A stretch of 51,461 nt of DNA from the NCBI GenBank assembly GCA_030038475.1, contig JASHOU010000065.1:1-51461 (forward strand), written 5' to 3'. Numbering within the stretch: the first letter of the stretch is position 1; every line of letters starts with the position of its first letter. Positions 1 to 51,461 of this stretch are shown here, piece after piece. Source of the DNA: Terriglobales bacterium. Its GTDB lineage: Bacteria > Acidobacteriota > Terriglobia > Terriglobales > Acidobacteriaceae. A program made the translations under genes and the position numbers. Below the pieces are notes generated by a model. It searched no databases, had not been told where the DNA came from, and worked only from the letters and a program-made list of their open reading frames with translations.

Positions 1-13
1 CTGATTTGTTTCT

Positions 14-58
14 CAGCCGGCGTTCCTCAGCCGGCGTCTTCAGCCGGCGTCTTCAGCC
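14..58. repeat. short tandem repeat, unit CAGCCGGCGT plus spacer
   Basis: The unit CAGCCGGCGT occurs at 14-23, 28-37 and 41-50, with a partial copy at 54-58, so the period is 13-14 bases. It sits directly before a terminator hairpin and is probably the 3' untranslated tail of a gene that ends left of the window. No coding role is visible. Confidence 0.7.
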
Positions 59-61
59 AAC

Positions 62-90
62 AGGGCGGGCCGTTTCGGTCCGCCCTTCTT
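62..90 (+). terminator. Rho-independent terminator of a gene left of the window
   Basis: A 10-bp stem (62-71 with 77-86, one G-T wobble) closes a five-base loop and is followed by TTCTTATT. It is nearly the same hairpin that ends both PstS-like genes at 2366 and 4555 (GGGCGGGCC, short loop, GGTCCGCCC). This hints that a related gene may lie just outside the window. Confidence 0.75.
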
Positions 91-369
91 ATTGTCCACG
101 TCTCCGCCGGGCATGAAACTCGACCCCACTCCGGCAATCCGCCTGACCGCATCGACCGCTGCCGCAATCGTTGAATTGGTTCCCTCCAGACAAAATAGTA
201 AAGCCGTTTAGAACCTACAGTCCTGCGATTCTCCGAAATTCCGTCCTGCGTTCTCCCGTATTGCTATTAGATAAATAGAGATGCTTATAAATTGTATATA
301 GTAGGTTATTTAGCTTTGCCTTGCGGGGCATTGCAAGCGGATTTTGCACATTATAAGTATCTCTATAAA
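91..369. other. AT-rich intergenic region before the first PstS-like gene
   Basis: No gene is visible. From about 241 the sequence becomes strikingly AT-rich compared with the GC-rich surroundings (many TATA, TTATAAATT and TAGATAAATA runs). A similar AT-rich stretch lies at about 2455-2575 before the second copy, so it is probably regulatory DNA kept with both genes rather than a chance composition shift. Confidence 0.6.
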
Positions 370-414
370 TTAACTAGATATTAACTTGACTCCGAACGGC
401 GGCTCCTTCATGCT
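370..414 (+). promoter_or_regulatory. promoter of PstS-like copy 1, with TTAACT direct repeat
   Basis: TTGACT (386-391), a 17-base spacer and CATGCT (409-414) match the position of the promoter of copy 2 (TTGACA, 18 bases, TATGCT), and both are followed by GCTGCG. Just upstream TTAACT occurs at 370 and 381, an 11-bp period like the Pho-type repeats elsewhere in the window. Copy 2 lacks the extra 11-base unit. Start site and regulator are inferred. Confidence 0.5.
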
Positions 415-494
415 GCGAACGTTCGCTCTCGCTCGCGCCGCCGCTCCGGGTTGCGCGGGACTTCCGATGGAAAACCTGGAAAGGAATAACTTAA
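415..494 (+). promoter_or_regulatory. conserved structured 5' leader, copy 1
   Basis: About 80 bases between promoter and start codon are strongly conserved with 2601-2683. Both can fold a first hairpin (copy 1 GCGAA/TTCGC near 415; copy 2 GCGGAG/CTCCGC) and a second GC-rich stem closed by CGCG/CGCG. The last part, TTCCGATGGAA and AAGGAATAACTTAAATG, is identical and holds the ribosome-binding site (AAGGA, 481-485). This could stabilise the mRNA or be a regulatory leader; it matches no riboswitch class I recognise. Confidence 0.45.
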
Positions 495-2321
495 ATGTCG
501 CGCATCCAATCGATCTTTATAGTGGCGCTGCTACTGACCGCGCTCGTCGCTCTCGGGCCCGCGGCCCAAGCAACCACGATTGAAGTAACCATTGCGGGAT
601 CCTCGTCGGTGTGGCAGTCGCTGGCGCTGGCCGCTTACAAGGAAGCGGGCTCTGGTGGTGGACACTGGACCAGCGCTTCCAACGTGATCAACCTCACCGA
701 TTCTCGCGTCACGCCGGTCAACGTCGATCCAGGCACGATCTGGATCGTGTGGAATTCCGGTGCCACAAAAGTGTGGTCCTATACCAAGGTCGACTCGGTG
801 GTCGGCGAACGCTGCTACTTTGCTCAGCCGCAGTGCAGCGTCAACGGCACCCTGGCAAATCTCTCGGGTAACGGCGCCAATCAAATCTCCCCCGCGCTGT
901 GGGGAGATGGCTCTTCGGACACAGCCTTGCCGTCCGGCGTCCAATCGATATTTACCTCGGGAACATCGGTCACGGTGGCAGCGTCTCTATTGCGTCCCGA
1001 AGACGCAGCTTTCGCGATCTGCCGCGCCAACTCTCAACTGGGCGCGGGCTCCTACGGTGGCGCGGCCAGCGACGGGCTTGACGGTCTTGGATACAACGCA
1101 AACTGGGCCGCTGGCGTCTGTCCGTCCTTTGGCAGCCCCACACCCGATTACGAGGGAACTCCCATCAAGAGTGGCTACCCGGGCAGCACCGGGCAGGCCA
1201 ACGTTCTCTCCTTCAACATCAAGGGTACGGACCCCATCAGCGGTACCAGCATTCCGGCGTATACCGTGGTGAACCTGGGAGCATCGCCTCTCACATTCAT
1301 ATTTGAGCGCAGCAACGGCCAGCTCGCTCAACTGGCCAATGCCACTCCGGCGCAATTGGCACAGGCGTTCTCTGGCGCCAACTGCGACGCCGACGCATTC
1401 GGGTTGTCACCGGCGGGCATCAACCTGTTCCAGAATGAGCCGATCGCCGGGACCTCGGTGCTTGCGGAAGGCACCGTGTTCCGCCGTGCTACGGTCTACA
1501 CAGGCACGGGTGGGGGCGCGGTTTTGGGCCCGAGCCTGGAAGCCAATGTGGGCAGCAATAATCCGCTGGCGGGCCAGCCGGGAACCTGCAACAGCAGCAA
1601 CGGCCTGGGCGCGCGCTATCGCGCCATCGGCGCCAGCGAAGAAGTAAAAGCGGTGCTGAACTCGGGCTCTAAATTCGGCGGTATTGACGGCATCGGTTAT
1701 GCCGTCTTCAGCTATGGAAACGTCAGCACGATCGCCAACAACGCCAGCTACGGTTACATCACGGTAAACGGGGTGGACCCGTTGTTTGCCAGCTACGGAC
1801 CGCAGGCCTCAACCGGTTCCGGTTACGATCCCGGACAGCCACCGAACGCCGCGAATCCAACCGCTCCCGCCGGCACCATTCCTGGCGCCGCCGACCTGCC
1901 CGCCTCGTGCAGCAATGCGTTCCCTTGCCCGGAAAGCGACATCTGGGCGGGTGGGCTCTCGTTCCCGAATCTCCGCAACGGCACTTACCCGCTGTGGGCG
2001 GTTCTCAACCTGGTGAGCAATGGAACTCCGCTGACTGCCGCCAAAAACCTGGCCAAAATCGCGCAGGAGTTCGTCGTCAGTTCCGTTCCCGACTTCGTTC
2101 CCTTCGCGAAAACGACTGCGGGCGGAGTCAGCGATCCCGGTCTGCTTCTGGTGGATTCGCACTACCAGCAATACGACGGAGCCGGCAACCTGATCGGCGC
2201 CGCTCCTGTGAACAGTGGAACCAGCGAAGCGGGCGGCGATGTCGGCGGCACCGTGCTCTCGTCAACCTCAAAAGTCACACAGCAGGTTCAGGGTGTTCAG
2301 GGTCTACAGGTTAGACCCTAA
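495..2321 (+). CDS. secreted PstS-like substrate-binding-domain protein, copy 1
   Basis: 608-residue exported protein. Residues 1-26 are a typical signal peptide ending in QA before TTIEVTIAGSSSV. That AGSSSV start, the GGIDGIGYAVFSYGN and YITVNGVDP segments and the late YPLWAVLNLV...KNLAKIAQEFV stretch resemble the PBP-like fold of PstS phosphate-binding proteins, but the chain is nearly twice PstS length with Gly/Ser/Asn-rich inserts. Ligand binding is therefore an inference; a surface or extracellular phosphate-capture role would fit the Pho genes nearby. No transporter permease or ATPase adjoins it. The start at 495 follows AAGGAATAACTTAA and the identical start of copy 2. It is a tandem duplicate of the gene at 2684. 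Confidence 0.8.
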   Translation: MSRIQSIFIVALLLTALVALGPAAQATTIEVTIAGSSSVWQSLALAAYKEAGSGGGHWTSASNVINLTDSRVTPVNVDPGTIWIVWNSGATKVWSYTKVDSVVGERCYFAQPQCSVNGTLANLSGNGANQISPALWGDGSSDTALPSGVQSIFTSGTSVTVAASLLRPEDAAFAICRANSQLGAGSYGGAASDGLDGLGYNANWAAGVCPSFGSPTPDYEGTPIKSGYPGSTGQANVLSFNIKGTDPISGTSIPAYTVVNLGASPLTFIFERSNGQLAQLANATPAQLAQAFSGANCDADAFGLSPAGINLFQNEPIAGTSVLAEGTVFRRATVYTGTGGGAVLGPSLEANVGSNNPLAGQPGTCNSSNGLGARYRAIGASEEVKAVLNSGSKFGGIDGIGYAVFSYGNVSTIANNASYGYITVNGVDPLFASYGPQASTGSGYDPGQPPNAANPTAPAGTIPGAADLPASCSNAFPCPESDIWAGGLSFPNLRNGTYPLWAVLNLVSNGTPLTAAKNLAKIAQEFVVSSVPDFVPFAKTTAGGVSDPGLLLVDSHYQQYDGAGNLIGAAPVNSGTSEAGGDVGGTVLSSTSKVTQQVQGVQGLQVRP

Positions 2322-2365
2322 ACTGGACGATGTTGTTTTTCACCGAACGTTTGAACAAATTAAAG

Positions 2366-2396
2366 AGGGCGGGCCAATTCTCGGTCCGCCCTTGTT
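2366..2396 (+). terminator. Rho-independent terminator of PstS-like copy 1
   Basis: Stem 2366-2375 (AGGGCGGGCC) pairs with 2383-2392 around a 7-base loop and is followed by a T-rich tail. The whole 3' end from the last codons through this hairpin is identical to copy 2. Confidence 0.85.
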
Positions 2397-2570
2397 GTTG
2401 TGCTGCACCCTTCCGCTACGGACCATTTCCACAACTCTGTCCAACATTGTCTTCAATTACTAGTACATAGATCGTTATTATCAATATTCGGATATGGCGT
2501 TATGGACATGGCCTTGCCGCTATATGCAAATAAGTTGCACTCAAATTAATAATTATCTCTATCTATTTAC
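2397..2570. other. AT-rich spacer between the two PstS-like genes
   Basis: No gene is visible. The stretch from about 2455 is AT-rich and shares ATCTCTAT and TTTACTTGAC blocks with the region before copy 1, but without one 11-base unit present there. Confidence 0.5.
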
Positions 2571-2600
2571 TTGACATATTAGCCGTATCTTTCTTATGCT
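2571..2600 (+). promoter_or_regulatory. sigma70-type promoter of PstS-like copy 2
   Basis: TTGACA at 2571-2576, an 18-base spacer, and TATGCT at 2595-2600. The same elements with a 17-base spacer occur at the same distance before copy 1, which supports the call. Confidence 0.6.
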
Positions 2601-2683
2601 GCGGAGGTTCGCTCTCCGCTCGCGCCGCCGGTTCGGCTGGCACGCGAGACTTCCGATGGAAAACCTGGAAAGGAATAACTTAA
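2601..2683 (+). promoter_or_regulatory. conserved structured 5' leader, copy 2
   Basis: Counterpart of 415-494. GCGGAG pairs with CTCCGC around a GTTCGCT loop; a second stem combines CGCG/CGCG with GCCG/CGGC. The bases that differ from copy 1 fall largely in stems that can still form, which suggests selection on structure. AAGGAATAACTTAA before the ATG is the ribosome-binding region. Confidence 0.45.
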
Positions 2684-4510
2684 ATGTCGCGCATCCAATC
2701 GATCTTTATAGTGGCGCTGCTGCTGACCGCGCTCGTCGCTCTCGGGCCCGCGGCCCAAGCAACCACGATTGAAGTAACTATTGCAGGAGCCTCGACGGTT
2801 TGGCAGTCACTAGCGCTGGCTGCTTATAAGGAAGCCGGTTCCGGTGGTGGACACTGGACCAGCGCTTCCAACGTCATCAACCTCACCGATTCTCGCGTTT
2901 CACCGGTGAACGTCGATCCAGGCACGATCTGGATTGTGTGGAACTCCACCGCCACAAAAGTCTGGTCGTTTACCAAAGTCGACTCAGTGGTCGGTGAACG
3001 CTGCTACTTTGCGCAACCGCAGTGCAGCGTCAACGCCACCCTGGCGAATCTGTCGGGTAACGGCGCCAATCAAATCTCCCCCGCGCTGTGGGGGGATGGC
3101 TCTTCGGACACGGCCTTGCCGTCTGGCGTCCAATCGATATTTACCACCGGAACATCGGTCACGGTAGCAGCCTCGGTGCTGCGTCCCGAAGACGCGCAGT
3201 TCGTTGTCTGCCGCGCCAACTCTCAACTGGGCGCGGGTTCCTACGGCGGCGCCGCCAGCGACGGCCTTGACGGCCTCGGTTACAACTCCAACTGGGCCGC
3301 TGGGGTTTGTCCGGCCTCCGGCAGCGCTGCAAGCGCCTATGTGGGAAGTCCGATCAAGAGTGGCTACCCCGGCAGCACCGGGCAGGCCAACGTTCTCTCC
3401 TTCAACATCAAGGGTACGGACCCCATCAGCGGCACAAAGATTCCTGCCTATACCGTGGTGAATCTGGGCGCCTCGCCTCTCATCTTCATATTTGAGCGCA
3501 GCAACGGCGAACTGGGTCAGTTGACCAATGCTAGTCCCACGCAATTGGCGCAGGTGTTCTCCGGGACCAACTGCGACGCCGATGCATTCGGGCTGGCCCC
3601 GGCGGGAATCAACGTGTTCCAGCAGGAACCGATCGCCGGAGTCGCGCAGCTAGGGGAAAACTCCGCGTTCCGGCGTCCAACGGTCTACACAGGGACGGGT
3701 GGGGGCGCTGTCCTCGGTCCCAGCCAGGAAGCCAATGTGGGCACCAATAATCCGTTGGCGGGACAACCGGGAACCTGCAACAGCAGCAACGGCCTGGGCG
3801 CGCGCTATCGCGCCATTGGCGCCAGTGAAGAGGTGAAGTCCGTACAGAACTCCGGATCGAAATTCGGCGGTATTGACGGCATCGGCTACGCCACCTTCAG
3901 CTATGGAAACGTCAGCACGATCGCGAATAGCGCTAACTATGGCTACATCACGGTGAACGGCGTGGATCCGATCTTTGCCAGCTACGGGCCGCAGGCCTCA
4001 ACCGGTTCCGGTTACGATCCCGGACAACCGCCCAACGCCGCGAATCCAACCGCTCCGGCCGGCACCTTGCCCGGCGCCGCCGACCTGCCCGCCTCGTGCA
4101 GCAATGCATTTCCCTGCCCGGAGAACGATATTTGGGCGGGTGGACTCTCGTTCCCGAACCTCCGCAACGGCACCTATCCGCTGTGGGCGGTTCTCAACCT
4201 GGTGGCCAACGGCACTCCCCTGACCGCCGCCAAAAACCTGGCCAAAATCGCGCAGGAGTTCGTCGTCAGTTCCGTTCCCGACTTCGTTCCCTTCGCGAAG
4301 ACGACTGCGGGCGGAGTCAGCGATCCGGGCCTGACGTTGGTCGACTCGCACTACCAGCAATATGACGGAGCTGGCAATCTAATCGGTGCAGCTCCTGTGA
4401 ACAGTGGAACCGACGAAGCGGGCGGCGATGTCGGCGGCACCGTGCTCTCGTCAACCTCGAAAGCCACACAGCAGGTGCAGGGTGTTCAGGGTCTACAGGT
4501 TAGACCCTAA
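2684..4510 (+). CDS. secreted PstS-like substrate-binding-domain protein, copy 2
   Basis: Also 608 residues and about 90% identical by eye to the protein at 495. The signal peptide is identical and the last ~150 residues nearly so; most differences cluster around residues 220-235 and 285-340. That patchwork (identical ends, divergent centre) suggests gene conversion or selection on a central surface. The first mature residues TTIEVTIAGASTV resemble the phosphate-loop region of PstS proteins, but function is inferred only from fold resemblance. It has its own promoter, leader and terminator, so the copies are separate transcription units. Confidence 0.8.
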   Translation: MSRIQSIFIVALLLTALVALGPAAQATTIEVTIAGASTVWQSLALAAYKEAGSGGGHWTSASNVINLTDSRVSPVNVDPGTIWIVWNSTATKVWSFTKVDSVVGERCYFAQPQCSVNATLANLSGNGANQISPALWGDGSSDTALPSGVQSIFTTGTSVTVAASVLRPEDAQFVVCRANSQLGAGSYGGAASDGLDGLGYNSNWAAGVCPASGSAASAYVGSPIKSGYPGSTGQANVLSFNIKGTDPISGTKIPAYTVVNLGASPLIFIFERSNGELGQLTNASPTQLAQVFSGTNCDADAFGLAPAGINVFQQEPIAGVAQLGENSAFRRPTVYTGTGGGAVLGPSQEANVGTNNPLAGQPGTCNSSNGLGARYRAIGASEEVKSVQNSGSKFGGIDGIGYATFSYGNVSTIANSANYGYITVNGVDPIFASYGPQASTGSGYDPGQPPNAANPTAPAGTLPGAADLPASCSNAFPCPENDIWAGGLSFPNLRNGTYPLWAVLNLVANGTPLTAAKNLAKIAQEFVVSSVPDFVPFAKTTAGGVSDPGLTLVDSHYQQYDGAGNLIGAAPVNSGTDEAGGDVGGTVLSSTSKATQQVQGVQGLQVRP

Positions 4511-4554
4511 ACTGGACGATGTTGTTTTTCACCGAACGTTTGAACAAATTAAAG

Positions 4555-4585
4555 AGGGCGGGCCAATTCTCGGTCCGCCCTTTGT
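4555..4585 (+). terminator. Rho-independent terminator of PstS-like copy 2
   Basis: AGGGCGGGCC (4555-4564) pairs with GGTCCGCCCT (4572-4581), followed by TTGTT. It is the same hairpin as at 2366. Confidence 0.85.
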
Positions 4586-4746
4586 TCCTGCGCCGGATTC
4601 ACCGACGATCCGGCCGCGATCCTTGAGCCCCAATGCCCCTTGAGCGATGTCACACAATATTAATGTTCACAGGATATTCTTTAACTGGAGGTCGCAGGTC
4701 CCCGTTTACGCCGCCGACCCCATATTCCAGATGTGAGAAAGTTACG

Positions 4747-5790
4747 ATGCTCAAAGTTCTATCCTTCGGATTTCTGCGCCGGCTTGCGCTCGGCATTTCC
4801 ATCTCGATCATCCTGCTGCTCGCTGCCCAAACCGGCGCCGCGCAGCTAGAGCACGCATCGCCGCCCATCGCTAATCCTGCCGACACTCGTTTTCGCGACG
4901 TGCAGGAGGACTGGACCTCGCCCGCATTGACCAGCAGCCATCTGGTGGCAGTTCATCCGCTTCGCGCTTTCGTCGACGATAAGTCCACCTACACAGTCGA
5001 ACTCTTGCAGGTGCAGTGGCGCTGGGGAGATCCGCTCGACCTTTATGTTATGCGGCCAAAGGGCGCAAAAAAACCTCCGGTCATCCTCTATCTTTACGGC
5101 TATCCCACCGACACCGATATCTTTCGCCGTGATGCCTACGAAGATCTGGTCACGAAGAATGGCGTTGCCGCGGTCGGCTTCGTTTCCGCCCTCACCGGAC
5201 ATCGCTATCATGACCGTCCGATGAAGGAATGGTTCTTGAGCGAATTACAGGAGTCGCTGGCAAAATCGGCGCATGACGTGCAGATGGTGCTCAATTATCT
5301 TGACTCGCGCGGCGATCTCGACATGAATCGTGTGGGCATGTTCACCCAAGGATCGGGAGCCAGCATCGCCATCCTCACTTCGGCCGTCGATCCCCGCATC
5401 AAGGTGCTGGAAGCCCTCGATCCATGGGGAGACTGGCCGACCTGGCTGGCAACCTCGCGTTTCGTGCCCGAGAACGAGCGTCCTGACTATGTAAAGCCGG
5501 ACTTCCTGAAAAAAGCCGCGGTGCTGGAGCCGCTCGATTGGCTGCCTAAAATTCAAGCGAAGAAATTTCGCCTGGACGATGAATTGTTCGATTCCGTCAC
5601 CCCAAAAACCGCCCAGGAAAAGCTGCGCGCAGCCGTTCCCGCCGGCTCTACGGTAGAACTCTATAAAAACATGCAAGAGTTCAGTGCGGCCTTCGCAGAG
5701 GGCAAGAACTTGCAATGGATTCAGCACGAGTTGCAGGCGCTGCCTGACACGGTGCAACCGAACACCACTGTTGCTCAACAGGCGAAATAG
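4747..5790 (+). CDS. secreted alpha/beta-hydrolase-like protein
   Basis: 347 residues from ATG 4747; the frame is open upstream to 4633, but only this start gives a proper signal peptide (LRRLALGISISIILLLAA, then QTGAAQ). Export to the periplasm or outside is predicted. The core looks like an alpha/beta hydrolase: a PPVILYLYGYPTD strand and oxyanion-type loop, a long mid region, then RVGMFTQGSGASIAIL where the nucleophile elbow belongs. The usual G-x-S-x-G reads T-Q-G-S-G, placing Gly where Ser is expected and Ser one residue later, so activity is uncertain. A late catalytic His is not obvious. Substrate is unknown. It stands alone between the PstS-like pair and the response regulator. Confidence 0.65.
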   Translation: MLKVLSFGFLRRLALGISISIILLLAAQTGAAQLEHASPPIANPADTRFRDVQEDWTSPALTSSHLVAVHPLRAFVDDKSTYTVELLQVQWRWGDPLDLYVMRPKGAKKPPVILYLYGYPTDTDIFRRDAYEDLVTKNGVAAVGFVSALTGHRYHDRPMKEWFLSELQESLAKSAHDVQMVLNYLDSRGDLDMNRVGMFTQGSGASIAILTSAVDPRIKVLEALDPWGDWPTWLATSRFVPENERPDYVKPDFLKKAAVLEPLDWLPKIQAKKFRLDDELFDSVTPKTAQEKLRAAVPAGSTVELYKNMQEFSAAFAEGKNLQWIQHELQALPDTVQPNTTVAQQAK

Positions 5791-5800
5791 CGTCCAGGAA

Positions 5801-5854
5801 TTAACCCTCCTTTAACACATCCGCAACACTCCTGAAACACATTGTCTCTAGTGT
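5801..5854 (+). promoter_or_regulatory. Pho-box-like operator/promoter of the response regulator
   Basis: Four hexamers lie at an exact 11-bp period: TTAACC (5801), TTAACA (5812), GCAACA (5823) and GAAACA (5834). Nine bases after the last comes TAGTGT (5849-5854) as a -10-like element; there is no -35. PhoB/PhoP-family regulators bind direct repeats of this spacing. The same layout precedes the porin (28724) and pstS (32283, minus strand), so the gene below probably regulates itself. Confidence 0.7.
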
Positions 5855-5927
5855 TTGTTGCGAGTGTCCCAGTCAAAAATCTCTTTCAGCGACGCTTTTT
5901 GAAAGCGCACGAGGCTGCCCGTCCCTC

Positions 5928-6653
5928 ATGGAATCTTTCGAGTCGGCAGACAAATCGCATTATTCCGATCTGATCTACGTTGTCGAAGACGATCCGGATG
6001 TTTCTCACCTGATCGAACACAATCTGCGCACCGCAGGCTATGACGTCTCCACATTTTATTCGGGCGCGCCCGTGGTTCCTACGGCCGCGCGACGGCAGCC
6101 TGCTCTGTTTCTTCTCGATATCATGTTGCCTGGAATCAGCGGCTTCGATCTCTGCCGCCAGATCCGGCAGCACGAACAACTTTCCAAGACGCCGGTCATT
6201 TTTCTTTCCGCCAAAACGCAGGAACCCGACCGCCTGCAAGCCTTCGACGTGGGCGGCGACGGATACATCACCAAGCCCTTCAGCCCGCGCGAGCTGATTG
6301 CGCGCATCCGCAACGTGCTCCGCGTGTTGCCGGAAACGCCCATGCACGAGACGATCGAACTGGGCGACCTGGAAATCGACATCGCTTCCATGACCGTGCG
6401 CGTCGGCGGCAAAGCGGTGCCGACTACGGTGCGCGAGTTTCGCCTGCTCGAGTACCTCGCGCGCCATCGCGGGCGTGTTTTTACTCGCGATCAGTTACTC
6501 GACGCCGTGTGGAAAGAAGGATCGTTTGTGACTCCGCGCTCGATCGATGTGTTCGTGCGCCGTCTGCGCGAGAAGATCGAACGCGACCCGCGCCATCCCC
6601 GCTATTTGAAGACCCTGCGCGGAATTGGGTACCGGTTCGAAGCGGGAAGGTAG
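5928..6653 (+). CDS. PhoB-like OmpR-family response regulator
   Basis: 241 residues. The receiver domain (about 15-130) has the acidic pocket Glu20-Asp21-Asp22, phospho-acceptor Asp64 in FLLDIMLPG, switch Ser94 and Lys116 in YITKPFSPRELIARI, a stretch very close to PhoB. The C-terminal winged helix (about 145-238) contains REFRLLEYLARHRGRVFTRDQLLDAVW and the recognition-helix motif RSIDVFVRRLREKI. It would bind DNA direct repeats as a phosphorylated dimer. No histidine kinase gene adjoins it, so its partner is elsewhere. The four-repeat operator upstream and matching ones at the porin and pstS genes make a phosphate-starvation role likely; this is inference from sites, not proof. No strong ribosome-binding site is visible. 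Confidence 0.85.
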   Translation: MESFESADKSHYSDLIYVVEDDPDVSHLIEHNLRTAGYDVSTFYSGAPVVPTAARRQPALFLLDIMLPGISGFDLCRQIRQHEQLSKTPVIFLSAKTQEPDRLQAFDVGGDGYITKPFSPRELIARIRNVLRVLPETPMHETIELGDLEIDIASMTVRVGGKAVPTTVREFRLLEYLARHRGRVFTRDQLLDAVWKEGSFVTPRSIDVFVRRLREKIERDPRHPRYLKTLRGIGYRFEAGR

Positions 6654-6737
6654 ATTCGGGCATCTGCGCCCGTTTGACCTGCCTTGTTGGAACAGTTCGC
6701 CGACACCACGTTTGGTGTGTTTGCGGAGCCCGAATCT
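6652..6737 (+). terminator. large inverted repeat after the response regulator
   Basis: AGATTCGGGC (6652-6661, overlapping the stop codon) pairs perfectly with GCCCGAATCT (6728-6737), enclosing a smaller hairpin ACACCA/TGGTGT at 6703-6718. It is followed by ATTTCTGT, a weak tail. It may terminate transcription or protect the mRNA 3' end. Confidence 0.4.
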
Positions 6738-6824
6738 ATTTCTGTCCTTCCACGCCAACCAAAAAACACTTTGCCTTCTGCGCCGATCCATGTAATGTAA
6801 TCCTCCCAACGGAGAAAATAATCC

Positions 6825-7478
6825 ATGTGCTTCTCAGCGACGGCGAACTTTGTGGGCAGCGGAGTTCTGGGCGCGGTTGGCGTCGTCACCTTGACGAAGG
6901 TGAAACACCGGCGCGAACTGCTTTTCGCGTCGCTGCCCGTGCTCTTTGCCATTCATCAGTTCATCGAGGGGTTCGTCTGGCTCGGCCTGGATGGGATCAT
7001 GTCGCCTGCGGTGACGCACGATATGGGAGCGGCGTTCATGCTCTATGCGCAGGGTCTGTTGCCATTTTTGCTGCCGCTCAGCGTGTTTCTGTTTGAGCGC
7101 ACCGCCAGGAGGCGCAGGCGCATGATGCCGTTCCTCGTTCTCGGCGGAGGCACTGCACTCTACATCTTGTGGGCGCTCACGGCTTTCCCTACCGAGGTGT
7201 ACGTACGAGGAAACAGTATCGTTTACATCAATCAAGCGACGAACAATCTGACGGTTGCGGTTCTCTACGTGATTGCAACTTGCGGCTCGCTGTTTTTCTC
7301 GGAGAACAAGATGATGATCATCTTCGGCGCGGCCAATCTGGTGATTCTTCTGATTGTCATGGTGGTCAGGCGATACGCATTTACCTCGCTGTGGTGCGCC
7401 TACGCGGCGGTCGCGAGCGTAATCATCCTCTGGTACTTCTGGCGAAGCATCGAGGAGCGGCCGTTCATATACGCCTAG
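6825..7478 (+). CDS. DUF6629-type integral membrane protein
   Basis: 217 residues starting MCFSATANFVGSGVLGAVG, the characteristic opening of the DUF6629 family. About seven hydrophobic segments follow (roughly 5-25, 33-55, 68-90, 100-120, 135-155, 163-180, 185-205), separated by short basic loops such as RTARRRRR, so this is an inner-membrane protein. The conserved IHQFIEGFVWLGL segment lies in the second helix region. The function of the family is not known to me and the neighbours give no pathway. The start is preceded by CGGAGAAAATAATCC, a moderate ribosome-binding site. Confidence 0.75.
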   Translation: MCFSATANFVGSGVLGAVGVVTLTKVKHRRELLFASLPVLFAIHQFIEGFVWLGLDGIMSPAVTHDMGAAFMLYAQGLLPFLLPLSVFLFERTARRRRRMMPFLVLGGGTALYILWALTAFPTEVYVRGNSIVYINQATNNLTVAVLYVIATCGSLFFSENKMMIIFGAANLVILLIVMVVRRYAFTSLWCAYAAVASVIILWYFWRSIEERPFIYA

Positions 7479-7643
7479 TTAAACCGACTTCGCGACATCT
7501 TCCCAAATTTTTCTCTGTTCCATGACCCTTTTGGCCCGCGGTTCCCGCATTCCTGTATGAGGACGAACGCGGGATTCGGCGACTTTTGGTTTCCGCAACA
7601 TTCTTCCAAAAAAATTTATTGCAGACTAACAAGGAGATTCCCT

Positions 7644-8366
7644 ATGAAAACGACCGGCAAAAATATGCTCGTGAAGATGTTCTTAGTGGCGGTAGCTGTA
7701 GTCGCAGTTTCGCAATTGGCATTCTCGCAGTTGACCATCGATGACTTTTCCACCGGACCGTATTCGAAATCGCTGAAGTCGGGCACCGATACTAACCTCC
7801 AATCGGGCAGCATGGCCGGCGGCAGCCGCGAGACGTATTTTGTCGCCTGTGCCACGAAAGCCGATTGCGCTACCATCAACCCCTTCAATCAGGCCAGTTC
7901 GTTTGATGTTCAGCAAAAAACGAAGACCAGTCCCAACGCGCTGGTCTTCAACGGCGCCTATAAGTCGGATGCCTACCTCGGAGTGTTGTACGGTTTTTCC
8001 GCCCCGATGACGCTCGACCTCTCGGCCAGCTATGACCGCTTGCGCGTCACCTTCGATAGCGCCGATCAGGGCGTTAACTTCAATATCGTCGTGTGGTCGA
8101 ATAACGGAGCGCTCTATAGCCAGACCGGTTGCTGGCTATCGGATCCGGGCCTGAATACTGCTTTCAGCGTCGACTTTCCGTTCGCCGATTTCAGCCCTGG
8201 AACCGGCACGCCCGGAGCCGATTTCAGCGACATCAACTATATGGATTTCCTGTTTGATGCAGCGCAAGGCGCCTACACCGGGGAGGATTGGGCGGTAACC
8301 TCGATCCAAGCCATCCCGATTGGCGCGCCTGCGGCAACCGTCACTTGTGACGGACTTGGAAGCTAG
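7644..8366 (+). CDS. secreted protein of unknown function, beta-rich
   Basis: 240 residues from ATG 7644, chosen because AAGGAG lies at 7631-7636 and it gives a clear signal peptide (KNMLVKMFLVAVAVVAVSQLAFSQ). The frame is open from 7557 but those residues look untranslated. The mature part begins LTIDDFSTGPYS and alternates short beta-like runs with Gly/Asp/Ser loops. Two early cysteines lie in VACATKADCA and two more in TGCWL and TCDGLGS. The overall look is a jelly-roll like carbohydrate-binding or galactose-binding modules, but I recognise no family. It ends before a strong shared terminator. Confidence 0.65.
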   Translation: MKTTGKNMLVKMFLVAVAVVAVSQLAFSQLTIDDFSTGPYSKSLKSGTDTNLQSGSMAGGSRETYFVACATKADCATINPFNQASSFDVQQKTKTSPNALVFNGAYKSDAYLGVLYGFSAPMTLDLSASYDRLRVTFDSADQGVNFNIVVWSNNGALYSQTGCWLSDPGLNTAFSVDFPFADFSPGTGTPGADFSDINYMDFLFDAAQGAYTGEDWAVTSIQAIPIGAPAATVTCDGLGS

Positions 8367-8420
8367 TATGTCAGCGGCCGCGCGGCGCTCGCCATCGCGG
8401 TAGCCGGATGCTGCAAAAAG

Positions 8421-8455
8421 AACCCCGCCCAGGTTAGCCTGGGCGGGGTTTTTTA
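8421..8455. terminator. bidirectional Rho-independent terminator
   Basis: A perfect 13-bp stem AACCCCGCCCAGG (8421-8433) / CCTGGGCGGGGTT (8438-8450) with a TTAG loop is followed by a T run on the plus strand and preceded by an A-rich run that serves the minus strand. It separates the convergent genes ending at 8366 and 8471. Confidence 0.95.
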
Positions 8456-8470
8456 TCCTTAACTTACGAT

Positions 8471-11400
8471 TTATTGTGCTCCCGGGCATGAACCATACCC
8501 GGTGCTGCTGAACGATCCCGTATAGCCATTGCATCCTCCGCCCTGGTCTGGACCATACTGGATCAGCGACTGCTGCACCTGGCTGTTTTGCGGCGTGCCG
8601 GCGTTCAGGTTTGTTTGATACGGCAAAATATTGGCCTGATTGTCGCCCGGCCAATAGCTGTACGCCGCCGCGCCCCACTGCCAATCGAACGCCAGGTCGT
8701 TGTCCGTCGACTCGGTGGTGAAGCTGAGCGTCGCGTTGCCGCCGCTTTGCAGGTTGCCATCCACCGGCAGCGCCGCGCCGTCGAAGAAAATCTGATTACT
8801 CAGATAGTTCGGGTTGAGCGTCGTCGTCCAGGCTCCATTCGATCCATACGAGGAGTTGAACGACGTTGTGGGAATTTGCGGTGCGGACGGATTGAAGACC
8901 AGGAAGCCATCCGGCAGCGCGTAAGTTTGCCCGTTGAGCACCAGACTGACACTGGTGAACTGGATCGTCGTCACCTGGTTGGTCGGAATACCCTGCGGCG
9001 TTCCGATGTGAGCGTTCACCCAGACCACGTTGCCAGAGCCCTGGGTCCTGAACCTGCTCCACTGCATCGAGACTTGCGTGCCCGAGGGTCCGATCGTGCA
9101 AACGTAGCCCGAAGACGTGATCGTGATTGTGCAACTGGCCGACGCCGTGCCCGAAGGCGATCCTGACGAATCGACCACCTGCGCAGTAAAGCTGTAGGGG
9201 TTTGCTTCGGTCGGCGTTCCGGCGATATCGCCGTTGCTGCTGTTCAGCGCGAGACCTGCCGGCAGGCTGCCGCTGGTGATCGAGAACGTATATGGCTCGA
9301 CGCCGCCGGTTGCGACCAGCGCCGAGCTATAGGCTGTTCCCACCACCCCCGAGTTCGCCGGACAAGCCAGCGTGACCTGCTCTCCGCTGCATGCCGGGAT
9401 CGACTTGATCACGGTGTTGCCGCCGCACGAAGAGAGGTCGATCGATCCGCCCGAGATGAACTCGGTCGTGTGCGTTCCGCCCATGACCGAGATATTCCGG
9501 TTGGGTGCGAGGAAAACTCCCGCCGTGTTGGAGGCGTTTGTCTGAATCTGGTTGCCCGATCCCGGGAAGTAGAACAGAACCTGATTCGCCGCTACTCCAT
9601 TCAACACGATGTTGGCATTGTTCAGATTGAAACCGCCAACGATGTTGAAGATGAAGGTGTCGTTCGCTCCTCCGGAGAGGGTCAGATTCGCGTTATTCAG
9701 ATTCACCGAACCGTTCACCTGGATGACGTTCTGCCCGCCATCTCCAGTGATGGTGGTTGCACTTTGAATCTGGCTGAAAGTTTGCGTTGGCGAGAGCGAC
9801 CCAACCGCAGAAGCCTCGGCCAGCGCCGCGCTCTGAATGGCAGCCATCGACTGCGTGACCACGCCACCCGCAAACGCGCCATTGGGGATCTGAAGGTTGG
9901 CCGTCGGATCCGCATATAGGGTGCCGGGGAAGCTATCGCCTTTCGACACGCTGAGCTGTCCGTTGGCGCCGATGCCCACGTTTCCGGCGATCTGCAGTTG
10001 ACCGCTCAGCTGAACGTTCGCACCCTGCAAGCCGAGCACAGAGAATCCGGCTGCCGGACCAAGCTGCGAAGTCAGGCAAGGAGACGCATCGATCGTGATC
10101 GGGCAGGTTGGCGTGCCAACTGCGCCGAGCGAATCTGTCACCTGGATACTGAACGAACCCGTCGCCGTCGGCGTGCCCGTGACTGCGCCGGTCGAAGTGT
10201 TCAGCGTCAGCCCAGGCGCAATCGTGCCCACGATCGCAAATGTGTATGGAGGCGTGCCGCCGCTAACCGTCGGCGCCCCGCTGTTAAACGGCACTCCCAC
10301 CGTGCCGGAGGTCGTTCCCGTGCAGGTCAGTTGCACAGGCGGATTAATGGTGATCGTGCAGCCCGTTGCCGCCGATCCAAGCGAATCTGTCACCTTGAGC
10401 GTAAAGCTGCCCGCTGCTGTCGCCGTTCCACTCACCGCGCCGGTCGAAGTGTTCAGGTTCAGTCCTGCCGGCAACGTGCCGCTCGCAATCGAGAACGTAT
10501 AAGGCGGAGTTCCACCTGTCACGGTCTGCGGTCCGCTATTGAAGGGCACTCCCACATCACCCACGCTCGTGCCCGAGCACGTTAGTTGCACCGCCGGATT
10601 GATGGTGATCATGCAGCCCGTGGCCGTCGCGCCGAGCGAGTCCGTGACTTTAATGGTGAAGCTGCCGGGAGCTGTCGCCGTTCCGGTCACCGCGCCGGTC
10701 GAAGTATTCAGCGTCAGCCCCGGCGGCAGCGCACCGCTGCCAATCGAGAACGTGTACGGCGCAACGCCGCCCGTAACCGTTGGCGGAGGACTGTTAAACG
10801 GCACTCCCACGTCGCCCACGCTGGTGCCGGAACAGCTCAACGCCACCGGCGGAGTGACGTTAACCGAACAGTTGGTCGTTCCAGTATTGCCAGCCGAATC
10901 CGTCACCGTGACCGTGTAATTGAATGTTCCACTCACGGTTGGAGTGCCGGAGATGGTGCCGCTCTGCGAAATCGACAGGCCAGCCGGCAATCCGGTCGCG
11001 GTGAAAGTATAGGGAGGGCCTGCGCCGCCGCTTGCAGTCAGGGTCACCGGCGTTATGGGTACGCCTTGTTCGGCGACAATCATCGCGCAGTTTGCGCTAA
11101 CCGGACTGCAAGTGAGCGGCGCAGCTTTAACGCCGTTGATGGTAATGACTCGTACCTTATCTTTATCCGCGTCTAAATATGCCGTGCCTGTGATCACGCA
11201 ACTGCCGATCAGCCCCGGCAATTTTCCCGAAGTCGTGACCGTCATGGTTCTTGCCGTCGCAGTAAAAGTGATGCTCCCCGGCACGTTCACCGGCTGGCTT
11301 CCGCTGCAACTGATGGTGAACGTGTAGTCAATCGTGTAGGTCTTGCCGATGCCGAGCCCAACCGCAGTCGCGGTGAGCGTGTAGCCCTGACAGTTCGCCG

Positions 11401-11500
11401 TGGCCGAGGCGCTTTTCAACTGGTGTGCGCTTGCGGGCAATGCCGATATCGCGATGAGAGCAAGTACGATCAACAAAACAGACGAGCGCTTCTGCAGCAT
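8471..11500 (-). CDS. large secreted protein with putative-Ig repeats and an anchor-A-like domain
   Basis: 1009 residues from ATG 11500, preceded by AAAGGA at suitable spacing; signal peptide MLQKRSSVLLIVLALIAISALPASA. After a ~100-residue beta domain come four putative-Ig (He-PIG-like) repeats, roughly residues 130-465, with PYTF, LPxGLxLN and TGTxTAxGSFTxxVTDSLG in each; the middle ones are almost identical. Residues ~470-710 hold a beta-helix-like domain with FSVLGLQGANV, NLTLSGGANDTFIFNI and GVFLAPNRNISVMGG, resembling choice-of-anchor A or ice-binding-like domains. A fifth Ig repeat and a unique ~200-residue tail follow. Likely an extracellular or surface adhesive protein; no ligand can be named. 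A box shared with other exoproteins lies at 11585-11598. Confidence 0.75.
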   Translation of the reverse strand: MLQKRSSVLLIVLALIAISALPASAHQLKSASATANCQGYTLTATAVGLGIGKTYTIDYTFTISCSGSQPVNVPGSITFTATARTMTVTTSGKLPGLIGSCVITGTAYLDADKDKVRVITINGVKAAPLTCSPVSANCAMIVAEQGVPITPVTLTASGGAGPPYTFTATGLPAGLSISQSGTISGTPTVSGTFNYTVTVTDSAGNTGTTNCSVNVTPPVALSCSGTSVGDVGVPFNSPPPTVTGGVAPYTFSIGSGALPPGLTLNTSTGAVTGTATAPGSFTIKVTDSLGATATGCMITINPAVQLTCSGTSVGDVGVPFNSGPQTVTGGTPPYTFSIASGTLPAGLNLNTSTGAVSGTATAAGSFTLKVTDSLGSAATGCTITINPPVQLTCTGTTSGTVGVPFNSGAPTVSGGTPPYTFAIVGTIAPGLTLNTSTGAVTGTPTATGSFSIQVTDSLGAVGTPTCPITIDASPCLTSQLGPAAGFSVLGLQGANVQLSGQLQIAGNVGIGANGQLSVSKGDSFPGTLYADPTANLQIPNGAFAGGVVTQSMAAIQSAALAEASAVGSLSPTQTFSQIQSATTITGDGGQNVIQVNGSVNLNNANLTLSGGANDTFIFNIVGGFNLNNANIVLNGVAANQVLFYFPGSGNQIQTNASNTAGVFLAPNRNISVMGGTHTTEFISGGSIDLSSCGGNTVIKSIPACSGEQVTLACPANSGVVGTAYSSALVATGGVEPYTFSITSGSLPAGLALNSSNGDIAGTPTEANPYSFTAQVVDSSGSPSGTASASCTITITSSGYVCTIGPSGTQVSMQWSRFRTQGSGNVVWVNAHIGTPQGIPTNQVTTIQFTSVSLVLNGQTYALPDGFLVFNPSAPQIPTTSFNSSYGSNGAWTTTLNPNYLSNQIFFDGAALPVDGNLQSGGNATLSFTTESTDNDLAFDWQWGAAAYSYWPGDNQANILPYQTNLNAGTPQNSQVQQSLIQYGPDQGGGCNGYTGSFSSTGYGSCPGAQ

Positions 11501-11584
11501 GGCCAGAGGTCCTTTTGGGATGATGTGGGGGACGCCCGCGCAGAGACATGCGGACAAGACAAACTAGTTGAGAATGAGGGCCGT

Positions 11585-11598
11585 TGTCAACGTGAAAG
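11585..11598 (-). promoter_or_regulatory. TTTCA-TTGACA promoter-like box before the Ig-repeat protein
   Basis: On the minus strand CTTTCACGTTGACA lies about 85 bases before the start codon. Nearly the same block, TTTCATCTTGAC, stands 113-118 bases before the genes starting at 20386 and 23720. TTGACA would serve as the -35 hexamer with TTTCA as a conserved upstream extension. Confidence 0.4.
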
Positions 11599-11600
11599 TT

Positions 11601-11967
11601 ATTGAACCGTCTGTGCAAATCATTGCGCTGCTATTGTTTCTTTGGATAGTTGCAACATTCCCTTTAAGAAAAATTTGATCAAATATCGGCATTCCTCCCT
11701 AGCCTCTGTATTCTCCGTGGTTCAGGCTTTTGTCTGCTGGATTGATCAGAATTCTGGGAGTTTTTATAGAGCGTCGATGCGTTCAACACTCCCGCCGAGA
11801 AAGTGCTCTTAGCCGACTCCATTTATAATCAATCCTTCTTAGAAGCAGGCTTCTTAAAATCAAGCTTCTTAGAATCAACGCGTCATCCTAACGCCGGATT
11901 TCAGATCACTGTCGACACACCGAATTCGGCGATATTAACTTCTACCTCAGTACCACAAGGCGAAAAC
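11601..11967. other. intergenic region before aspS
   Basis: No gene is supported. The aspS frame is open from 11803, but those residues (three CTTCTTA-containing near-repeats at about 11836-11875) do not look like AspRS sequence. Around 11703-11722 is CTCTGTATTCTCCGTGGT, the reverse complement of the ACCACGGAG-type motif at 24022. Confidence 0.5.
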
Positions 11968-13785
<1,818 letters not shown>

Positions 13786-13807
13786 ATTCGGGATGCCGAT
13801 GTGAGCC

Positions 13808-14752
13808 TTATGAACTCTCACCAAGCGCTTCGCGCGCAATGCGATCGTTGCGGTCAAGGTTCGTTCGATCCCACTTGGCCGAATCTGCGGCGGCCGAGTA
13901 TGTCTCCTCGAGAAAACCGAGCACCGTTCGAACCGGATCTGCGGCCGCGCGCGCCTCTGCATAATCAAGCAGGAACTCCCCCAGCTGTTGGTTGAATGCA
14001 CCGCTTCCCTGCAGCACCGTCTGGTTGAGCCCATCCGGAGTGGGCGCTGCATAGGCATAGAAAGCGGCGCGACCGTAGCCGCCATTGCCGGGCCAGAAAC
14101 CGGCGCTTATGACCTCGTGCGAATAAGCTTCCGCCTGAATCGAATCGGCGCCGGGACGAGGCGGCGCTTTCTTTCCATTGAAGCGCGTCACCGCCAGATC
14201 GAACGATCCCCAGAAAAAATGTACCGGACTGATCTTGCCGTAGAAGTTGGTCGAGAATCTTTTGAATAGAGTGTCGGCAATGATCAACACCCGCCAGAAA
14301 CGCGTGACCGCATTTTTGTCGTACGATGCATGAATCCTATCCTGATCGAAGCGAACCGGGTTCGCCACTTCCGCGGGCGCTGGATCAATCTCAACCTCTA
14401 CCCCAAGCGCAGCCAGCGTTCGAAAAAACTCGGTATAGAAATCGGCTACCGTCATCGGTCGAAGCTTGAACGCGCGAGTTCCTCCATCACTTTTACGAAA
14501 CGCGAGTTCATGCGACAGGAAGTCGAATTCAATATCCAACCACTGCCCCTTGCCAACCGGCATAACGGATGTCGAAAGCCCTCGCGCCGTCAGGTAGAGC
14601 GGAACATTCCACCAGTGGTTTTGAATGGGCGTGAGAGCGAGGCGGGTCTTGCCGACAATCTGCGCGTACAGGTGCAGAGTTTCAGCGGTATCTTTCCATT
14701 GCTCCCATTCGAGAACGGGCCATTCGCCGAGATCCGGTAGCGGGTGTCGCAT
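13808..14752 (-). CDS. DUF5996 family protein
   Basis: 314 residues from ATG 14752 (a longer start at 14764 is possible; GGGAG precedes 14752 by 11 bases). It begins RHPLPDLGEWPVLEWEQWKDTAETLHLYAQIVGKTRLAL, then NHWWNVPLYLTARGL, both typical of the DUF5996 family, and later has SPVHFFWGSFDLAVTRF and SHEVISAGFWPGNGG. No signal peptide or membrane helix, so it is cytoplasmic. The conserved Trp/His-rich motifs suggest a ligand- or metal-binding pocket, but no reaction is known to me. It lies 20 bases downstream of the aminotransferase gene on the same strand, so the two are probably co-transcribed. It is convergent with aspS. Confidence 0.8.
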   Translation of the reverse strand: MRHPLPDLGEWPVLEWEQWKDTAETLHLYAQIVGKTRLALTPIQNHWWNVPLYLTARGLSTSVMPVGKGQWLDIEFDFLSHELAFRKSDGGTRAFKLRPMTVADFYTEFFRTLAALGVEVEIDPAPAEVANPVRFDQDRIHASYDKNAVTRFWRVLIIADTLFKRFSTNFYGKISPVHFFWGSFDLAVTRFNGKKAPPRPGADSIQAEAYSHEVISAGFWPGNGGYGRAAFYAYAAPTPDGLNQTVLQGSGAFNQQLGEFLLDYAEARAAADPVRTVLGFLEETYSAAADSAKWDRTNLDRNDRIAREALGESS

Positions 14753-14772
14753 CGTCGGCAACACTCCCGGCC

Positions 14773-15963
14773 CTACAGATTCTCTCGCGTCCAGCGGTCA
14801 ATTTTGGCGAGCGCCTTATTCAGGTTCTCCAGTGAGTTGGCGACGCTGAAGCGGAGATAACCTTCTCCATACTCGCCGAACGCCGTGCCCGAGAGGCACG
14901 CGACTCCGGATTGTTCGAGCAGCGCGTCGGCCAGCTTCTTCGACGGCCATCCGGTGCCGGTAATGTTGGGAAACGTGTAGAACGCGCCTTTCGGCAGGCG
15001 GCAGGAAAAACCTCTAATCTTATTCAATCCGGCAACGAAGACGTCGCGCCGATGCCGGAACTCGGCGTTCATTGTATCGACCGACGACTGATCGCCGCGC
15101 AGCGCTTCAATTCCCGCAACCTGCGTGAAGCTCGCCGTGCAGGAGGTCGAGTTGGTCGCGAGGCGCGCAACCTGCACGGCGAGATCAGGACGCATGACGC
15201 CGTAGCCCATGCGCCATCCCGTCATCGCGTAGGTTTTCGAGAACCCGTCGAGCAGAATGGTCCGCTCCTTGAATCCGGGCACGCTCATGATGGAGAAATC
15301 TTCGCCCTCAAAGACCAACCGACTGTAGATCTCGTCAGAAAGAACCATGATGTTGCGATCGCCGATCGCCTCGGCGATCTCGAAGATATCTTTCCGGGTA
15401 AGCATGCCTCCGGTCGGGTTGTGCGGCGAGTTGAGAATAATCAGCCTGGTGCGGTCGGTGATCAGCGACGCCAGTTCTTTGGTATCGACGGAAAAATCGC
15501 GCTCTTCGCGCAGCGGGATCGGAATCGCGCGCCCGCCGACGTAGTTGACCATCGACTCGTAAATCGGGAAACCGGGGTTGGGGTAGATGACCTCATCTCC
15601 CTCATCAACCAGCGCGAGGATGGTAAAGAAAATAATTGGCTTGCCACCGGGGACGACCACGACCTCGTCGCTTGAAACCGGAACGCTGCGCGTGCGGCTC
15701 ACGTAATCGGCGATGGTTTGCCGCAGCTCAGGCAGGCCGGCCGCAGGGCCGTAGTGCGTCCATCCTTTATGCAGCGCGTCGACTGCGGCTTCGATGACGT
15801 TCGAGGGCGTGTCGAAATCGGGTTCGCCAATTTCGAGATGAACGATTTCCCTGCCCTGTTTTTCGAGCGCTCGGGCCCGGTTCAAAACTTCAAAAGCAGT
15901 TTCAGTGCCAAGCCGCGACATCCGGCTGGCAAGGCGCAATTCGAATTGGGTTATGGCTGGCAT
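14773..15963 (-). CDS. class I/II pyridoxal-phosphate aminotransferase
   Basis: 396 residues, fold type I aspartate-aminotransferase superfamily. The Schiff-base lysine is Lys243 in LLDGFSKTYAMTGWRMGYG; the Asn of ILNSPHNPTGG and the Asp-x-x-Tyr of LSDEIYSRL contact the cofactor; a late Arg in LRFSVANS would bind the substrate carboxylate. The early EIGEPDFDTPSNV segment is typical of the AspC/PatA/alanine-type branch. The exact amino donor cannot be told from sequence. It is cytosolic and probably shares an operon with the DUF5996 gene. The start at 15963 gives the usual length; an internal Met at residue 15 is possible. Confidence 0.88.
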   Translation of the reverse strand: MPAITQFELRLASRMSRLGTETAFEVLNRARALEKQGREIVHLEIGEPDFDTPSNVIEAAVDALHKGWTHYGPAAGLPELRQTIADYVSRTRSVPVSSDEVVVVPGGKPIIFFTILALVDEGDEVIYPNPGFPIYESMVNYVGGRAIPIPLREERDFSVDTKELASLITDRTRLIILNSPHNPTGGMLTRKDIFEIAEAIGDRNIMVLSDEIYSRLVFEGEDFSIMSVPGFKERTILLDGFSKTYAMTGWRMGYGVMRPDLAVQVARLATNSTSCTASFTQVAGIEALRGDQSSVDTMNAEFRHRRDVFVAGLNKIRGFSCRLPKGAFYTFPNITGTGWPSKKLADALLEQSGVACLSGTAFGEYGEGYLRFSVANSLENLNKALAKIDRWTRENL

Positions 15964-16072
15964 AGCGGCGGATAAGATTATAACGCTTTAACAGGCGTGG
16001 CCGGTACGAGCATGGCCTGGGGAACTATTCGGTCCGAACGTGCGTAGAGTTTAAGCAGATGGAGGTGTGTTC

Positions 16073-16219
16073 ATGAACTCGATATCCTGCCGCCACGTTC
16101 TGATGGCCGCGATTGCCGCTCCCTTCCTGGCCTTCGGAGCGTACGTGGCTTACCTGGTGGTTCCCGTAGTTATTCGCGAAGTCGTACCGGAGGTGATACG
16201 GGCGGTGATGAACAGCTGA
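16073..16219 (+). CDS. 48-residue single-pass membrane peptide
   Basis: An ATG at 16073 follows a strong GGAGG at 16061-16065 and opens a 48-codon frame ending TGA 16217-16219. The peptide starts MNSISCRHVLMAAIAAP, continues through a hydrophobic span of about 20-25 residues (FLAFGAYVAYLVVPVV) and ends in an amphipathic tail IREVVPEVIRAVMNS. The ribosome-binding site and the clean membrane-plus-amphipathic design argue for a real gene, though it is too short for most gene callers. Function unknown. It lies alone, convergent with the glycosyltransferase gene, 34 bases away. Confidence 0.6.
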   Translation: MNSISCRHVLMAAIAAPFLAFGAYVAYLVVPVVIREVVPEVIRAVMNS

Positions 16220-16253
16220 GCGACCAGGAACAGCTTAGTCGTGTGAAGAGGAA

Positions 16254-17231
16254 CTACTCTGAAATCGTGCTTTCTTCGCTCTGCGCGCGCACCACGCGAT
16301 CAACGGAATAGGGAGCCCGCTGCGCTGGCTCGTGGTAATGGCGCACCTGCATCTCTCCGAGCAATCCGACCGCAAGCATATTCAAGCCCGCGAGCAACAA
16401 TACCGCGGAGAAGATCATCAGCGGACCGTGCTGTTTCATGACGTCGGTGCCGTACATGAATTTGTCGAAAATCAGCCAGCTGGAGATTCCGCAGCCGCCG
16501 AGAATGCTGAACATTCCCAAGGTACCGAAAAAGTGCAGTGGGCGCGAAAGATATTTCAGCAGGAAACGGATGGTGATGAGATCGAAGAAGACGCGGAAGG
16601 TGCGCGAGATTCCGTAATGCGAAGCGCCGCGCTCGCGGTTCACGTTCTTGATGGGCACTTCAATGATCGACGCGCCGTGCCATGAGGCCAGCGCCGGGAT
16701 GAAGCGGTGCAACTCGCCGTACAGCGGAACCTGGCCGAGAATTTCGCGGCGGTAGGCCTTGAAGGTCGTGCCGAAGTCGTGAATATCGACGCCGCTCAGC
16801 TTGGCCATCAGCCAGTTGGCGCAACGCGACGGGATGCGGCGCAACCAGAAATTATCGACGCGATTCCTGCGCCAGCCGCTGACGATGTCATAACCCTCGG
16901 CAATTTTTTCCAGAAACAGAGGGATGTCGGCTGGATCGTGTTGCAGATCGCCATCCATGGCGATGATGTATTCGCCGCGGGCATGGTCGAATCCTGCAGC
17001 GAGGCCGGCGGTTTGGCCGAAGTTGCGGCGCAGCTTGACGACGGTCACGCGGCTGTCGACGGCGGCAATCTCGCGGAGCAGCCCGAATGTGCCATCGACC
17101 GAGCCGTCATCGACCAGCACCATCTCGAAGCTCTCGCCGCTCGCCTCCATCACCGACTTGAGGCGCGCGTAGAGGTCGGTGACGTTCTCCTGCTCGTTAT
17201 GGAGCGGGACTACGATGGAGTACTTGAGCAC
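16254..17231 (-). CDS. GT2 glycosyltransferase, undecaprenyl-phosphate sugar transferase type
   Basis: 325 residues. The N-terminal GT-A domain begins YSIVVPLHNEQENV, then has MVLVDDGSVDGT and the metal-binding EYIIAMDGDLQHDP (D-x-D-like), all hallmarks of the DPM1/ArnC/GtrB branch of family 2. Two membrane helices follow at about 235-260 and 270-295. Such enzymes move a sugar from a nucleotide donor to undecaprenyl phosphate at the inner membrane for envelope glycan or lipid A modification. The C-terminal helices support the ArnC/GtrB type, but the sugar cannot be predicted. It is a single-gene unit whose upstream region holds the parS palindrome. Confidence 0.88.
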   Translation of the reverse strand: MLKYSIVVPLHNEQENVTDLYARLKSVMEASGESFEMVLVDDGSVDGTFGLLREIAAVDSRVTVVKLRRNFGQTAGLAAGFDHARGEYIIAMDGDLQHDPADIPLFLEKIAEGYDIVSGWRRNRVDNFWLRRIPSRCANWLMAKLSGVDIHDFGTTFKAYRREILGQVPLYGELHRFIPALASWHGASIIEVPIKNVNRERGASHYGISRTFRVFFDLITIRFLLKYLSRPLHFFGTLGMFSILGGCGISSWLIFDKFMYGTDVMKQHGPLMIFSAVLLLAGLNMLAVGLLGEMQVRHYHEPAQRAPYSVDRVVRAQSEESTISE

Positions 17232-17401
17232 AATTTATTTATTATACGTCAGCGGCACGATGTTTGTAGTGACTGGCATGGGGCGACTGTCATAGGAGCG
17301 ACGGGCAGGCGGAGTGGGCCTCGTCTCGTCGTGAAACGTTTTTGCCGGCAAAACGGCGAAGGGCAAATGCTCCATTTCTCGCCATTTACGATGAATATAT
17401 G

Positions 17402-17431
17402 TACAAATTGTTTCACGTGAAACAATTTGTA
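17402..17431. promoter_or_regulatory. exact parS (ParB-binding) site within a 30-bp perfect palindrome
   Basis: TGTTTCACGTGAAACA at 17409-17424 equals the universal bacterial parS consensus at all 16 positions, and the symmetry extends to 30 bp without mismatch (17402-17431). parS sites cluster near the replication origin and load ParB. A second, shorter palindrome TTTTGCCGGCAAAA lies at 17340-17353, and a GTGAAAC half-site at 17331. No parA/parB is in the window. An alternative is an operator for the DNA-binding protein encoded just downstream, but the exact consensus favours parS. Confidence 0.85.
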
Positions 17432-17467
17432 GTGGCGCAGCCGTATGTATGGATGTATAAGTACATC

Positions 17468-17734
17468 ATGAAGAAACGTAAGCAGGTTCGACAGAAGCGG
17501 GTTAAGCAGCGAAAGGTTGCCGGCAAGATTGGCCGGCTGCATGCTTCCTCTTACGGGAAAAAACTGCCGCAGGAAATGACGGAATCGTGGCTGAAATATT
17601 ACAAGCCTCGCAAGCTGCCGGTCACGCTACGTCTCGACGCCGACGTCCTCGCCTGGTTCAAGGAAGATGGCCGCGGCTACCAGACGCGGATCAACGAAGC
17701 TCTCCGCAAGCTGATCGAGGAAGAGAAGAGCTAG
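17468..17734 (+). CDS. BrnA-type antitoxin-like protein, no toxin adjacent
   Basis: 88 residues from ATG 17468; an in-frame ATG at 17399 would run the coding sequence through the parS palindrome and is less likely. The N-terminus is very basic (KKRKQVRQKRVKQRKVAGK). The C-terminal half, VTLRLDADVLAWFKEDG then YQTRINEALRKLIEEE, matches the ribbon-helix-helix BrnA antitoxin family, which binds its own promoter DNA and neutralises the BrnT ribonuclease. BrnT normally lies directly upstream of brnA; here that position holds the palindrome and a divergent glycosyltransferase gene, and downstream is a convergent gene. It is therefore an orphan, possibly acting purely as a DNA-binding protein. Confidence 0.7.
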   Translation: MKKRKQVRQKRVKQRKVAGKIGRLHASSYGKKLPQEMTESWLKYYKPRKLPVTLRLDADVLAWFKEDGRGYQTRINEALRKLIEEEKS

Positions 17735-17782
17735 ATTGGGCCCGCGCGCTGACCTGACCCCCAACAAGGGACCAGCCACGGT

Positions 17783-20386
17783 CTACTTCGCTGCTTCCTC
17801 TACCACCTGCTTCAGAACCTCTGACTTGCTCGCGGCAAAGTTCGGATCACCGCCATACTTCGCCGTGATCGAGTACGTACCCACTTTCAGCGTCGAAATC
17901 GTAAAGCTCGCCGAACCGCCACTCAACGCTCCCGTTCCCAATACTTTTACGCCTTTTACAAACGAGACGGTCTCTCCATCCGGCGGCGGGCCATCGTTGG
18001 AAGTAACCGTCGCGGTGAAGGTCACTGCCTCTCCATAGGTGGAGGGATTGGGTGAAGACGACAGCGCCGTCGCCGTTGTCGCAGCAATGTTCAGCTTTGC
18101 CACGAAGGCGTCGCCCAAGGGGTTGCCCTTACCGCCGCTGCCGACATATGTTGTCTGGAATGCACCGGGCGTGACGGGAAAATTGGTGGAGTCGGTCCAT
18201 CCGATGACGTATGCGTTGCCCGCGCTGTCGAGGGCGATGCCATCGCCATAGTCGTACTCCTTGCCACCGAGGTAAGTCGAATAAACCAACGCCGTTCCCG
18301 CGGGGTTGAGCTTCGCTACGAAGGCATCGCCAGTGTATTTACCGCCGCCGTATTTTTTCTGTACGGGATTTTCCGTCGGGAAGTGTTCTCCGGCGCTGCC
18401 GGTGACGTAAGCATTACCTGCGTTATCCACGGCGATGCTGGCGCCGCTGGAGCCCCCGTCACCGCCCAAATAAGTGGAATAAACCAAGCCCGATCCCGTG
18501 GCGTTCAGTTCGGTTACGAACGCACTGCCGTCGCCGCTGTATGTCGTCTGGAACGCGCCGGGCGTGACGGGGAAACCAGCGCCAGCCGCAAGACCCGTGA
18601 CGTAAGCGTTACCAGCGCTGTCCAAGGCCAGGCCTTGGCCCAGGCAATCAAAACTGACGTCACCTAGATAAGTGGAGTAAACCAACGCCGAACCTGAGTC
18701 GTTAAGCTCGGTCACGAAGGCGTTCCAGAAACAATTGTTTTCGGCCTCGAGGACGCATCCGGTCTGGAAGGCGCCAGGCGTGGTCGGAAAATCGATTGAG
18801 TAGGTGCTGCCCACAACGTAAGCGTTGCCTGTGCTGTTCACCGCAATGCTTTCGCCTTCAGCACCGGGATCGGTGCCGCCCAGGTAGGTCGAGTAAACCA
18901 GGGCCGACCCTGCGGGGTTGAATTTGGTCACGAAGGAGTCCTGCGTGGTGCCGACAGTCTGGAACGCTCCGGGGGTGACCGGAAAGTTGCTTGATGAGGT
19001 GTTGCCGGTAACATAAGCGCTACCAGAGCTATCCACCGCGATGGCGAGGCCTTGATCGCCAACATAGTTAATGGGCGAACCCGAGCCACCGAGAAAGGTA
19101 GAGTACACCAAGGCCGAGCCTGAGGGGTTGATCTCGGTTACAAAGGCATTCCAACAATATTCGGAGTTGCCGCAGGCCGTCTGGAAAGCGCCGGGAGTAA
19201 CTGGAAAATTAGTGGAGCTCGTTCTGCCGGTGACGTAGGCGTCGCCCGAGCTGTCTACGGCGATGGCGTAGCCTGCATCGAAGCCGCTTCCGCCCAGGCG
19301 GGTGGAGTAGACCAACGCGGTTCCCGTGGGATTCATCTTGGTCACGAAGACAGTGCCGGTCGTCTGGAAGGCGCCGGGAGTAACCGGGAAATCCGCGGCG
19401 AGCGTTTGGCCGGTAACATAGGCATTGCCCGCGCTATCCACGGCGATACCGACTGGATTCCCAGAGGCATTGCAAACGCACTCATTCACGTCACTGCCCA
19501 GGTATGTCGAATAAATCAACGGATCGATGTACAGCGGCCGGCTTGCGTCGTATTTGGCAAGCTCGAATCCCACGCGATTCGTATCTGTGATGGTGTAATC
19601 CGCCGCGACCAACTGCCGCGCTCCGTTTTTTTCCTGATAGGCGACGGGTTTGTGCCAACGAACTTCGTCCTGGCCGACCTTGAACACTAACTCGCCACGA
19701 GCATCCTTACGAATCCGTTTCGCTCCGCTAACGTTGAACTCGATCCTACGCGGGTCCGCACCGGGAGCAACGTTGAAGTCATACTCCAATTGGCGCTGGT
19801 TGCCGTAGTAAACCAAATCGATGCCAGAATAAATTCCCTCATACTTCACCTTGGCGTAGGTCGGAACACCCGTGCGCCACTTCGCGGGGTCGTTACCGAT
19901 GAAGAAGTTGTTCTTACCAGGCAATTCATCCACGCCCGCGACCTTGACTGCAGGGTTGGCATCGCGTAGCTTCATGCGCAAGACGCCACCGGCTTTGGGG
20001 ACAGCAAGATTTGACGGCAACGCACGGTCTGCGCTCGCGACCTTTGTTTTGTTTGTATCTGCTCGGCTTCCATTCAACGCGAGCACCGCCTCATCTCCAG
20101 TGAGAAACAGCGTGTAGCCGCCGGTACGCGAAAGGAACTTCACTCGCGAATCTGATTGCCCCTGATTCGCCTCGAAGCTCAATAGCAATTTGCCGTACCG
20201 CTCAAGAGTTTTCGCCTGACCTTTCGGGTCGGCTTTGGGCGCAGCAACCGGAGATGCCGCACGCTGCGGAGCGGGCACTGCGTTATGGATCGCAGAAACA
20301 AGATTGGATTGCGACCACAGGGGTGTTGCGATCAAAAGTGTTGCGATCAAATAAGCAAACAGGCAGAAGAAGCTGGCGCGCTTCAT
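17783..20386 (-). CDS. secreted DUF7948/SBBP-repeat protein with C-terminal Ig domain
   Basis: 867 residues from ATG 20386, preceded by GGAGGACTCC; signal peptide RASFFCLFAYLIATLLIATPLWSQ. Residues ~60-290 form the DUF7948-type domain (LLSFEANQGQSDSRVKFLSR, GIDLVYYGNQRQLEYDF). Then come eight or so SBBP beta-propeller repeats with the pattern ALVYSTYLGG, IAVDSAGNAYVTG and DFPVTPGAFQT. The last ~90 residues are a bacterial Ig-like domain (SSPNPSTYGEAVTFTATV...YGGDPNFAASKS). Such proteins are exported and probably surface or extracellular; no catalytic residues are seen. The neighbouring gene at 20570 carries nearly the same Ig module, so the domain was duplicated or exchanged. Confidence 0.82.
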   Translation of the reverse strand: MKRASFFCLFAYLIATLLIATPLWSQSNLVSAIHNAVPAPQRAASPVAAPKADPKGQAKTLERYGKLLLSFEANQGQSDSRVKFLSRTGGYTLFLTGDEAVLALNGSRADTNKTKVASADRALPSNLAVPKAGGVLRMKLRDANPAVKVAGVDELPGKNNFFIGNDPAKWRTGVPTYAKVKYEGIYSGIDLVYYGNQRQLEYDFNVAPGADPRRIEFNVSGAKRIRKDARGELVFKVGQDEVRWHKPVAYQEKNGARQLVAADYTITDTNRVGFELAKYDASRPLYIDPLIYSTYLGSDVNECVCNASGNPVGIAVDSAGNAYVTGQTLAADFPVTPGAFQTTGTVFVTKMNPTGTALVYSTRLGGSGFDAGYAIAVDSSGDAYVTGRTSSTNFPVTPGAFQTACGNSEYCWNAFVTEINPSGSALVYSTFLGGSGSPINYVGDQGLAIAVDSSGSAYVTGNTSSSNFPVTPGAFQTVGTTQDSFVTKFNPAGSALVYSTYLGGTDPGAEGESIAVNSTGNAYVVGSTYSIDFPTTPGAFQTGCVLEAENNCFWNAFVTELNDSGSALVYSTYLGDVSFDCLGQGLALDSAGNAYVTGLAAGAGFPVTPGAFQTTYSGDGSAFVTELNATGSGLVYSTYLGGDGGSSGASIAVDNAGNAYVTGSAGEHFPTENPVQKKYGGGKYTGDAFVAKLNPAGTALVYSTYLGGKEYDYGDGIALDSAGNAYVIGWTDSTNFPVTPGAFQTTYVGSGGKGNPLGDAFVAKLNIAATTATALSSSPNPSTYGEAVTFTATVTSNDGPPPDGETVSFVKGVKVLGTGALSGGSASFTISTLKVGTYSITAKYGGDPNFAASKSEVLKQVVEEAAK

Positions 20387-20503
20387 GGAGTCCTCCGTCG
20401 AACATGGCTCAAAGGCAGAACGGGGCCCAATCTGGATGCCGGTCAGGGGAGGCATTTCGCGGCAATCGAGAATGGAGGGATTGTCCTCCTATTCAGGACA
20501 GCG

Positions 20504-20524
20504 GTCAAGATGAAACGGTTTGCG
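20504..20524 (-). promoter_or_regulatory. conserved promoter box before the SBBP gene
   Basis: On the minus strand CGCAAACCGTTTCATCTTGAC lacks only one or two matches to the block at 23833-23853. TTGAC is a likely -35 element; it lies 118 bases before the start codon at 20386. Confidence 0.45.
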
Positions 20525-20569
20525 GACGGTATCCGGACGTGGCCCCAATTCGTAGAAAGTCTTAGCTGT

Positions 20570-22120
20570 TCATTGCTCCACCACCTGCTTCACTCCATTC
20601 GACTTGCTACTTCCGAAGATTTGGTCACCGCCGTACACCGCCTTGATATGTGGTGTGCCCACGGGCAACGTCGAGGTTGTGAACGTCGCCACACCGCCAT
20701 TCAATGATCCCGTTCCCAGTACCGTCGAGAATCTCTTAAAAGTCACCGTTTCTCCATCCGGTGGCGCAGGAGTGACCACTGCCGTAAAGGTCACTGCTTC
20801 TCCATAAGTGGATGGATTCGGCGAAGACGTGAGTACGGTCACTGTTTGCCGAGCCAATGGATTAACTTCGATCGCAACGCCGCAACCACCGGTGCCAGGA
20901 CAGTAGCTGGATGTTCCACCACCGTACGTGGTTCCGTAAAGATTGCCGCCGTCCAGAATCAAGGTGTCAATCGGGTTACCACCGTCCGTACCATCGAAAT
21001 ACCAGAGAGGCGTGAATTCGTACCCGGAACCGCTGACCGCCAGTTCGAAGACAATGCCACATCCGTCGTAACACGGAGATTTGATAACACCAAATCCTGT
21101 CGTGCTGTAAATGTTCCCGGATGAGTCGAGCACGACCCCCGCCTTAGGATTGGAGCCAGAATTCCAAACGAAGGAAGAAAGAATTTGCTCCGTATACTCT
21201 CCGGATGGACTAGGAGTCAGCTTCCAAACCGTTCCCAGGCCTTTTATGCCACTAAACGTCGTGCCATAGACATTTCCGGCGCTGTCGAGGAGAGGAGTCC
21301 CTTCCGGACCCGCTCCGTCCTTCGGGTTGCCTTTGAAGGTGTGAAGGATGGTTGCATTCCAAGACCCGTTTCCGTTGGGTGACAGCTCAAAAACATGGCC
21401 AAATCCCACGAGATCGGCGCCGTAGAAGTTGCCGGATCCGTCTATAGTTAAACCGGCATAGCCGCCCCGATCGTAGATAACCTGCTCATTCCAGCCGTCA
21501 TCGCCGTTCGGGGACAACTCGTAAACCGTTCCCGTTCCGCTGCCTCCGCCATAAGTTGTGCCATAGAGGTTGCCCGATGTGTCCCAGGTGAGCCCGGAGA
21601 ACGGGAAGGCACCGTCGGGGGTTGACATGAAACTGTAGAGGACGGTTTCGCACCAGCCATTACCGCTGTTGCTGCCGCCTGGGCAACCGCCACCCGGCTC
21701 GGGGCTCAGCTCGAACACGAGGCCGTATCCAGAATAAGGGCCAGATGCGAAAAGCCCTCCGTAGTAAGTTGTGCCGTAGAGATTCCCGTGGCCGTCGAAG
21801 GTGACATAGGAATCGGGATACGACCCATCGGTGCAGTACAGCAGGGAACAAAAGCTGTACAAGACGCTCTCGTTGTAACCGCCGACGCCGTTTGGCGAAA
21901 GTTCATAGACAGTTCCATCCATATTCGCGCCACCCAGTTGGGTAGTCCCGTAGAAGTTCCCTGCGCCGTCGGGCATGAGGCTAGACACCGGGTTCTCACC
22001 GTCTACACAGTTCGGCTGAGAACAGAAGTTGTAGAGCACGACTTCGGGTTGAGCGTGCGCAGGTGGAAGAGCAACGAGCAGCAGCGTGGAAAGTAGAGCT
22101 AACGTCAGAACGCCTCGCAT
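20570..22120 (-). CDS. secreted GloVer tandem-repeat protein with C-terminal Ig domain
   Basis: 516 residues from ATG 22120 (GAGGTG upstream; the frame is open to 22306 but only this start gives the signal peptide MRGVLTLALLSTLLLVALPPAHAQ). The body is made of ~50-residue repeats containing DGxGNLYGTTxxGG and GTVYELSPNG followed by VLYSF, the choice-of-anchor GloVer type, expected to build a beta-propeller-like extracellular fold. The last ~90 residues are an Ig-like domain (TSSPNPSTYGEAVTFTAVV) closely related to that of the SBBP protein downstream. Function is unknown; probably cell-surface or secreted. It is 127 bases downstream of a close paralogue, so a joint transcript is possible. Confidence 0.8.
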   Translation of the reverse strand: MRGVLTLALLSTLLLVALPPAHAQPEVVLYNFCSQPNCVDGENPVSSLMPDGAGNFYGTTQLGGANMDGTVYELSPNGVGGYNESVLYSFCSLLYCTDGSYPDSYVTFDGHGNLYGTTYYGGLFASGPYSGYGLVFELSPEPGGGCPGGSNSGNGWCETVLYSFMSTPDGAFPFSGLTWDTSGNLYGTTYGGGSGTGTVYELSPNGDDGWNEQVIYDRGGYAGLTIDGSGNFYGADLVGFGHVFELSPNGNGSWNATILHTFKGNPKDGAGPEGTPLLDSAGNVYGTTFSGIKGLGTVWKLTPSPSGEYTEQILSSFVWNSGSNPKAGVVLDSSGNIYSTTGFGVIKSPCYDGCGIVFELAVSGSGYEFTPLWYFDGTDGGNPIDTLILDGGNLYGTTYGGGTSSYCPGTGGCGVAIEVNPLARQTVTVLTSSPNPSTYGEAVTFTAVVTPAPPDGETVTFKRFSTVLGTGSLNGGVATFTTSTLPVGTPHIKAVYGGDQIFGSSKSNGVKQVVEQ

Positions 22121-22247
22121 ATCCGTCACCTCATCTCTTCTCCTCACATCTGATTTGAGATGCTTGGGTTTCCGCGCGATTTTTCGGCCACCAGTTAGAA
22201 AACGTGGTGGCTTTTTCAGTAATCTTGCGCAACTGAATCTTGCGTAC

Positions 22248-23720
22248 CTATGGAGTGAACTCGAACGCGATCCCGCAACCGTCCGGATTCGGGCAAAAAC
22301 CGCCAAGCCCGCCGTTGTAGGTCGTTCCGTAGAAATTGCCGCCGTCCAGAATCAGGCTGGTCATGGGATGAGCACCATCCGCCAAAGTGAAAATCCAAAG
22401 AATGTCATTTTGATAGCTTTTGGGGCGCTTTGTGAGTTCGAAGATCGAGCCGCAGCCTTGTTGATTGCCGCTCTTCCCCTTTTCTGTGCAGTAGGAGGAA
22501 CTGCCTCCGTAAGCTGTCGTGCCGTAGATGTCTCCAGAGGAATCGAGCACAACCCCGGCCCAGGGATGGTTGGGAAGTCGAATCGAGAAGCAGCATCCGA
22601 CGAGCTGAGGTCCGGCATGGAAGGAACGAAGAACCTCCTCCGTGTACTCCCCGGCTGAAGGAGTCAGCTTCCAAACTGTGCCGCACCCCAGGTGATTGTT
22701 GCAATACCCATTCCCGCCATAAACAGTCGTGCCATAGAGATTTCCGGCGCTATCGAGCATCGGAGTGCCAGAAGGGTAGTTGCCGTCCGTGGGGTGGCCT
22801 GCGAAGGTGTGAAGGATAGCCTCGCACCAACCGTTACCGGTATAGCTGCCATTTGGACACCCGCCGAGGGGCTGGGGGCTTAGTCCGACCACAGTACCGG
22901 CCGCATAAGCGCCGCCATTTTCGGTCATCGCGTAGAGGTTTCCGTTCGAGGCTTGTACCTGCCCGTCGGGTTGGGCGCCGTCAGCGCAGCCAGACTGAGC
23001 ACAAAAGCTGTAGAGCACAGACTCACTCCAGCCGCCACTGCCGTTCGGGGACAACTCGTAAACCGTTCCCATTCCGCTGCCTCCGCCATAAGTTGTGCCA
23101 TAGAGGTTGCCGGACGAGTCCCAGGTGAGCCCAGAGAACGGGGAAGCACCGTCGGGTGTCGACATGAAACTGTAGAGGACGGTTTCGCACCAGCCATTAC
23201 CGCTGTTGCTGCCGCCTGGACAACCACCGCCCGGCTCGGGACTCAGCTTAAACACGAGGCCATATCCGTTAAAACCATCGCCGCATGCTGAGGGGACGCC
23301 TAGTCCGTTAGCGCCGCCGGAGCAGGCTGTCCCGTAGAGATTTCCGACGCCATCGAAAATCAGGTTGGAAGTTGGCTCATTACCATCTGTGCAGTTCAGC
23401 AGGGAACAAAAGCTGTACAAGACAGTTTCGTTGTAGCCACCGCCCCCGTTTGGAGAAAGCTCAAAGACAGTACCATACGCATTAGCGCCGCCCAGTTGGG
23501 TGGTCCCGTAGAAGCTGCCTGCACCGTCGGGCACGAGGCTGGACGCCGGACCCTCACCGTCGACACAGTTCGGCTGAGAACAGAAGTTGTAGAGCACGAT
23601 TTCGGTTTGAGCGTGCGCCGGACGAGCGGCCATCAGCAGCGCTGAAAGCGCCACCAGCGTGAGAGCGGCAAACATCATTGTTTCAGGAGTCGAAGACCGA
23701 TATCGCGTTACGTGGTTCAC
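22248..23720 (-). CDS. secreted GloVer tandem-repeat protein, paralogue without Ig domain
   Basis: About 490 residues. GTG 23720 is preferred: AAGGAGG stands just before it and it adds basic residues (VTRYRSS) ahead of the hydrophobic core FAALTLVALSALLMAARPAHAQ; ATG 23678 would leave no positive charge. The spacing to the ribosome-binding site is short (3-4 bases), so the start is uncertain. The repeats NLYGTTxxGGG, GTVYELSPNG and VLYSFC are shared with the gene at 20570; one long block around PGGGCPGGSNSGNGWCETVL is almost identical in both, pointing to recent duplication or gene conversion. It ends in GIAFEFTP with no Ig module. Confidence 0.78.
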   Translation of the reverse strand: MNHVTRYRSSTPETMMFAALTLVALSALLMAARPAHAQTEIVLYNFCSQPNCVDGEGPASSLVPDGAGSFYGTTQLGGANAYGTVFELSPNGGGGYNETVLYSFCSLLNCTDGNEPTSNLIFDGVGNLYGTACSGGANGLGVPSACGDGFNGYGLVFKLSPEPGGGCPGGSNSGNGWCETVLYSFMSTPDGASPFSGLTWDSSGNLYGTTYGGGSGMGTVYELSPNGSGGWSESVLYSFCAQSGCADGAQPDGQVQASNGNLYAMTENGGAYAAGTVVGLSPQPLGGCPNGSYTGNGWCEAILHTFAGHPTDGNYPSGTPMLDSAGNLYGTTVYGGNGYCNNHLGCGTVWKLTPSAGEYTEEVLRSFHAGPQLVGCCFSIRLPNHPWAGVVLDSSGDIYGTTAYGGSSSYCTEKGKSGNQQGCGSIFELTKRPKSYQNDILWIFTLADGAHPMTSLILDGGNFYGTTYNGGLGGFCPNPDGCGIAFEFTP

Positions 23721-23832
23721 AAGCCTCCTTAGGGCTTTCTTTTGAGGAAAACAGATTAGGCTTGGCTGCCGGTTAGGATGGCGTGTACGGCAGTCGGAAA
23801 TTAGCGGGAGTTTGCTCCTGTTGCAACCGCCT

Positions 23833-23853
23833 GTCAAGATGAAAGGGTTTGCG
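23833..23853 (-). promoter_or_regulatory. conserved promoter box before the second GloVer gene
   Basis: Minus-strand CGCAAACCCTTTCATCTTGAC, followed by AGG so that the hexamer reads TTGACA; it matches 20504-20524 except for one base. It lies 113 bases before the start at 23720. Confidence 0.45.
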
Positions 23854-23880
23854 TACTGCGGCGCGCGAGCGGAGGGTACC

Positions 23881-23955
23881 TGGTAGCCCCGGCAGGAATC
23901 GAACCTGCATAGTCAGTTTAGGAAACTGAAGTCCTATCCGTTGAACGACGGGGCC
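23881..23955 (-). tRNA. tRNA-Arg, anticodon CCT
   Basis: The minus strand folds into a full cloverleaf of 75 bases with encoded CCA (23881-23883). The acceptor stem is GGCCCCG / CGGGGCT, the D-stem GTTC / GGAC, the anticodon stem TCAGT / ACTGA with loop TTCCTAA giving anticodon CCT (reads AGG), and the T-arm GCAGG-TTCGATT-CCTGC. It stands alone, between the promoter of an exoprotein gene and ppx. Confidence 0.97.
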
Positions 23956-24123
23956 TCGCGAAATCAGGTTAGCAGTTTGCGAAACGGGTTGCCACAGAAG
24001 TGTGTCCTGTTTTTTGTTTTTTCACCACGGAGTCAACGGAGAAACCTTTTATCTATTTAACGAAGTTTGAGGCTGAATCGTTTAAATTAGTGGTCGGTCG
24101 AATCCATCGAACTCATCGCCACT
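23956..24123. other. intergenic region between tRNA-Arg and ppx
   Basis: No gene seen. At 24020-24044 is TTCACCACGGAGTCAACGGAG, a degenerate form of the ACCACGGAG...CGGAG motif common between genes in many bacterial genomes; a reverse copy lies at 11703-11722. Confidence 0.4.
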
Positions 24124-25653
24124 ATGCCCATGTTTGCCGCCATCGACATCGGATCGAATTCGGTTCGGCTGAAGATTGCGCGCCTGCAAGCGGGGAGGCT
24201 GAAAGAAATACGCGAAGATCGGGAGGTCACGCGATTAGGCGAGGGCGTTTTCAACAATGGTCTGCTTTCTCCGGAGGCGATGACACACACGGTGCAGGTG
24301 CTGCGGCGGTTCAATCGCGCGATTCAGGAATGTGGCGCAGAATCGGTGAGGGTGGTGGCAACTTCGGCGCTGCGCGATGCCCGCAATTCACGCATATTTC
24401 TGGAGTGGGTACGGTCGACGACGGGCTGGACGATTGAAATTGTCTCCGGACTGGAAGAAGCGCGTCTCATTCATTTGGGCATTGTCTCCGCGAGCCGACT
24501 GAGGGAGCGCAGCATTCTGCTGGTGGACTTGGGCGGCGGCAGTTGCGAGCTCACGCTTTCGCGCGATGGCCAGTTGCGCGATTCGGTGAGCCTGCCGCTC
24601 GGAGCCGTGCGTCTGACCGGTGAATTCCTGAAACACGATCCGCCGCGCAAGAGCGAACTGAAGCGTCTGCGCGAGTTTGTAACGCGGGAGATTTTGCGCA
24701 TTCAGAATCGGGTGAAGCTGGCGCGCGTGGGCGCGGTGATTGCGACCTCAGGTACGGCAGCAGCGCTGGCGGGCATTGCCGAGCACCTGGCGGGTCCGAA
24801 GAAGCGGCCGGCCAACTACGCAACTCGCGCGATGGTGCGGCGAATTGCCAAACAGATCGCACGGCTGACTCTGGAGCAGCGGCAAAAGGTTCCGGGAATC
24901 GGGCCGCGGCGAGCGGAGATTATCTGCGCCGGCGCGGTAGCTTACGCGGAATTGCTGGAGCGATGCCATTTGCCCGGCTTTCGCTACTCGCCGCTTGGCC
25001 TGCGCGACGGCATTCTGGCGCAGATGGCCGCCGACTACGATCGCAGCACGCGATCGGGACGGGCGATTGAATCGGAACGGTGGGAATCGATTAAACGCGC
25101 GGTCGATCATTACCACGTCGATTTGAGTCACGCTTTGCATGTGCGGGACTCGGCGTTGTTTCTGTTTTCTTCGCTGAAATCGGTGCACCAGTTGCCGGTG
25201 GAGTACCGGGAGTGGCTTTCGGCAGCGGCCATGCTGTTTGAAGTGGGCGACTACGTGAACCGCAACGGACATCATCGTCACTCGTACTACATCATCGCGA
25301 ACTCGGAGATTCTGGGCTACACGACGCAGCAGCGGCGGATCATCGGATCGATTGCGCGTTATCTGGGCAAGTCACGGCCGGCGCCGGGAGACGGTCCGAT
25401 GAATTCATTGAGCCCGGAGGAGCAAGAGAATGTAACGAAAGCGTCGATGCTGCTGCGCATTGCGCGCGCTTTGAATATGGGCCGCAGCCAGTCGGTGGGC
25501 AAAGTTACGGTTTCGGCGCGCAGTGGAAAAGTCGCGATGATACTCATTCCGCGGGGAAAAGCCAGCGTAGACCTGGAAGTGTGGTCGATTGAGAATATCC
25601 GCGACTACTTCCGCGAAGTCTTCGGGCGCGAACTTTCGGTGGCGGCGGCGTAA
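24124..25653 (+). CDS. ppx: exopolyphosphatase / guanosine pentaphosphate phosphatase family protein
   Basis: 509 residues. The N-terminal ASKHA-fold domain begins FAAIDIGSNSVRLKIARL (phosphate-1 motif); SILLVDLGGGSCELTLS is the phosphate-2 loop; VRVVATSALRDARN and ATSGTAAALAGIAEHL are further family motifs. From ~320 an HD-type helical domain follows (DHYHVDLSHALHVRDSALFLF, RNGHHRHSYYII), as in longer Ppx/GppA proteins. It would hydrolyse polyphosphate ends or pppGpp in the cytosol. The genes for SixA and polyphosphate kinase lie immediately downstream on the opposite strand, a common polyphosphate arrangement. ATG 24124 or ATG 24130 could be used. Its last 49 bases overlap sixA head-on at the 3' ends. 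Confidence 0.92.
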   Translation: MPMFAAIDIGSNSVRLKIARLQAGRLKEIREDREVTRLGEGVFNNGLLSPEAMTHTVQVLRRFNRAIQECGAESVRVVATSALRDARNSRIFLEWVRSTTGWTIEIVSGLEEARLIHLGIVSASRLRERSILLVDLGGGSCELTLSRDGQLRDSVSLPLGAVRLTGEFLKHDPPRKSELKRLREFVTREILRIQNRVKLARVGAVIATSGTAAALAGIAEHLAGPKKRPANYATRAMVRRIAKQIARLTLEQRQKVPGIGPRRAEIICAGAVAYAELLERCHLPGFRYSPLGLRDGILAQMAADYDRSTRSGRAIESERWESIKRAVDHYHVDLSHALHVRDSALFLFSSLKSVHQLPVEYREWLSAAAMLFEVGDYVNRNGHHRHSYYIIANSEILGYTTQQRRIIGSIARYLGKSRPAPGDGPMNSLSPEEQENVTKASMLLRIARALNMGRSQSVGKVTVSARSGKVAMILIPRGKASVDLEVWSIENIRDYFREVFGRELSVAAA

Positions 25654-26135
25654 AGCGTGCGCAGGATGCGGGGCGTGATGCACCAGCTGAGCGAACCGGC
25701 GCTGCGCCGCATCTCAACTTTGGCCACGGCGCCTTTTTTCAGCTCAATGACGGCTTCGCTGCCGTTGCCGCTGATGACCCGGCCGAGAAATTCGCTCAGG
25801 TTGGGATTATGCCCCACCAATAGAATCGCGTCCTGGCGCGCGTATTTTTCCAGCATCTTTTGAAATTCGGCGAAGCCGGCTTGCGGGCGCAGCGCGCTTT
25901 CGGTGAGGAGTTTGCCTTCGTGACCCATCTCATTGCCCACCAGAGCCGCAGTCTGCGTGGATCGTTTTAGCGGGCTGGAGAGGATGGTTTCCACCTGCAC
26001 ACCAAGGGCGGACAGGGCGCGGCCGATGTATCCGCATTGCTCGATGCCGTCTTTATCGAGGCCGCGCTTTTCGTCTTTTTTGGCGCTGGTTAAGGTTTGC
26101 CCGGCGCTGGCGTGTCGTAAAAAATAGACAAACAT
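25605..26135 (-). CDS. sixA: SixA-type phosphohistidine phosphatase
   Basis: 176 residues of the histidine-phosphatase superfamily. The RHG-type motif is YFLRHASAG (catalytic His near residue 8), the partner Arg lies in SSPLKRSTQTA, and the second His is in ILLVGHNPNLSEFLG. SixA removes phosphate from phosphohistidine in signalling or phosphotransfer proteins. It lies 23 bases after ppk on the same strand and is probably co-transcribed with it. The C-terminal ~25 residues (RTLYAAATESSRPKTSRK region) are encoded within sequence that also codes for the end of ppx on the other strand and are unlikely to be part of the core fold. Confidence 0.88.
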   Translation of the reverse strand: MFVYFLRHASAGQTLTSAKKDEKRGLDKDGIEQCGYIGRALSALGVQVETILSSPLKRSTQTAALVGNEMGHEGKLLTESALRPQAGFAEFQKMLEKYARQDAILLVGHNPNLSEFLGRVISGNGSEAVIELKKGAVAKVEMRRSAGSLSWCITPRILRTLYAAATESSRPKTSRK

Positions 26136-26158
26136 TTCGAGTGTTTATTCCCTTCCGG

Positions 26159-28330
26159 TCAAGATCGGCTGAGCGAAGTGCGATAGTTGGAAACTCGAGC
26201 GACGCGGCGAAGCGCAACAACCGGAATATCTTCCGGAGTCTTGGCGCCTTCGGCTACGCCAATCAGAAAATCCTGAGCGCTGAAGGCAGCGTCGCCGCGA
26301 GGAGGCTTGCGGCTGCGACCGCGGGGCGATTGCCAGGAGCGCAGGTAGCGGCCATCCTTTTGCAGAAACCTCGATTTCACGTTGTCGGCGAGATAGGCGG
26401 CGAGAATCTCGTGGGTAATGCGGTCGCGCAATAAAGGACTTTTCACGGGAAACAGCACTTCCACGCGCTCGTGCAGATTGCGATTCATCCAGTCGGCGCT
26501 GCCCACGTAGATTTCCGATTCGCCGCCGTTTTCGAAATAGTAAATGCGGCTGTGCTCGAGGAAGCGGCCGACAATGCTGCGCACGCGAATGCGGTCGCTG
26601 ATGCCACGAATTCCGGGGCGCAGGGCGCACATGCCGCGCACCAGAAGTTCAATCTCAACACCCGCCTGTGAAGCACGATACAAAGCCTGGATAACATTCT
26701 CTTCGAGAAGCGCATTCATCTTGGCGATGATGCGCGCGGGGCGACCCTGGCGGGCGTGCTCGGCTTCACGCTCAATCATGCCGATGCATTTCTCCGCCAG
26801 ATCGAGCGGCGCCACCAGCAGCGGCCCGTAGCCGGGATTTTCTGCATAGGCGGTGAGGAAGCTGAAAACATCGTGTACGGCGCTGGTGATTTCCGGGTCG
26901 GATGTGAGCAGACTGAGATCGGTATAGATGCGGGCGGTGATGTCGTTGTAATTTCCCGTGCCCAGGTGCGCGTATTGGCGAGTAACGCCATCGGGATCGC
27001 GCCGCACCAGCAGCGAGAGCTTGCAGTGCGTTTTCAAACCGACCAGCCCGTGGAAGACCTGCACGCCGGCGTCTTCCAGATCGCGCGCCCAGCGGATGTT
27101 GGAGGCTTCGTCGAAGCGGGCTTTCAATTCCACGACGGCAGTGACTTCCTTGTGCGCAGCGGCGGTCATTAACGCGGGAACAATCAGAGTGTGCTCGCTG
27201 GTGCGGTACAGAGTCTGCTTGATGGAGAGCACGCGTTCATCTTCGGCGGCGGATTGGATGAAGGACAAAACGGCGTCGTAAGAATCGTAGGGATGATGCA
27301 GGAGAATGTCGTGACGCCGCAGTTCTTCGAACAGATCGTGGGATTTGGCGGTCAGGCGCAATTCGCGCGGAACAAAGCTGTGAAATTTCAACTCCGGCCG
27401 CGCGGTTGCGTCGTAGATCTGGAACAGCCGGGAAAGATTGACCGGGCCGTTGACGGGGAAAATCTGCCAGGGATCGATCTCGAAGACCGTGCCCAGGCGT
27501 TCGATGATTTCCGGATCGGCGCTGGATTCGATCTCCATGCGCACCGCGTCTCCTTTGCGGCGGTTGTGCAATTCGGCACGTACCGATTCCAATAGATTGC
27601 GCGATTCTTCCTCCTGCAGGTAGAGGTTGCTGTTGCGGGTGACGCGGAAGGCGGCCGAAGAAACGATATCGTAGCCCTTATACATTCGCGTGGCGTGATG
27701 GACGACAAGATCGGCGAGAAAAATAAAATCGGTGGTTCCCTGGGAGGGCAAATGGACCAGGCGCGGAAGCGCGCGTGGAACGGTGACCACGCCGGTGTAG
27801 GTAAACGAGGAGCGGCGGCGGCGGCGCAGCAGCAGCGCTACGCAGGTTGCCTTGTTGATGACGCGAGGAAAGGGGTGCGCCGGGTCGACGGTGACCGGAG
27901 TCAGCAGGGGATCGAGTTCGCGCGCGCAGTAGTCGTCGGCGAAGGCCCGCGCTTCCTCATCGAGCTGGTCAATTCCGAGGACGCGAATTCCGTTCTCCGC
28001 CAATTCCGGGAGCAGGCGCTCGTTCCAGCAGGCGTATTGTCCTTCGACAAATTCGTGGCTGATATCCCTGATGAGATCCCGCTCCTCCATCATGGTCATG
28101 CCGTCAGCCAAGGTGGAGTTGAGACCGTCTTCCAGTTGCTGCAGAAGTCCGCCGACCCGAACCTCGAAAAATTCGTCCAGGTTACTGGCGGAGATGGCGA
28201 GAAATTTTACGCGTTCGAGCAGCGGGTTGCGGAGGTCATCCGCCTCTTCGAGCACACGCCAATTAAATCTCAGCCACGAAGCTTCGCGGTTGAATAACGG
28301 CGCGCGACTGCTCGGAGGTGGTCCAGCCAT
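26159..28330 (-). CDS. ppk1: polyphosphate kinase 1
   Basis: 723 residues, the normal size of PPK1, which makes polyphosphate from ATP (reversibly) at the inner face of the membrane. The N domain begins LFNREASWLRFNWRVLEEA; the head domain and two phospholipase-D-like C domains follow. The autophosphorylated histidine is His455 in AHLGTGNYNDITARIYTDLSLL; the second catalytic histidine is His593 in VGRFLEHSRIYYF. The NRNLHERVEVLFPV block near the end is also conserved. With ppx opposite, sixA downstream and Pho-controlled uptake genes to the right, this forms a phosphate-storage cluster. I see no Pho-type repeat in its own upstream region. Confidence 0.96.
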   Translation of the reverse strand: MAGPPPSSRAPLFNREASWLRFNWRVLEEADDLRNPLLERVKFLAISASNLDEFFEVRVGGLLQQLEDGLNSTLADGMTMMEERDLIRDISHEFVEGQYACWNERLLPELAENGIRVLGIDQLDEEARAFADDYCARELDPLLTPVTVDPAHPFPRVINKATCVALLLRRRRRSSFTYTGVVTVPRALPRLVHLPSQGTTDFIFLADLVVHHATRMYKGYDIVSSAAFRVTRNSNLYLQEEESRNLLESVRAELHNRRKGDAVRMEIESSADPEIIERLGTVFEIDPWQIFPVNGPVNLSRLFQIYDATARPELKFHSFVPRELRLTAKSHDLFEELRRHDILLHHPYDSYDAVLSFIQSAAEDERVLSIKQTLYRTSEHTLIVPALMTAAAHKEVTAVVELKARFDEASNIRWARDLEDAGVQVFHGLVGLKTHCKLSLLVRRDPDGVTRQYAHLGTGNYNDITARIYTDLSLLTSDPEITSAVHDVFSFLTAYAENPGYGPLLVAPLDLAEKCIGMIEREAEHARQGRPARIIAKMNALLEENVIQALYRASQAGVEIELLVRGMCALRPGIRGISDRIRVRSIVGRFLEHSRIYYFENGGESEIYVGSADWMNRNLHERVEVLFPVKSPLLRDRITHEILAAYLADNVKSRFLQKDGRYLRSWQSPRGRSRKPPRGDAAFSAQDFLIGVAEGAKTPEDIPVVALRRVARVSNYRTSLSRS

Positions 28331-28613
28331 GTTTATCGAATTTGCGACCGCAGGGACATAATCTATGCCGAATCGATACTGCCGGCGAATGCGGCCCGCG
28401 CTGGGAAGCCTGCCCGGTTTTCCCGCCGACAGTTTCCGGGCGCCAGGACGGCATCGTCACAAAGCATATCTGCGTTTGTGTTTGCCTGTGTTGGGAGTAT
28501 TTACCGCACGGACCCGAATCGCGTTCCTGTTTACCCTACGCAGAACATTATAGCAAGGGGCGGGAGAAGCAGAGTCAGCCGGTGGTTCTACTCCCGAGGC
28601 CCGGAGGGCGGTT

Positions 28614-28659
28614 TGGGCGAAAAAAACAGGCCGATGCGGTGCGGTAGATACCGCATCGG
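28614..28659 (-). terminator. orphan minus-strand Rho-independent terminator
   Basis: CCGATGCGGT (28631-28640) pairs perfectly with ACCGCATCGG (28650-28659). Read on the minus strand the hairpin is followed by CCTGTTTTTTT, a textbook terminator, whereas plus-strand read-through has no T run. No annotated minus-strand gene lies upstream of it (28660-28974), so it may end a small RNA or insulate ppk. Confidence 0.65.
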
Positions 28660-28723
28660 GCTTGGATTCCGGCAGATTTTTGGGGAGGAGAGCACGTTTC
28701 TAAGTGCTTGAGAATCAATGTGC

Positions 28724-28777
28724 TTCATCAGAAATTCACCGGTTTGTAACATTCTTTTAACATTTTGCCGCTACAAA
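28724..28777 (+). promoter_or_regulatory. Pho-box-like operator/promoter of the porin gene
   Basis: Hexamers TTCATC (28724), TTCACC (28735), GTAACA (28746) and TTAACA (28757) recur every 11 bp, then TACAAA (28772-28777) stands nine bases after the last, as a -10 element. The first 15 bases (TTCATCAGAAATTCAC core) are identical to the pstS operator. The leader to the porin start would be about 190 bases. Confidence 0.75.
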
Positions 28778-28845
28778 CGATTCTGCAACTTCAAGAGCAC
28801 CCGATACAACGAGCGGGGGAAGGGGATTCCCGTCGTTCATTGGTA

Positions 28846-28912
28846 ATAAAGTCTATTAATACAATGGACTTTATGGAATAATGTTCGACCGGAGGCCGTC
28901 AACCCGGCCTCC
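28846..28912 (+). other. two stem-loops in the porin 5' leader
   Basis: ATAAAGTC (28846-28853) pairs with GACTTTAT (28867-28874), and GGAGGCCG (28891-28898) pairs with CGGCCTCC (28905-28912) around a 6-base loop. Neither is followed by a T run, so they look like leader structure rather than terminators, lying 60-130 bases before the start codon. Confidence 0.45.
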
Positions 28913-28974
28913 GACAACCCAAGTTGCGGTTTCCCCAAAAATCAGTTTGATACAAAAACCAAAAAAGGAGAGCA

Positions 28975-30888
28975 GTGTATTTTATGAAACCAATCAAGCA
29001 GCGGTTAATAACGGTTCTGGCGCTCGCGGGGCTATCCGCCGGCGCCTGGGCACAGACCTCAACCCCTCCGGCTACAACCACGAACAGTAGCGCGACAGCC
29101 ACGGCGCCGGCACAGCCGGCGATCACGGCGGCTGACGTGCAGTCGCTGAAAGACGCTTTGGCCGCGCAGCAAGAGCAGATTCGACTGCTCAATCAGCAGC
29201 TTCAGGCAGCGCAACTGAATTGGCGACAGGCGCAGGCCGCGGCAGACGCCGCCGAAAGCGAAGCCGCCGCAGCCCAAGCCCAGGTCAACCTGGAACAGGA
29301 GACAGTCGGTGAATTGAAGACCGATCTCGCCGGTCTGAAAACGGTGAACTTCTCAGGTACGAACCCGACCGGATTGCAAAATGCCGTGTTTTCGATGCAG
29401 GAACCGGCCCAGGCAGGCGAGCAGCCGCAGACCTACAACAAAGAGATGGAGGGTCCGTTGACCATCCACTTCCGAGGCATCAACATTACGCCGGGTGGTT
29501 TCGCCGAAGCGGCCTTCGTGCGGCGTTCGCGAGCTCTCGGGGCTGATCTCCCCACTCCCTTCAACAGCCTGACCATGCCCGGCGCATCGCAGAGTCAGTT
29601 GTCGGAGTTCTTTGGTTCTGCACGGCAATCCCGGCCCACGGTCTATGTTGCCGGCAAGCTGGGGGACGTGGAACTCTCCAGCTACCTCTCAGCCGACTTT
29701 CTCTCTGCCGGTGTCACCTCAACCGCGACGCAAACCAACAGCTATACGTTGCGGCTCCGCCAGGTTTGGGGCCAGGCGAAATTTAACAACGGCTGGAGCA
29801 TCCTCGGCGGCCAGATGTGGAGTCTCGTAACGGAAAACAAGGCCTCCATCGCCCCCAGCGACGATATCGGCAAAACTAACGACGCACGGCCAGGAACCAT
29901 CGACCCGGGGTACACCGTTGGTTTCAGCTTCGCGCGTCAGTATGGGCTTCGCCTAACCAAGCAATTCGGAGATAAGGTCGCGGTGGCGTTTGCCATCGAA
30001 AACCCGCAAGCTACGGTCTCCACGCACGAAAACGCGAATAATTACCTGCTGGTTCAGCCCGGAGCAAACAACAGCTACAACAGTCTTTCCACCTACGGCT
30101 TTAACCCCTCGCCCGATCTCATCGCCAAGATCGCATTCGATCCCGGCTTTGGTCACTACGAGATCTTCGGCTTGGCCGATCGCTTCACCGATCGCATCTT
30201 TCCTTGCGTCGAATTCGCGGCCGGTTCGGCCCTTTGCACGGGCCAACCTGCGGCGACTGGGGCATACAACTATTCGAAGGAAGGCGGCGGGTTTGGCGTC
30301 AATGCGCGCTGGACGTTTGCCGACAAACACATCGTCTTTGGCCTGCACGGCTTTGGCGGCAGCGGCGTCGGCCGTTACGGCGCAGCGCAACTGGCTGATG
30401 TTTCCATCAATGCCGACGGGTCGGTTCACCTGATCAAGAACCTGCAGGGACTGGCCTCGCTCGAATACCACAGCAAGAAACTCGATCTCTACGGCTACGC
30501 TGGCGCAGAGTATGACGCGCGTACCTATAACTTTGATCCGCTGGCGGACAAGGGCGTCGGAGCCAATGTAGGTTACGGCGCGCCAACGTTCAACAATTAC
30601 GGCTGCTACAACGAGGTTGTGCCGGGGACAAGCGGATTGGTATCGGGACCCGTGCCGGGCACGCTTGCGGACTGCACCGCAGACACCCGGGCGGTCATCG
30701 AGGGCACACTCGGCTTCTGGTACAACATTTACAGCGGACCGAGGGGAAGATTCCGCTTCGGTACGCAGTATTCGTACGTGACGCGGCAAACCTGGTCTGG
30801 CGCCAACTCGACGGGCACGCCTGGAGTGGTGTCGCCGGAGGGTCTGGACGGAATGGTGTTTACCTCATTCCGCTACTACTTGCCGTAA
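28975..30888 (+). CDS. outer-membrane porin, DcaP-like, probably phosphate-starvation controlled
   Basis: 637 residues from GTG 28975 (AAGGAG at 28965-28970, ideal spacing); ATG 28984 three codons later is the alternative. Signal peptide QRLITVLALAGLSAGAWAQ. Residues ~45-115 are an Ala/Gln-rich coiled coil (DVQSLKDALAAQQEQIRLLNQ), as in trimeric DcaP/OprP-like porins. The rest is beta-barrel: many alternating strands, e.g. RPTVYVAGKLGDVELSSYLS and YTLRLRQVWGQAKF, ending in FTSFRYYLP with aromatic residues close to the C-terminus. It would let small anions or solutes across the outer membrane. The Pho-type promoter argues for phosphate or phosphorylated compounds, an inference. It is monocistronic and lies next to pstS on the opposite strand. 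Confidence 0.85.
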   Translation: MYFMKPIKQRLITVLALAGLSAGAWAQTSTPPATTTNSSATATAPAQPAITAADVQSLKDALAAQQEQIRLLNQQLQAAQLNWRQAQAAADAAESEAAAAQAQVNLEQETVGELKTDLAGLKTVNFSGTNPTGLQNAVFSMQEPAQAGEQPQTYNKEMEGPLTIHFRGINITPGGFAEAAFVRRSRALGADLPTPFNSLTMPGASQSQLSEFFGSARQSRPTVYVAGKLGDVELSSYLSADFLSAGVTSTATQTNSYTLRLRQVWGQAKFNNGWSILGGQMWSLVTENKASIAPSDDIGKTNDARPGTIDPGYTVGFSFARQYGLRLTKQFGDKVAVAFAIENPQATVSTHENANNYLLVQPGANNSYNSLSTYGFNPSPDLIAKIAFDPGFGHYEIFGLADRFTDRIFPCVEFAAGSALCTGQPAATGAYNYSKEGGGFGVNARWTFADKHIVFGLHGFGGSGVGRYGAAQLADVSINADGSVHLIKNLQGLASLEYHSKKLDLYGYAGAEYDARTYNFDPLADKGVGANVGYGAPTFNNYGCYNEVVPGTSGLVSGPVPGTLADCTADTRAVIEGTLGFWYNIYSGPRGRFRFGTQYSYVTRQTWSGANSTGTPGVVSPEGLDGMVFTSFRYYLP

Positions 30889-30899
30889 CCGTGCTGGAT

Positions 30900-31012
30900 G
30901 GTCCCGCGTCACGAACCGATGCGGGACCAAATTTCTGAAACTTTCTGAGGAGAGATTTTCCCTCAGAGACGCTGCCGGCCCGGTTTTGGCTCACTCTCCT
31001 TTTCCGGGCCGG
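30900..31012 (+). terminator. two hairpins after the porin gene
   Basis: GGTCCCGC (30900-30907) pairs with GCGGGACC (30921-30928), followed by AAATTTCT, and CCGGCCCGG (30975-30983) pairs with CCGGGCCGG (31004-31012). The first is the likely porin terminator; the second has no T tail after it and may be extra structure. Confidence 0.5.
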
Positions 31013-31025
31013 TGGCGCTACAACC

Positions 31026-31156
31026 CAGGTCTCAGGTCTTAGGTCTCAACTGCCTGAAACTCTAGATTGCGGTCTGGTGCCGAAACATTAAACACATTCT
31101 TCCACGTCGCGCGGGCCAGAGCACACTTCCCCCACGTCATGCGGGACAGAAGTGTG
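31026..31156. repeat. period-7 repeat and inverted repeat between porin and pstS
   Basis: CAGGTCT occurs three times in tandem (31026-31046, one T for C), the same type as arrays at 36934 and 50830. Then CCACGTC...GCGGGNCAGA is directly repeated (about 31102 and 31132), and CACACTTC (31122-31129) pairs with GAAGTGTG (31149-31156), a hairpin that follows the pstS stop on the minus strand and may end its mRNA. Confidence 0.55.
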
Positions 31157-31164
31157 TTCGGCCT

Positions 31165-32187
31165 CTAGTGAACCTGCTTGATGGCGACTTTTACCTTTGC
31201 CACCACGTTTTTGGGAAGCGGGGCGTAACTGAGTTGAGTGGTCATACTCTGGCCGTCGGTGACCATCCAGTTGAGGAAATCGGCGAGGATTTTTCCTTTC
31301 TTCGGATCGCTCGATTGCTCAGGAATCAGGAGCCAGGTGAAGCTGGAAATGGGGTATGCCGCTTTGCCGGGTGGATCGGTAATTGAGACCCGAAAGTCGG
31401 CGGGCATGTCTTTCACCGAGGCTGCCGCTTCGGTCACGCCGTCGAGCGAGGCTTTCACGAAGTTGCCGGCGGAATTCTGGACCGATCCGAAGTCGATTTT
31501 GTTCTCCAAGGCATAGATCAATTCGATGTAGCCGATCGAGCCCTGCAATTGCCTGATCTGGCCGGCAACACCCTCGTTGCCTTTGCCGCCCAAACCTACG
31601 GGCCATTTCGGTGAGGTGCCCTTGCCCACCGTCGATTCCCATTCCTTGCTGACCTTCGAGAGATAGTCGGTGAAGATATAGGTGGTGCCGCTGCCATCGG
31701 AGCGGTGAACCACGATAATGGATGTGTCGGGAAACTTCATGCCGGGATTGGCCTGGGTAATGGCGGGGTCGTTCCATTTCTGAATCTTGCCGAGAAAAAT
31801 TCCCGCCAAAGCCGCGGGAGTGAACTTGATTTCTCCGCTGATACCGGGGACGTTGTACGCGGGGACGACTGCGCCGAGCACAGTAGGAATGTGCAGGATC
31901 TTGACTTTGGATTGCGCCAGTTGTTCATCGGTCATGGGACCATCGCTGGCACCAAAATCGACAGTGCCGTTCAAAACCTGGCGGATGCCGCCGCCGCTGC
32001 CGATCGACTGGTAGTTAATCTGCACGTCGGGATGCAGCTTGTTGTATTCGCTGAACCACTTGGAATACATGGGATAGGGGAAGGTGGCGCCGGCGCCATT
32101 CAGCGTGGTCTGCGCGAAGGCGGGCAGCACGAACCCGGGCAGAACCAATGCCAGACCGGCCAACAACCGCGCGATGCGATGTGTCAC
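31165..32187 (-). CDS. pstS: periplasmic phosphate-binding protein
   Basis: 340 residues, normal PstS size. Start is GTG 32187 with GAGGAGG nine bases upstream; signal peptide HRIARLLAGLALVLPGFVLPAFA. The mature protein opens TTLNGAGATFPYPMYSKWFSEY, the classic PstS start, followed by QSIGSGGGIRQVLNGTVDFGASDGPM and HRSDGSGTTYIFTDYLS, the loops that ligate phosphate, and ends in YPISSFTWLLIP. It captures phosphate in the periplasm for the PstCAB importer. None of pstC, pstA, pstB or phoU is within the window, so the gene is detached from its transporter. A Pho-type operator precedes it; the leader is short, about 40 bases. Confidence 0.95.
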   Translation of the reverse strand: MTHRIARLLAGLALVLPGFVLPAFAQTTLNGAGATFPYPMYSKWFSEYNKLHPDVQINYQSIGSGGGIRQVLNGTVDFGASDGPMTDEQLAQSKVKILHIPTVLGAVVPAYNVPGISGEIKFTPAALAGIFLGKIQKWNDPAITQANPGMKFPDTSIIVVHRSDGSGTTYIFTDYLSKVSKEWESTVGKGTSPKWPVGLGGKGNEGVAGQIRQLQGSIGYIELIYALENKIDFGSVQNSAGNFVKASLDGVTEAAASVKDMPADFRVSITDPPGKAAYPISSFTWLLIPEQSSDPKKGKILADFLNWMVTDGQSMTTQLSYAPLPKNVVAKVKVAIKQVH

Positions 32188-32229
32188 TCGATGAGTCCTC
32201 CTCAGTTTCTGATTTACGTATGCGTTCTT

Positions 32230-32283
32230 GTTGTATGGCCGAAGTATTAAAGGAAAGTTACAGCGGAGTGAATTTCTGATGAA
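32230..32283 (-). promoter_or_regulatory. Pho-box-like operator/promoter of pstS
   Basis: On the minus strand: TTCATC (32283-32278), TTCACT (32272-32267), GTAACT (32261-32256) and TTAATA (32250-32245), each 11 bp apart, then TACAAC (32235-32230) nine bases later as -10. It matches the porin operator in order, spacing and first 15 bases. The divergent GH15 gene starts 150 bases to the right. Confidence 0.8.
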
Positions 32284-32432
32284 CCCCCATTGTTTTCCAA
32301 GTACTTAGCGAGCACCATCATAATCGAGCCGAGTCAGTTTGCGGCCAAACAGCGAAGTTTTCGCAGTTTGCTGAAACCTCCAGCACAAATCTGCATCTTC
32401 TGGCAAACTGCTTGACGTGGGGACGACCTTCA

Positions 32433-34829
32433 GTGACCGATGACATTCGTTATGCGCCGGGATGGCCGGGAATCGAACCGCGGTGGACTTCAAGCGCCAA
32501 AACGGGCGCGGGCACCGCACTCAATCTCCATAGCCGGGTTTGGTTCACTCTAAGTCACGGCATCCTCAATGAGATTTATTTCCCCCGCGTAGATCAGGCT
32601 TGCATCCGCGACTTTGGGCTCATCGTTACCGACGGCCACGCGTACTTTTCCGAAGAGAAGCGCCATTCTACTTCGGAAAATGTTTTGATCGAACCCGGGG
32701 TCCCGGTGTACGAACTGACCAACATCTGCGAGTCAGGCCGTTATCGAATCGAAAAGGAAGTGTTGACCGATCCGTGGCGGAACGTGGTGTTGCAACAGGT
32801 TCGCTTTGCGCCGCTGCAAGGGAAACTCGGCGACTATCATCTCTACGCGCTGCTCGCTTCGCATCTGGCGAATATGGGGTATGGCAATACCGGATGGTTG
32901 GGCGACTACAAGGGAAAGCCCATGCTTTTTGCCAACCGTGATTCGTGCGCGCTTGCCTTGGCCTGCTCCGCGCCCTGGCTGAAACGCTCGGTCGGATTCG
33001 CCGGAACGTCGGACGGATGGCGAGACCTATCGCAGAATTTCCAGATGACGTGGGAATACGACCGCGCGGAAAACGGGAACGTCGCGCTCACGGGCGAAAT
33101 CGACCTGGCCGCATGCAACGGCGAGTTCGTTCTCGCTCTCGCCTTCGGCCAAATTTGGGCGGAAGCTGGCCAGCAAGCTCTTTCGTCGCTGCTCGCGGGT
33201 TATGACATGATCCGTAAGGATTACGTTTTTCACTGGCAGAACTGGCAAAAGACGTTGAAGAAGCTGGATGCCAAGCCGCGCGAGAAAGACTTGTATCGGA
33301 CGAGCACGGCGGTTCTGCGCACCCACGAATCCAAGGATTTCCTCGGCGGGATTATCGCCAGCCTGTCGATTCCGTGGGGCTTCAACAAAGGCGACGAGGA
33401 TTTGGGCGGTTATCACCTGATCTGGCCGCGTGATCTGGTGGAAAGCGCGGGCGGATTGCTGGCCGCAGGCGCGCACGAAGACGCGCTGCGCGTGCTGCAT
33501 TATCTCGAGGCTACCCAGGAACCCGAAGGACACTGGGCGCAGAACATGTGGTTGGATGGGCGACCCTATTGGAGCGGCTCGCAGATGGACGAGACGGCAT
33601 TTCCAGTTTTGCTCGTCGACTTGCTGCACCGCGAAGCGCCGCACTTGATCGGCGACTGTAAGCGCTGGTGGCCGATGGTGCGCAAAGCGGCCGTATTTAT
33701 TGCGGCGAACGGTCCCGTCACGCAACAAGATCGCTGGGAAGAAGACGGCGGCTATTCGCCGTTCACCATGGCTGCGGAAATTGCCGCGCTGTTGATTGCC
33801 GCCGATCTAGCGGATTTGTTGGGCCAGGCGCGGGCCGCGGAATTTCTCCGGGACATGGCGGACACGTGGAACTTCAATATCGAGCGCCGGACTTATGCGG
33901 TCAACACGGATCTTGCCCGGCAGGTTGGAGTGGAAGGCTATTACGTGCGGATTACGCCGCCTAGCGGCGATGGCTCCTCTTTGCCGCTGCAAGGATTCGT
34001 TCCTATCAAGAATCGTGGCAAGGACATCACCGAAGCCGCGGCTGAAATCGTCAGCCCGGATGCGCTGGCGCTGGTGCGCTTCGGCTTGCGCGCAGCCGAC
34101 GACCCAAGAATTCTCAACACGATCAAGGTAATCGACGAGCTATTGCGGGTCATACTTCCACAAGGCCCGGCGTGGTATCGCTACAATGGCGACGGCTACG
34201 GTGAACACGAAGATGGATCTCCGTTTGACGGCACCGGAGTTGGCCGCCCCTGGCCGCTTTTGGCCGGTGAGCGAGCCCACTACGAGCTGGCGGCAGGACG
34301 GGTCGCTTCGGCTGAAGCCTTGTTAGGCGTGATGGAGAATTCCACCGGAGCGAGCCGCCTGATTCCGGAACAGGTTTGGGATACAGAGGACATTCCGGAG
34401 CGTGGACTGTTTAAGGGAAAAGGTTCCGGGTCAGCCTGCCCGCTGGTGTGGGCGCACTCGGAATATATCAAGCTGCGACGCTCGCTCGCCGACGGCAAAA
34501 TTTTTGATCAGCCTCCTCAGACCGTGGAGCGTTACCTAGTCAATAAGGTTTCTGCGACTTACTTCAACTGGCGCTTCAACAACAAGCCGCGCGCGATGCC
34601 GCTGGGGAAGAAGCTGCGGATCCTGATGATGGATTCCGCTATCGTGCACTGGAGTTTCGACAACTGGACAACCAGCCAGGACAGCGATTCGCTCGACAGC
34701 GGATGCGATCTTCAATACGTCGATCTGCCGACTGAATGGCTGGTCTCAGGCCGAGAAATCGTGTTCACATTTTTCTGGAGGAATGCCGGGCGCTGGGAGG
34801 GGAAAGATTATCGAGTGACAGTGGAGTAG
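32433..34829 (+). CDS. GH15 family glucan hydrolase (glucoamylase-like)
   Basis: 798 residues from GTG 32433 (GGGGA nine bases upstream; a TTG at 32412 would add seven residues). It begins YAPGWPGIEPRWTSSAKTGAGTAL, SRVWFTLSHGILNEIYFPRVDQ, the usual start of bacterial GH15 enzymes: an N-terminal beta-sandwich then an (alpha/alpha)6 barrel. Barrel motifs include WGFNKGDEDLGGYHLIWPRDLV and WAQNMWLDGRPYWSG. The general acid is probably a Glu in WEEDGGYSP and the base the Glu of WAHSEYIKL. It removes glucose from starch- or glycogen-type or other alpha-glucans. No signal peptide is seen, so it may act on internal glycogen or trehalose. Single gene, divergent from pstS. Confidence 0.88.
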   Translation: MTDDIRYAPGWPGIEPRWTSSAKTGAGTALNLHSRVWFTLSHGILNEIYFPRVDQACIRDFGLIVTDGHAYFSEEKRHSTSENVLIEPGVPVYELTNICESGRYRIEKEVLTDPWRNVVLQQVRFAPLQGKLGDYHLYALLASHLANMGYGNTGWLGDYKGKPMLFANRDSCALALACSAPWLKRSVGFAGTSDGWRDLSQNFQMTWEYDRAENGNVALTGEIDLAACNGEFVLALAFGQIWAEAGQQALSSLLAGYDMIRKDYVFHWQNWQKTLKKLDAKPREKDLYRTSTAVLRTHESKDFLGGIIASLSIPWGFNKGDEDLGGYHLIWPRDLVESAGGLLAAGAHEDALRVLHYLEATQEPEGHWAQNMWLDGRPYWSGSQMDETAFPVLLVDLLHREAPHLIGDCKRWWPMVRKAAVFIAANGPVTQQDRWEEDGGYSPFTMAAEIAALLIAADLADLLGQARAAEFLRDMADTWNFNIERRTYAVNTDLARQVGVEGYYVRITPPSGDGSSLPLQGFVPIKNRGKDITEAAAEIVSPDALALVRFGLRAADDPRILNTIKVIDELLRVILPQGPAWYRYNGDGYGEHEDGSPFDGTGVGRPWPLLAGERAHYELAAGRVASAEALLGVMENSTGASRLIPEQVWDTEDIPERGLFKGKGSGSACPLVWAHSEYIKLRRSLADGKIFDQPPQTVERYLVNKVSATYFNWRFNNKPRAMPLGKKLRILMMDSAIVHWSFDNWTTSQDSDSLDSGCDLQYVDLPTEWLVSGREIVFTFFWRNAGRWEGKDYRVTVE

Positions 34830-34924
34830 CGCTGAATCCTGGTGGCTGGGTGTGAATCTCCTCGCTCGACAACCGGAACTCTCCGTGCGTGGCAATCACA
34901 TCGAGGACCAGGCATTTGAAGACC

Positions 34925-36916
34925 ATGCGCACTCTGAACTTGTTTGCTATGTTGGTAATGATGAGCATTTTAACAGTATCCGAGACCTCTACTTCTACTT
35001 CAACTCTGCCGGTTCCTCAGGCCATCACCGATCCAAAACAGATGGTCTCCAAACCCGACGCTCGCGTGGAGAAAAGCCTCACGATCGAAAAGCTTTACAT
35101 GACACGCCAGGTGGGCGGATCGACCTGGTCGCCGGATGGCTCGACCGTCGCATTTATCAGCAACCTGAGTGGCCGCAACAATTTGTGGCTCGTCGCTGCG
35201 GATGGCGGATGGCCGATGCAGCTCACGGTGAGCGACGAACGGCAGGCCGGTCCGGCGTGGTCGCCGGATGGCAAGTGGATCGCATATATGTCCGATTACG
35301 ACGGCGACGAGCAGTGGGATATTTTTCTCGTTTCGCCAACAACCGGTCAGGTTGTGAACGTCACCAACACGCGCGAGATCTCGGAAGAAAGCCCGGCGTG
35401 GTCACCCGATGGACGTTACCTAGCCTATATGGTCAAGCCAAAGACGTCTTCGGTATTTGAGATCGACGTCTACGACACGGTTCTGCGCGACGTGAAACAT
35501 CTGACGACCGGCACGGCGAAAGACCGCATGAACGTTGCGCCCATCTGGTCGGCGGATGGGAAATTCATCGTCTACACGCAGGAGCAGGCCAAGGGCACGG
35601 ACTCGAACATATTTCTGGTCGACGTAGAGACTGTGCAAAGTACGCTGCTGACACCGCATGAGAGCGAAAGTCTGTACTCGGCAAACGATGTTTCGCCCAA
35701 CGGCAAGAGCGTTCTGATCACTTCGAATGCCGGCGACGGCTACGACAACGTCGGCTTGCTCGACATTGCGAGCAAAAAGATTCGCTGGCTCACGCAGGAC
35801 AAGTGGGAGATTTCCGGCGGGCGATTTTCTCCCGACGGAAAATTCTTGACCTACGATGCCAACGTCGATGGCAACACCGATGTTTATCTTTATGACATTG
35901 GCTCGCGCAAAGCGAGCGCGCTGAAGTTGCCGAAAGGCGTGAACTACGGTGCGGGCGGTGCCTCGCCCTTCACGCGCGATGGCTCGCGGCTGCTTTGTTA
36001 CCACACGGGACCGACGACTCCAGGAGATTTGTGGGTTTATAACGTGGCCGATGGCAAATCGCATCAACTCACGCATTCGCTCGTCGGCGGGGTGCGCTCG
36101 CAGGATATGGTCGAGCCTCATCTCGTCCACTATCCAAGCAAAGACGGCAAATGGACGATCTCGGCGTTTGTCTATATGCCTTACAACCTGCCGCGTCAGG
36201 CCGAGCACCCGGCCATTGTTTACGTACACGGTGGACCGACGGCGCAGACGATGAACACCTTCAATCGCTTTATTCAGTACATGGCGAACCAGGGCTACAT
36301 TGTGATTGCGCCGAATTATCGCGGATCGACCGGCTACGGAAAGGAATTTCGGCAGGCCAATCTTTTCGATATGGGCGGCGGCGATTTGCAGGATGTGCTC
36401 GCGGCCGCCGATTGGATCAAGCAAACCGGCTACGTCGATCCAAAGAAACTGATTCTCATGGGCGGCAGCTATGGCGGTTACATGACGATGATGGGAGTCA
36501 CCAAAGCTCCCGAGGTGTGGGCGGCGGGCGTGCCGATTGTGCCCTTTGTGAACTGGTTCACCGAGATTCAGAACGAAGATCCGGTGCTGCAGCAATCGGA
36601 TCTCGCGACCATGGGCGATCTGGAAAAGAACAAAGCGCTGTATGAAGACCGCTCTCCGATTAATTTTGTCGATCGGATCAAGGCGCCGTTGTATCTGCTG
36701 GCGGGAGGAAACGATCCGCGTTGCCCGAAGGAAGAGGCGCAGCAGGTGGTGGATGCGGTGAAGAGACGCAACGGCGTCGTCGAATACAAAGTCTATGGGA
36801 ACGAGGGTCACGGCTTCGCCAAAGTGGAGAATCAAATCGACGCTTATAAGCGCGTGGCCGATTTTCTCAAAGCGCACGTTCCGCCAGCGGATTGCGGCTG
36901 CTCCCTGAACGAGTAG
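34925..36916 (+). CDS. secreted S9-family (prolyl oligopeptidase-type) serine peptidase
   Basis: 663 residues from ATG 34925, which gives the signal sequence MRTLNLFAMLVMMSILTVSETS; the frame is open to 34889. Residues ~55-370 are TolB/PD40-like propeller blades (GGSTWSPDGSTVAFISN, PAWSPDGKWIAYMSDYDGD, PAWSPDGRYLAYM). The C-terminal alpha/beta-hydrolase domain has HGGPTAQT (oxyanion), the nucleophile Ser515 in MGGSYGGYMTMM, Asp597 in AGGNDPRCPKEE and His629 in GNEGHGFAK. Such dipeptidyl- or acylaminoacyl-peptidases cut short peptides in the periplasm or outside. The start lies 95 bases after the GH15 stop on the same strand; no functional link is evident. Confidence 0.9.
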   Translation: MRTLNLFAMLVMMSILTVSETSTSTSTLPVPQAITDPKQMVSKPDARVEKSLTIEKLYMTRQVGGSTWSPDGSTVAFISNLSGRNNLWLVAADGGWPMQLTVSDERQAGPAWSPDGKWIAYMSDYDGDEQWDIFLVSPTTGQVVNVTNTREISEESPAWSPDGRYLAYMVKPKTSSVFEIDVYDTVLRDVKHLTTGTAKDRMNVAPIWSADGKFIVYTQEQAKGTDSNIFLVDVETVQSTLLTPHESESLYSANDVSPNGKSVLITSNAGDGYDNVGLLDIASKKIRWLTQDKWEISGGRFSPDGKFLTYDANVDGNTDVYLYDIGSRKASALKLPKGVNYGAGGASPFTRDGSRLLCYHTGPTTPGDLWVYNVADGKSHQLTHSLVGGVRSQDMVEPHLVHYPSKDGKWTISAFVYMPYNLPRQAEHPAIVYVHGGPTAQTMNTFNRFIQYMANQGYIVIAPNYRGSTGYGKEFRQANLFDMGGGDLQDVLAAADWIKQTGYVDPKKLILMGGSYGGYMTMMGVTKAPEVWAAGVPIVPFVNWFTEIQNEDPVLQQSDLATMGDLEKNKALYEDRSPINFVDRIKAPLYLLAGGNDPRCPKEEAQQVVDAVKRRNGVVEYKVYGNEGHGFAKVENQIDAYKRVADFLKAHVPPADCGCSLNE

Positions 36917-36933
36917 GAGCAGTTCCCGGTTGC

Positions 36934-36957
36934 CAGTTGTTAGTTGTCAGTTGTCAG
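36934..36957. repeat. period-7 tandem repeat, unit CAGTTGT
   Basis: CAGTTGT, TAGTTGT, CAGTTGT and CAG follow each other 18 bases after a stop codon. The same unit type recurs at 31026 and 50830. Confidence 0.7.
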
Positions 36958-36960
36958 ACG

Positions 36961-37476
36961 CTACGAGTGCACCTGTTCGGCGTGGTGGTGCTTTTTTACG
37001 GCCTCCAGGCGAACCATTGCCATGTAGAGCACGATGCCTACGTTGACGACGATGACCAGCGCGCGAAACCAGTCCGGGCGGCGCAGCAGGTCGGCGACTT
37101 CGAAAGGGATATACATGGAGCCGGAGGCTATGGTCAGCCATTCCGCCCAGGGCAACAGGTACCACAATCCGTAGGCCTCGACTAAGCGCAGGATTGAGTA
37201 GATGGCCGCGATCACCGCGATCTTCCACAGGCGAACATCGCTGACTTTGTAGACCAGATCGACGAAGATGCCAACGAAATGGTGATGGGGATTGACGTGA
37301 AGAAATTCCAGCAGGCTCTCGGCAATTCCCCAGATATCTTTGTGGCGCATGGTAAAAACGCCGAGGCCGGCGAGGATGACGATGACTCCCTTGGTTAATT
37401 CCACGAGCGCAACCGTACGCACACCTTTGACGTGCGCGGAATCGTGGAGTTTGGGATGAGGGATTCTGGGACGCAT
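36961..37476 (-). CDS. DUF2127 family membrane protein
   Basis: 171 residues with four hydrophobic segments at roughly 18-42, 64-80, 88-108 and 135-155. The opening VKGVRTVALVELTKGVIVILAGLGVF and the middle RLVEAYGLWYLLPWAEWLTI with YIPFEVADLL are the conserved blocks of the DUF2127 family of inner-membrane proteins. The C-terminus ends in a His-rich tail (KKHHHAEQVHS). Function unknown. It is convergent with the S9 peptidase gene, 44 bases apart with a period-7 repeat between them. Confidence 0.85.
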   Translation of the reverse strand: MRPRIPHPKLHDSAHVKGVRTVALVELTKGVIVILAGLGVFTMRHKDIWGIAESLLEFLHVNPHHHFVGIFVDLVYKVSDVRLWKIAVIAAIYSILRLVEAYGLWYLLPWAEWLTIASGSMYIPFEVADLLRRPDWFRALVIVVNVGIVLYMAMVRLEAVKKHHHAEQVHS

Positions 37477-37660
37477 GGAGTAAATTTGATTTGTGGTATC
37501 CGGCCTTTAATCTCGATTTATTCTAAAGTGTGACTAACGTCTGGCCTCCGCGGCTGAACGGACTGATGAAAGACTCCTTTTCGAGCACCCCCGAAGGAGC
37601 ATATCCAACAAACTGACGGCGTCGGTCATTCGACATTCGACGCCCTGATACGAACTCAAA
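37477..37660. other. spacer between DUF2127 and DHH genes
   Basis: No gene, RNA or repeat recognised. It should contain the DUF2127 promoter and the end of the DHH-gene transcript. Confidence 0.4.
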
Positions 37661-38632
37661 TCAAGTCTCGCGGCGAACGCTCGATCGCAACTCCGCAACG
37701 ATCTCCTGCGCAGCTTTCTGCGCGGCGTCACTTTGCGTAACCTCGAATGAGATCGCCCCCACGCGAGCGTGGCCCCCGCCGCCATAGCGCTCGCAGACTT
37801 TGGCAAGGTTAACCGAAGGCTCGCGTTTCGACCACGGATTCGAGCCAACGGAAACCTTCACGCGAAACGAACTCTTGCTCAGGCCGACACTATAGATCGA
37901 ATCGGGATGCAGATAGTAGGGAATGAATTTGTTGTAGCCTTCGAGATCGAGATCGGTGATGTCAAAAAAAATTGTGCCGTCTTTTTCTTCGCTGCGCTGG
38001 CGCAGAATATCGACCGAGCGCTGATGGCGTTCGAGCAGCGGCGGCAGCACGGCAGCAACGAACGGTTCCTCGAGAATCGTGGCCAGCGGCTGGTAGGCGA
38101 GCAGCGGAATCATGGTCTTGACGAAGTCGCGGTCGGTGGAGGCTTCGATGGCCATGGTGAGCTTCATCGCGGGAGCCTTCATTTCCACGGCGGATTTGGC
38201 GTCTTCGTAAAGGGCGCCATCGACGATATCCGTCCATTCGACCAGCTCCGCCACGGGATGTGGATCGAAGCCGAAACGCTCTTCGGCGATCATCGCGATG
38301 AAACTGGTGCAGGACTTGAAGGCGGGATCGTAGAACTTGCGGTTGCTTTGCTCCTGCTCGAAGTGCGCGGCGTCGGCGGGAGTAAGAAAAGCGCTCTCGT
38401 GGTGATCGAACCACCAGGTAATTTTGGGGGAACTGGAGTACTTGAAATCGACAATGGCATTTTCATCGCCGTCGAACTGCTTCTCATCGAAGAGCGCGCC
38501 AGCGCGATGCAGCAGGCCGGAGTAGACGAAGTCGACATCGCTGCGGATTCGCTCCCGGTAAAAGCGGGAGAACAGCGCGGCCGACGAAGCGCCGTCAAAA
38601 CACTTGTCGTGATAAAAGACCCGGACTCGCAA
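37661..38632 (-). CDS. DHH-family phosphoesterase (NrnB/oligoribonuclease-like)
   Basis: 323 residues with two domains. The DHH domain begins RVRVFYHDKCFDGASSAALF (metal ligands His8/Asp9 and Asp13), then IVDFKYSS (Asp) and WWFDHHESAFL, the DHH signature. The C-terminal DHHA1 domain has ERYGGGGHARVGAISFEV, where GGGH binds substrate. Members hydrolyse short oligonucleotides (nanoRNA), pAp or cyclic dinucleotides using two Mn ions. This one most resembles the NrnB-like group that starts with FxHxDxDG variants, but the substrate cannot be fixed. It is cytosolic. It starts right at 38632 with no strong ribosome-binding site seen and stands alone. Confidence 0.82.
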   Translation of the reverse strand: MRVRVFYHDKCFDGASSAALFSRFYRERIRSDVDFVYSGLLHRAGALFDEKQFDGDENAIVDFKYSSSPKITWWFDHHESAFLTPADAAHFEQEQSNRKFYDPAFKSCTSFIAMIAEERFGFDPHPVAELVEWTDIVDGALYEDAKSAVEMKAPAMKLTMAIEASTDRDFVKTMIPLLAYQPLATILEEPFVAAVLPPLLERHQRSVDILRQRSEEKDGTIFFDITDLDLEGYNKFIPYYLHPDSIYSVGLSKSSFRVKVSVGSNPWSKREPSVNLAKVCERYGGGGHARVGAISFEVTQSDAAQKAAQEIVAELRSSVRRET

Positions 38633-38729
38633 TTGCCTTCCTTAACCGTTTTTTCGGCCCTGAGGTGAAAACCAAATAGAGTTGCTGGTTTGGAGAGAGA
38701 TGTCAAGGGCGGATGTATGAAAAGGCAAA

Positions 38730-38761
38730 GTTTCAAGGTTTCAAAGTTTCAGGGTTTCAAT
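38730..38761. repeat. period-8 tandem repeat, four units of GTTTCAAG type
   Basis: GTTTCAAG (38730), GTTTCAAA (38738), GTTTCAGG (38746), GTTTCAAT (38754) are head-to-tail. The array covers the stop codon and last codons of the antitoxin-like gene, giving its tail ETLKL. It resembles the start of some CRISPR repeats but has no spacers. Confidence 0.85.
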
Positions 38762-38989
38762 CCGGCCGAATTCGTCTTCAATAATTCTGTTGATTCTCGC
38801 GGTTTCCCGATGCAGATGACGGAGTTTGCCAAACGTCTTCATCCATGGCTTGGCGTCTTTATCGTTTTGGGCGCGCAGTTTGTCCGCCAACGCCTCCGAT
38901 ACCAACGCTCGAAAAGGAATTCCGCGCGAGGCTGCGGCCGATTTGGCGCGACGATAGACGGTATTGGGAATATCAAGCGTGGTCTTCAT
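38741..38989 (-). CDS. ribbon-helix-helix antitoxin-like protein, toxin missing
   Basis: 82 residues from ATG 38989; the frame is open to 39079 but the earlier residues look random. MKTTLDIPNTVYRRAKSAAASRGIPFRALVSEAL is the Arc/MetJ or VapB-type ribbon-helix-helix DNA-binding fold that normally opens toxin-antitoxin operons; the basic tail (RHLHRETARINRIIEDEF) would contact the toxin. A PIN-domain vapC usually starts at or overlapping the antitoxin stop, but the sequence there is only an 8-bp tandem repeat and then noncoding DNA to 38640. So it is probably an orphan or remnant of a module, its end perhaps rewritten by the repeat. No ribosome-binding site is obvious. Confidence 0.65.
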   Translation of the reverse strand: MKTTLDIPNTVYRRAKSAAASRGIPFRALVSEALADKLRAQNDKDAKPWMKTFGKLRHLHRETARINRIIEDEFGRIETLKL

Positions 38990-39116
38990 GAACGTTATGA
39001 TCCGACATCTATGGGAACCGGTCAAATCGAGCGCGAAGTGGGATGGTCCCGGGCATCGCTGCTCAGCACGACAGTTCATCGCGATGAAGGTGAACTACAC
39101 CGCCGCAGCAGTCTCG

Positions 39117-42100
39117 TCACTTCCTCCGGCGCCTGATTTTGAGGTCGAAGCTGACGACTCCGTTCTGATCGCGCAGGGCCACGATTGAAAGATTGCGAGT
39201 GATGTTGTACTCCACCTGAATGATCTGCTGGTTGGAAACTGAAACGTTGGTGCTGTAGGTCAGGGTGATGTTGCTGGCCACCTGCTGCTCAAAGGTGAGT
39301 TGCGGCCCCCGGACCAGAGCGGTTTCATTGTTGAGTCCCTGAGGATCGACTCTGACGTGGCTGGCTCCGAATAATCGCTGTAAGCGGCTGTTGACGGTGC
39401 TATTGAGCGCCTGATTGATCAGCAGGTTGGAAGCGTCCCCGCCAAATCCAAACGAGGAGCCTCCGCTGGCCGTTGCAGCGGCGGCCGATTCTTCCTGGGT
39501 GCGTCCTAAAGCAAGCAACGCGATGACGTCGGCTTCGGGAAGCTGAGGTTCGGATTGCCAGGTGACCTTTAATCCGCCGGGAACGCTGGCATCGCCGCGG
39601 AATTGCACGGTAATGTCGTAATCGCGCACGCGCGTCGTCGCCTGCAGGTCGATGATCGGTTCCGTCTTAGCCGGATTGGCGAAGGTAACGTCTCCGCGTT
39701 CGAGGTTGTACTTGTTTCCGTTAAAGTTAATTTCCCCTTCCAGCACTTCCACTCGACCGAGGATTGCCGGGCGCTCGGCAGTACCGCGCACTCTGAGATC
39801 GGCGTCGCCCGAAAGTCTGGCGGTAGCCGTTTGCATCTGGAGTTCGGGAGTGGTCACAACGTGCAGATCGAGTTTGAGCCGGTTCTCCAAACTATTGGTC
39901 TGGGTCAGAACGACGGACTGGCGGCTCTTCTCGATATAGGCGCCGAAGTCAAATCCCGGAGTCACCGCCAGTTTGGTGACCACGACATTTCCGCTCAGCA
40001 GAGCGCCTGTGCTGGTGCCAGTCAAGCGCAGATCGGCATTCGCAGTTGAACTGACTCCCGGCGGATAACGCAGGCGGACGCCATGGGCCGTTGCTCCGAA
40101 ATCGAGCAGGAATACGCCGCCACCCTGGTAGGCCGCCGAACCGGTCAAGGCCACGCTGCCGCCGCCGGTCGAGCCGCTTAGGTTCTCAATCTGAATGCGG
40201 TTGCGATCGAACTGGAGAACGCCATTCAAATCGCTTAAACCGCTGGGAAAATCGTTATGACTGAGGAATGTGTTCTTGACGTCCAACCTTCCCTGCAATG
40301 CTGGATCCCGGAGTGTGCCGCTGGCATTGAGGTTTACGCCCAGCGTGCCGCGAGCGGAGATTTTGGGATTGAAAGACTGCAAGAGCGCCATATTGACCGA
40401 ACCGTCCAGGCGCAAGTCGATTTCCTGCCCGCCGGTTAAATGAGCCCGGCCATGGGCGGTGAAATCGGTTCCGCTGCCGGCGAGGTGGAAGTTTTCGACA
40501 AGCAGGGTTTGGTCTGCAACCTCCAGGCGAATCGGCTCGGCGCTTTGCACCTGAACATGCTCGATTTCCGCGCTCAAAGACTGCAACTCGGCCTCCGCCT
40601 TGAGATCGCGTGGAGTGCGCAGCGGGCCGCGCACATGCAGCGTCCCATCTACGGAAGAGTGTTGCGTGACTTCTCCCGGCAGGTAGAGGCGAAGATACGC
40701 GTCAGCGTCTAAATGATGGAATGCCAGGTTCAGATCGGCGGGAAAGTCCTGTTCCAGAGCGACGGTCCCGTTCATGGTCAAGTCGGCTTTATCGAACTGC
40801 GAGTGCGCCTTCAATTCGAGTTCGCGCCCGTGGGTAACAGCATCGACGTAGAAGTCGCCGGCGCGCTCCTTATCGAGCGCCAGGTCTTTGACATGAAGGT
40901 GCGCTTCGACCGAAGGCTGCTCGATGGTGCCGCTGGCTCGGACGGTGAAATCGCCGATGCCATCCGTCGCGAAGCGGCCGGACTGAAAGCGCGGCAGGCG
41001 AGCGAGATCGAGGTTGCGTCCGGAAAGATTCAGGTGAAACTCACTTTTCGGGAGATCGCTGCCAGGAGTAGCGACGGCCGCGCTCCCGGAAAGTGAGGCG
41101 CCATAAGCGCTCGCGGTCAGGTTATTGAACTGGATCTCGCCACCGGAAAGACGCAAATCGCTCTGCAACGAAGGGATGGTCACTCCGTAGGCGGCCCCGT
41201 TGCGAACCTCGATATGGCCATCGCCGTGGGGATCGGCAGGCGTACCTGAGGCCGTGACGGAGAGATCCACATTGCCGGCGATGGGCTGTTCGAACCCGGC
41301 GAGTGGAGCGATCTCGGCCAGGTTGGCATGGCGGAAGTCGAGGTGAAAAGTAAAAGCGGAGTTGTCCGAAAGTTCACCATCCTCAAGCGCGGCGCTGGCG
41401 TCGAAATGTGCAGTGGTGTGGCCGTGAATCAATGACCCATTGCGCGCCGAGAAGTGATTCCTGGAGTATTGGACTGCGGTTGAGAGCGCGTCCCAGTGAA
41501 CGGCTCGCGCGGAAACATGCTGGCTCGCCGGCAAGATGGTATCGAAATCGAAGACTTCGAGATTTCCGCTAACCGAAAGCGCAGAGAGCTCTCCGCTGGC
41601 GTTTCCGCTAAGGCTCACCCAACCGTGAACGCTGAAGGGCAAATTCCGCGACACATGGTGCGGGGATTCGTAGACCGCTTCGAGCAGCGGCCTCCACTCC
41701 CTCTGGTTATGACTGGTAAACGAAAATCGCAGGGCTGAGTTCTCGGTCAGATTGCCGGAGGCGGTCATTTCCGACGCAGGCGTAGCCAGGCGAAGCTGGC
41801 TCAATTCCAGTTCGTCGCGCGATCCGCGGTAGATGCCATCAAGCTGGCCGCGCACCGGGATTGCGTTCGGGGCAGGATTTAGCGGCGGGGCAATGGCGAG
41901 GCTCAGGCGAGTCTCCGCGTCACGGATCGAACCGACCCAGCGCATCTCGACAGCGCCGGAGGTGCGTCCGGAAAGATTCAGTTGATCGAGCGGCAGTTTT
42001 GCCGAACTTAGCAACTCGACAGCCGGCTGGAGCGGAAAGGCCGCCAATTGCAGGTGCACCAGGCCGCGCGCAAGACTTCCCGGAGGAATTCGCGGCATTG

Positions 42101-43277
42101 CATTGCGACGCCCCGGAGCCGGCGTGGACGCGAGCGAATTCTGCCAGTTCGTCACGTCGGCATCGCCCGCCAGATCGCCACCGAGGAGGTTTGCTTTGAT
42201 CGAGGAAAGGTGGAAACGGTCAGGTGTCAGTTGGAATCCAGCGGCGAAGCGGCCATTTCGTAGTTGCACTCTGCCGTTCGACCATTCGAGGTCTTTCGCC
42301 TGCACGGTTCCCTGCGTGGAGAAGTCGCGCAGCTTCCATGAGCCTTTACCGTCAATCTGCGCCGTACCTTTGCGGAGCTGATTCTGCCGCATCAGGGCCG
42401 CGAGTTCGCCGAGATCGGCCACACCACGATATTCGCCCGTTACTTGCGGATCGCGAAAATCGTGCAGGCTTCCCGTGAAATGCAACGCAGATTTCCCCGA
42501 AACAACATTCAAACTACCGATCTCGGCGTGTCCGCGGGTCAGAACCAGCGACGCATCCGCGCGCCAGACGAATGGCGGATAGTTCTCAAAGCGCGTGGTG
42601 ACGCTGCCCGCAACCAGATCGGCGTCGTAATGTAAGTGCAGCAAGGAGTAGTTCAAAGTGAGCGCCAGATCGCGGGCTTGAAGATCGAGCGGCATTTTGT
42701 AGTCCTGCCAGAGCATTTCACCGTGCTGCACTTCGAGCTTGGAAACCGAAAGCGAGATGAGCCGCTCAATTGGCCCCTGACTGGATAAAGAATTCATCTT
42801 CGGAACGGGGACATTGGTGCTGCCATCGGGATAGACAATGACGTGAACGACGGGGTGTTCGAGCTGAAGCGAATGTAATCCGACGGTGGTGCTGAGGAGC
42901 GAAATGATCTTCATCTCCGCCTGGAGCCGGTCGACGTGAAGAAATGGCGCCTGATCGGAAGCTTCACTGCCGTGAATCGTCACATTGCGAACATCGACGC
43001 GGAGACGGAATGGAATGGTGTGAAATTCTCCGAGTTCGACGCGACCGCCGCTGAGTTTCTCTGCCAACGCAATCACGCGGCGGCGCACCATTTGCTGAAA
43101 AGAATCGGTGGTGACATACCAGCCGAGGACGGCTAGAGCAACCAGGCTGAACACGCAGAAGAAAAGGAAAAGCTTCAACAGGATGCGACGGCGCACGGGA
43201 GGGGATGGCTGGCTCGCCGGCTCGACCAATTTCGCGGAGGACTCTTCGGTTTTGTCTTGGTTTCCTTCTTCGGTCAA
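39117..43277 (-). CDS. tamB: TamB-family translocation and assembly / lipid-transport protein
   Basis: 1386 residues from TTG 43277, whose first base pair overlaps the TGA of the preceding gene as TTGA; GGGAGAG lies 8 bases upstream. An ATG at 43346 exists but lies inside the upstream gene. A single membrane anchor (RRRILLKLFLFFCVFSLVALAVLGWYV) is followed by a very long AsmA/TamB-type beta-taco with repeated hydrophobic strands, and the C-terminal DUF490/TamB domain near the end (GGLKVTWQSEPQLPEADVIALLALGRT). TamB-like proteins span the periplasm and move phospholipids or help outer-membrane protein insertion with an Omp85 partner. The partner here is encoded two genes upstream, in the same operon. 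Confidence 0.88.
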   Translation of the reverse strand: MTEEGNQDKTEESSAKLVEPASQPSPPVRRRILLKLFLFFCVFSLVALAVLGWYVTTDSFQQMVRRRVIALAEKLSGGRVELGEFHTIPFRLRVDVRNVTIHGSEASDQAPFLHVDRLQAEMKIISLLSTTVGLHSLQLEHPVVHVIVYPDGSTNVPVPKMNSLSSQGPIERLISLSVSKLEVQHGEMLWQDYKMPLDLQARDLALTLNYSLLHLHYDADLVAGSVTTRFENYPPFVWRADASLVLTRGHAEIGSLNVVSGKSALHFTGSLHDFRDPQVTGEYRGVADLGELAALMRQNQLRKGTAQIDGKGSWKLRDFSTQGTVQAKDLEWSNGRVQLRNGRFAAGFQLTPDRFHLSSIKANLLGGDLAGDADVTNWQNSLASTPAPGRRNAMPRIPPGSLARGLVHLQLAAFPLQPAVELLSSAKLPLDQLNLSGRTSGAVEMRWVGSIRDAETRLSLAIAPPLNPAPNAIPVRGQLDGIYRGSRDELELSQLRLATPASEMTASGNLTENSALRFSFTSHNQREWRPLLEAVYESPHHVSRNLPFSVHGWVSLSGNASGELSALSVSGNLEVFDFDTILPASQHVSARAVHWDALSTAVQYSRNHFSARNGSLIHGHTTAHFDASAALEDGELSDNSAFTFHLDFRHANLAEIAPLAGFEQPIAGNVDLSVTASGTPADPHGDGHIEVRNGAAYGVTIPSLQSDLRLSGGEIQFNNLTASAYGASLSGSAAVATPGSDLPKSEFHLNLSGRNLDLARLPRFQSGRFATDGIGDFTVRASGTIEQPSVEAHLHVKDLALDKERAGDFYVDAVTHGRELELKAHSQFDKADLTMNGTVALEQDFPADLNLAFHHLDADAYLRLYLPGEVTQHSSVDGTLHVRGPLRTPRDLKAEAELQSLSAEIEHVQVQSAEPIRLEVADQTLLVENFHLAGSGTDFTAHGRAHLTGGQEIDLRLDGSVNMALLQSFNPKISARGTLGVNLNASGTLRDPALQGRLDVKNTFLSHNDFPSGLSDLNGVLQFDRNRIQIENLSGSTGGGSVALTGSAAYQGGGVFLLDFGATAHGVRLRYPPGVSSTANADLRLTGTSTGALLSGNVVVTKLAVTPGFDFGAYIEKSRQSVVLTQTNSLENRLKLDLHVVTTPELQMQTATARLSGDADLRVRGTAERPAILGRVEVLEGEINFNGNKYNLERGDVTFANPAKTEPIIDLQATTRVRDYDITVQFRGDASVPGGLKVTWQSEPQLPEADVIALLALGRTQEESAAAATASGGSSFGFGGDASNLLINQALNSTVNSRLQRLFGASHVRVDPQGLNNETALVRGPQLTFEQQVASNITLTYSTNVSVSNQQIIQVEYNITRNLSIVALRDQNGVVSFDLKIRRRRK

Positions 43278-44020
43278 CGGTTCTGCTCTCCCGAACTGGA
43301 TTCGGGAGGACTGATATGACTTCCAGAGCGCAGGCTTGCCAGCCAACCGGTGATCAGTTCGTTCATCTTTTGTTCCGCGAGCAAATTTCTGATTTTGCCA
43401 AAGACCTCGGTCAAGGGCGCAGCCGCGCCGCCGGCCTTTTTCATCTCCGGCAGCAACCGATCGTGGTAGTAATTTTCGACCGCGCGCTGGTCAATCTGGA
43501 TCGAGGGCCTGAGCCGATCTTCCACCAGCTTCATCAACTGGATTTGATCGCTGAGATGTTTTTCGAGATCCTTCTGCGTTAGCCCGTAACGTTGTAGCTT
43601 AGCGTGCCAACTCTGGTCAGTGGCGCAATCGGGGTGAAGTTTGCGAACTTCCGTAACACGGGCAGAAACCTGATCGGCGGGTGCGGGCTGCGAGGGCCGC
43701 ACCTGTTCCCGTAGCAGTTCCTGATCGATAAGGTGATCGAGAGCGGCGTTGCGCTCGGCGGTGGTAAAGGAGTCAGGATCGCGACCGTTGGCCAGAGCTT
43801 CGAAGGCCACTTCCTGCTCCCAGTCGCTCTGCAGGACGACATGGCCATTGACGTTGGTGACCACGCGGTCAACGATCTGACCACGTGGAATCTGGCCAGC
43901 AACGACCTGGCCGGCCGGCATCTGACCGGCGACTTGGCATGCGGCCGAAATTGACAGCACCAAGCCGAATCCCAAGATGATGGCGCAATGCTCTCCGAAT
44001 TGGCTGGGCCGGAATTTCAT
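43274..44020 (-). CDS. SurA-like periplasmic chaperone without parvulin domain
   Basis: 248 residues from ATG 44020; its A is also the last base of the bamA stop (TGATG overlap), so translation is coupled. Signal peptide FGEHCAIILGFGLVLSISAACQ; the Cys might be lipidated but the lipobox (I-S-A-A-C) is imperfect. The mature part reads VDRVVTNVNGHVVLQSDWEQEV and RNAALDHLIDQELLREQV, the SurA N-terminal chaperone fold, then long helices (LQRYGLTQKDLEKHLSDQIQLMKLVEDRLRP). No peptidyl-prolyl isomerase (parvulin) domain follows, so it is shorter than SurA (about 430). Expected to hold unfolded outer-membrane proteins for the BamA-like protein encoded just upstream. Confidence 0.8.
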   Translation of the reverse strand: MKFRPSQFGEHCAIILGFGLVLSISAACQVAGQMPAGQVVAGQIPRGQIVDRVVTNVNGHVVLQSDWEQEVAFEALANGRDPDSFTTAERNAALDHLIDQELLREQVRPSQPAPADQVSARVTEVRKLHPDCATDQSWHAKLQRYGLTQKDLEKHLSDQIQLMKLVEDRLRPSIQIDQRAVENYYHDRLLPEMKKAGGAAAPLTEVFGKIRNLLAEQKMNELITGWLASLRSGSHISPPESSSGEQNR

Positions 44021-47000
44021 CAGAATGACTGCCCGACACTGAACGAAAAGTTGAAGTGTCCGGCGCGTTGATAGCCAAATTGCCCCACAGCCTGACCCGT
44101 CACGGTGTTGGTCGTGATGTTGGTATAGCTGGGAAAGTATGGTGGTTCTAGATTGTATCCGAAATCGAAGCGCAATGGTCCTATCGGAGTTTGATAGCGC
44201 ACTCCCAGGCCAACCGCGTGCGCTGCATAGTTGTAATTGCACAGCAGGTGGGTCTGCTCATTCAGGCACAGATCCCTGTCGGGCTGGTGGAAGCGCACCA
44301 GGCTGGGGAACATTTCCTGCGGACGCGCGAAAACGTTGCCCATGTCTTCGAAAACAGTGAAACCGATCTGGTCGTGAAGATAAGGCATGCGTGCGTTCGG
44401 AAAACGCATTTCCAGGCTATTGAGGAACACCGCGCTGCCACCGACGGGAAATCCGGTAAAAGGGTCGCGCGGCCCCGCTTGATTTAGCCCGAAGCCGCGG
44501 TGCGAGCTGCCGCCGCCGCTGTAGAAGCGCTCCGGCAGAGGAATCAGAGTCTCGTCGCCGGACGCGGTTTGCCCAGGATCGAGCAGAACCGTGTTTCCGA
44601 AGCGGTTTTCCACGCCGATGCTGGTGGAACGGGCAAAGACGTATCCTTTGCCGGTGATGCGATCCCTGAAGAAGGTGTGATACGTGGAATTCCTGCCCAG
44701 AAACCGGCTGAAGTCGGCCTCGGAGCCAAAATAGCTGGAGGAAACTCCACCTTCGATGCTGGTGAAGCTGCCGCGCGTGCTCTCCAGATCGTTATCGCGA
44801 CGGTTGCGAATATAAATAAAGTTAGGAGTTCCTACCTGGGTTGGTTTTGACAAAAGCGGGATCAGGTCACTGCTGACCTCAATGTCGCTGGCCTCAACCC
44901 GGCGGTAGCTGAAGCGGTAGGCGAGCGTCGTCTTCTCCCGGTCCTGCAAGCGGTACAACACCTGTAAGAATTGGATGCTGCCTTCGATCCTCCGGGACGT
45001 AAAGGTGGAGACGTCGATGGTGTCATCGTAGAGTGCCGTGGCGGTAAAGTGAAGATTATCGAGGTTCAGGAACGTGGGAATGTCGTAACTTAGCACCGCT
45101 TTCTGTTGCAGACGACCGAGTGCGCCCTTGAAGCTGAGGGTCTGATGGCGGCCATCGAGGTTGATACGGCTGACGCCCAGCGAGACCATGGGACTTACGC
45201 CGGTCTGTCCCAGCGGTTGGTTGGTTCCAAACGCTGGCTGTCCCGTCTGGAATTCAAAACCCACGCCGTAATCGAAGGTATAGCGATCCGCCTCGGCGAC
45301 AGTGACCAGCACGTTTTTTTGCGATTCCGTGCCATCCGGATTTTGGACGGCCGCGTTCACCTGCTTGAAAAGGCCAAGGTCATAGAGCTTGCGCTGGCTC
45401 TGCAGCATGTCCTGCTGGCTGAGCGGCGCGCCCGGTTGCACCCGCATTTCGCGGTTCGCGACTCCCCGGCGGGTGTGGTGCAAGCCGTCGAGATAAACAT
45501 GATTGACAAAAAATTGCTCGCCTTCATGGATGGTGAAGGTCACGCCGACAAGCGGAAACTTCCCGGCTGATGGGGCCGGAACATAAGCGACATCGACAGT
45601 ACAGTTGGGGAAACCGTTATCGAAATACCGGGTGAGGATCCGGTCCCGGTCATCGGCCAGGCTGGATTCGTCAAAGGCTTGCCCTTCGGCCGTAGAAATT
45701 TCCGGCAACTGCTCTTGCGGGATCGTATAATTACCATCGATGCGAACCCAGGACACGCGCGTCTGCGGGCCCTCCTTGACCGTGATCTCGATGGCAAGTT
45801 GTGACGGGTCGCCGTGATAGCTGGTGATGAGCTTGCTCGTGACTTCGGCCTGCCGGTAACCGCTGGCGCGATAGAGAGTCTGAATGCGTTCGACGTCCTC
45901 GGCGAGCAACGACTCGCTGTAGCGTCCATGACTGAACAGGCGCCCGGCACTTTGGGCTTGCATCCGGGCGCGAATCTGGTCGCCCGAGAAAAATCGGTTG
46001 CCGGAGACGTGAATGGCAGTAAGTTTGTGGCGATCTCCGGGATTAATGTCGTAAACCACCTGCACATGCTTGCCATCCTGCGCGCCGTGCTGGCTCACGC
46101 TCACCGTGGCCTGGAAATATCCGAGCGTCTGCATCTGGTTCTGAATGTTGCGGCGGCCTTCATTGAGCAGATCGTCGTCAACCGCACCCTCCTCATAGAT
46201 CGGCACCAGGCGATGCAGAACGCGCTGCGGGAGTTTGAAACCCTCGGAGGCAATTTCCACTACCGGGCCGCGGTCGATCTTAAAGACATAATCCATGGTG
46301 TTGTGCTCGGAGTGGTAGACGCGAGAAGAGAGCTCCACCTGCGCGAGCAGACGATTCTGCTTCTGATAACGGGCGCGAATCCGTTGCAAAGCGCGCGTTA
46401 TGCGACTGGAAATTACCGCATCGCCGGGATGCAGCTTGGCGATCTTCTCGATCTGTTCGACGGAATAGCCGGCATCGCCTTCCAGGGTGATTTCGCCAAC
46501 CGCGGCGCGCGCCCCTAAGATGATGTGGAAGGTCAGGTTGACCTGGTGTTGCGGTTCATCGCGCACCTCAGACATGGTCACTCTGGAGCGGTGGAGTCCA
46601 TTTTCCTCCAGCATTCGTTGGATGCCCGCCAGGGCGCGGTCGAGTTTCTCCTGCGAGTAGAGTTCGCCGAGTTGCAGTCGCGTCGCGCTCGCCAGTTGAT
46701 TCGGCGACGGATTTGCTGTGATGCCATCCACCGTCACCATGCCGACGAAGAAATTGGCGACCGTCAGAAAGCGCAATCTGACGCCGGCAGTTTCTGCGCG
46801 ATCGGCTTCGGCCTGAATATCGGCGAAGCGGCCCGAGGCGTAAAGCGCCTGCATGGCGTCGTGCAAGTTGTCGCGGGTGAGCGGCTCTCCGATCTTGAGC
46901 GGCGTGGCCGCGATCAGGGCCGCCGATTCTTCCGGCGAAACTCCCGGCAATTCGATCTGGTCGATGGTTAATCCGAGGTAGGGCGTGATGGTTCCGAAGG

Positions 47001-47289
47001 CGGTCGCGGGTTGAGCGGCAGATTGCGGGACCGATGACGGTGGTTGCGGCGCAGGTGGCGTTTGGGCCATGGCCCAAGCTGTCTTCAGAAACAGCAACAA
47101 CGCCAGCGTCAAGGGAAGACCAAGTTTGGAGCTAAGGCAATCACGAAAGCCGCCGAGTTTTGTGCGGCGCGGCCACCGAGAGCCTGCGCTGAGTTCGCCG
47201 CAGGCGCGGCTATTCCTGCGCAAGGATCGCAGGGGTGACCGTCTCCGCAGAAGCAACGGTTCCTCCCGAAATTCTTGCCGCCGAGCCAT
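44020..47289 (-). CDS. bamA: BamA/Omp85-family outer-membrane assembly protein
   Basis: 1089 residues from ATG 47289 with GGAAGG four bases upstream. A signal-type segment (LGLPLTLALLLFLKTAWAMAQ) occurs only after ~55 Arg-rich residues, so either the n-region is unusually long or a later start is used. Several POTRA domains follow (~120-620; e.g. GVRLRFLTVANFFVGMVTVDG and HKLTAIHVSGNRFFSGDQI), then a 16-stranded barrel with GSAVFLNSLEMRFPN and a final strand FNFSFSVGQSF ending in Phe, the outer-membrane targeting signature. It inserts beta-barrel proteins or works with TamB. It is first in a leftward operon with the SurA-like and TamB genes, each coupled by overlapping stop and start codons. 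Confidence 0.9.
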   Translation of the reverse strand: MARRQEFREEPLLLRRRSPLRSLRRNSRACGELSAGSRWPRRTKLGGFRDCLSSKLGLPLTLALLLFLKTAWAMAQTPPAPQPPSSVPQSAAQPATAFGTITPYLGLTIDQIELPGVSPEESAALIAATPLKIGEPLTRDNLHDAMQALYASGRFADIQAEADRAETAGVRLRFLTVANFFVGMVTVDGITANPSPNQLASATRLQLGELYSQEKLDRALAGIQRMLEENGLHRSRVTMSEVRDEPQHQVNLTFHIILGARAAVGEITLEGDAGYSVEQIEKIAKLHPGDAVISSRITRALQRIRARYQKQNRLLAQVELSSRVYHSEHNTMDYVFKIDRGPVVEIASEGFKLPQRVLHRLVPIYEEGAVDDDLLNEGRRNIQNQMQTLGYFQATVSVSQHGAQDGKHVQVVYDINPGDRHKLTAIHVSGNRFFSGDQIRARMQAQSAGRLFSHGRYSESLLAEDVERIQTLYRASGYRQAEVTSKLITSYHGDPSQLAIEITVKEGPQTRVSWVRIDGNYTIPQEQLPEISTAEGQAFDESSLADDRDRILTRYFDNGFPNCTVDVAYVPAPSAGKFPLVGVTFTIHEGEQFFVNHVYLDGLHHTRRGVANREMRVQPGAPLSQQDMLQSQRKLYDLGLFKQVNAAVQNPDGTESQKNVLVTVAEADRYTFDYGVGFEFQTGQPAFGTNQPLGQTGVSPMVSLGVSRINLDGRHQTLSFKGALGRLQQKAVLSYDIPTFLNLDNLHFTATALYDDTIDVSTFTSRRIEGSIQFLQVLYRLQDREKTTLAYRFSYRRVEASDIEVSSDLIPLLSKPTQVGTPNFIYIRNRRDNDLESTRGSFTSIEGGVSSSYFGSEADFSRFLGRNSTYHTFFRDRITGKGYVFARSTSIGVENRFGNTVLLDPGQTASGDETLIPLPERFYSGGGSSHRGFGLNQAGPRDPFTGFPVGGSAVFLNSLEMRFPNARMPYLHDQIGFTVFEDMGNVFARPQEMFPSLVRFHQPDRDLCLNEQTHLLCNYNYAAHAVGLGVRYQTPIGPLRFDFGYNLEPPYFPSYTNITTNTVTGQAVGQFGYQRAGHFNFSFSVGQSF

Positions 47290-47402
47290 GCAACCTTCCG
47301 GGTTCGATGAATCACAAAGCGGCACACGTTGCTCGCAAGAATAAAGTTTGACGGTTGGCACCTATAATACTGGGTTGAAAGGCGATTGCCGTTAATCCCC
47401 AA

Positions 47403-47607
47403 GGTAATCGGTAGTGGTGCAGTTTGCTTGTCATCCCGAGCAAGCGGTTCTTTGCGCCGCGAGGGATCTGGGCGAGCCGCACGAACCGGGGTCCCCGGCA
47501 CGCCCGCCTTTGGCGTGCTGGGGTGGGCGGTGCGTCGCGTCTTTTGCGACGCAATAATCGCGCGTTTGGCTCGCTTCCTTGTTCAAACTGCACCGCTACC
47601 GGGTAAT
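47403..47607. mobile_element. MITE-like element with terminal inverted repeats and target duplication
   Basis: Terminal inverted repeats of 18 bp with one mismatch, CGGTAGTGGTGCAGTTTG (47409-47426) and CAAACTGCACCGCTACCG (47584-47601), enclose 157 bp with no real gene. Direct copies of GGTAAT flank it (47403-47408 and 47602-47607), like a target-site duplication. Inside are GTCATCCCGAG and CGAGGGATCT, words of a repeat common between genes in many bacterial genomes, and a GCGTCGC/GCGACGC hairpin (47532-47552). It sits just before the ribosome-binding site of the ThiF-like gene. Confidence 0.6.
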
Positions 47608-47622
47608 CGCGAGGGAGACGTT

Positions 47623-48696
47623 TTGGAAATTGCCGCCAACAAACCGCTCGCAATCTCGCAGGAACACCCGCCCGAAGCGGTCTTTGAAACAAACGACCGA
47701 TACTCGCGGCAGGTTTTGTTCCAGCAGATCGGCATCGAAGGCCAGAAAAAGCTGGCCAATTCAAGCGTCGTAATTGTGGGATGCGGCGCAACCGGCTCTG
47801 CGCTGGCAGCTCTCCTTGCACGCTCGGGAGTGGGACGGCTGCGCATCATCGACCGCGACTATGTCGAGCCCAGCAACCTTCAGCGGCAAACTTTGTTCGA
47901 CGAGAACGATGCGCGCGAATCTTTGCCCAAAGCGATTGCGGCGGCGCGGCAGATCGGGCGTTTCAACTCGCAGGTGGTTGCCGAGCCGCATGTCGCCGAT
48001 TTGATTCCCGCAAACGTCGATTCCCTGCTCGGCGCCGCCGACCTGATTCTCGATGGCACCGACAATTTTGAAACCCGCTATCTGATCAACGACTACGCGA
48101 TGAAAAACTCCGTCGCGTGGATTTACGCCGCGGCGGTGGGAAGTTACGCCGTGACCATGAACATCCTGCCCGGCGAAACCGCGTGCCTGGCCTGCATTTT
48201 TCCCGAATCGCCGCGAGGGATGGTCGAGACATGCGAGACCGCTGGCATTTTGAACTCTGCGGTGAATCTAGTGGCATCGATCGCGGCGACCGAGACGCTG
48301 AAATTTCTCGTCGGCGCACGGTCGAAGATGCGCCGGACGTTGCTCTCCTGGGATGTCTGGACAAACGAACGCGCGGAGTTGGCCGCAGATCGCCCGCGAG
48401 CGGGATGCCGCGCCTGCTCAAGAGATTTCGTGCATCTGGCCGGTGAGCGTCGTCCTCACATCACCCTCTGCGGACGAAATTCGGTGCAGATTCACGAGCG
48501 CGAGCGTCCGGTGGATTTCGCCGAGTTAAGCGCGCGGCTTCAGCCACTCGGCAGCGTGCGCCACAACGAGTTTGTGCTGAAGTTCTGGCGCGACCCTTAC
48601 GAGATGACGCTGTTTCCCGACGGCCGGGCGATCATCAAGGGAACGACGGATAGCGCGATTGCTCGCAGCCTTTACGCAAGATACGTTGGGAGCTGA
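47623..48696 (+). CDS. ThiF/MoeB/HesA-type E1-like adenylyltransferase
   Basis: 357 residues from TTG 47623, chosen because GAGGGAG lies five bases upstream and earlier codons run through the mobile element. YSRQVLFQQIGIEGQKKL is the usual E1-like start; the nucleotide loop VVIVGCGATGSALAALLARSG is at ~48-68, with Asp of IIDRDYVEPSNLQRQ. Cys188/Cys191 and Cys262/Cys265 bind zinc; Cys204 in VETCETAGIL is the candidate catalytic cysteine. Such enzymes adenylate the C-terminal Gly-Gly of ThiS, MoaD or similar sulphur carriers. The ~80-residue tail (PHITLCGRNSVQIHERERPVDF...) replaces the rhodanese domain of MoeZ-type proteins. No carrier gene is nearby, so the pathway is open. Confidence 0.85.
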   Translation: MEIAANKPLAISQEHPPEAVFETNDRYSRQVLFQQIGIEGQKKLANSSVVIVGCGATGSALAALLARSGVGRLRIIDRDYVEPSNLQRQTLFDENDARESLPKAIAAARQIGRFNSQVVAEPHVADLIPANVDSLLGAADLILDGTDNFETRYLINDYAMKNSVAWIYAAAVGSYAVTMNILPGETACLACIFPESPRGMVETCETAGILNSAVNLVASIAATETLKFLVGARSKMRRTLLSWDVWTNERAELAADRPRAGCRACSRDFVHLAGERRPHITLCGRNSVQIHERERPVDFAELSARLQPLGSVRHNEFVLKFWRDPYEMTLFPDGRAIIKGTTDSAIARSLYARYVGS

Positions 48697-48713
48697 AGTC
48701 TTGTTGCCCTCTG

Positions 48714-49736
48714 CTAGTGCGTTAACGTTACGGTTACGTCGCGAAGAGTGGGGGCATCAAGCATGGCGAGCAGAATGCGATCCCGTTCTGGGACTACCGG
48801 CGGGGCTTCCTCGGATATGTCTAGTTGAAATGTGCAGTTCTTAAATTGGACATTCCGGATAGCGACTTTGCCACCATGGTAACGAACGACGCAATTGACG
48901 AAGGTAACTGCATCGAATGCAGTCGTACTCGTATCCAAGTCCACGATGCAACCCATGAAAACATATCCGCTAATCAAATTGTTCGTAAAGCTCGGCGAGG
49001 CTGTGGTCATAGGACACGGATGAGAGACTGTTGCTGGATTAGGAGCGTGTCCCCTTGTCTGTTCGATGAACGACTCGTAATTGATGATGGCAGCTACCGT
49101 TCTCCAGTAGTCTGCGGCCGACGGTGGAAGGCCGTGAACTGCCGCTTTATAGTCCACTAACTTTCCGTACGGGATCTCCTCTTTCTTGGCCTCAGCAACT
49201 TGAAGGTCCCTTCTTATCTTGTCTAGGGTATCGGAAGGATCTACGCGTAGTCTCGCAAGTGCCTCGTTCTGATTTAGGCGATGCAGGACTTGCTCCTGCT
49301 CTAGGGATTGTTTCTTGAGGTCGGCATGTAGATCGTCGAGCCGTTGTTCGACGCGCGCCATTCTGTCGTTAAGTTTGCCAATTTGGTCCGCGACACCGTC
49401 GAATCTCCTCCCATCTCCATCATTGATGGCCTTTACAGCAGGGGTCAGCTTCGCATCGATGCGGCTGTCCGTATGCTCGTCGGAGATTTGCGCTTGGCCA
49501 GCCGCGTAGTGGAAGTAGAAGGTGAGAGCAACATTGGCAAAAACACCGAGCAGCGCAATCCCCGCAATCGCGGCTGAAACCCATTGTGCCCAATTGCCGT
49601 GTGTCGGGGCATGGAATCCCGTTGGATTCGCTTCTGATCCATCCGGCGGAGTTGAGACCGGTACACCCATGCGAGTACGAAACACTAATACCTTAGGGGG
49701 AACGGCAGCAGGATTTCTCTCGGCGATACCTTGCAT
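48714..49736 (-). CDS. unknown membrane protein with coiled coil and NC-rich C-terminal domain
   Basis: 340 residues from ATG 49736 (GGAG ten bases upstream; a TTG at 49790 would add 18). A soluble N-terminal ~45 residues is followed by one membrane span (WVSAAIAGIALLGVFANVALTFYFHY), then a coiled coil (FDGVADQIGKLNDRMARVEQRLDDLHADLKKQ pattern, ~100-150), helices, and a C-terminal segment of short strands with F-x-N-C motifs (VTFVNCVVRYHGG, NVQFKNCTFQL) as in right-handed beta-helix or pentapeptide-like folds. No family function is known to me. Codon use is visibly less GC-biased than the neighbours, suggesting transfer. It converges on the ThiF-like gene 17 bases away. Confidence 0.65.
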   Translation of the reverse strand: MQGIAERNPAAVPPKVLVFRTRMGVPVSTPPDGSEANPTGFHAPTHGNWAQWVSAAIAGIALLGVFANVALTFYFHYAAGQAQISDEHTDSRIDAKLTPAVKAINDGDGRRFDGVADQIGKLNDRMARVEQRLDDLHADLKKQSLEQEQVLHRLNQNEALARLRVDPSDTLDKIRRDLQVAEAKKEEIPYGKLVDYKAAVHGLPPSAADYWRTVAAIINYESFIEQTRGHAPNPATVSHPCPMTTASPSFTNNLISGYVFMGCIVDLDTSTTAFDAVTFVNCVVRYHGGKVAIRNVQFKNCTFQLDISEEAPPVVPERDRILLAMLDAPTLRDVTVTLTH

Positions 49737-49805
49737 CTCGTGCACGCTCCGACTTGGAATTAGTGTGGACGCGTTACGAGTTACCGCCAAGATTCCGCTA
49801 GTTCA

Positions 49806-50012
49806 CTACCGATGGCAGTCGGGAGTGACCTGCGGACACTCGATGTTACGCCCCTTCGTGTCTACCGCGCAAGCTACTCGGGCGGCATGTCGCGCACCCG
49901 TGTCGCCCTCCGCAATGCGCGAGTAGTGGAGCGCAGCCTGCTTCAGATTTTGCGCATCGGATTGCGACCATGCGCTGGCATTTAGGGCTGCCCGCTTCGG
50001 CGATACCGGCAT
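49806..50012 (-). CDS. possible small protein or gene remnant
   Basis: A 68-codon frame on the same strand as, and just upstream of, the unknown membrane-protein gene. It reads MPVSPKRAALNASAWSQSDA and ends VDTKGRNIECPQVTPDCHR. No ribosome-binding site is evident, no domain is recognised, and base composition is ordinary, so it may be chance. If real it could share a transcript with the next gene. The surrounding 49741-50127 otherwise shows nothing but the presumed promoters of the two flanking genes. Confidence 0.2.
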   Translation of the reverse strand: MPVSPKRAALNASAWSQSDAQNLKQAALHYSRIAEGDTGARHAARVACAVDTKGRNIECPQVTPDCHR

Positions 50013-50127
50013 AATAAGCCCAAGACAGCGGCTAATCTTCGGACATTCTCTGATTCGCCAGGCGCCAGCCTAGCTGGCCCGTAAACTGCACCCGCTCTTC
50101 GAAAGCAGTGTCCCTTGTGGAGGAACT

Positions 50128-50826
50128 ATGCGACCCTATTTGGCTCTGGCAGCGTTGGTTCTGATGGCGGCAGCGGCGTTTGGGCAACCACCTTTTCCGG
50201 TTCCCGGCGCTTGCGTCTACGGATGCGGCCCGTATGTTCCGCGGCTCACCACGCCCGAGATGCACTTTCAGCAATTCTCTCCCAATCCCGTGGGAGCGAC
50301 CAATGCAACCACCGGTTTGATTGCAGGCGCGACCAACTCCACGCTTTCGCAAATTAACGGATCGACGAGTTCGGTTTACAGCGTAGCCGTGTGGGATCGC
50401 GGCGGCGACGCTCCATTCATGACGCGCGACATTAACCTCGAGCCGGAGCAGATCAACCGCGACGGGCGTGCGATTCACGAGCCACCGATTCATGAGCCAA
50501 TGTTTCATGAGCCAATGTTTGCTGGCCGTCCGCCAGAGCGCGGGCCAGAGGCGCGGGGATGGGAAGAGCGGGCACGCCTGGAACCTCCGAACGAAGAACG
50601 CCCCGGTGAGTTCCGCCGCGATGGCCGGCGCGAAGAGCGCGGCGAGGCGTCCGAAGGGCAGACCGAAGCCGCACACGCTGATTGGATCTTCATCACTGGA
50701 CCTTCGCCGAGCGCTGAAGCGGTTCCGAGTGGAAAAGCCGGTCGCGTTTACACCAACGCCGACGTCACACGCCAGAACGATAAAAACGGCGAGGTGAAGT
50801 ACGACAGCAAGACGGAGAAGATCTAA
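50128..50826 (+). CDS. secreted low-complexity protein of unknown function
   Basis: 232 residues from ATG 50128 with GGAGGAACT just before it; signal peptide RPYLALAALVLMAAAAFGQ. The mature N-terminus has two cysteines in GACVYGCGPYVPRLTTPEM, then a Ser/Thr/Asn-rich stretch (GATNATTGLIAGATNSTLSQ), a His-Glu-Pro repeat (IHEPPIHEPMFHEPMF), and a highly charged Arg/Glu/Pro segment (~130-180) likely disordered. A final ~45 residues (WIFITGPSPSAEAVPSGKAGRVYTN...) look like a small folded tail. It belongs to no family I recognise; an extracytoplasmic structural or metal-binding role (His/Glu) is possible but unproven. Confidence 0.7.
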   Translation: MRPYLALAALVLMAAAAFGQPPFPVPGACVYGCGPYVPRLTTPEMHFQQFSPNPVGATNATTGLIAGATNSTLSQINGSTSSVYSVAVWDRGGDAPFMTRDINLEPEQINRDGRAIHEPPIHEPMFHEPMFAGRPPERGPEARGWEERARLEPPNEERPGEFRRDGRREERGEASEGQTEAAHADWIFITGPSPSAEAVPSGKAGRVYTNADVTRQNDKNGEVKYDSKTEKI

Positions 50827-50829
50827 AAC

Positions 50830-50867
50830 CAGTTCTCAGTTCTCAGTTCTCAGTTGTCAGTTCTCAG
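50830..50867. repeat. period-7 tandem repeat, unit CAGTTCT
   Basis: Five head-to-tail units (CAGTTCT x3, CAGTTGT, CAGTTCT) plus CAG begin four bases after the stop codon at 50826. Same family as the arrays at 31026 and 36934. Confidence 0.85.
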
Positions 50868-50890
50868 AAGCTAGCGTAATGAGTATCCGC

Positions 50891-50982
50891 GAAACTAGCC
50901 CCAGCGGGGCGAACCAACTTAGCCCAGCGCTTCAGCGCTGGGAAAGATGGCACGAATCGTAGAAGTCCCGGAGGGACGACCC
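50891..50982. repeat. REP-like cluster of short palindromes
   Basis: Three palindromes lie in a row: GCCCCAGCGGGGC (near 50898), CCCAGCGC-TTCA-GCGCTGGG (50923-50942, perfect 8-bp stem) and GTCCCGGAGGGAC (near 50965). The phrases AGCCCAGCGCTTCAGCGCTGGG-like and AAGTCCCGGAGGGACGAC are of the kind repeated between genes in many environmental bacteria. No protein is encoded. It lies between the secreted protein and the amidohydrolase gene. Confidence 0.6.
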
Positions 50983-51103
50983 ACTTCTCACGCATACCCT
51001 TCAGCCCCAAACCCAAACCAATTCACTCCAGACTCAACCAAGCTTTCCGCACAGACTGATATTTCTTCGGTAGAATCCTGCCCTGTGGTTGGGGAGGAAA
51101 CTC

Positions 51104-51461
51104 ATGCGCAAACTTATCCTCGTTGTCTGCCTGGTTGTCAGCCTGACGCTTACCTGCTCGCTGCTGGGCGCGGGGCAAACTCAATCAGCCAAACTTTCGT
51201 CAGGCCAAGGTTCCTCTAACCAAGTTCCGGCGGCACAAGCCCTGTCAGCCCAAGCTCCCTCAGCCCCACCCCTCTCGCCGCTGGTGCGCGGCTTCGTCAA
51301 GGTAGATGCGCCCATCGTCGCCCTGACCCACGTGCGCGTCATCGACGGCACCGGCGCTCCCGCGCGCGAAGATCAAACCGTCGTGATCGCCAACGGAAAA
51401 ATCGAATCCGTCTCCGACGCCGCTTCGGCGAACTTGCCGGCCAACGCCGACGTGCATGATC
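51104..51461 (+). CDS. secreted amidohydrolase, 5' part only
   Basis: ATG 51104 follows GGGGAGGAAACTC; the frame stays open to the window edge (119 codons). Signal peptide RKLILVVCLVVSLTLTCSLLGAG, possibly a lipoprotein. A Gln/Ala/Ser/Pro linker (ALSAQAPSAPPLSP) leads into DAPIVALTHVRVIDGTGAPAREDQTVVIANGKIESV, the N-terminal beta-sandwich of the amidohydrolase superfamily (imidazolonepropionase/prolidase-like). The metal-binding H-x-H motif would lie beyond the window, so the substrate cannot be judged. Confidence 0.75.
   Translation, partial: MRKLILVVCLVVSLTLTCSLLGAGQTQSAKLSSGQGSSNQVPAAQALSAQAPSAPPLSPLVRGFVKVDAPIVALTHVRVIDGTGAPAREDQTVVIANGKIESVSDAASANLPANADVHD

Follow-up and report, generated by a model that had tools for sequence, protein, structure and literature searches.

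Promoters of Bacillus subtilis carry several repeats of a TTAACA-like unit. Passages of PMC4415409 describe the Pho box of both Escherichia coli PhoB and B. subtilis PhoP as head-to-tail repeats of 11-nucleotide units, and present Myxococcus xanthus PhoP4 as an orphan regulator that takes part in the phosphate response beside several PhoR-PhoP pairs. In the parts of PMC1906773 that deal with such elements, the E. coli Pho box lies 10 bp upstream of a -10 element of the form TAN3T/A, and the cyanobacterial SphR boxes (CTTAACCT) consist of at least three tandem repeats, each a TTAAC-type unit that is 8 bp long and followed by a linker of 3 bp; in two genomes such boxes were predicted upstream of sphR itself. 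For a lineage of Acidobacteriota from soil and peat, no earlier sequence definition of the Pho box appeared in the titles and opening abstract lines that a literature search brought up, though one may exist.

The window, by which the whole stretch of 51,461 nucleotides under analysis is meant, belongs to a soil or peat acidobacterium. Judged by its sequence, the element at 5801-5854 is a Pho-type operator and as such a known kind of element; what sets it apart is its position, before a paralogue of PhoB with a changed dimer face and with no kinase recognised nearby.

Architecture of the operator and its counterparts in the window

The features of the promoter are the following.

5801 to 5839, plus strand: four-repeat Pho operator of the phoB2 promoter, its layout read directly, with a comparable site before 34 of 34 PhoB2-type loci
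5801-5806 (TTAACC), 5812-5817 (TTAACA), 5823-5828 (GCAACA) and 5834-5839 (GAAACA), plus strand: repeat hexamers in an 11-bp period
5849 to 5854, plus strand: -10-like hexamer TAGTGT, 9 bp past the fourth repeat, the preferred offset, and conserved in orthologues
5928 to 6653, plus strand: phoB2, response regulator of the OmpR/PhoB family with Pfam domains Response_reg and Trans_reg_C, paralogue of the phoB on contig C33

The first-pass annotation had given the four hexamers, their period and the TAGTGT nine bases further on, and all of its coordinates proved exact. A Pho box is expected to have at least two direct repeats at an 11-bp period, and here there are four. The box sits in a gap of 137 bp between the end of the upstream open reading frame (ORF) at 5790 and the ATG of phoB2 at 5928. 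The ORF at 4633-5790 was considered as its owner and rejected, as it reads towards the box and stops 10 bp short of it.

Two further sites in the window, together with their neighbourhood, read as follows.

28724 to 28762, plus strand: second four-repeat Pho operator, in front of the 637-aa ORF (28975), with TACAAA 9 bp after it
32245 to 32283, minus strand: third four-repeat Pho operator, upstream of pstS, with TACAAC 9 bp after it
28975 to 30888, plus strand: 637-aa ORF without Pfam or NCBIfam match
31165 to 32187, minus strand: pstS, phosphate-binding protein (TIGR00975, 395 bits against a cut-off of 205)
26159 to 28330, minus strand: polyphosphate kinase 1, a neighbour, no Pho box found in the search upstream
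24124 to 25653, plus strand: Ppx/GppA-family protein, a neighbour, no Pho box found in the search upstream

The matching sites at 28724 (plus) and 32283 (minus), to which attention had been drawn in the same annotation, are real and share the common layout of 4 x 11 bp, one before a gene resembling those of outer-membrane proteins and the other before pstS. Near its N-terminus the 637-aa ORF has a short similarity (43% over 67 aa) to a Porin_5 protein encoded behind pstS in a relative, and Porin_5 was found in the relatives' loci L175 and L187; on this slender likeness the ORF might encode a porin. The ppk and ppx genes (24124-28330) adjoin these Pho genes and are without a Pho box in the matrix scan of the window. 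Further away, at 495-2321 and 2684-4510, stand two tandem, closely similar ORFs of 608 aa without Pfam match, which are about 30% identical to proteins of 630-653 aa encoded near PhoB2 behind Pho-like sites in relatives; the window scan gave no strong site upstream of the tandem pair.

Statistical support

A short AT-rich repeat may arise by chance in an intergenic gap, and the shortness of each repeat is all that favours this explanation of the box. When the matrix was built from the sites at 28724 and 32283 only, 4 of 102,844 scored positions reached the score of the 5801 site, that site included. With the matrix of all three, the window sites score 28.5, 31.6 and 28.5, values that are circular, and the maximum in a null of 30 first-order Markov sequences of window length was 16.3. 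Over the 4.46-Mb genome, a generalised pattern with up to three mismatches gave 7 matches, the reversed control pattern 1; the seven comprise the sites of the window, with 0, 0 and 1 mismatch, and four others with 3 mismatches apiece. A related pattern with up to two mismatches, searched in 61 genomes, gave 85 matches in 34 genomes versus 8 for the reversed control, the 85 being row sums in which a few entries are register shifts of one site. Within the 24 genomes of the window's genus, the same search gave 73 matches versus 2. The search patterns were drawn up after the three window sites were known, so that conservation between species is the stronger test. The conservation in relatives described below points to a real control site, and together with the Markov null, the whole-genome search and the 9-bp offset of the -10 hexamer it leaves chance with a vanishingly small probability.

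Conservation upstream of phoB2

The regions upstream of 17 PhoB2 orthologues were compared with that of the window. Anchored on the best site and averaged over 17 sequences (the window and 16 others, the divergent L049 being omitted), the information per column amounts to 1.80 bits in the hexamers, 0.87 in the spacers and 1.54 in the -10 hexamer, and to 0.19 and 0.25 bits in the upstream and downstream flanks. L049 itself still has a site scoring 30.0, and this orthologue (L049/L135) carries it in a different register and with a poor -10. A second set, whose organisms partly overlap with the first, comprises 45 loci, 34 of PhoB2 type (62-88% identity) and 11 of PhoB1 type (56-61% identity). 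All 34 PhoB2-type loci have a site within 350 bp, with scores from 18.7 to 38.7, and 15 of them (L136, L137, L216-L228) lie outside the genus that trained the matrix. None of the 11 PhoB1-type loci has a box within 350 bp, their best score being -2.5. In 300 kb of random sequence the score never exceeded 15.

The -10 element has a preferred spacing. Of 84 distinct sites, 41 have TANNNT exactly 9 bp past the last repeat, and no other offset between 3 and 16 bp accounts for more than 4; the second position of the -10 hexamer is A in 77 of 84. The 84 sites are mutually related, and the -10 columns are absent from the matrix. The box thus occupies the place preferred by Pho boxes, just upstream of a sigma70-type -10 element.

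In L040 and L042 a repeat-like insertion separates the box from the start codon, extending the distance between site and start to 250 and 225 bases versus the usual 95-190 or so, with the box intact. The insertion is palindromic and lies between the phoB2 -10 and the start codon (about 6840-6960 in L040, 6850-6960 in L042), and a 13-base piece of the L040 copy recurs in the window's own genome at L028:9042. Two genomes, G010 and G015, have two PhoB2-type genes each. The second copies are outside the 45-locus set; that of G010 has a site scoring 23.8, and near that of G015 (L182) no site above 11 was seen.

Genes behind the boxes and extent of the regulon

Downstream genes were identified for part of the 85 matches. 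Among them are pstS, phoU, phoB2 and genes for porins and phosphoesterases, beside some without recognisable phosphate role; as far as it goes, this outcome favours the first-pass annotation, which had staked its reading on matches being commoner before phosphate genes than elsewhere. As is characteristic of Pho boxes, phosphate-starvation genes follow both in the window (pstS) and at the followed-up matches in relatives. Specifically, sites were found before genes for phosphoesterases (L193, L194, L159), a phosphodiesterase (L151), OprB porins (L188, L191) and PstS (L175); an OprB gene in L185, about 1.3 kb from its site, was left uncounted. In G007, sites near PhoB2 precede three genes. One encodes a large outer-membrane beta-barrel protein that carries a carboxypeptidase-regulatory domain, another a protein of 292 aa with an Ig-like domain, and the third a protein of 630 aa (L176) without Pfam match; a phosphate-related domain was not found in the 292-aa and 630-aa proteins. 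The site in G022 precedes a gene of 481 aa, also without Pfam match.

Boxes also occur in genomes that have no PhoB2-type match. They precede pstS and an OprB porin gene in G020, whose pstS is 82% identical to that of the window, pstS-like genes in G023 (76% complete) and G032, and phoU in G026, G027 and G034; in G058, from another family, the box again stands before a pstS-like gene. With cross-species conservation, preferred -10 spacing and phosphate genes downstream in relatives, the designation as Pho-type operator is borne out.

The three sites had been taken to define a small regulon. All three are real; the regulon is probably larger, given weaker candidates before a likely pstC and phoU elsewhere in the genome. 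At L028:4268, two repeat units, with TAGCCT 9 bp after them, precede a BPD_transp_1 gene, with phoU further downstream; by gene order these are probably pstCAB-phoU, the BPD_transp_1 gene being a likely pstC. A degenerate four-unit site at L027:2637, before phoU of the phoB cluster, scores 10.5, a level reached twice by random sequence in 300 kb. A third site, at G000:C179:1359-1397 (L035), is a weaker Pho-like one (score 17.5) with TAATGT at 9 bp. It resembles the G005 site (L159) before a phosphoesterase gene; the 125-aa ORF behind it has no Pfam match.

PhoB2 as a paralogue of canonical PhoB

The gene behind the box had been called PhoB-like, with which its Pfam domains and its best NCBIfam model, TIGR02154 (PhoB), agree. 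PhoB2 combines a receiver with a winged-helix output domain, the hallmark of the OmpR/PhoB family. It scores 221.9 bits on TIGR02154, below the cut-off of 296.2 for that PhoB equivalog; the canonical PhoB of contig C33 reaches 248.7 bits, likewise below the cut-off. A sequence search of the PDB returned response regulators of the family and was uninformative on the box. On C33 the PhoB-like gene is followed by a gene for a PhoR-like kinase, which scores under the curated PhoR cut-offs, and by phoU. The C33 PhoB and PhoB2 are 57% identical, and in a tree of 35 proteins PhoB2 forms one clade (support 100/99) beside canonical PhoB1 (85/82). A canonical phoB stands directly beside a PhoR-like kinase gene or phoU, which holds for the C33 paralogue and not for phoB2; a Pfam scan of 18 ORFs of the window recognised neither a histidine kinase nor PhoU.

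A PhoB2-type match is present in 21 of the 24 genomes of the genus, once as a fragment at a contig end, and is absent from G020, G022 and G023, the last of which is only 76% complete. Of 200 genomes drawn from the family, 30 gave a match with an E value of 1e-88 or better, among them G147, G065 and G133, which are PhoB1-type by the 45-locus split.

The possibility that canonical phoB has the same four-repeat box was examined and rejected: the stretches upstream of it in 20 relatives score 5.1 at best, and none was found close to phoB of the window's own genome. A looser two-unit pattern gave weak candidates before 3 of 21 canonical phoB genes (G002, G030, G000), and a further one was noted by eye in L230 (G065), so short two-unit sites may possibly precede some of these genes. 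In 21 genomes (L027:5059; L195-L214), the start codon of canonical phoB has TACAAT a few bases ahead of it, with TAGAAT in its place in G030. This -10-like hexamer so close to the start suggests that the canonical message would be leaderless.

Which regulator reads the box

The gene behind the operator had also been taken for its likely own regulator, and on this point the annotation needs revision. A separate phoB lies beside a PhoR-like kinase gene and phoU, and in relatives that lack PhoB2 equivalent boxes still stand before pstS-like genes and phoU; it is therefore canonical PhoB that probably reads the boxes, phoB2 being a member of the regulon. Canonical PhoB is the most economical candidate as reader, and the gene first called its own regulator is better described as a second PhoB, probably under the control of the first. 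The recognition helices of PhoB2 (TPRSIDVFVRRLREKIE) and PhoB1 (TPRSVDVYVRRIREKIE) are nearly the same, so that the helix cannot assign a regulator to each box, and PhoB2 would probably bind the same boxes.

The model proposed here builds on the anatomy of the promoter, its conservation, the preferred spacing, the association with phosphate genes in relatives and the pair of paralogues. Upon phosphate starvation, PhoB, whose gene lies outside the window beside those for the PhoR-like kinase and PhoU, would become phosphorylated and bind the four head-to-tail repeats. Two PhoB dimers would probably occupy them. The fourth repeat would replace the -35 element, 9 bp before the sigma70-type -10 TAGTGT, and bound PhoB would switch phoB2 on. 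PhoB2 would then probably bind the same boxes, at pstS, at the gene at 28975 and at its own promoter, and serve as a second-tier amplifier or modulator. We infer the binding, the phosphorylation, the direction of regulation and any feedback from these sequence comparisons; as a whole, the reading of 5801-5854 as an activator-dependent phoB2 promoter, switched by PhoB and with PhoB2 in the second tier, is given a probability of about 0.78. Autoregulation by PhoB2, as part of such a circuit, is possible.

In its pure form, autoregulation would make PhoB2 the only regulator to bind its own operator and the other boxes of the window, canonical PhoB having other targets. This would agree with the strict tie between the box and PhoB2-type genes (34/34) and with canonical phoB being without a four-repeat box in the 20 relatives (best 5.1). 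However, it leaves the equivalent boxes before pstS-like and phoU genes of PhoB2-free relatives without their reader, and it is canonical PhoB that has a PhoR-like kinase adjoining, whereas no histidine kinase appeared among the 18 scanned ORFs of the window; pure autoregulation is thus quite improbable.

Altered receiver of PhoB2

In E. coli PhoB numbering, taken from the alignment, the window protein has Gly at D101 and Val at R122, and keeps R91, D100, E111 and R115. The contacts of the canonical dimer are R91-E111, D101-R115 and D100-R122, pairs taken from passages on VanR and KdpE and carried to PhoB with a shift of 4, which are distinct from the criterion for the OmpR/PhoB family. With Gly at 101 and Val at 122, only one of these three pairs of the alpha4-beta5-alpha5 face is complete. 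Gly or Ala replaces D101 in 18 of the 34 PhoB2-type proteins, and 16 of the 34 keep Asp. The 18 all belong to the window's genus, where D101 is lost in 18 of 19 PhoB2-type loci (L133 keeps it). Arg122 is missing in 32 of 34, being kept in L136 and L228, and all 11 PhoB1-type proteins retain both residues.

According to a passage of the VanR paper (PMC8329863), the equivalent pairs make contact in the active dimer and are highly conserved. PMC2586830, in the portion cited, states that all E. coli family members share two charged residues in the middle of the interface, which on our own reading are D101 and R115. The NsrR paper (PMC4773095) reports monomers with reduced DNA binding when the corresponding residues are mutated in PhoB of E. 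coli and in PhoP of B. subtilis.

It is on this receiver change at D101 and R122 that two readings of the action of PhoB2 are based. Tentatively, and with the odds against it, PhoB2 might be a starvation-induced second-tier PhoB that has lost the standard dimer contacts in this genus and acts without phosphorylation-driven dimerisation or paired with PhoB1, providing gain control of the Pho regulon from behind a four-repeat box that is absent from canonical phoB. Alternatively, PhoB2 could compete at Pho boxes or form weak heterodimers with PhoB1 and so exert negative feedback on the Pho response, a reading that agrees with the preferred explanation except for the action of PhoB2 after its synthesis. 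Such damping would fit the Gly or Ala at D101 in 18 of 34 proteins, the missing Arg122 in 32 of 34 and the monomers and reduced DNA binding that the NsrR passage (PMC4773095) reports for the corresponding mutants, but the window protein keeps R91, D100, E111 and R115, D101 itself is kept in 16 of 34, and sequence alone does not separate an activator from a damper; we regard it as unlikely. If the receiver change matters, the PhoB2 proteins represent natural variation in a dimer interface that mutational work on PhoB and PhoP has examined.

Comparison with known Pho systems

With these sites the Pho box of a soil and peat lineage of Acidobacteriota can be defined by sequence, and they reveal a Pho regulon whose four-repeat operator belongs to the PhoB paralogue and not to phoB. 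As far as the cited passages describe the E. coli and B. subtilis Pho box, the present one resembles it in its 11-nucleotide head-to-tail units close to a sigma70-type -10 element. It differs from the E. coli box in its hexamer, which is TTAACA, GCAACA or TTCACC here and not CTGTCAT, in the conserved number of four repeats and in the 9 bp to the -10. With the cyanobacterial SphR boxes, in the part of that work cited above, it shares TTAAC-type tandem repeats and a location before a regulator gene; there, however, the SphR box stands before sphR itself, whereas here the box precedes the paralogue and canonical phoB is without a four-repeat box. As an additional PhoP-type regulator, PhoB2 finally resembles PhoP4 of M. 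xanthus as that protein is portrayed in the cited passage.
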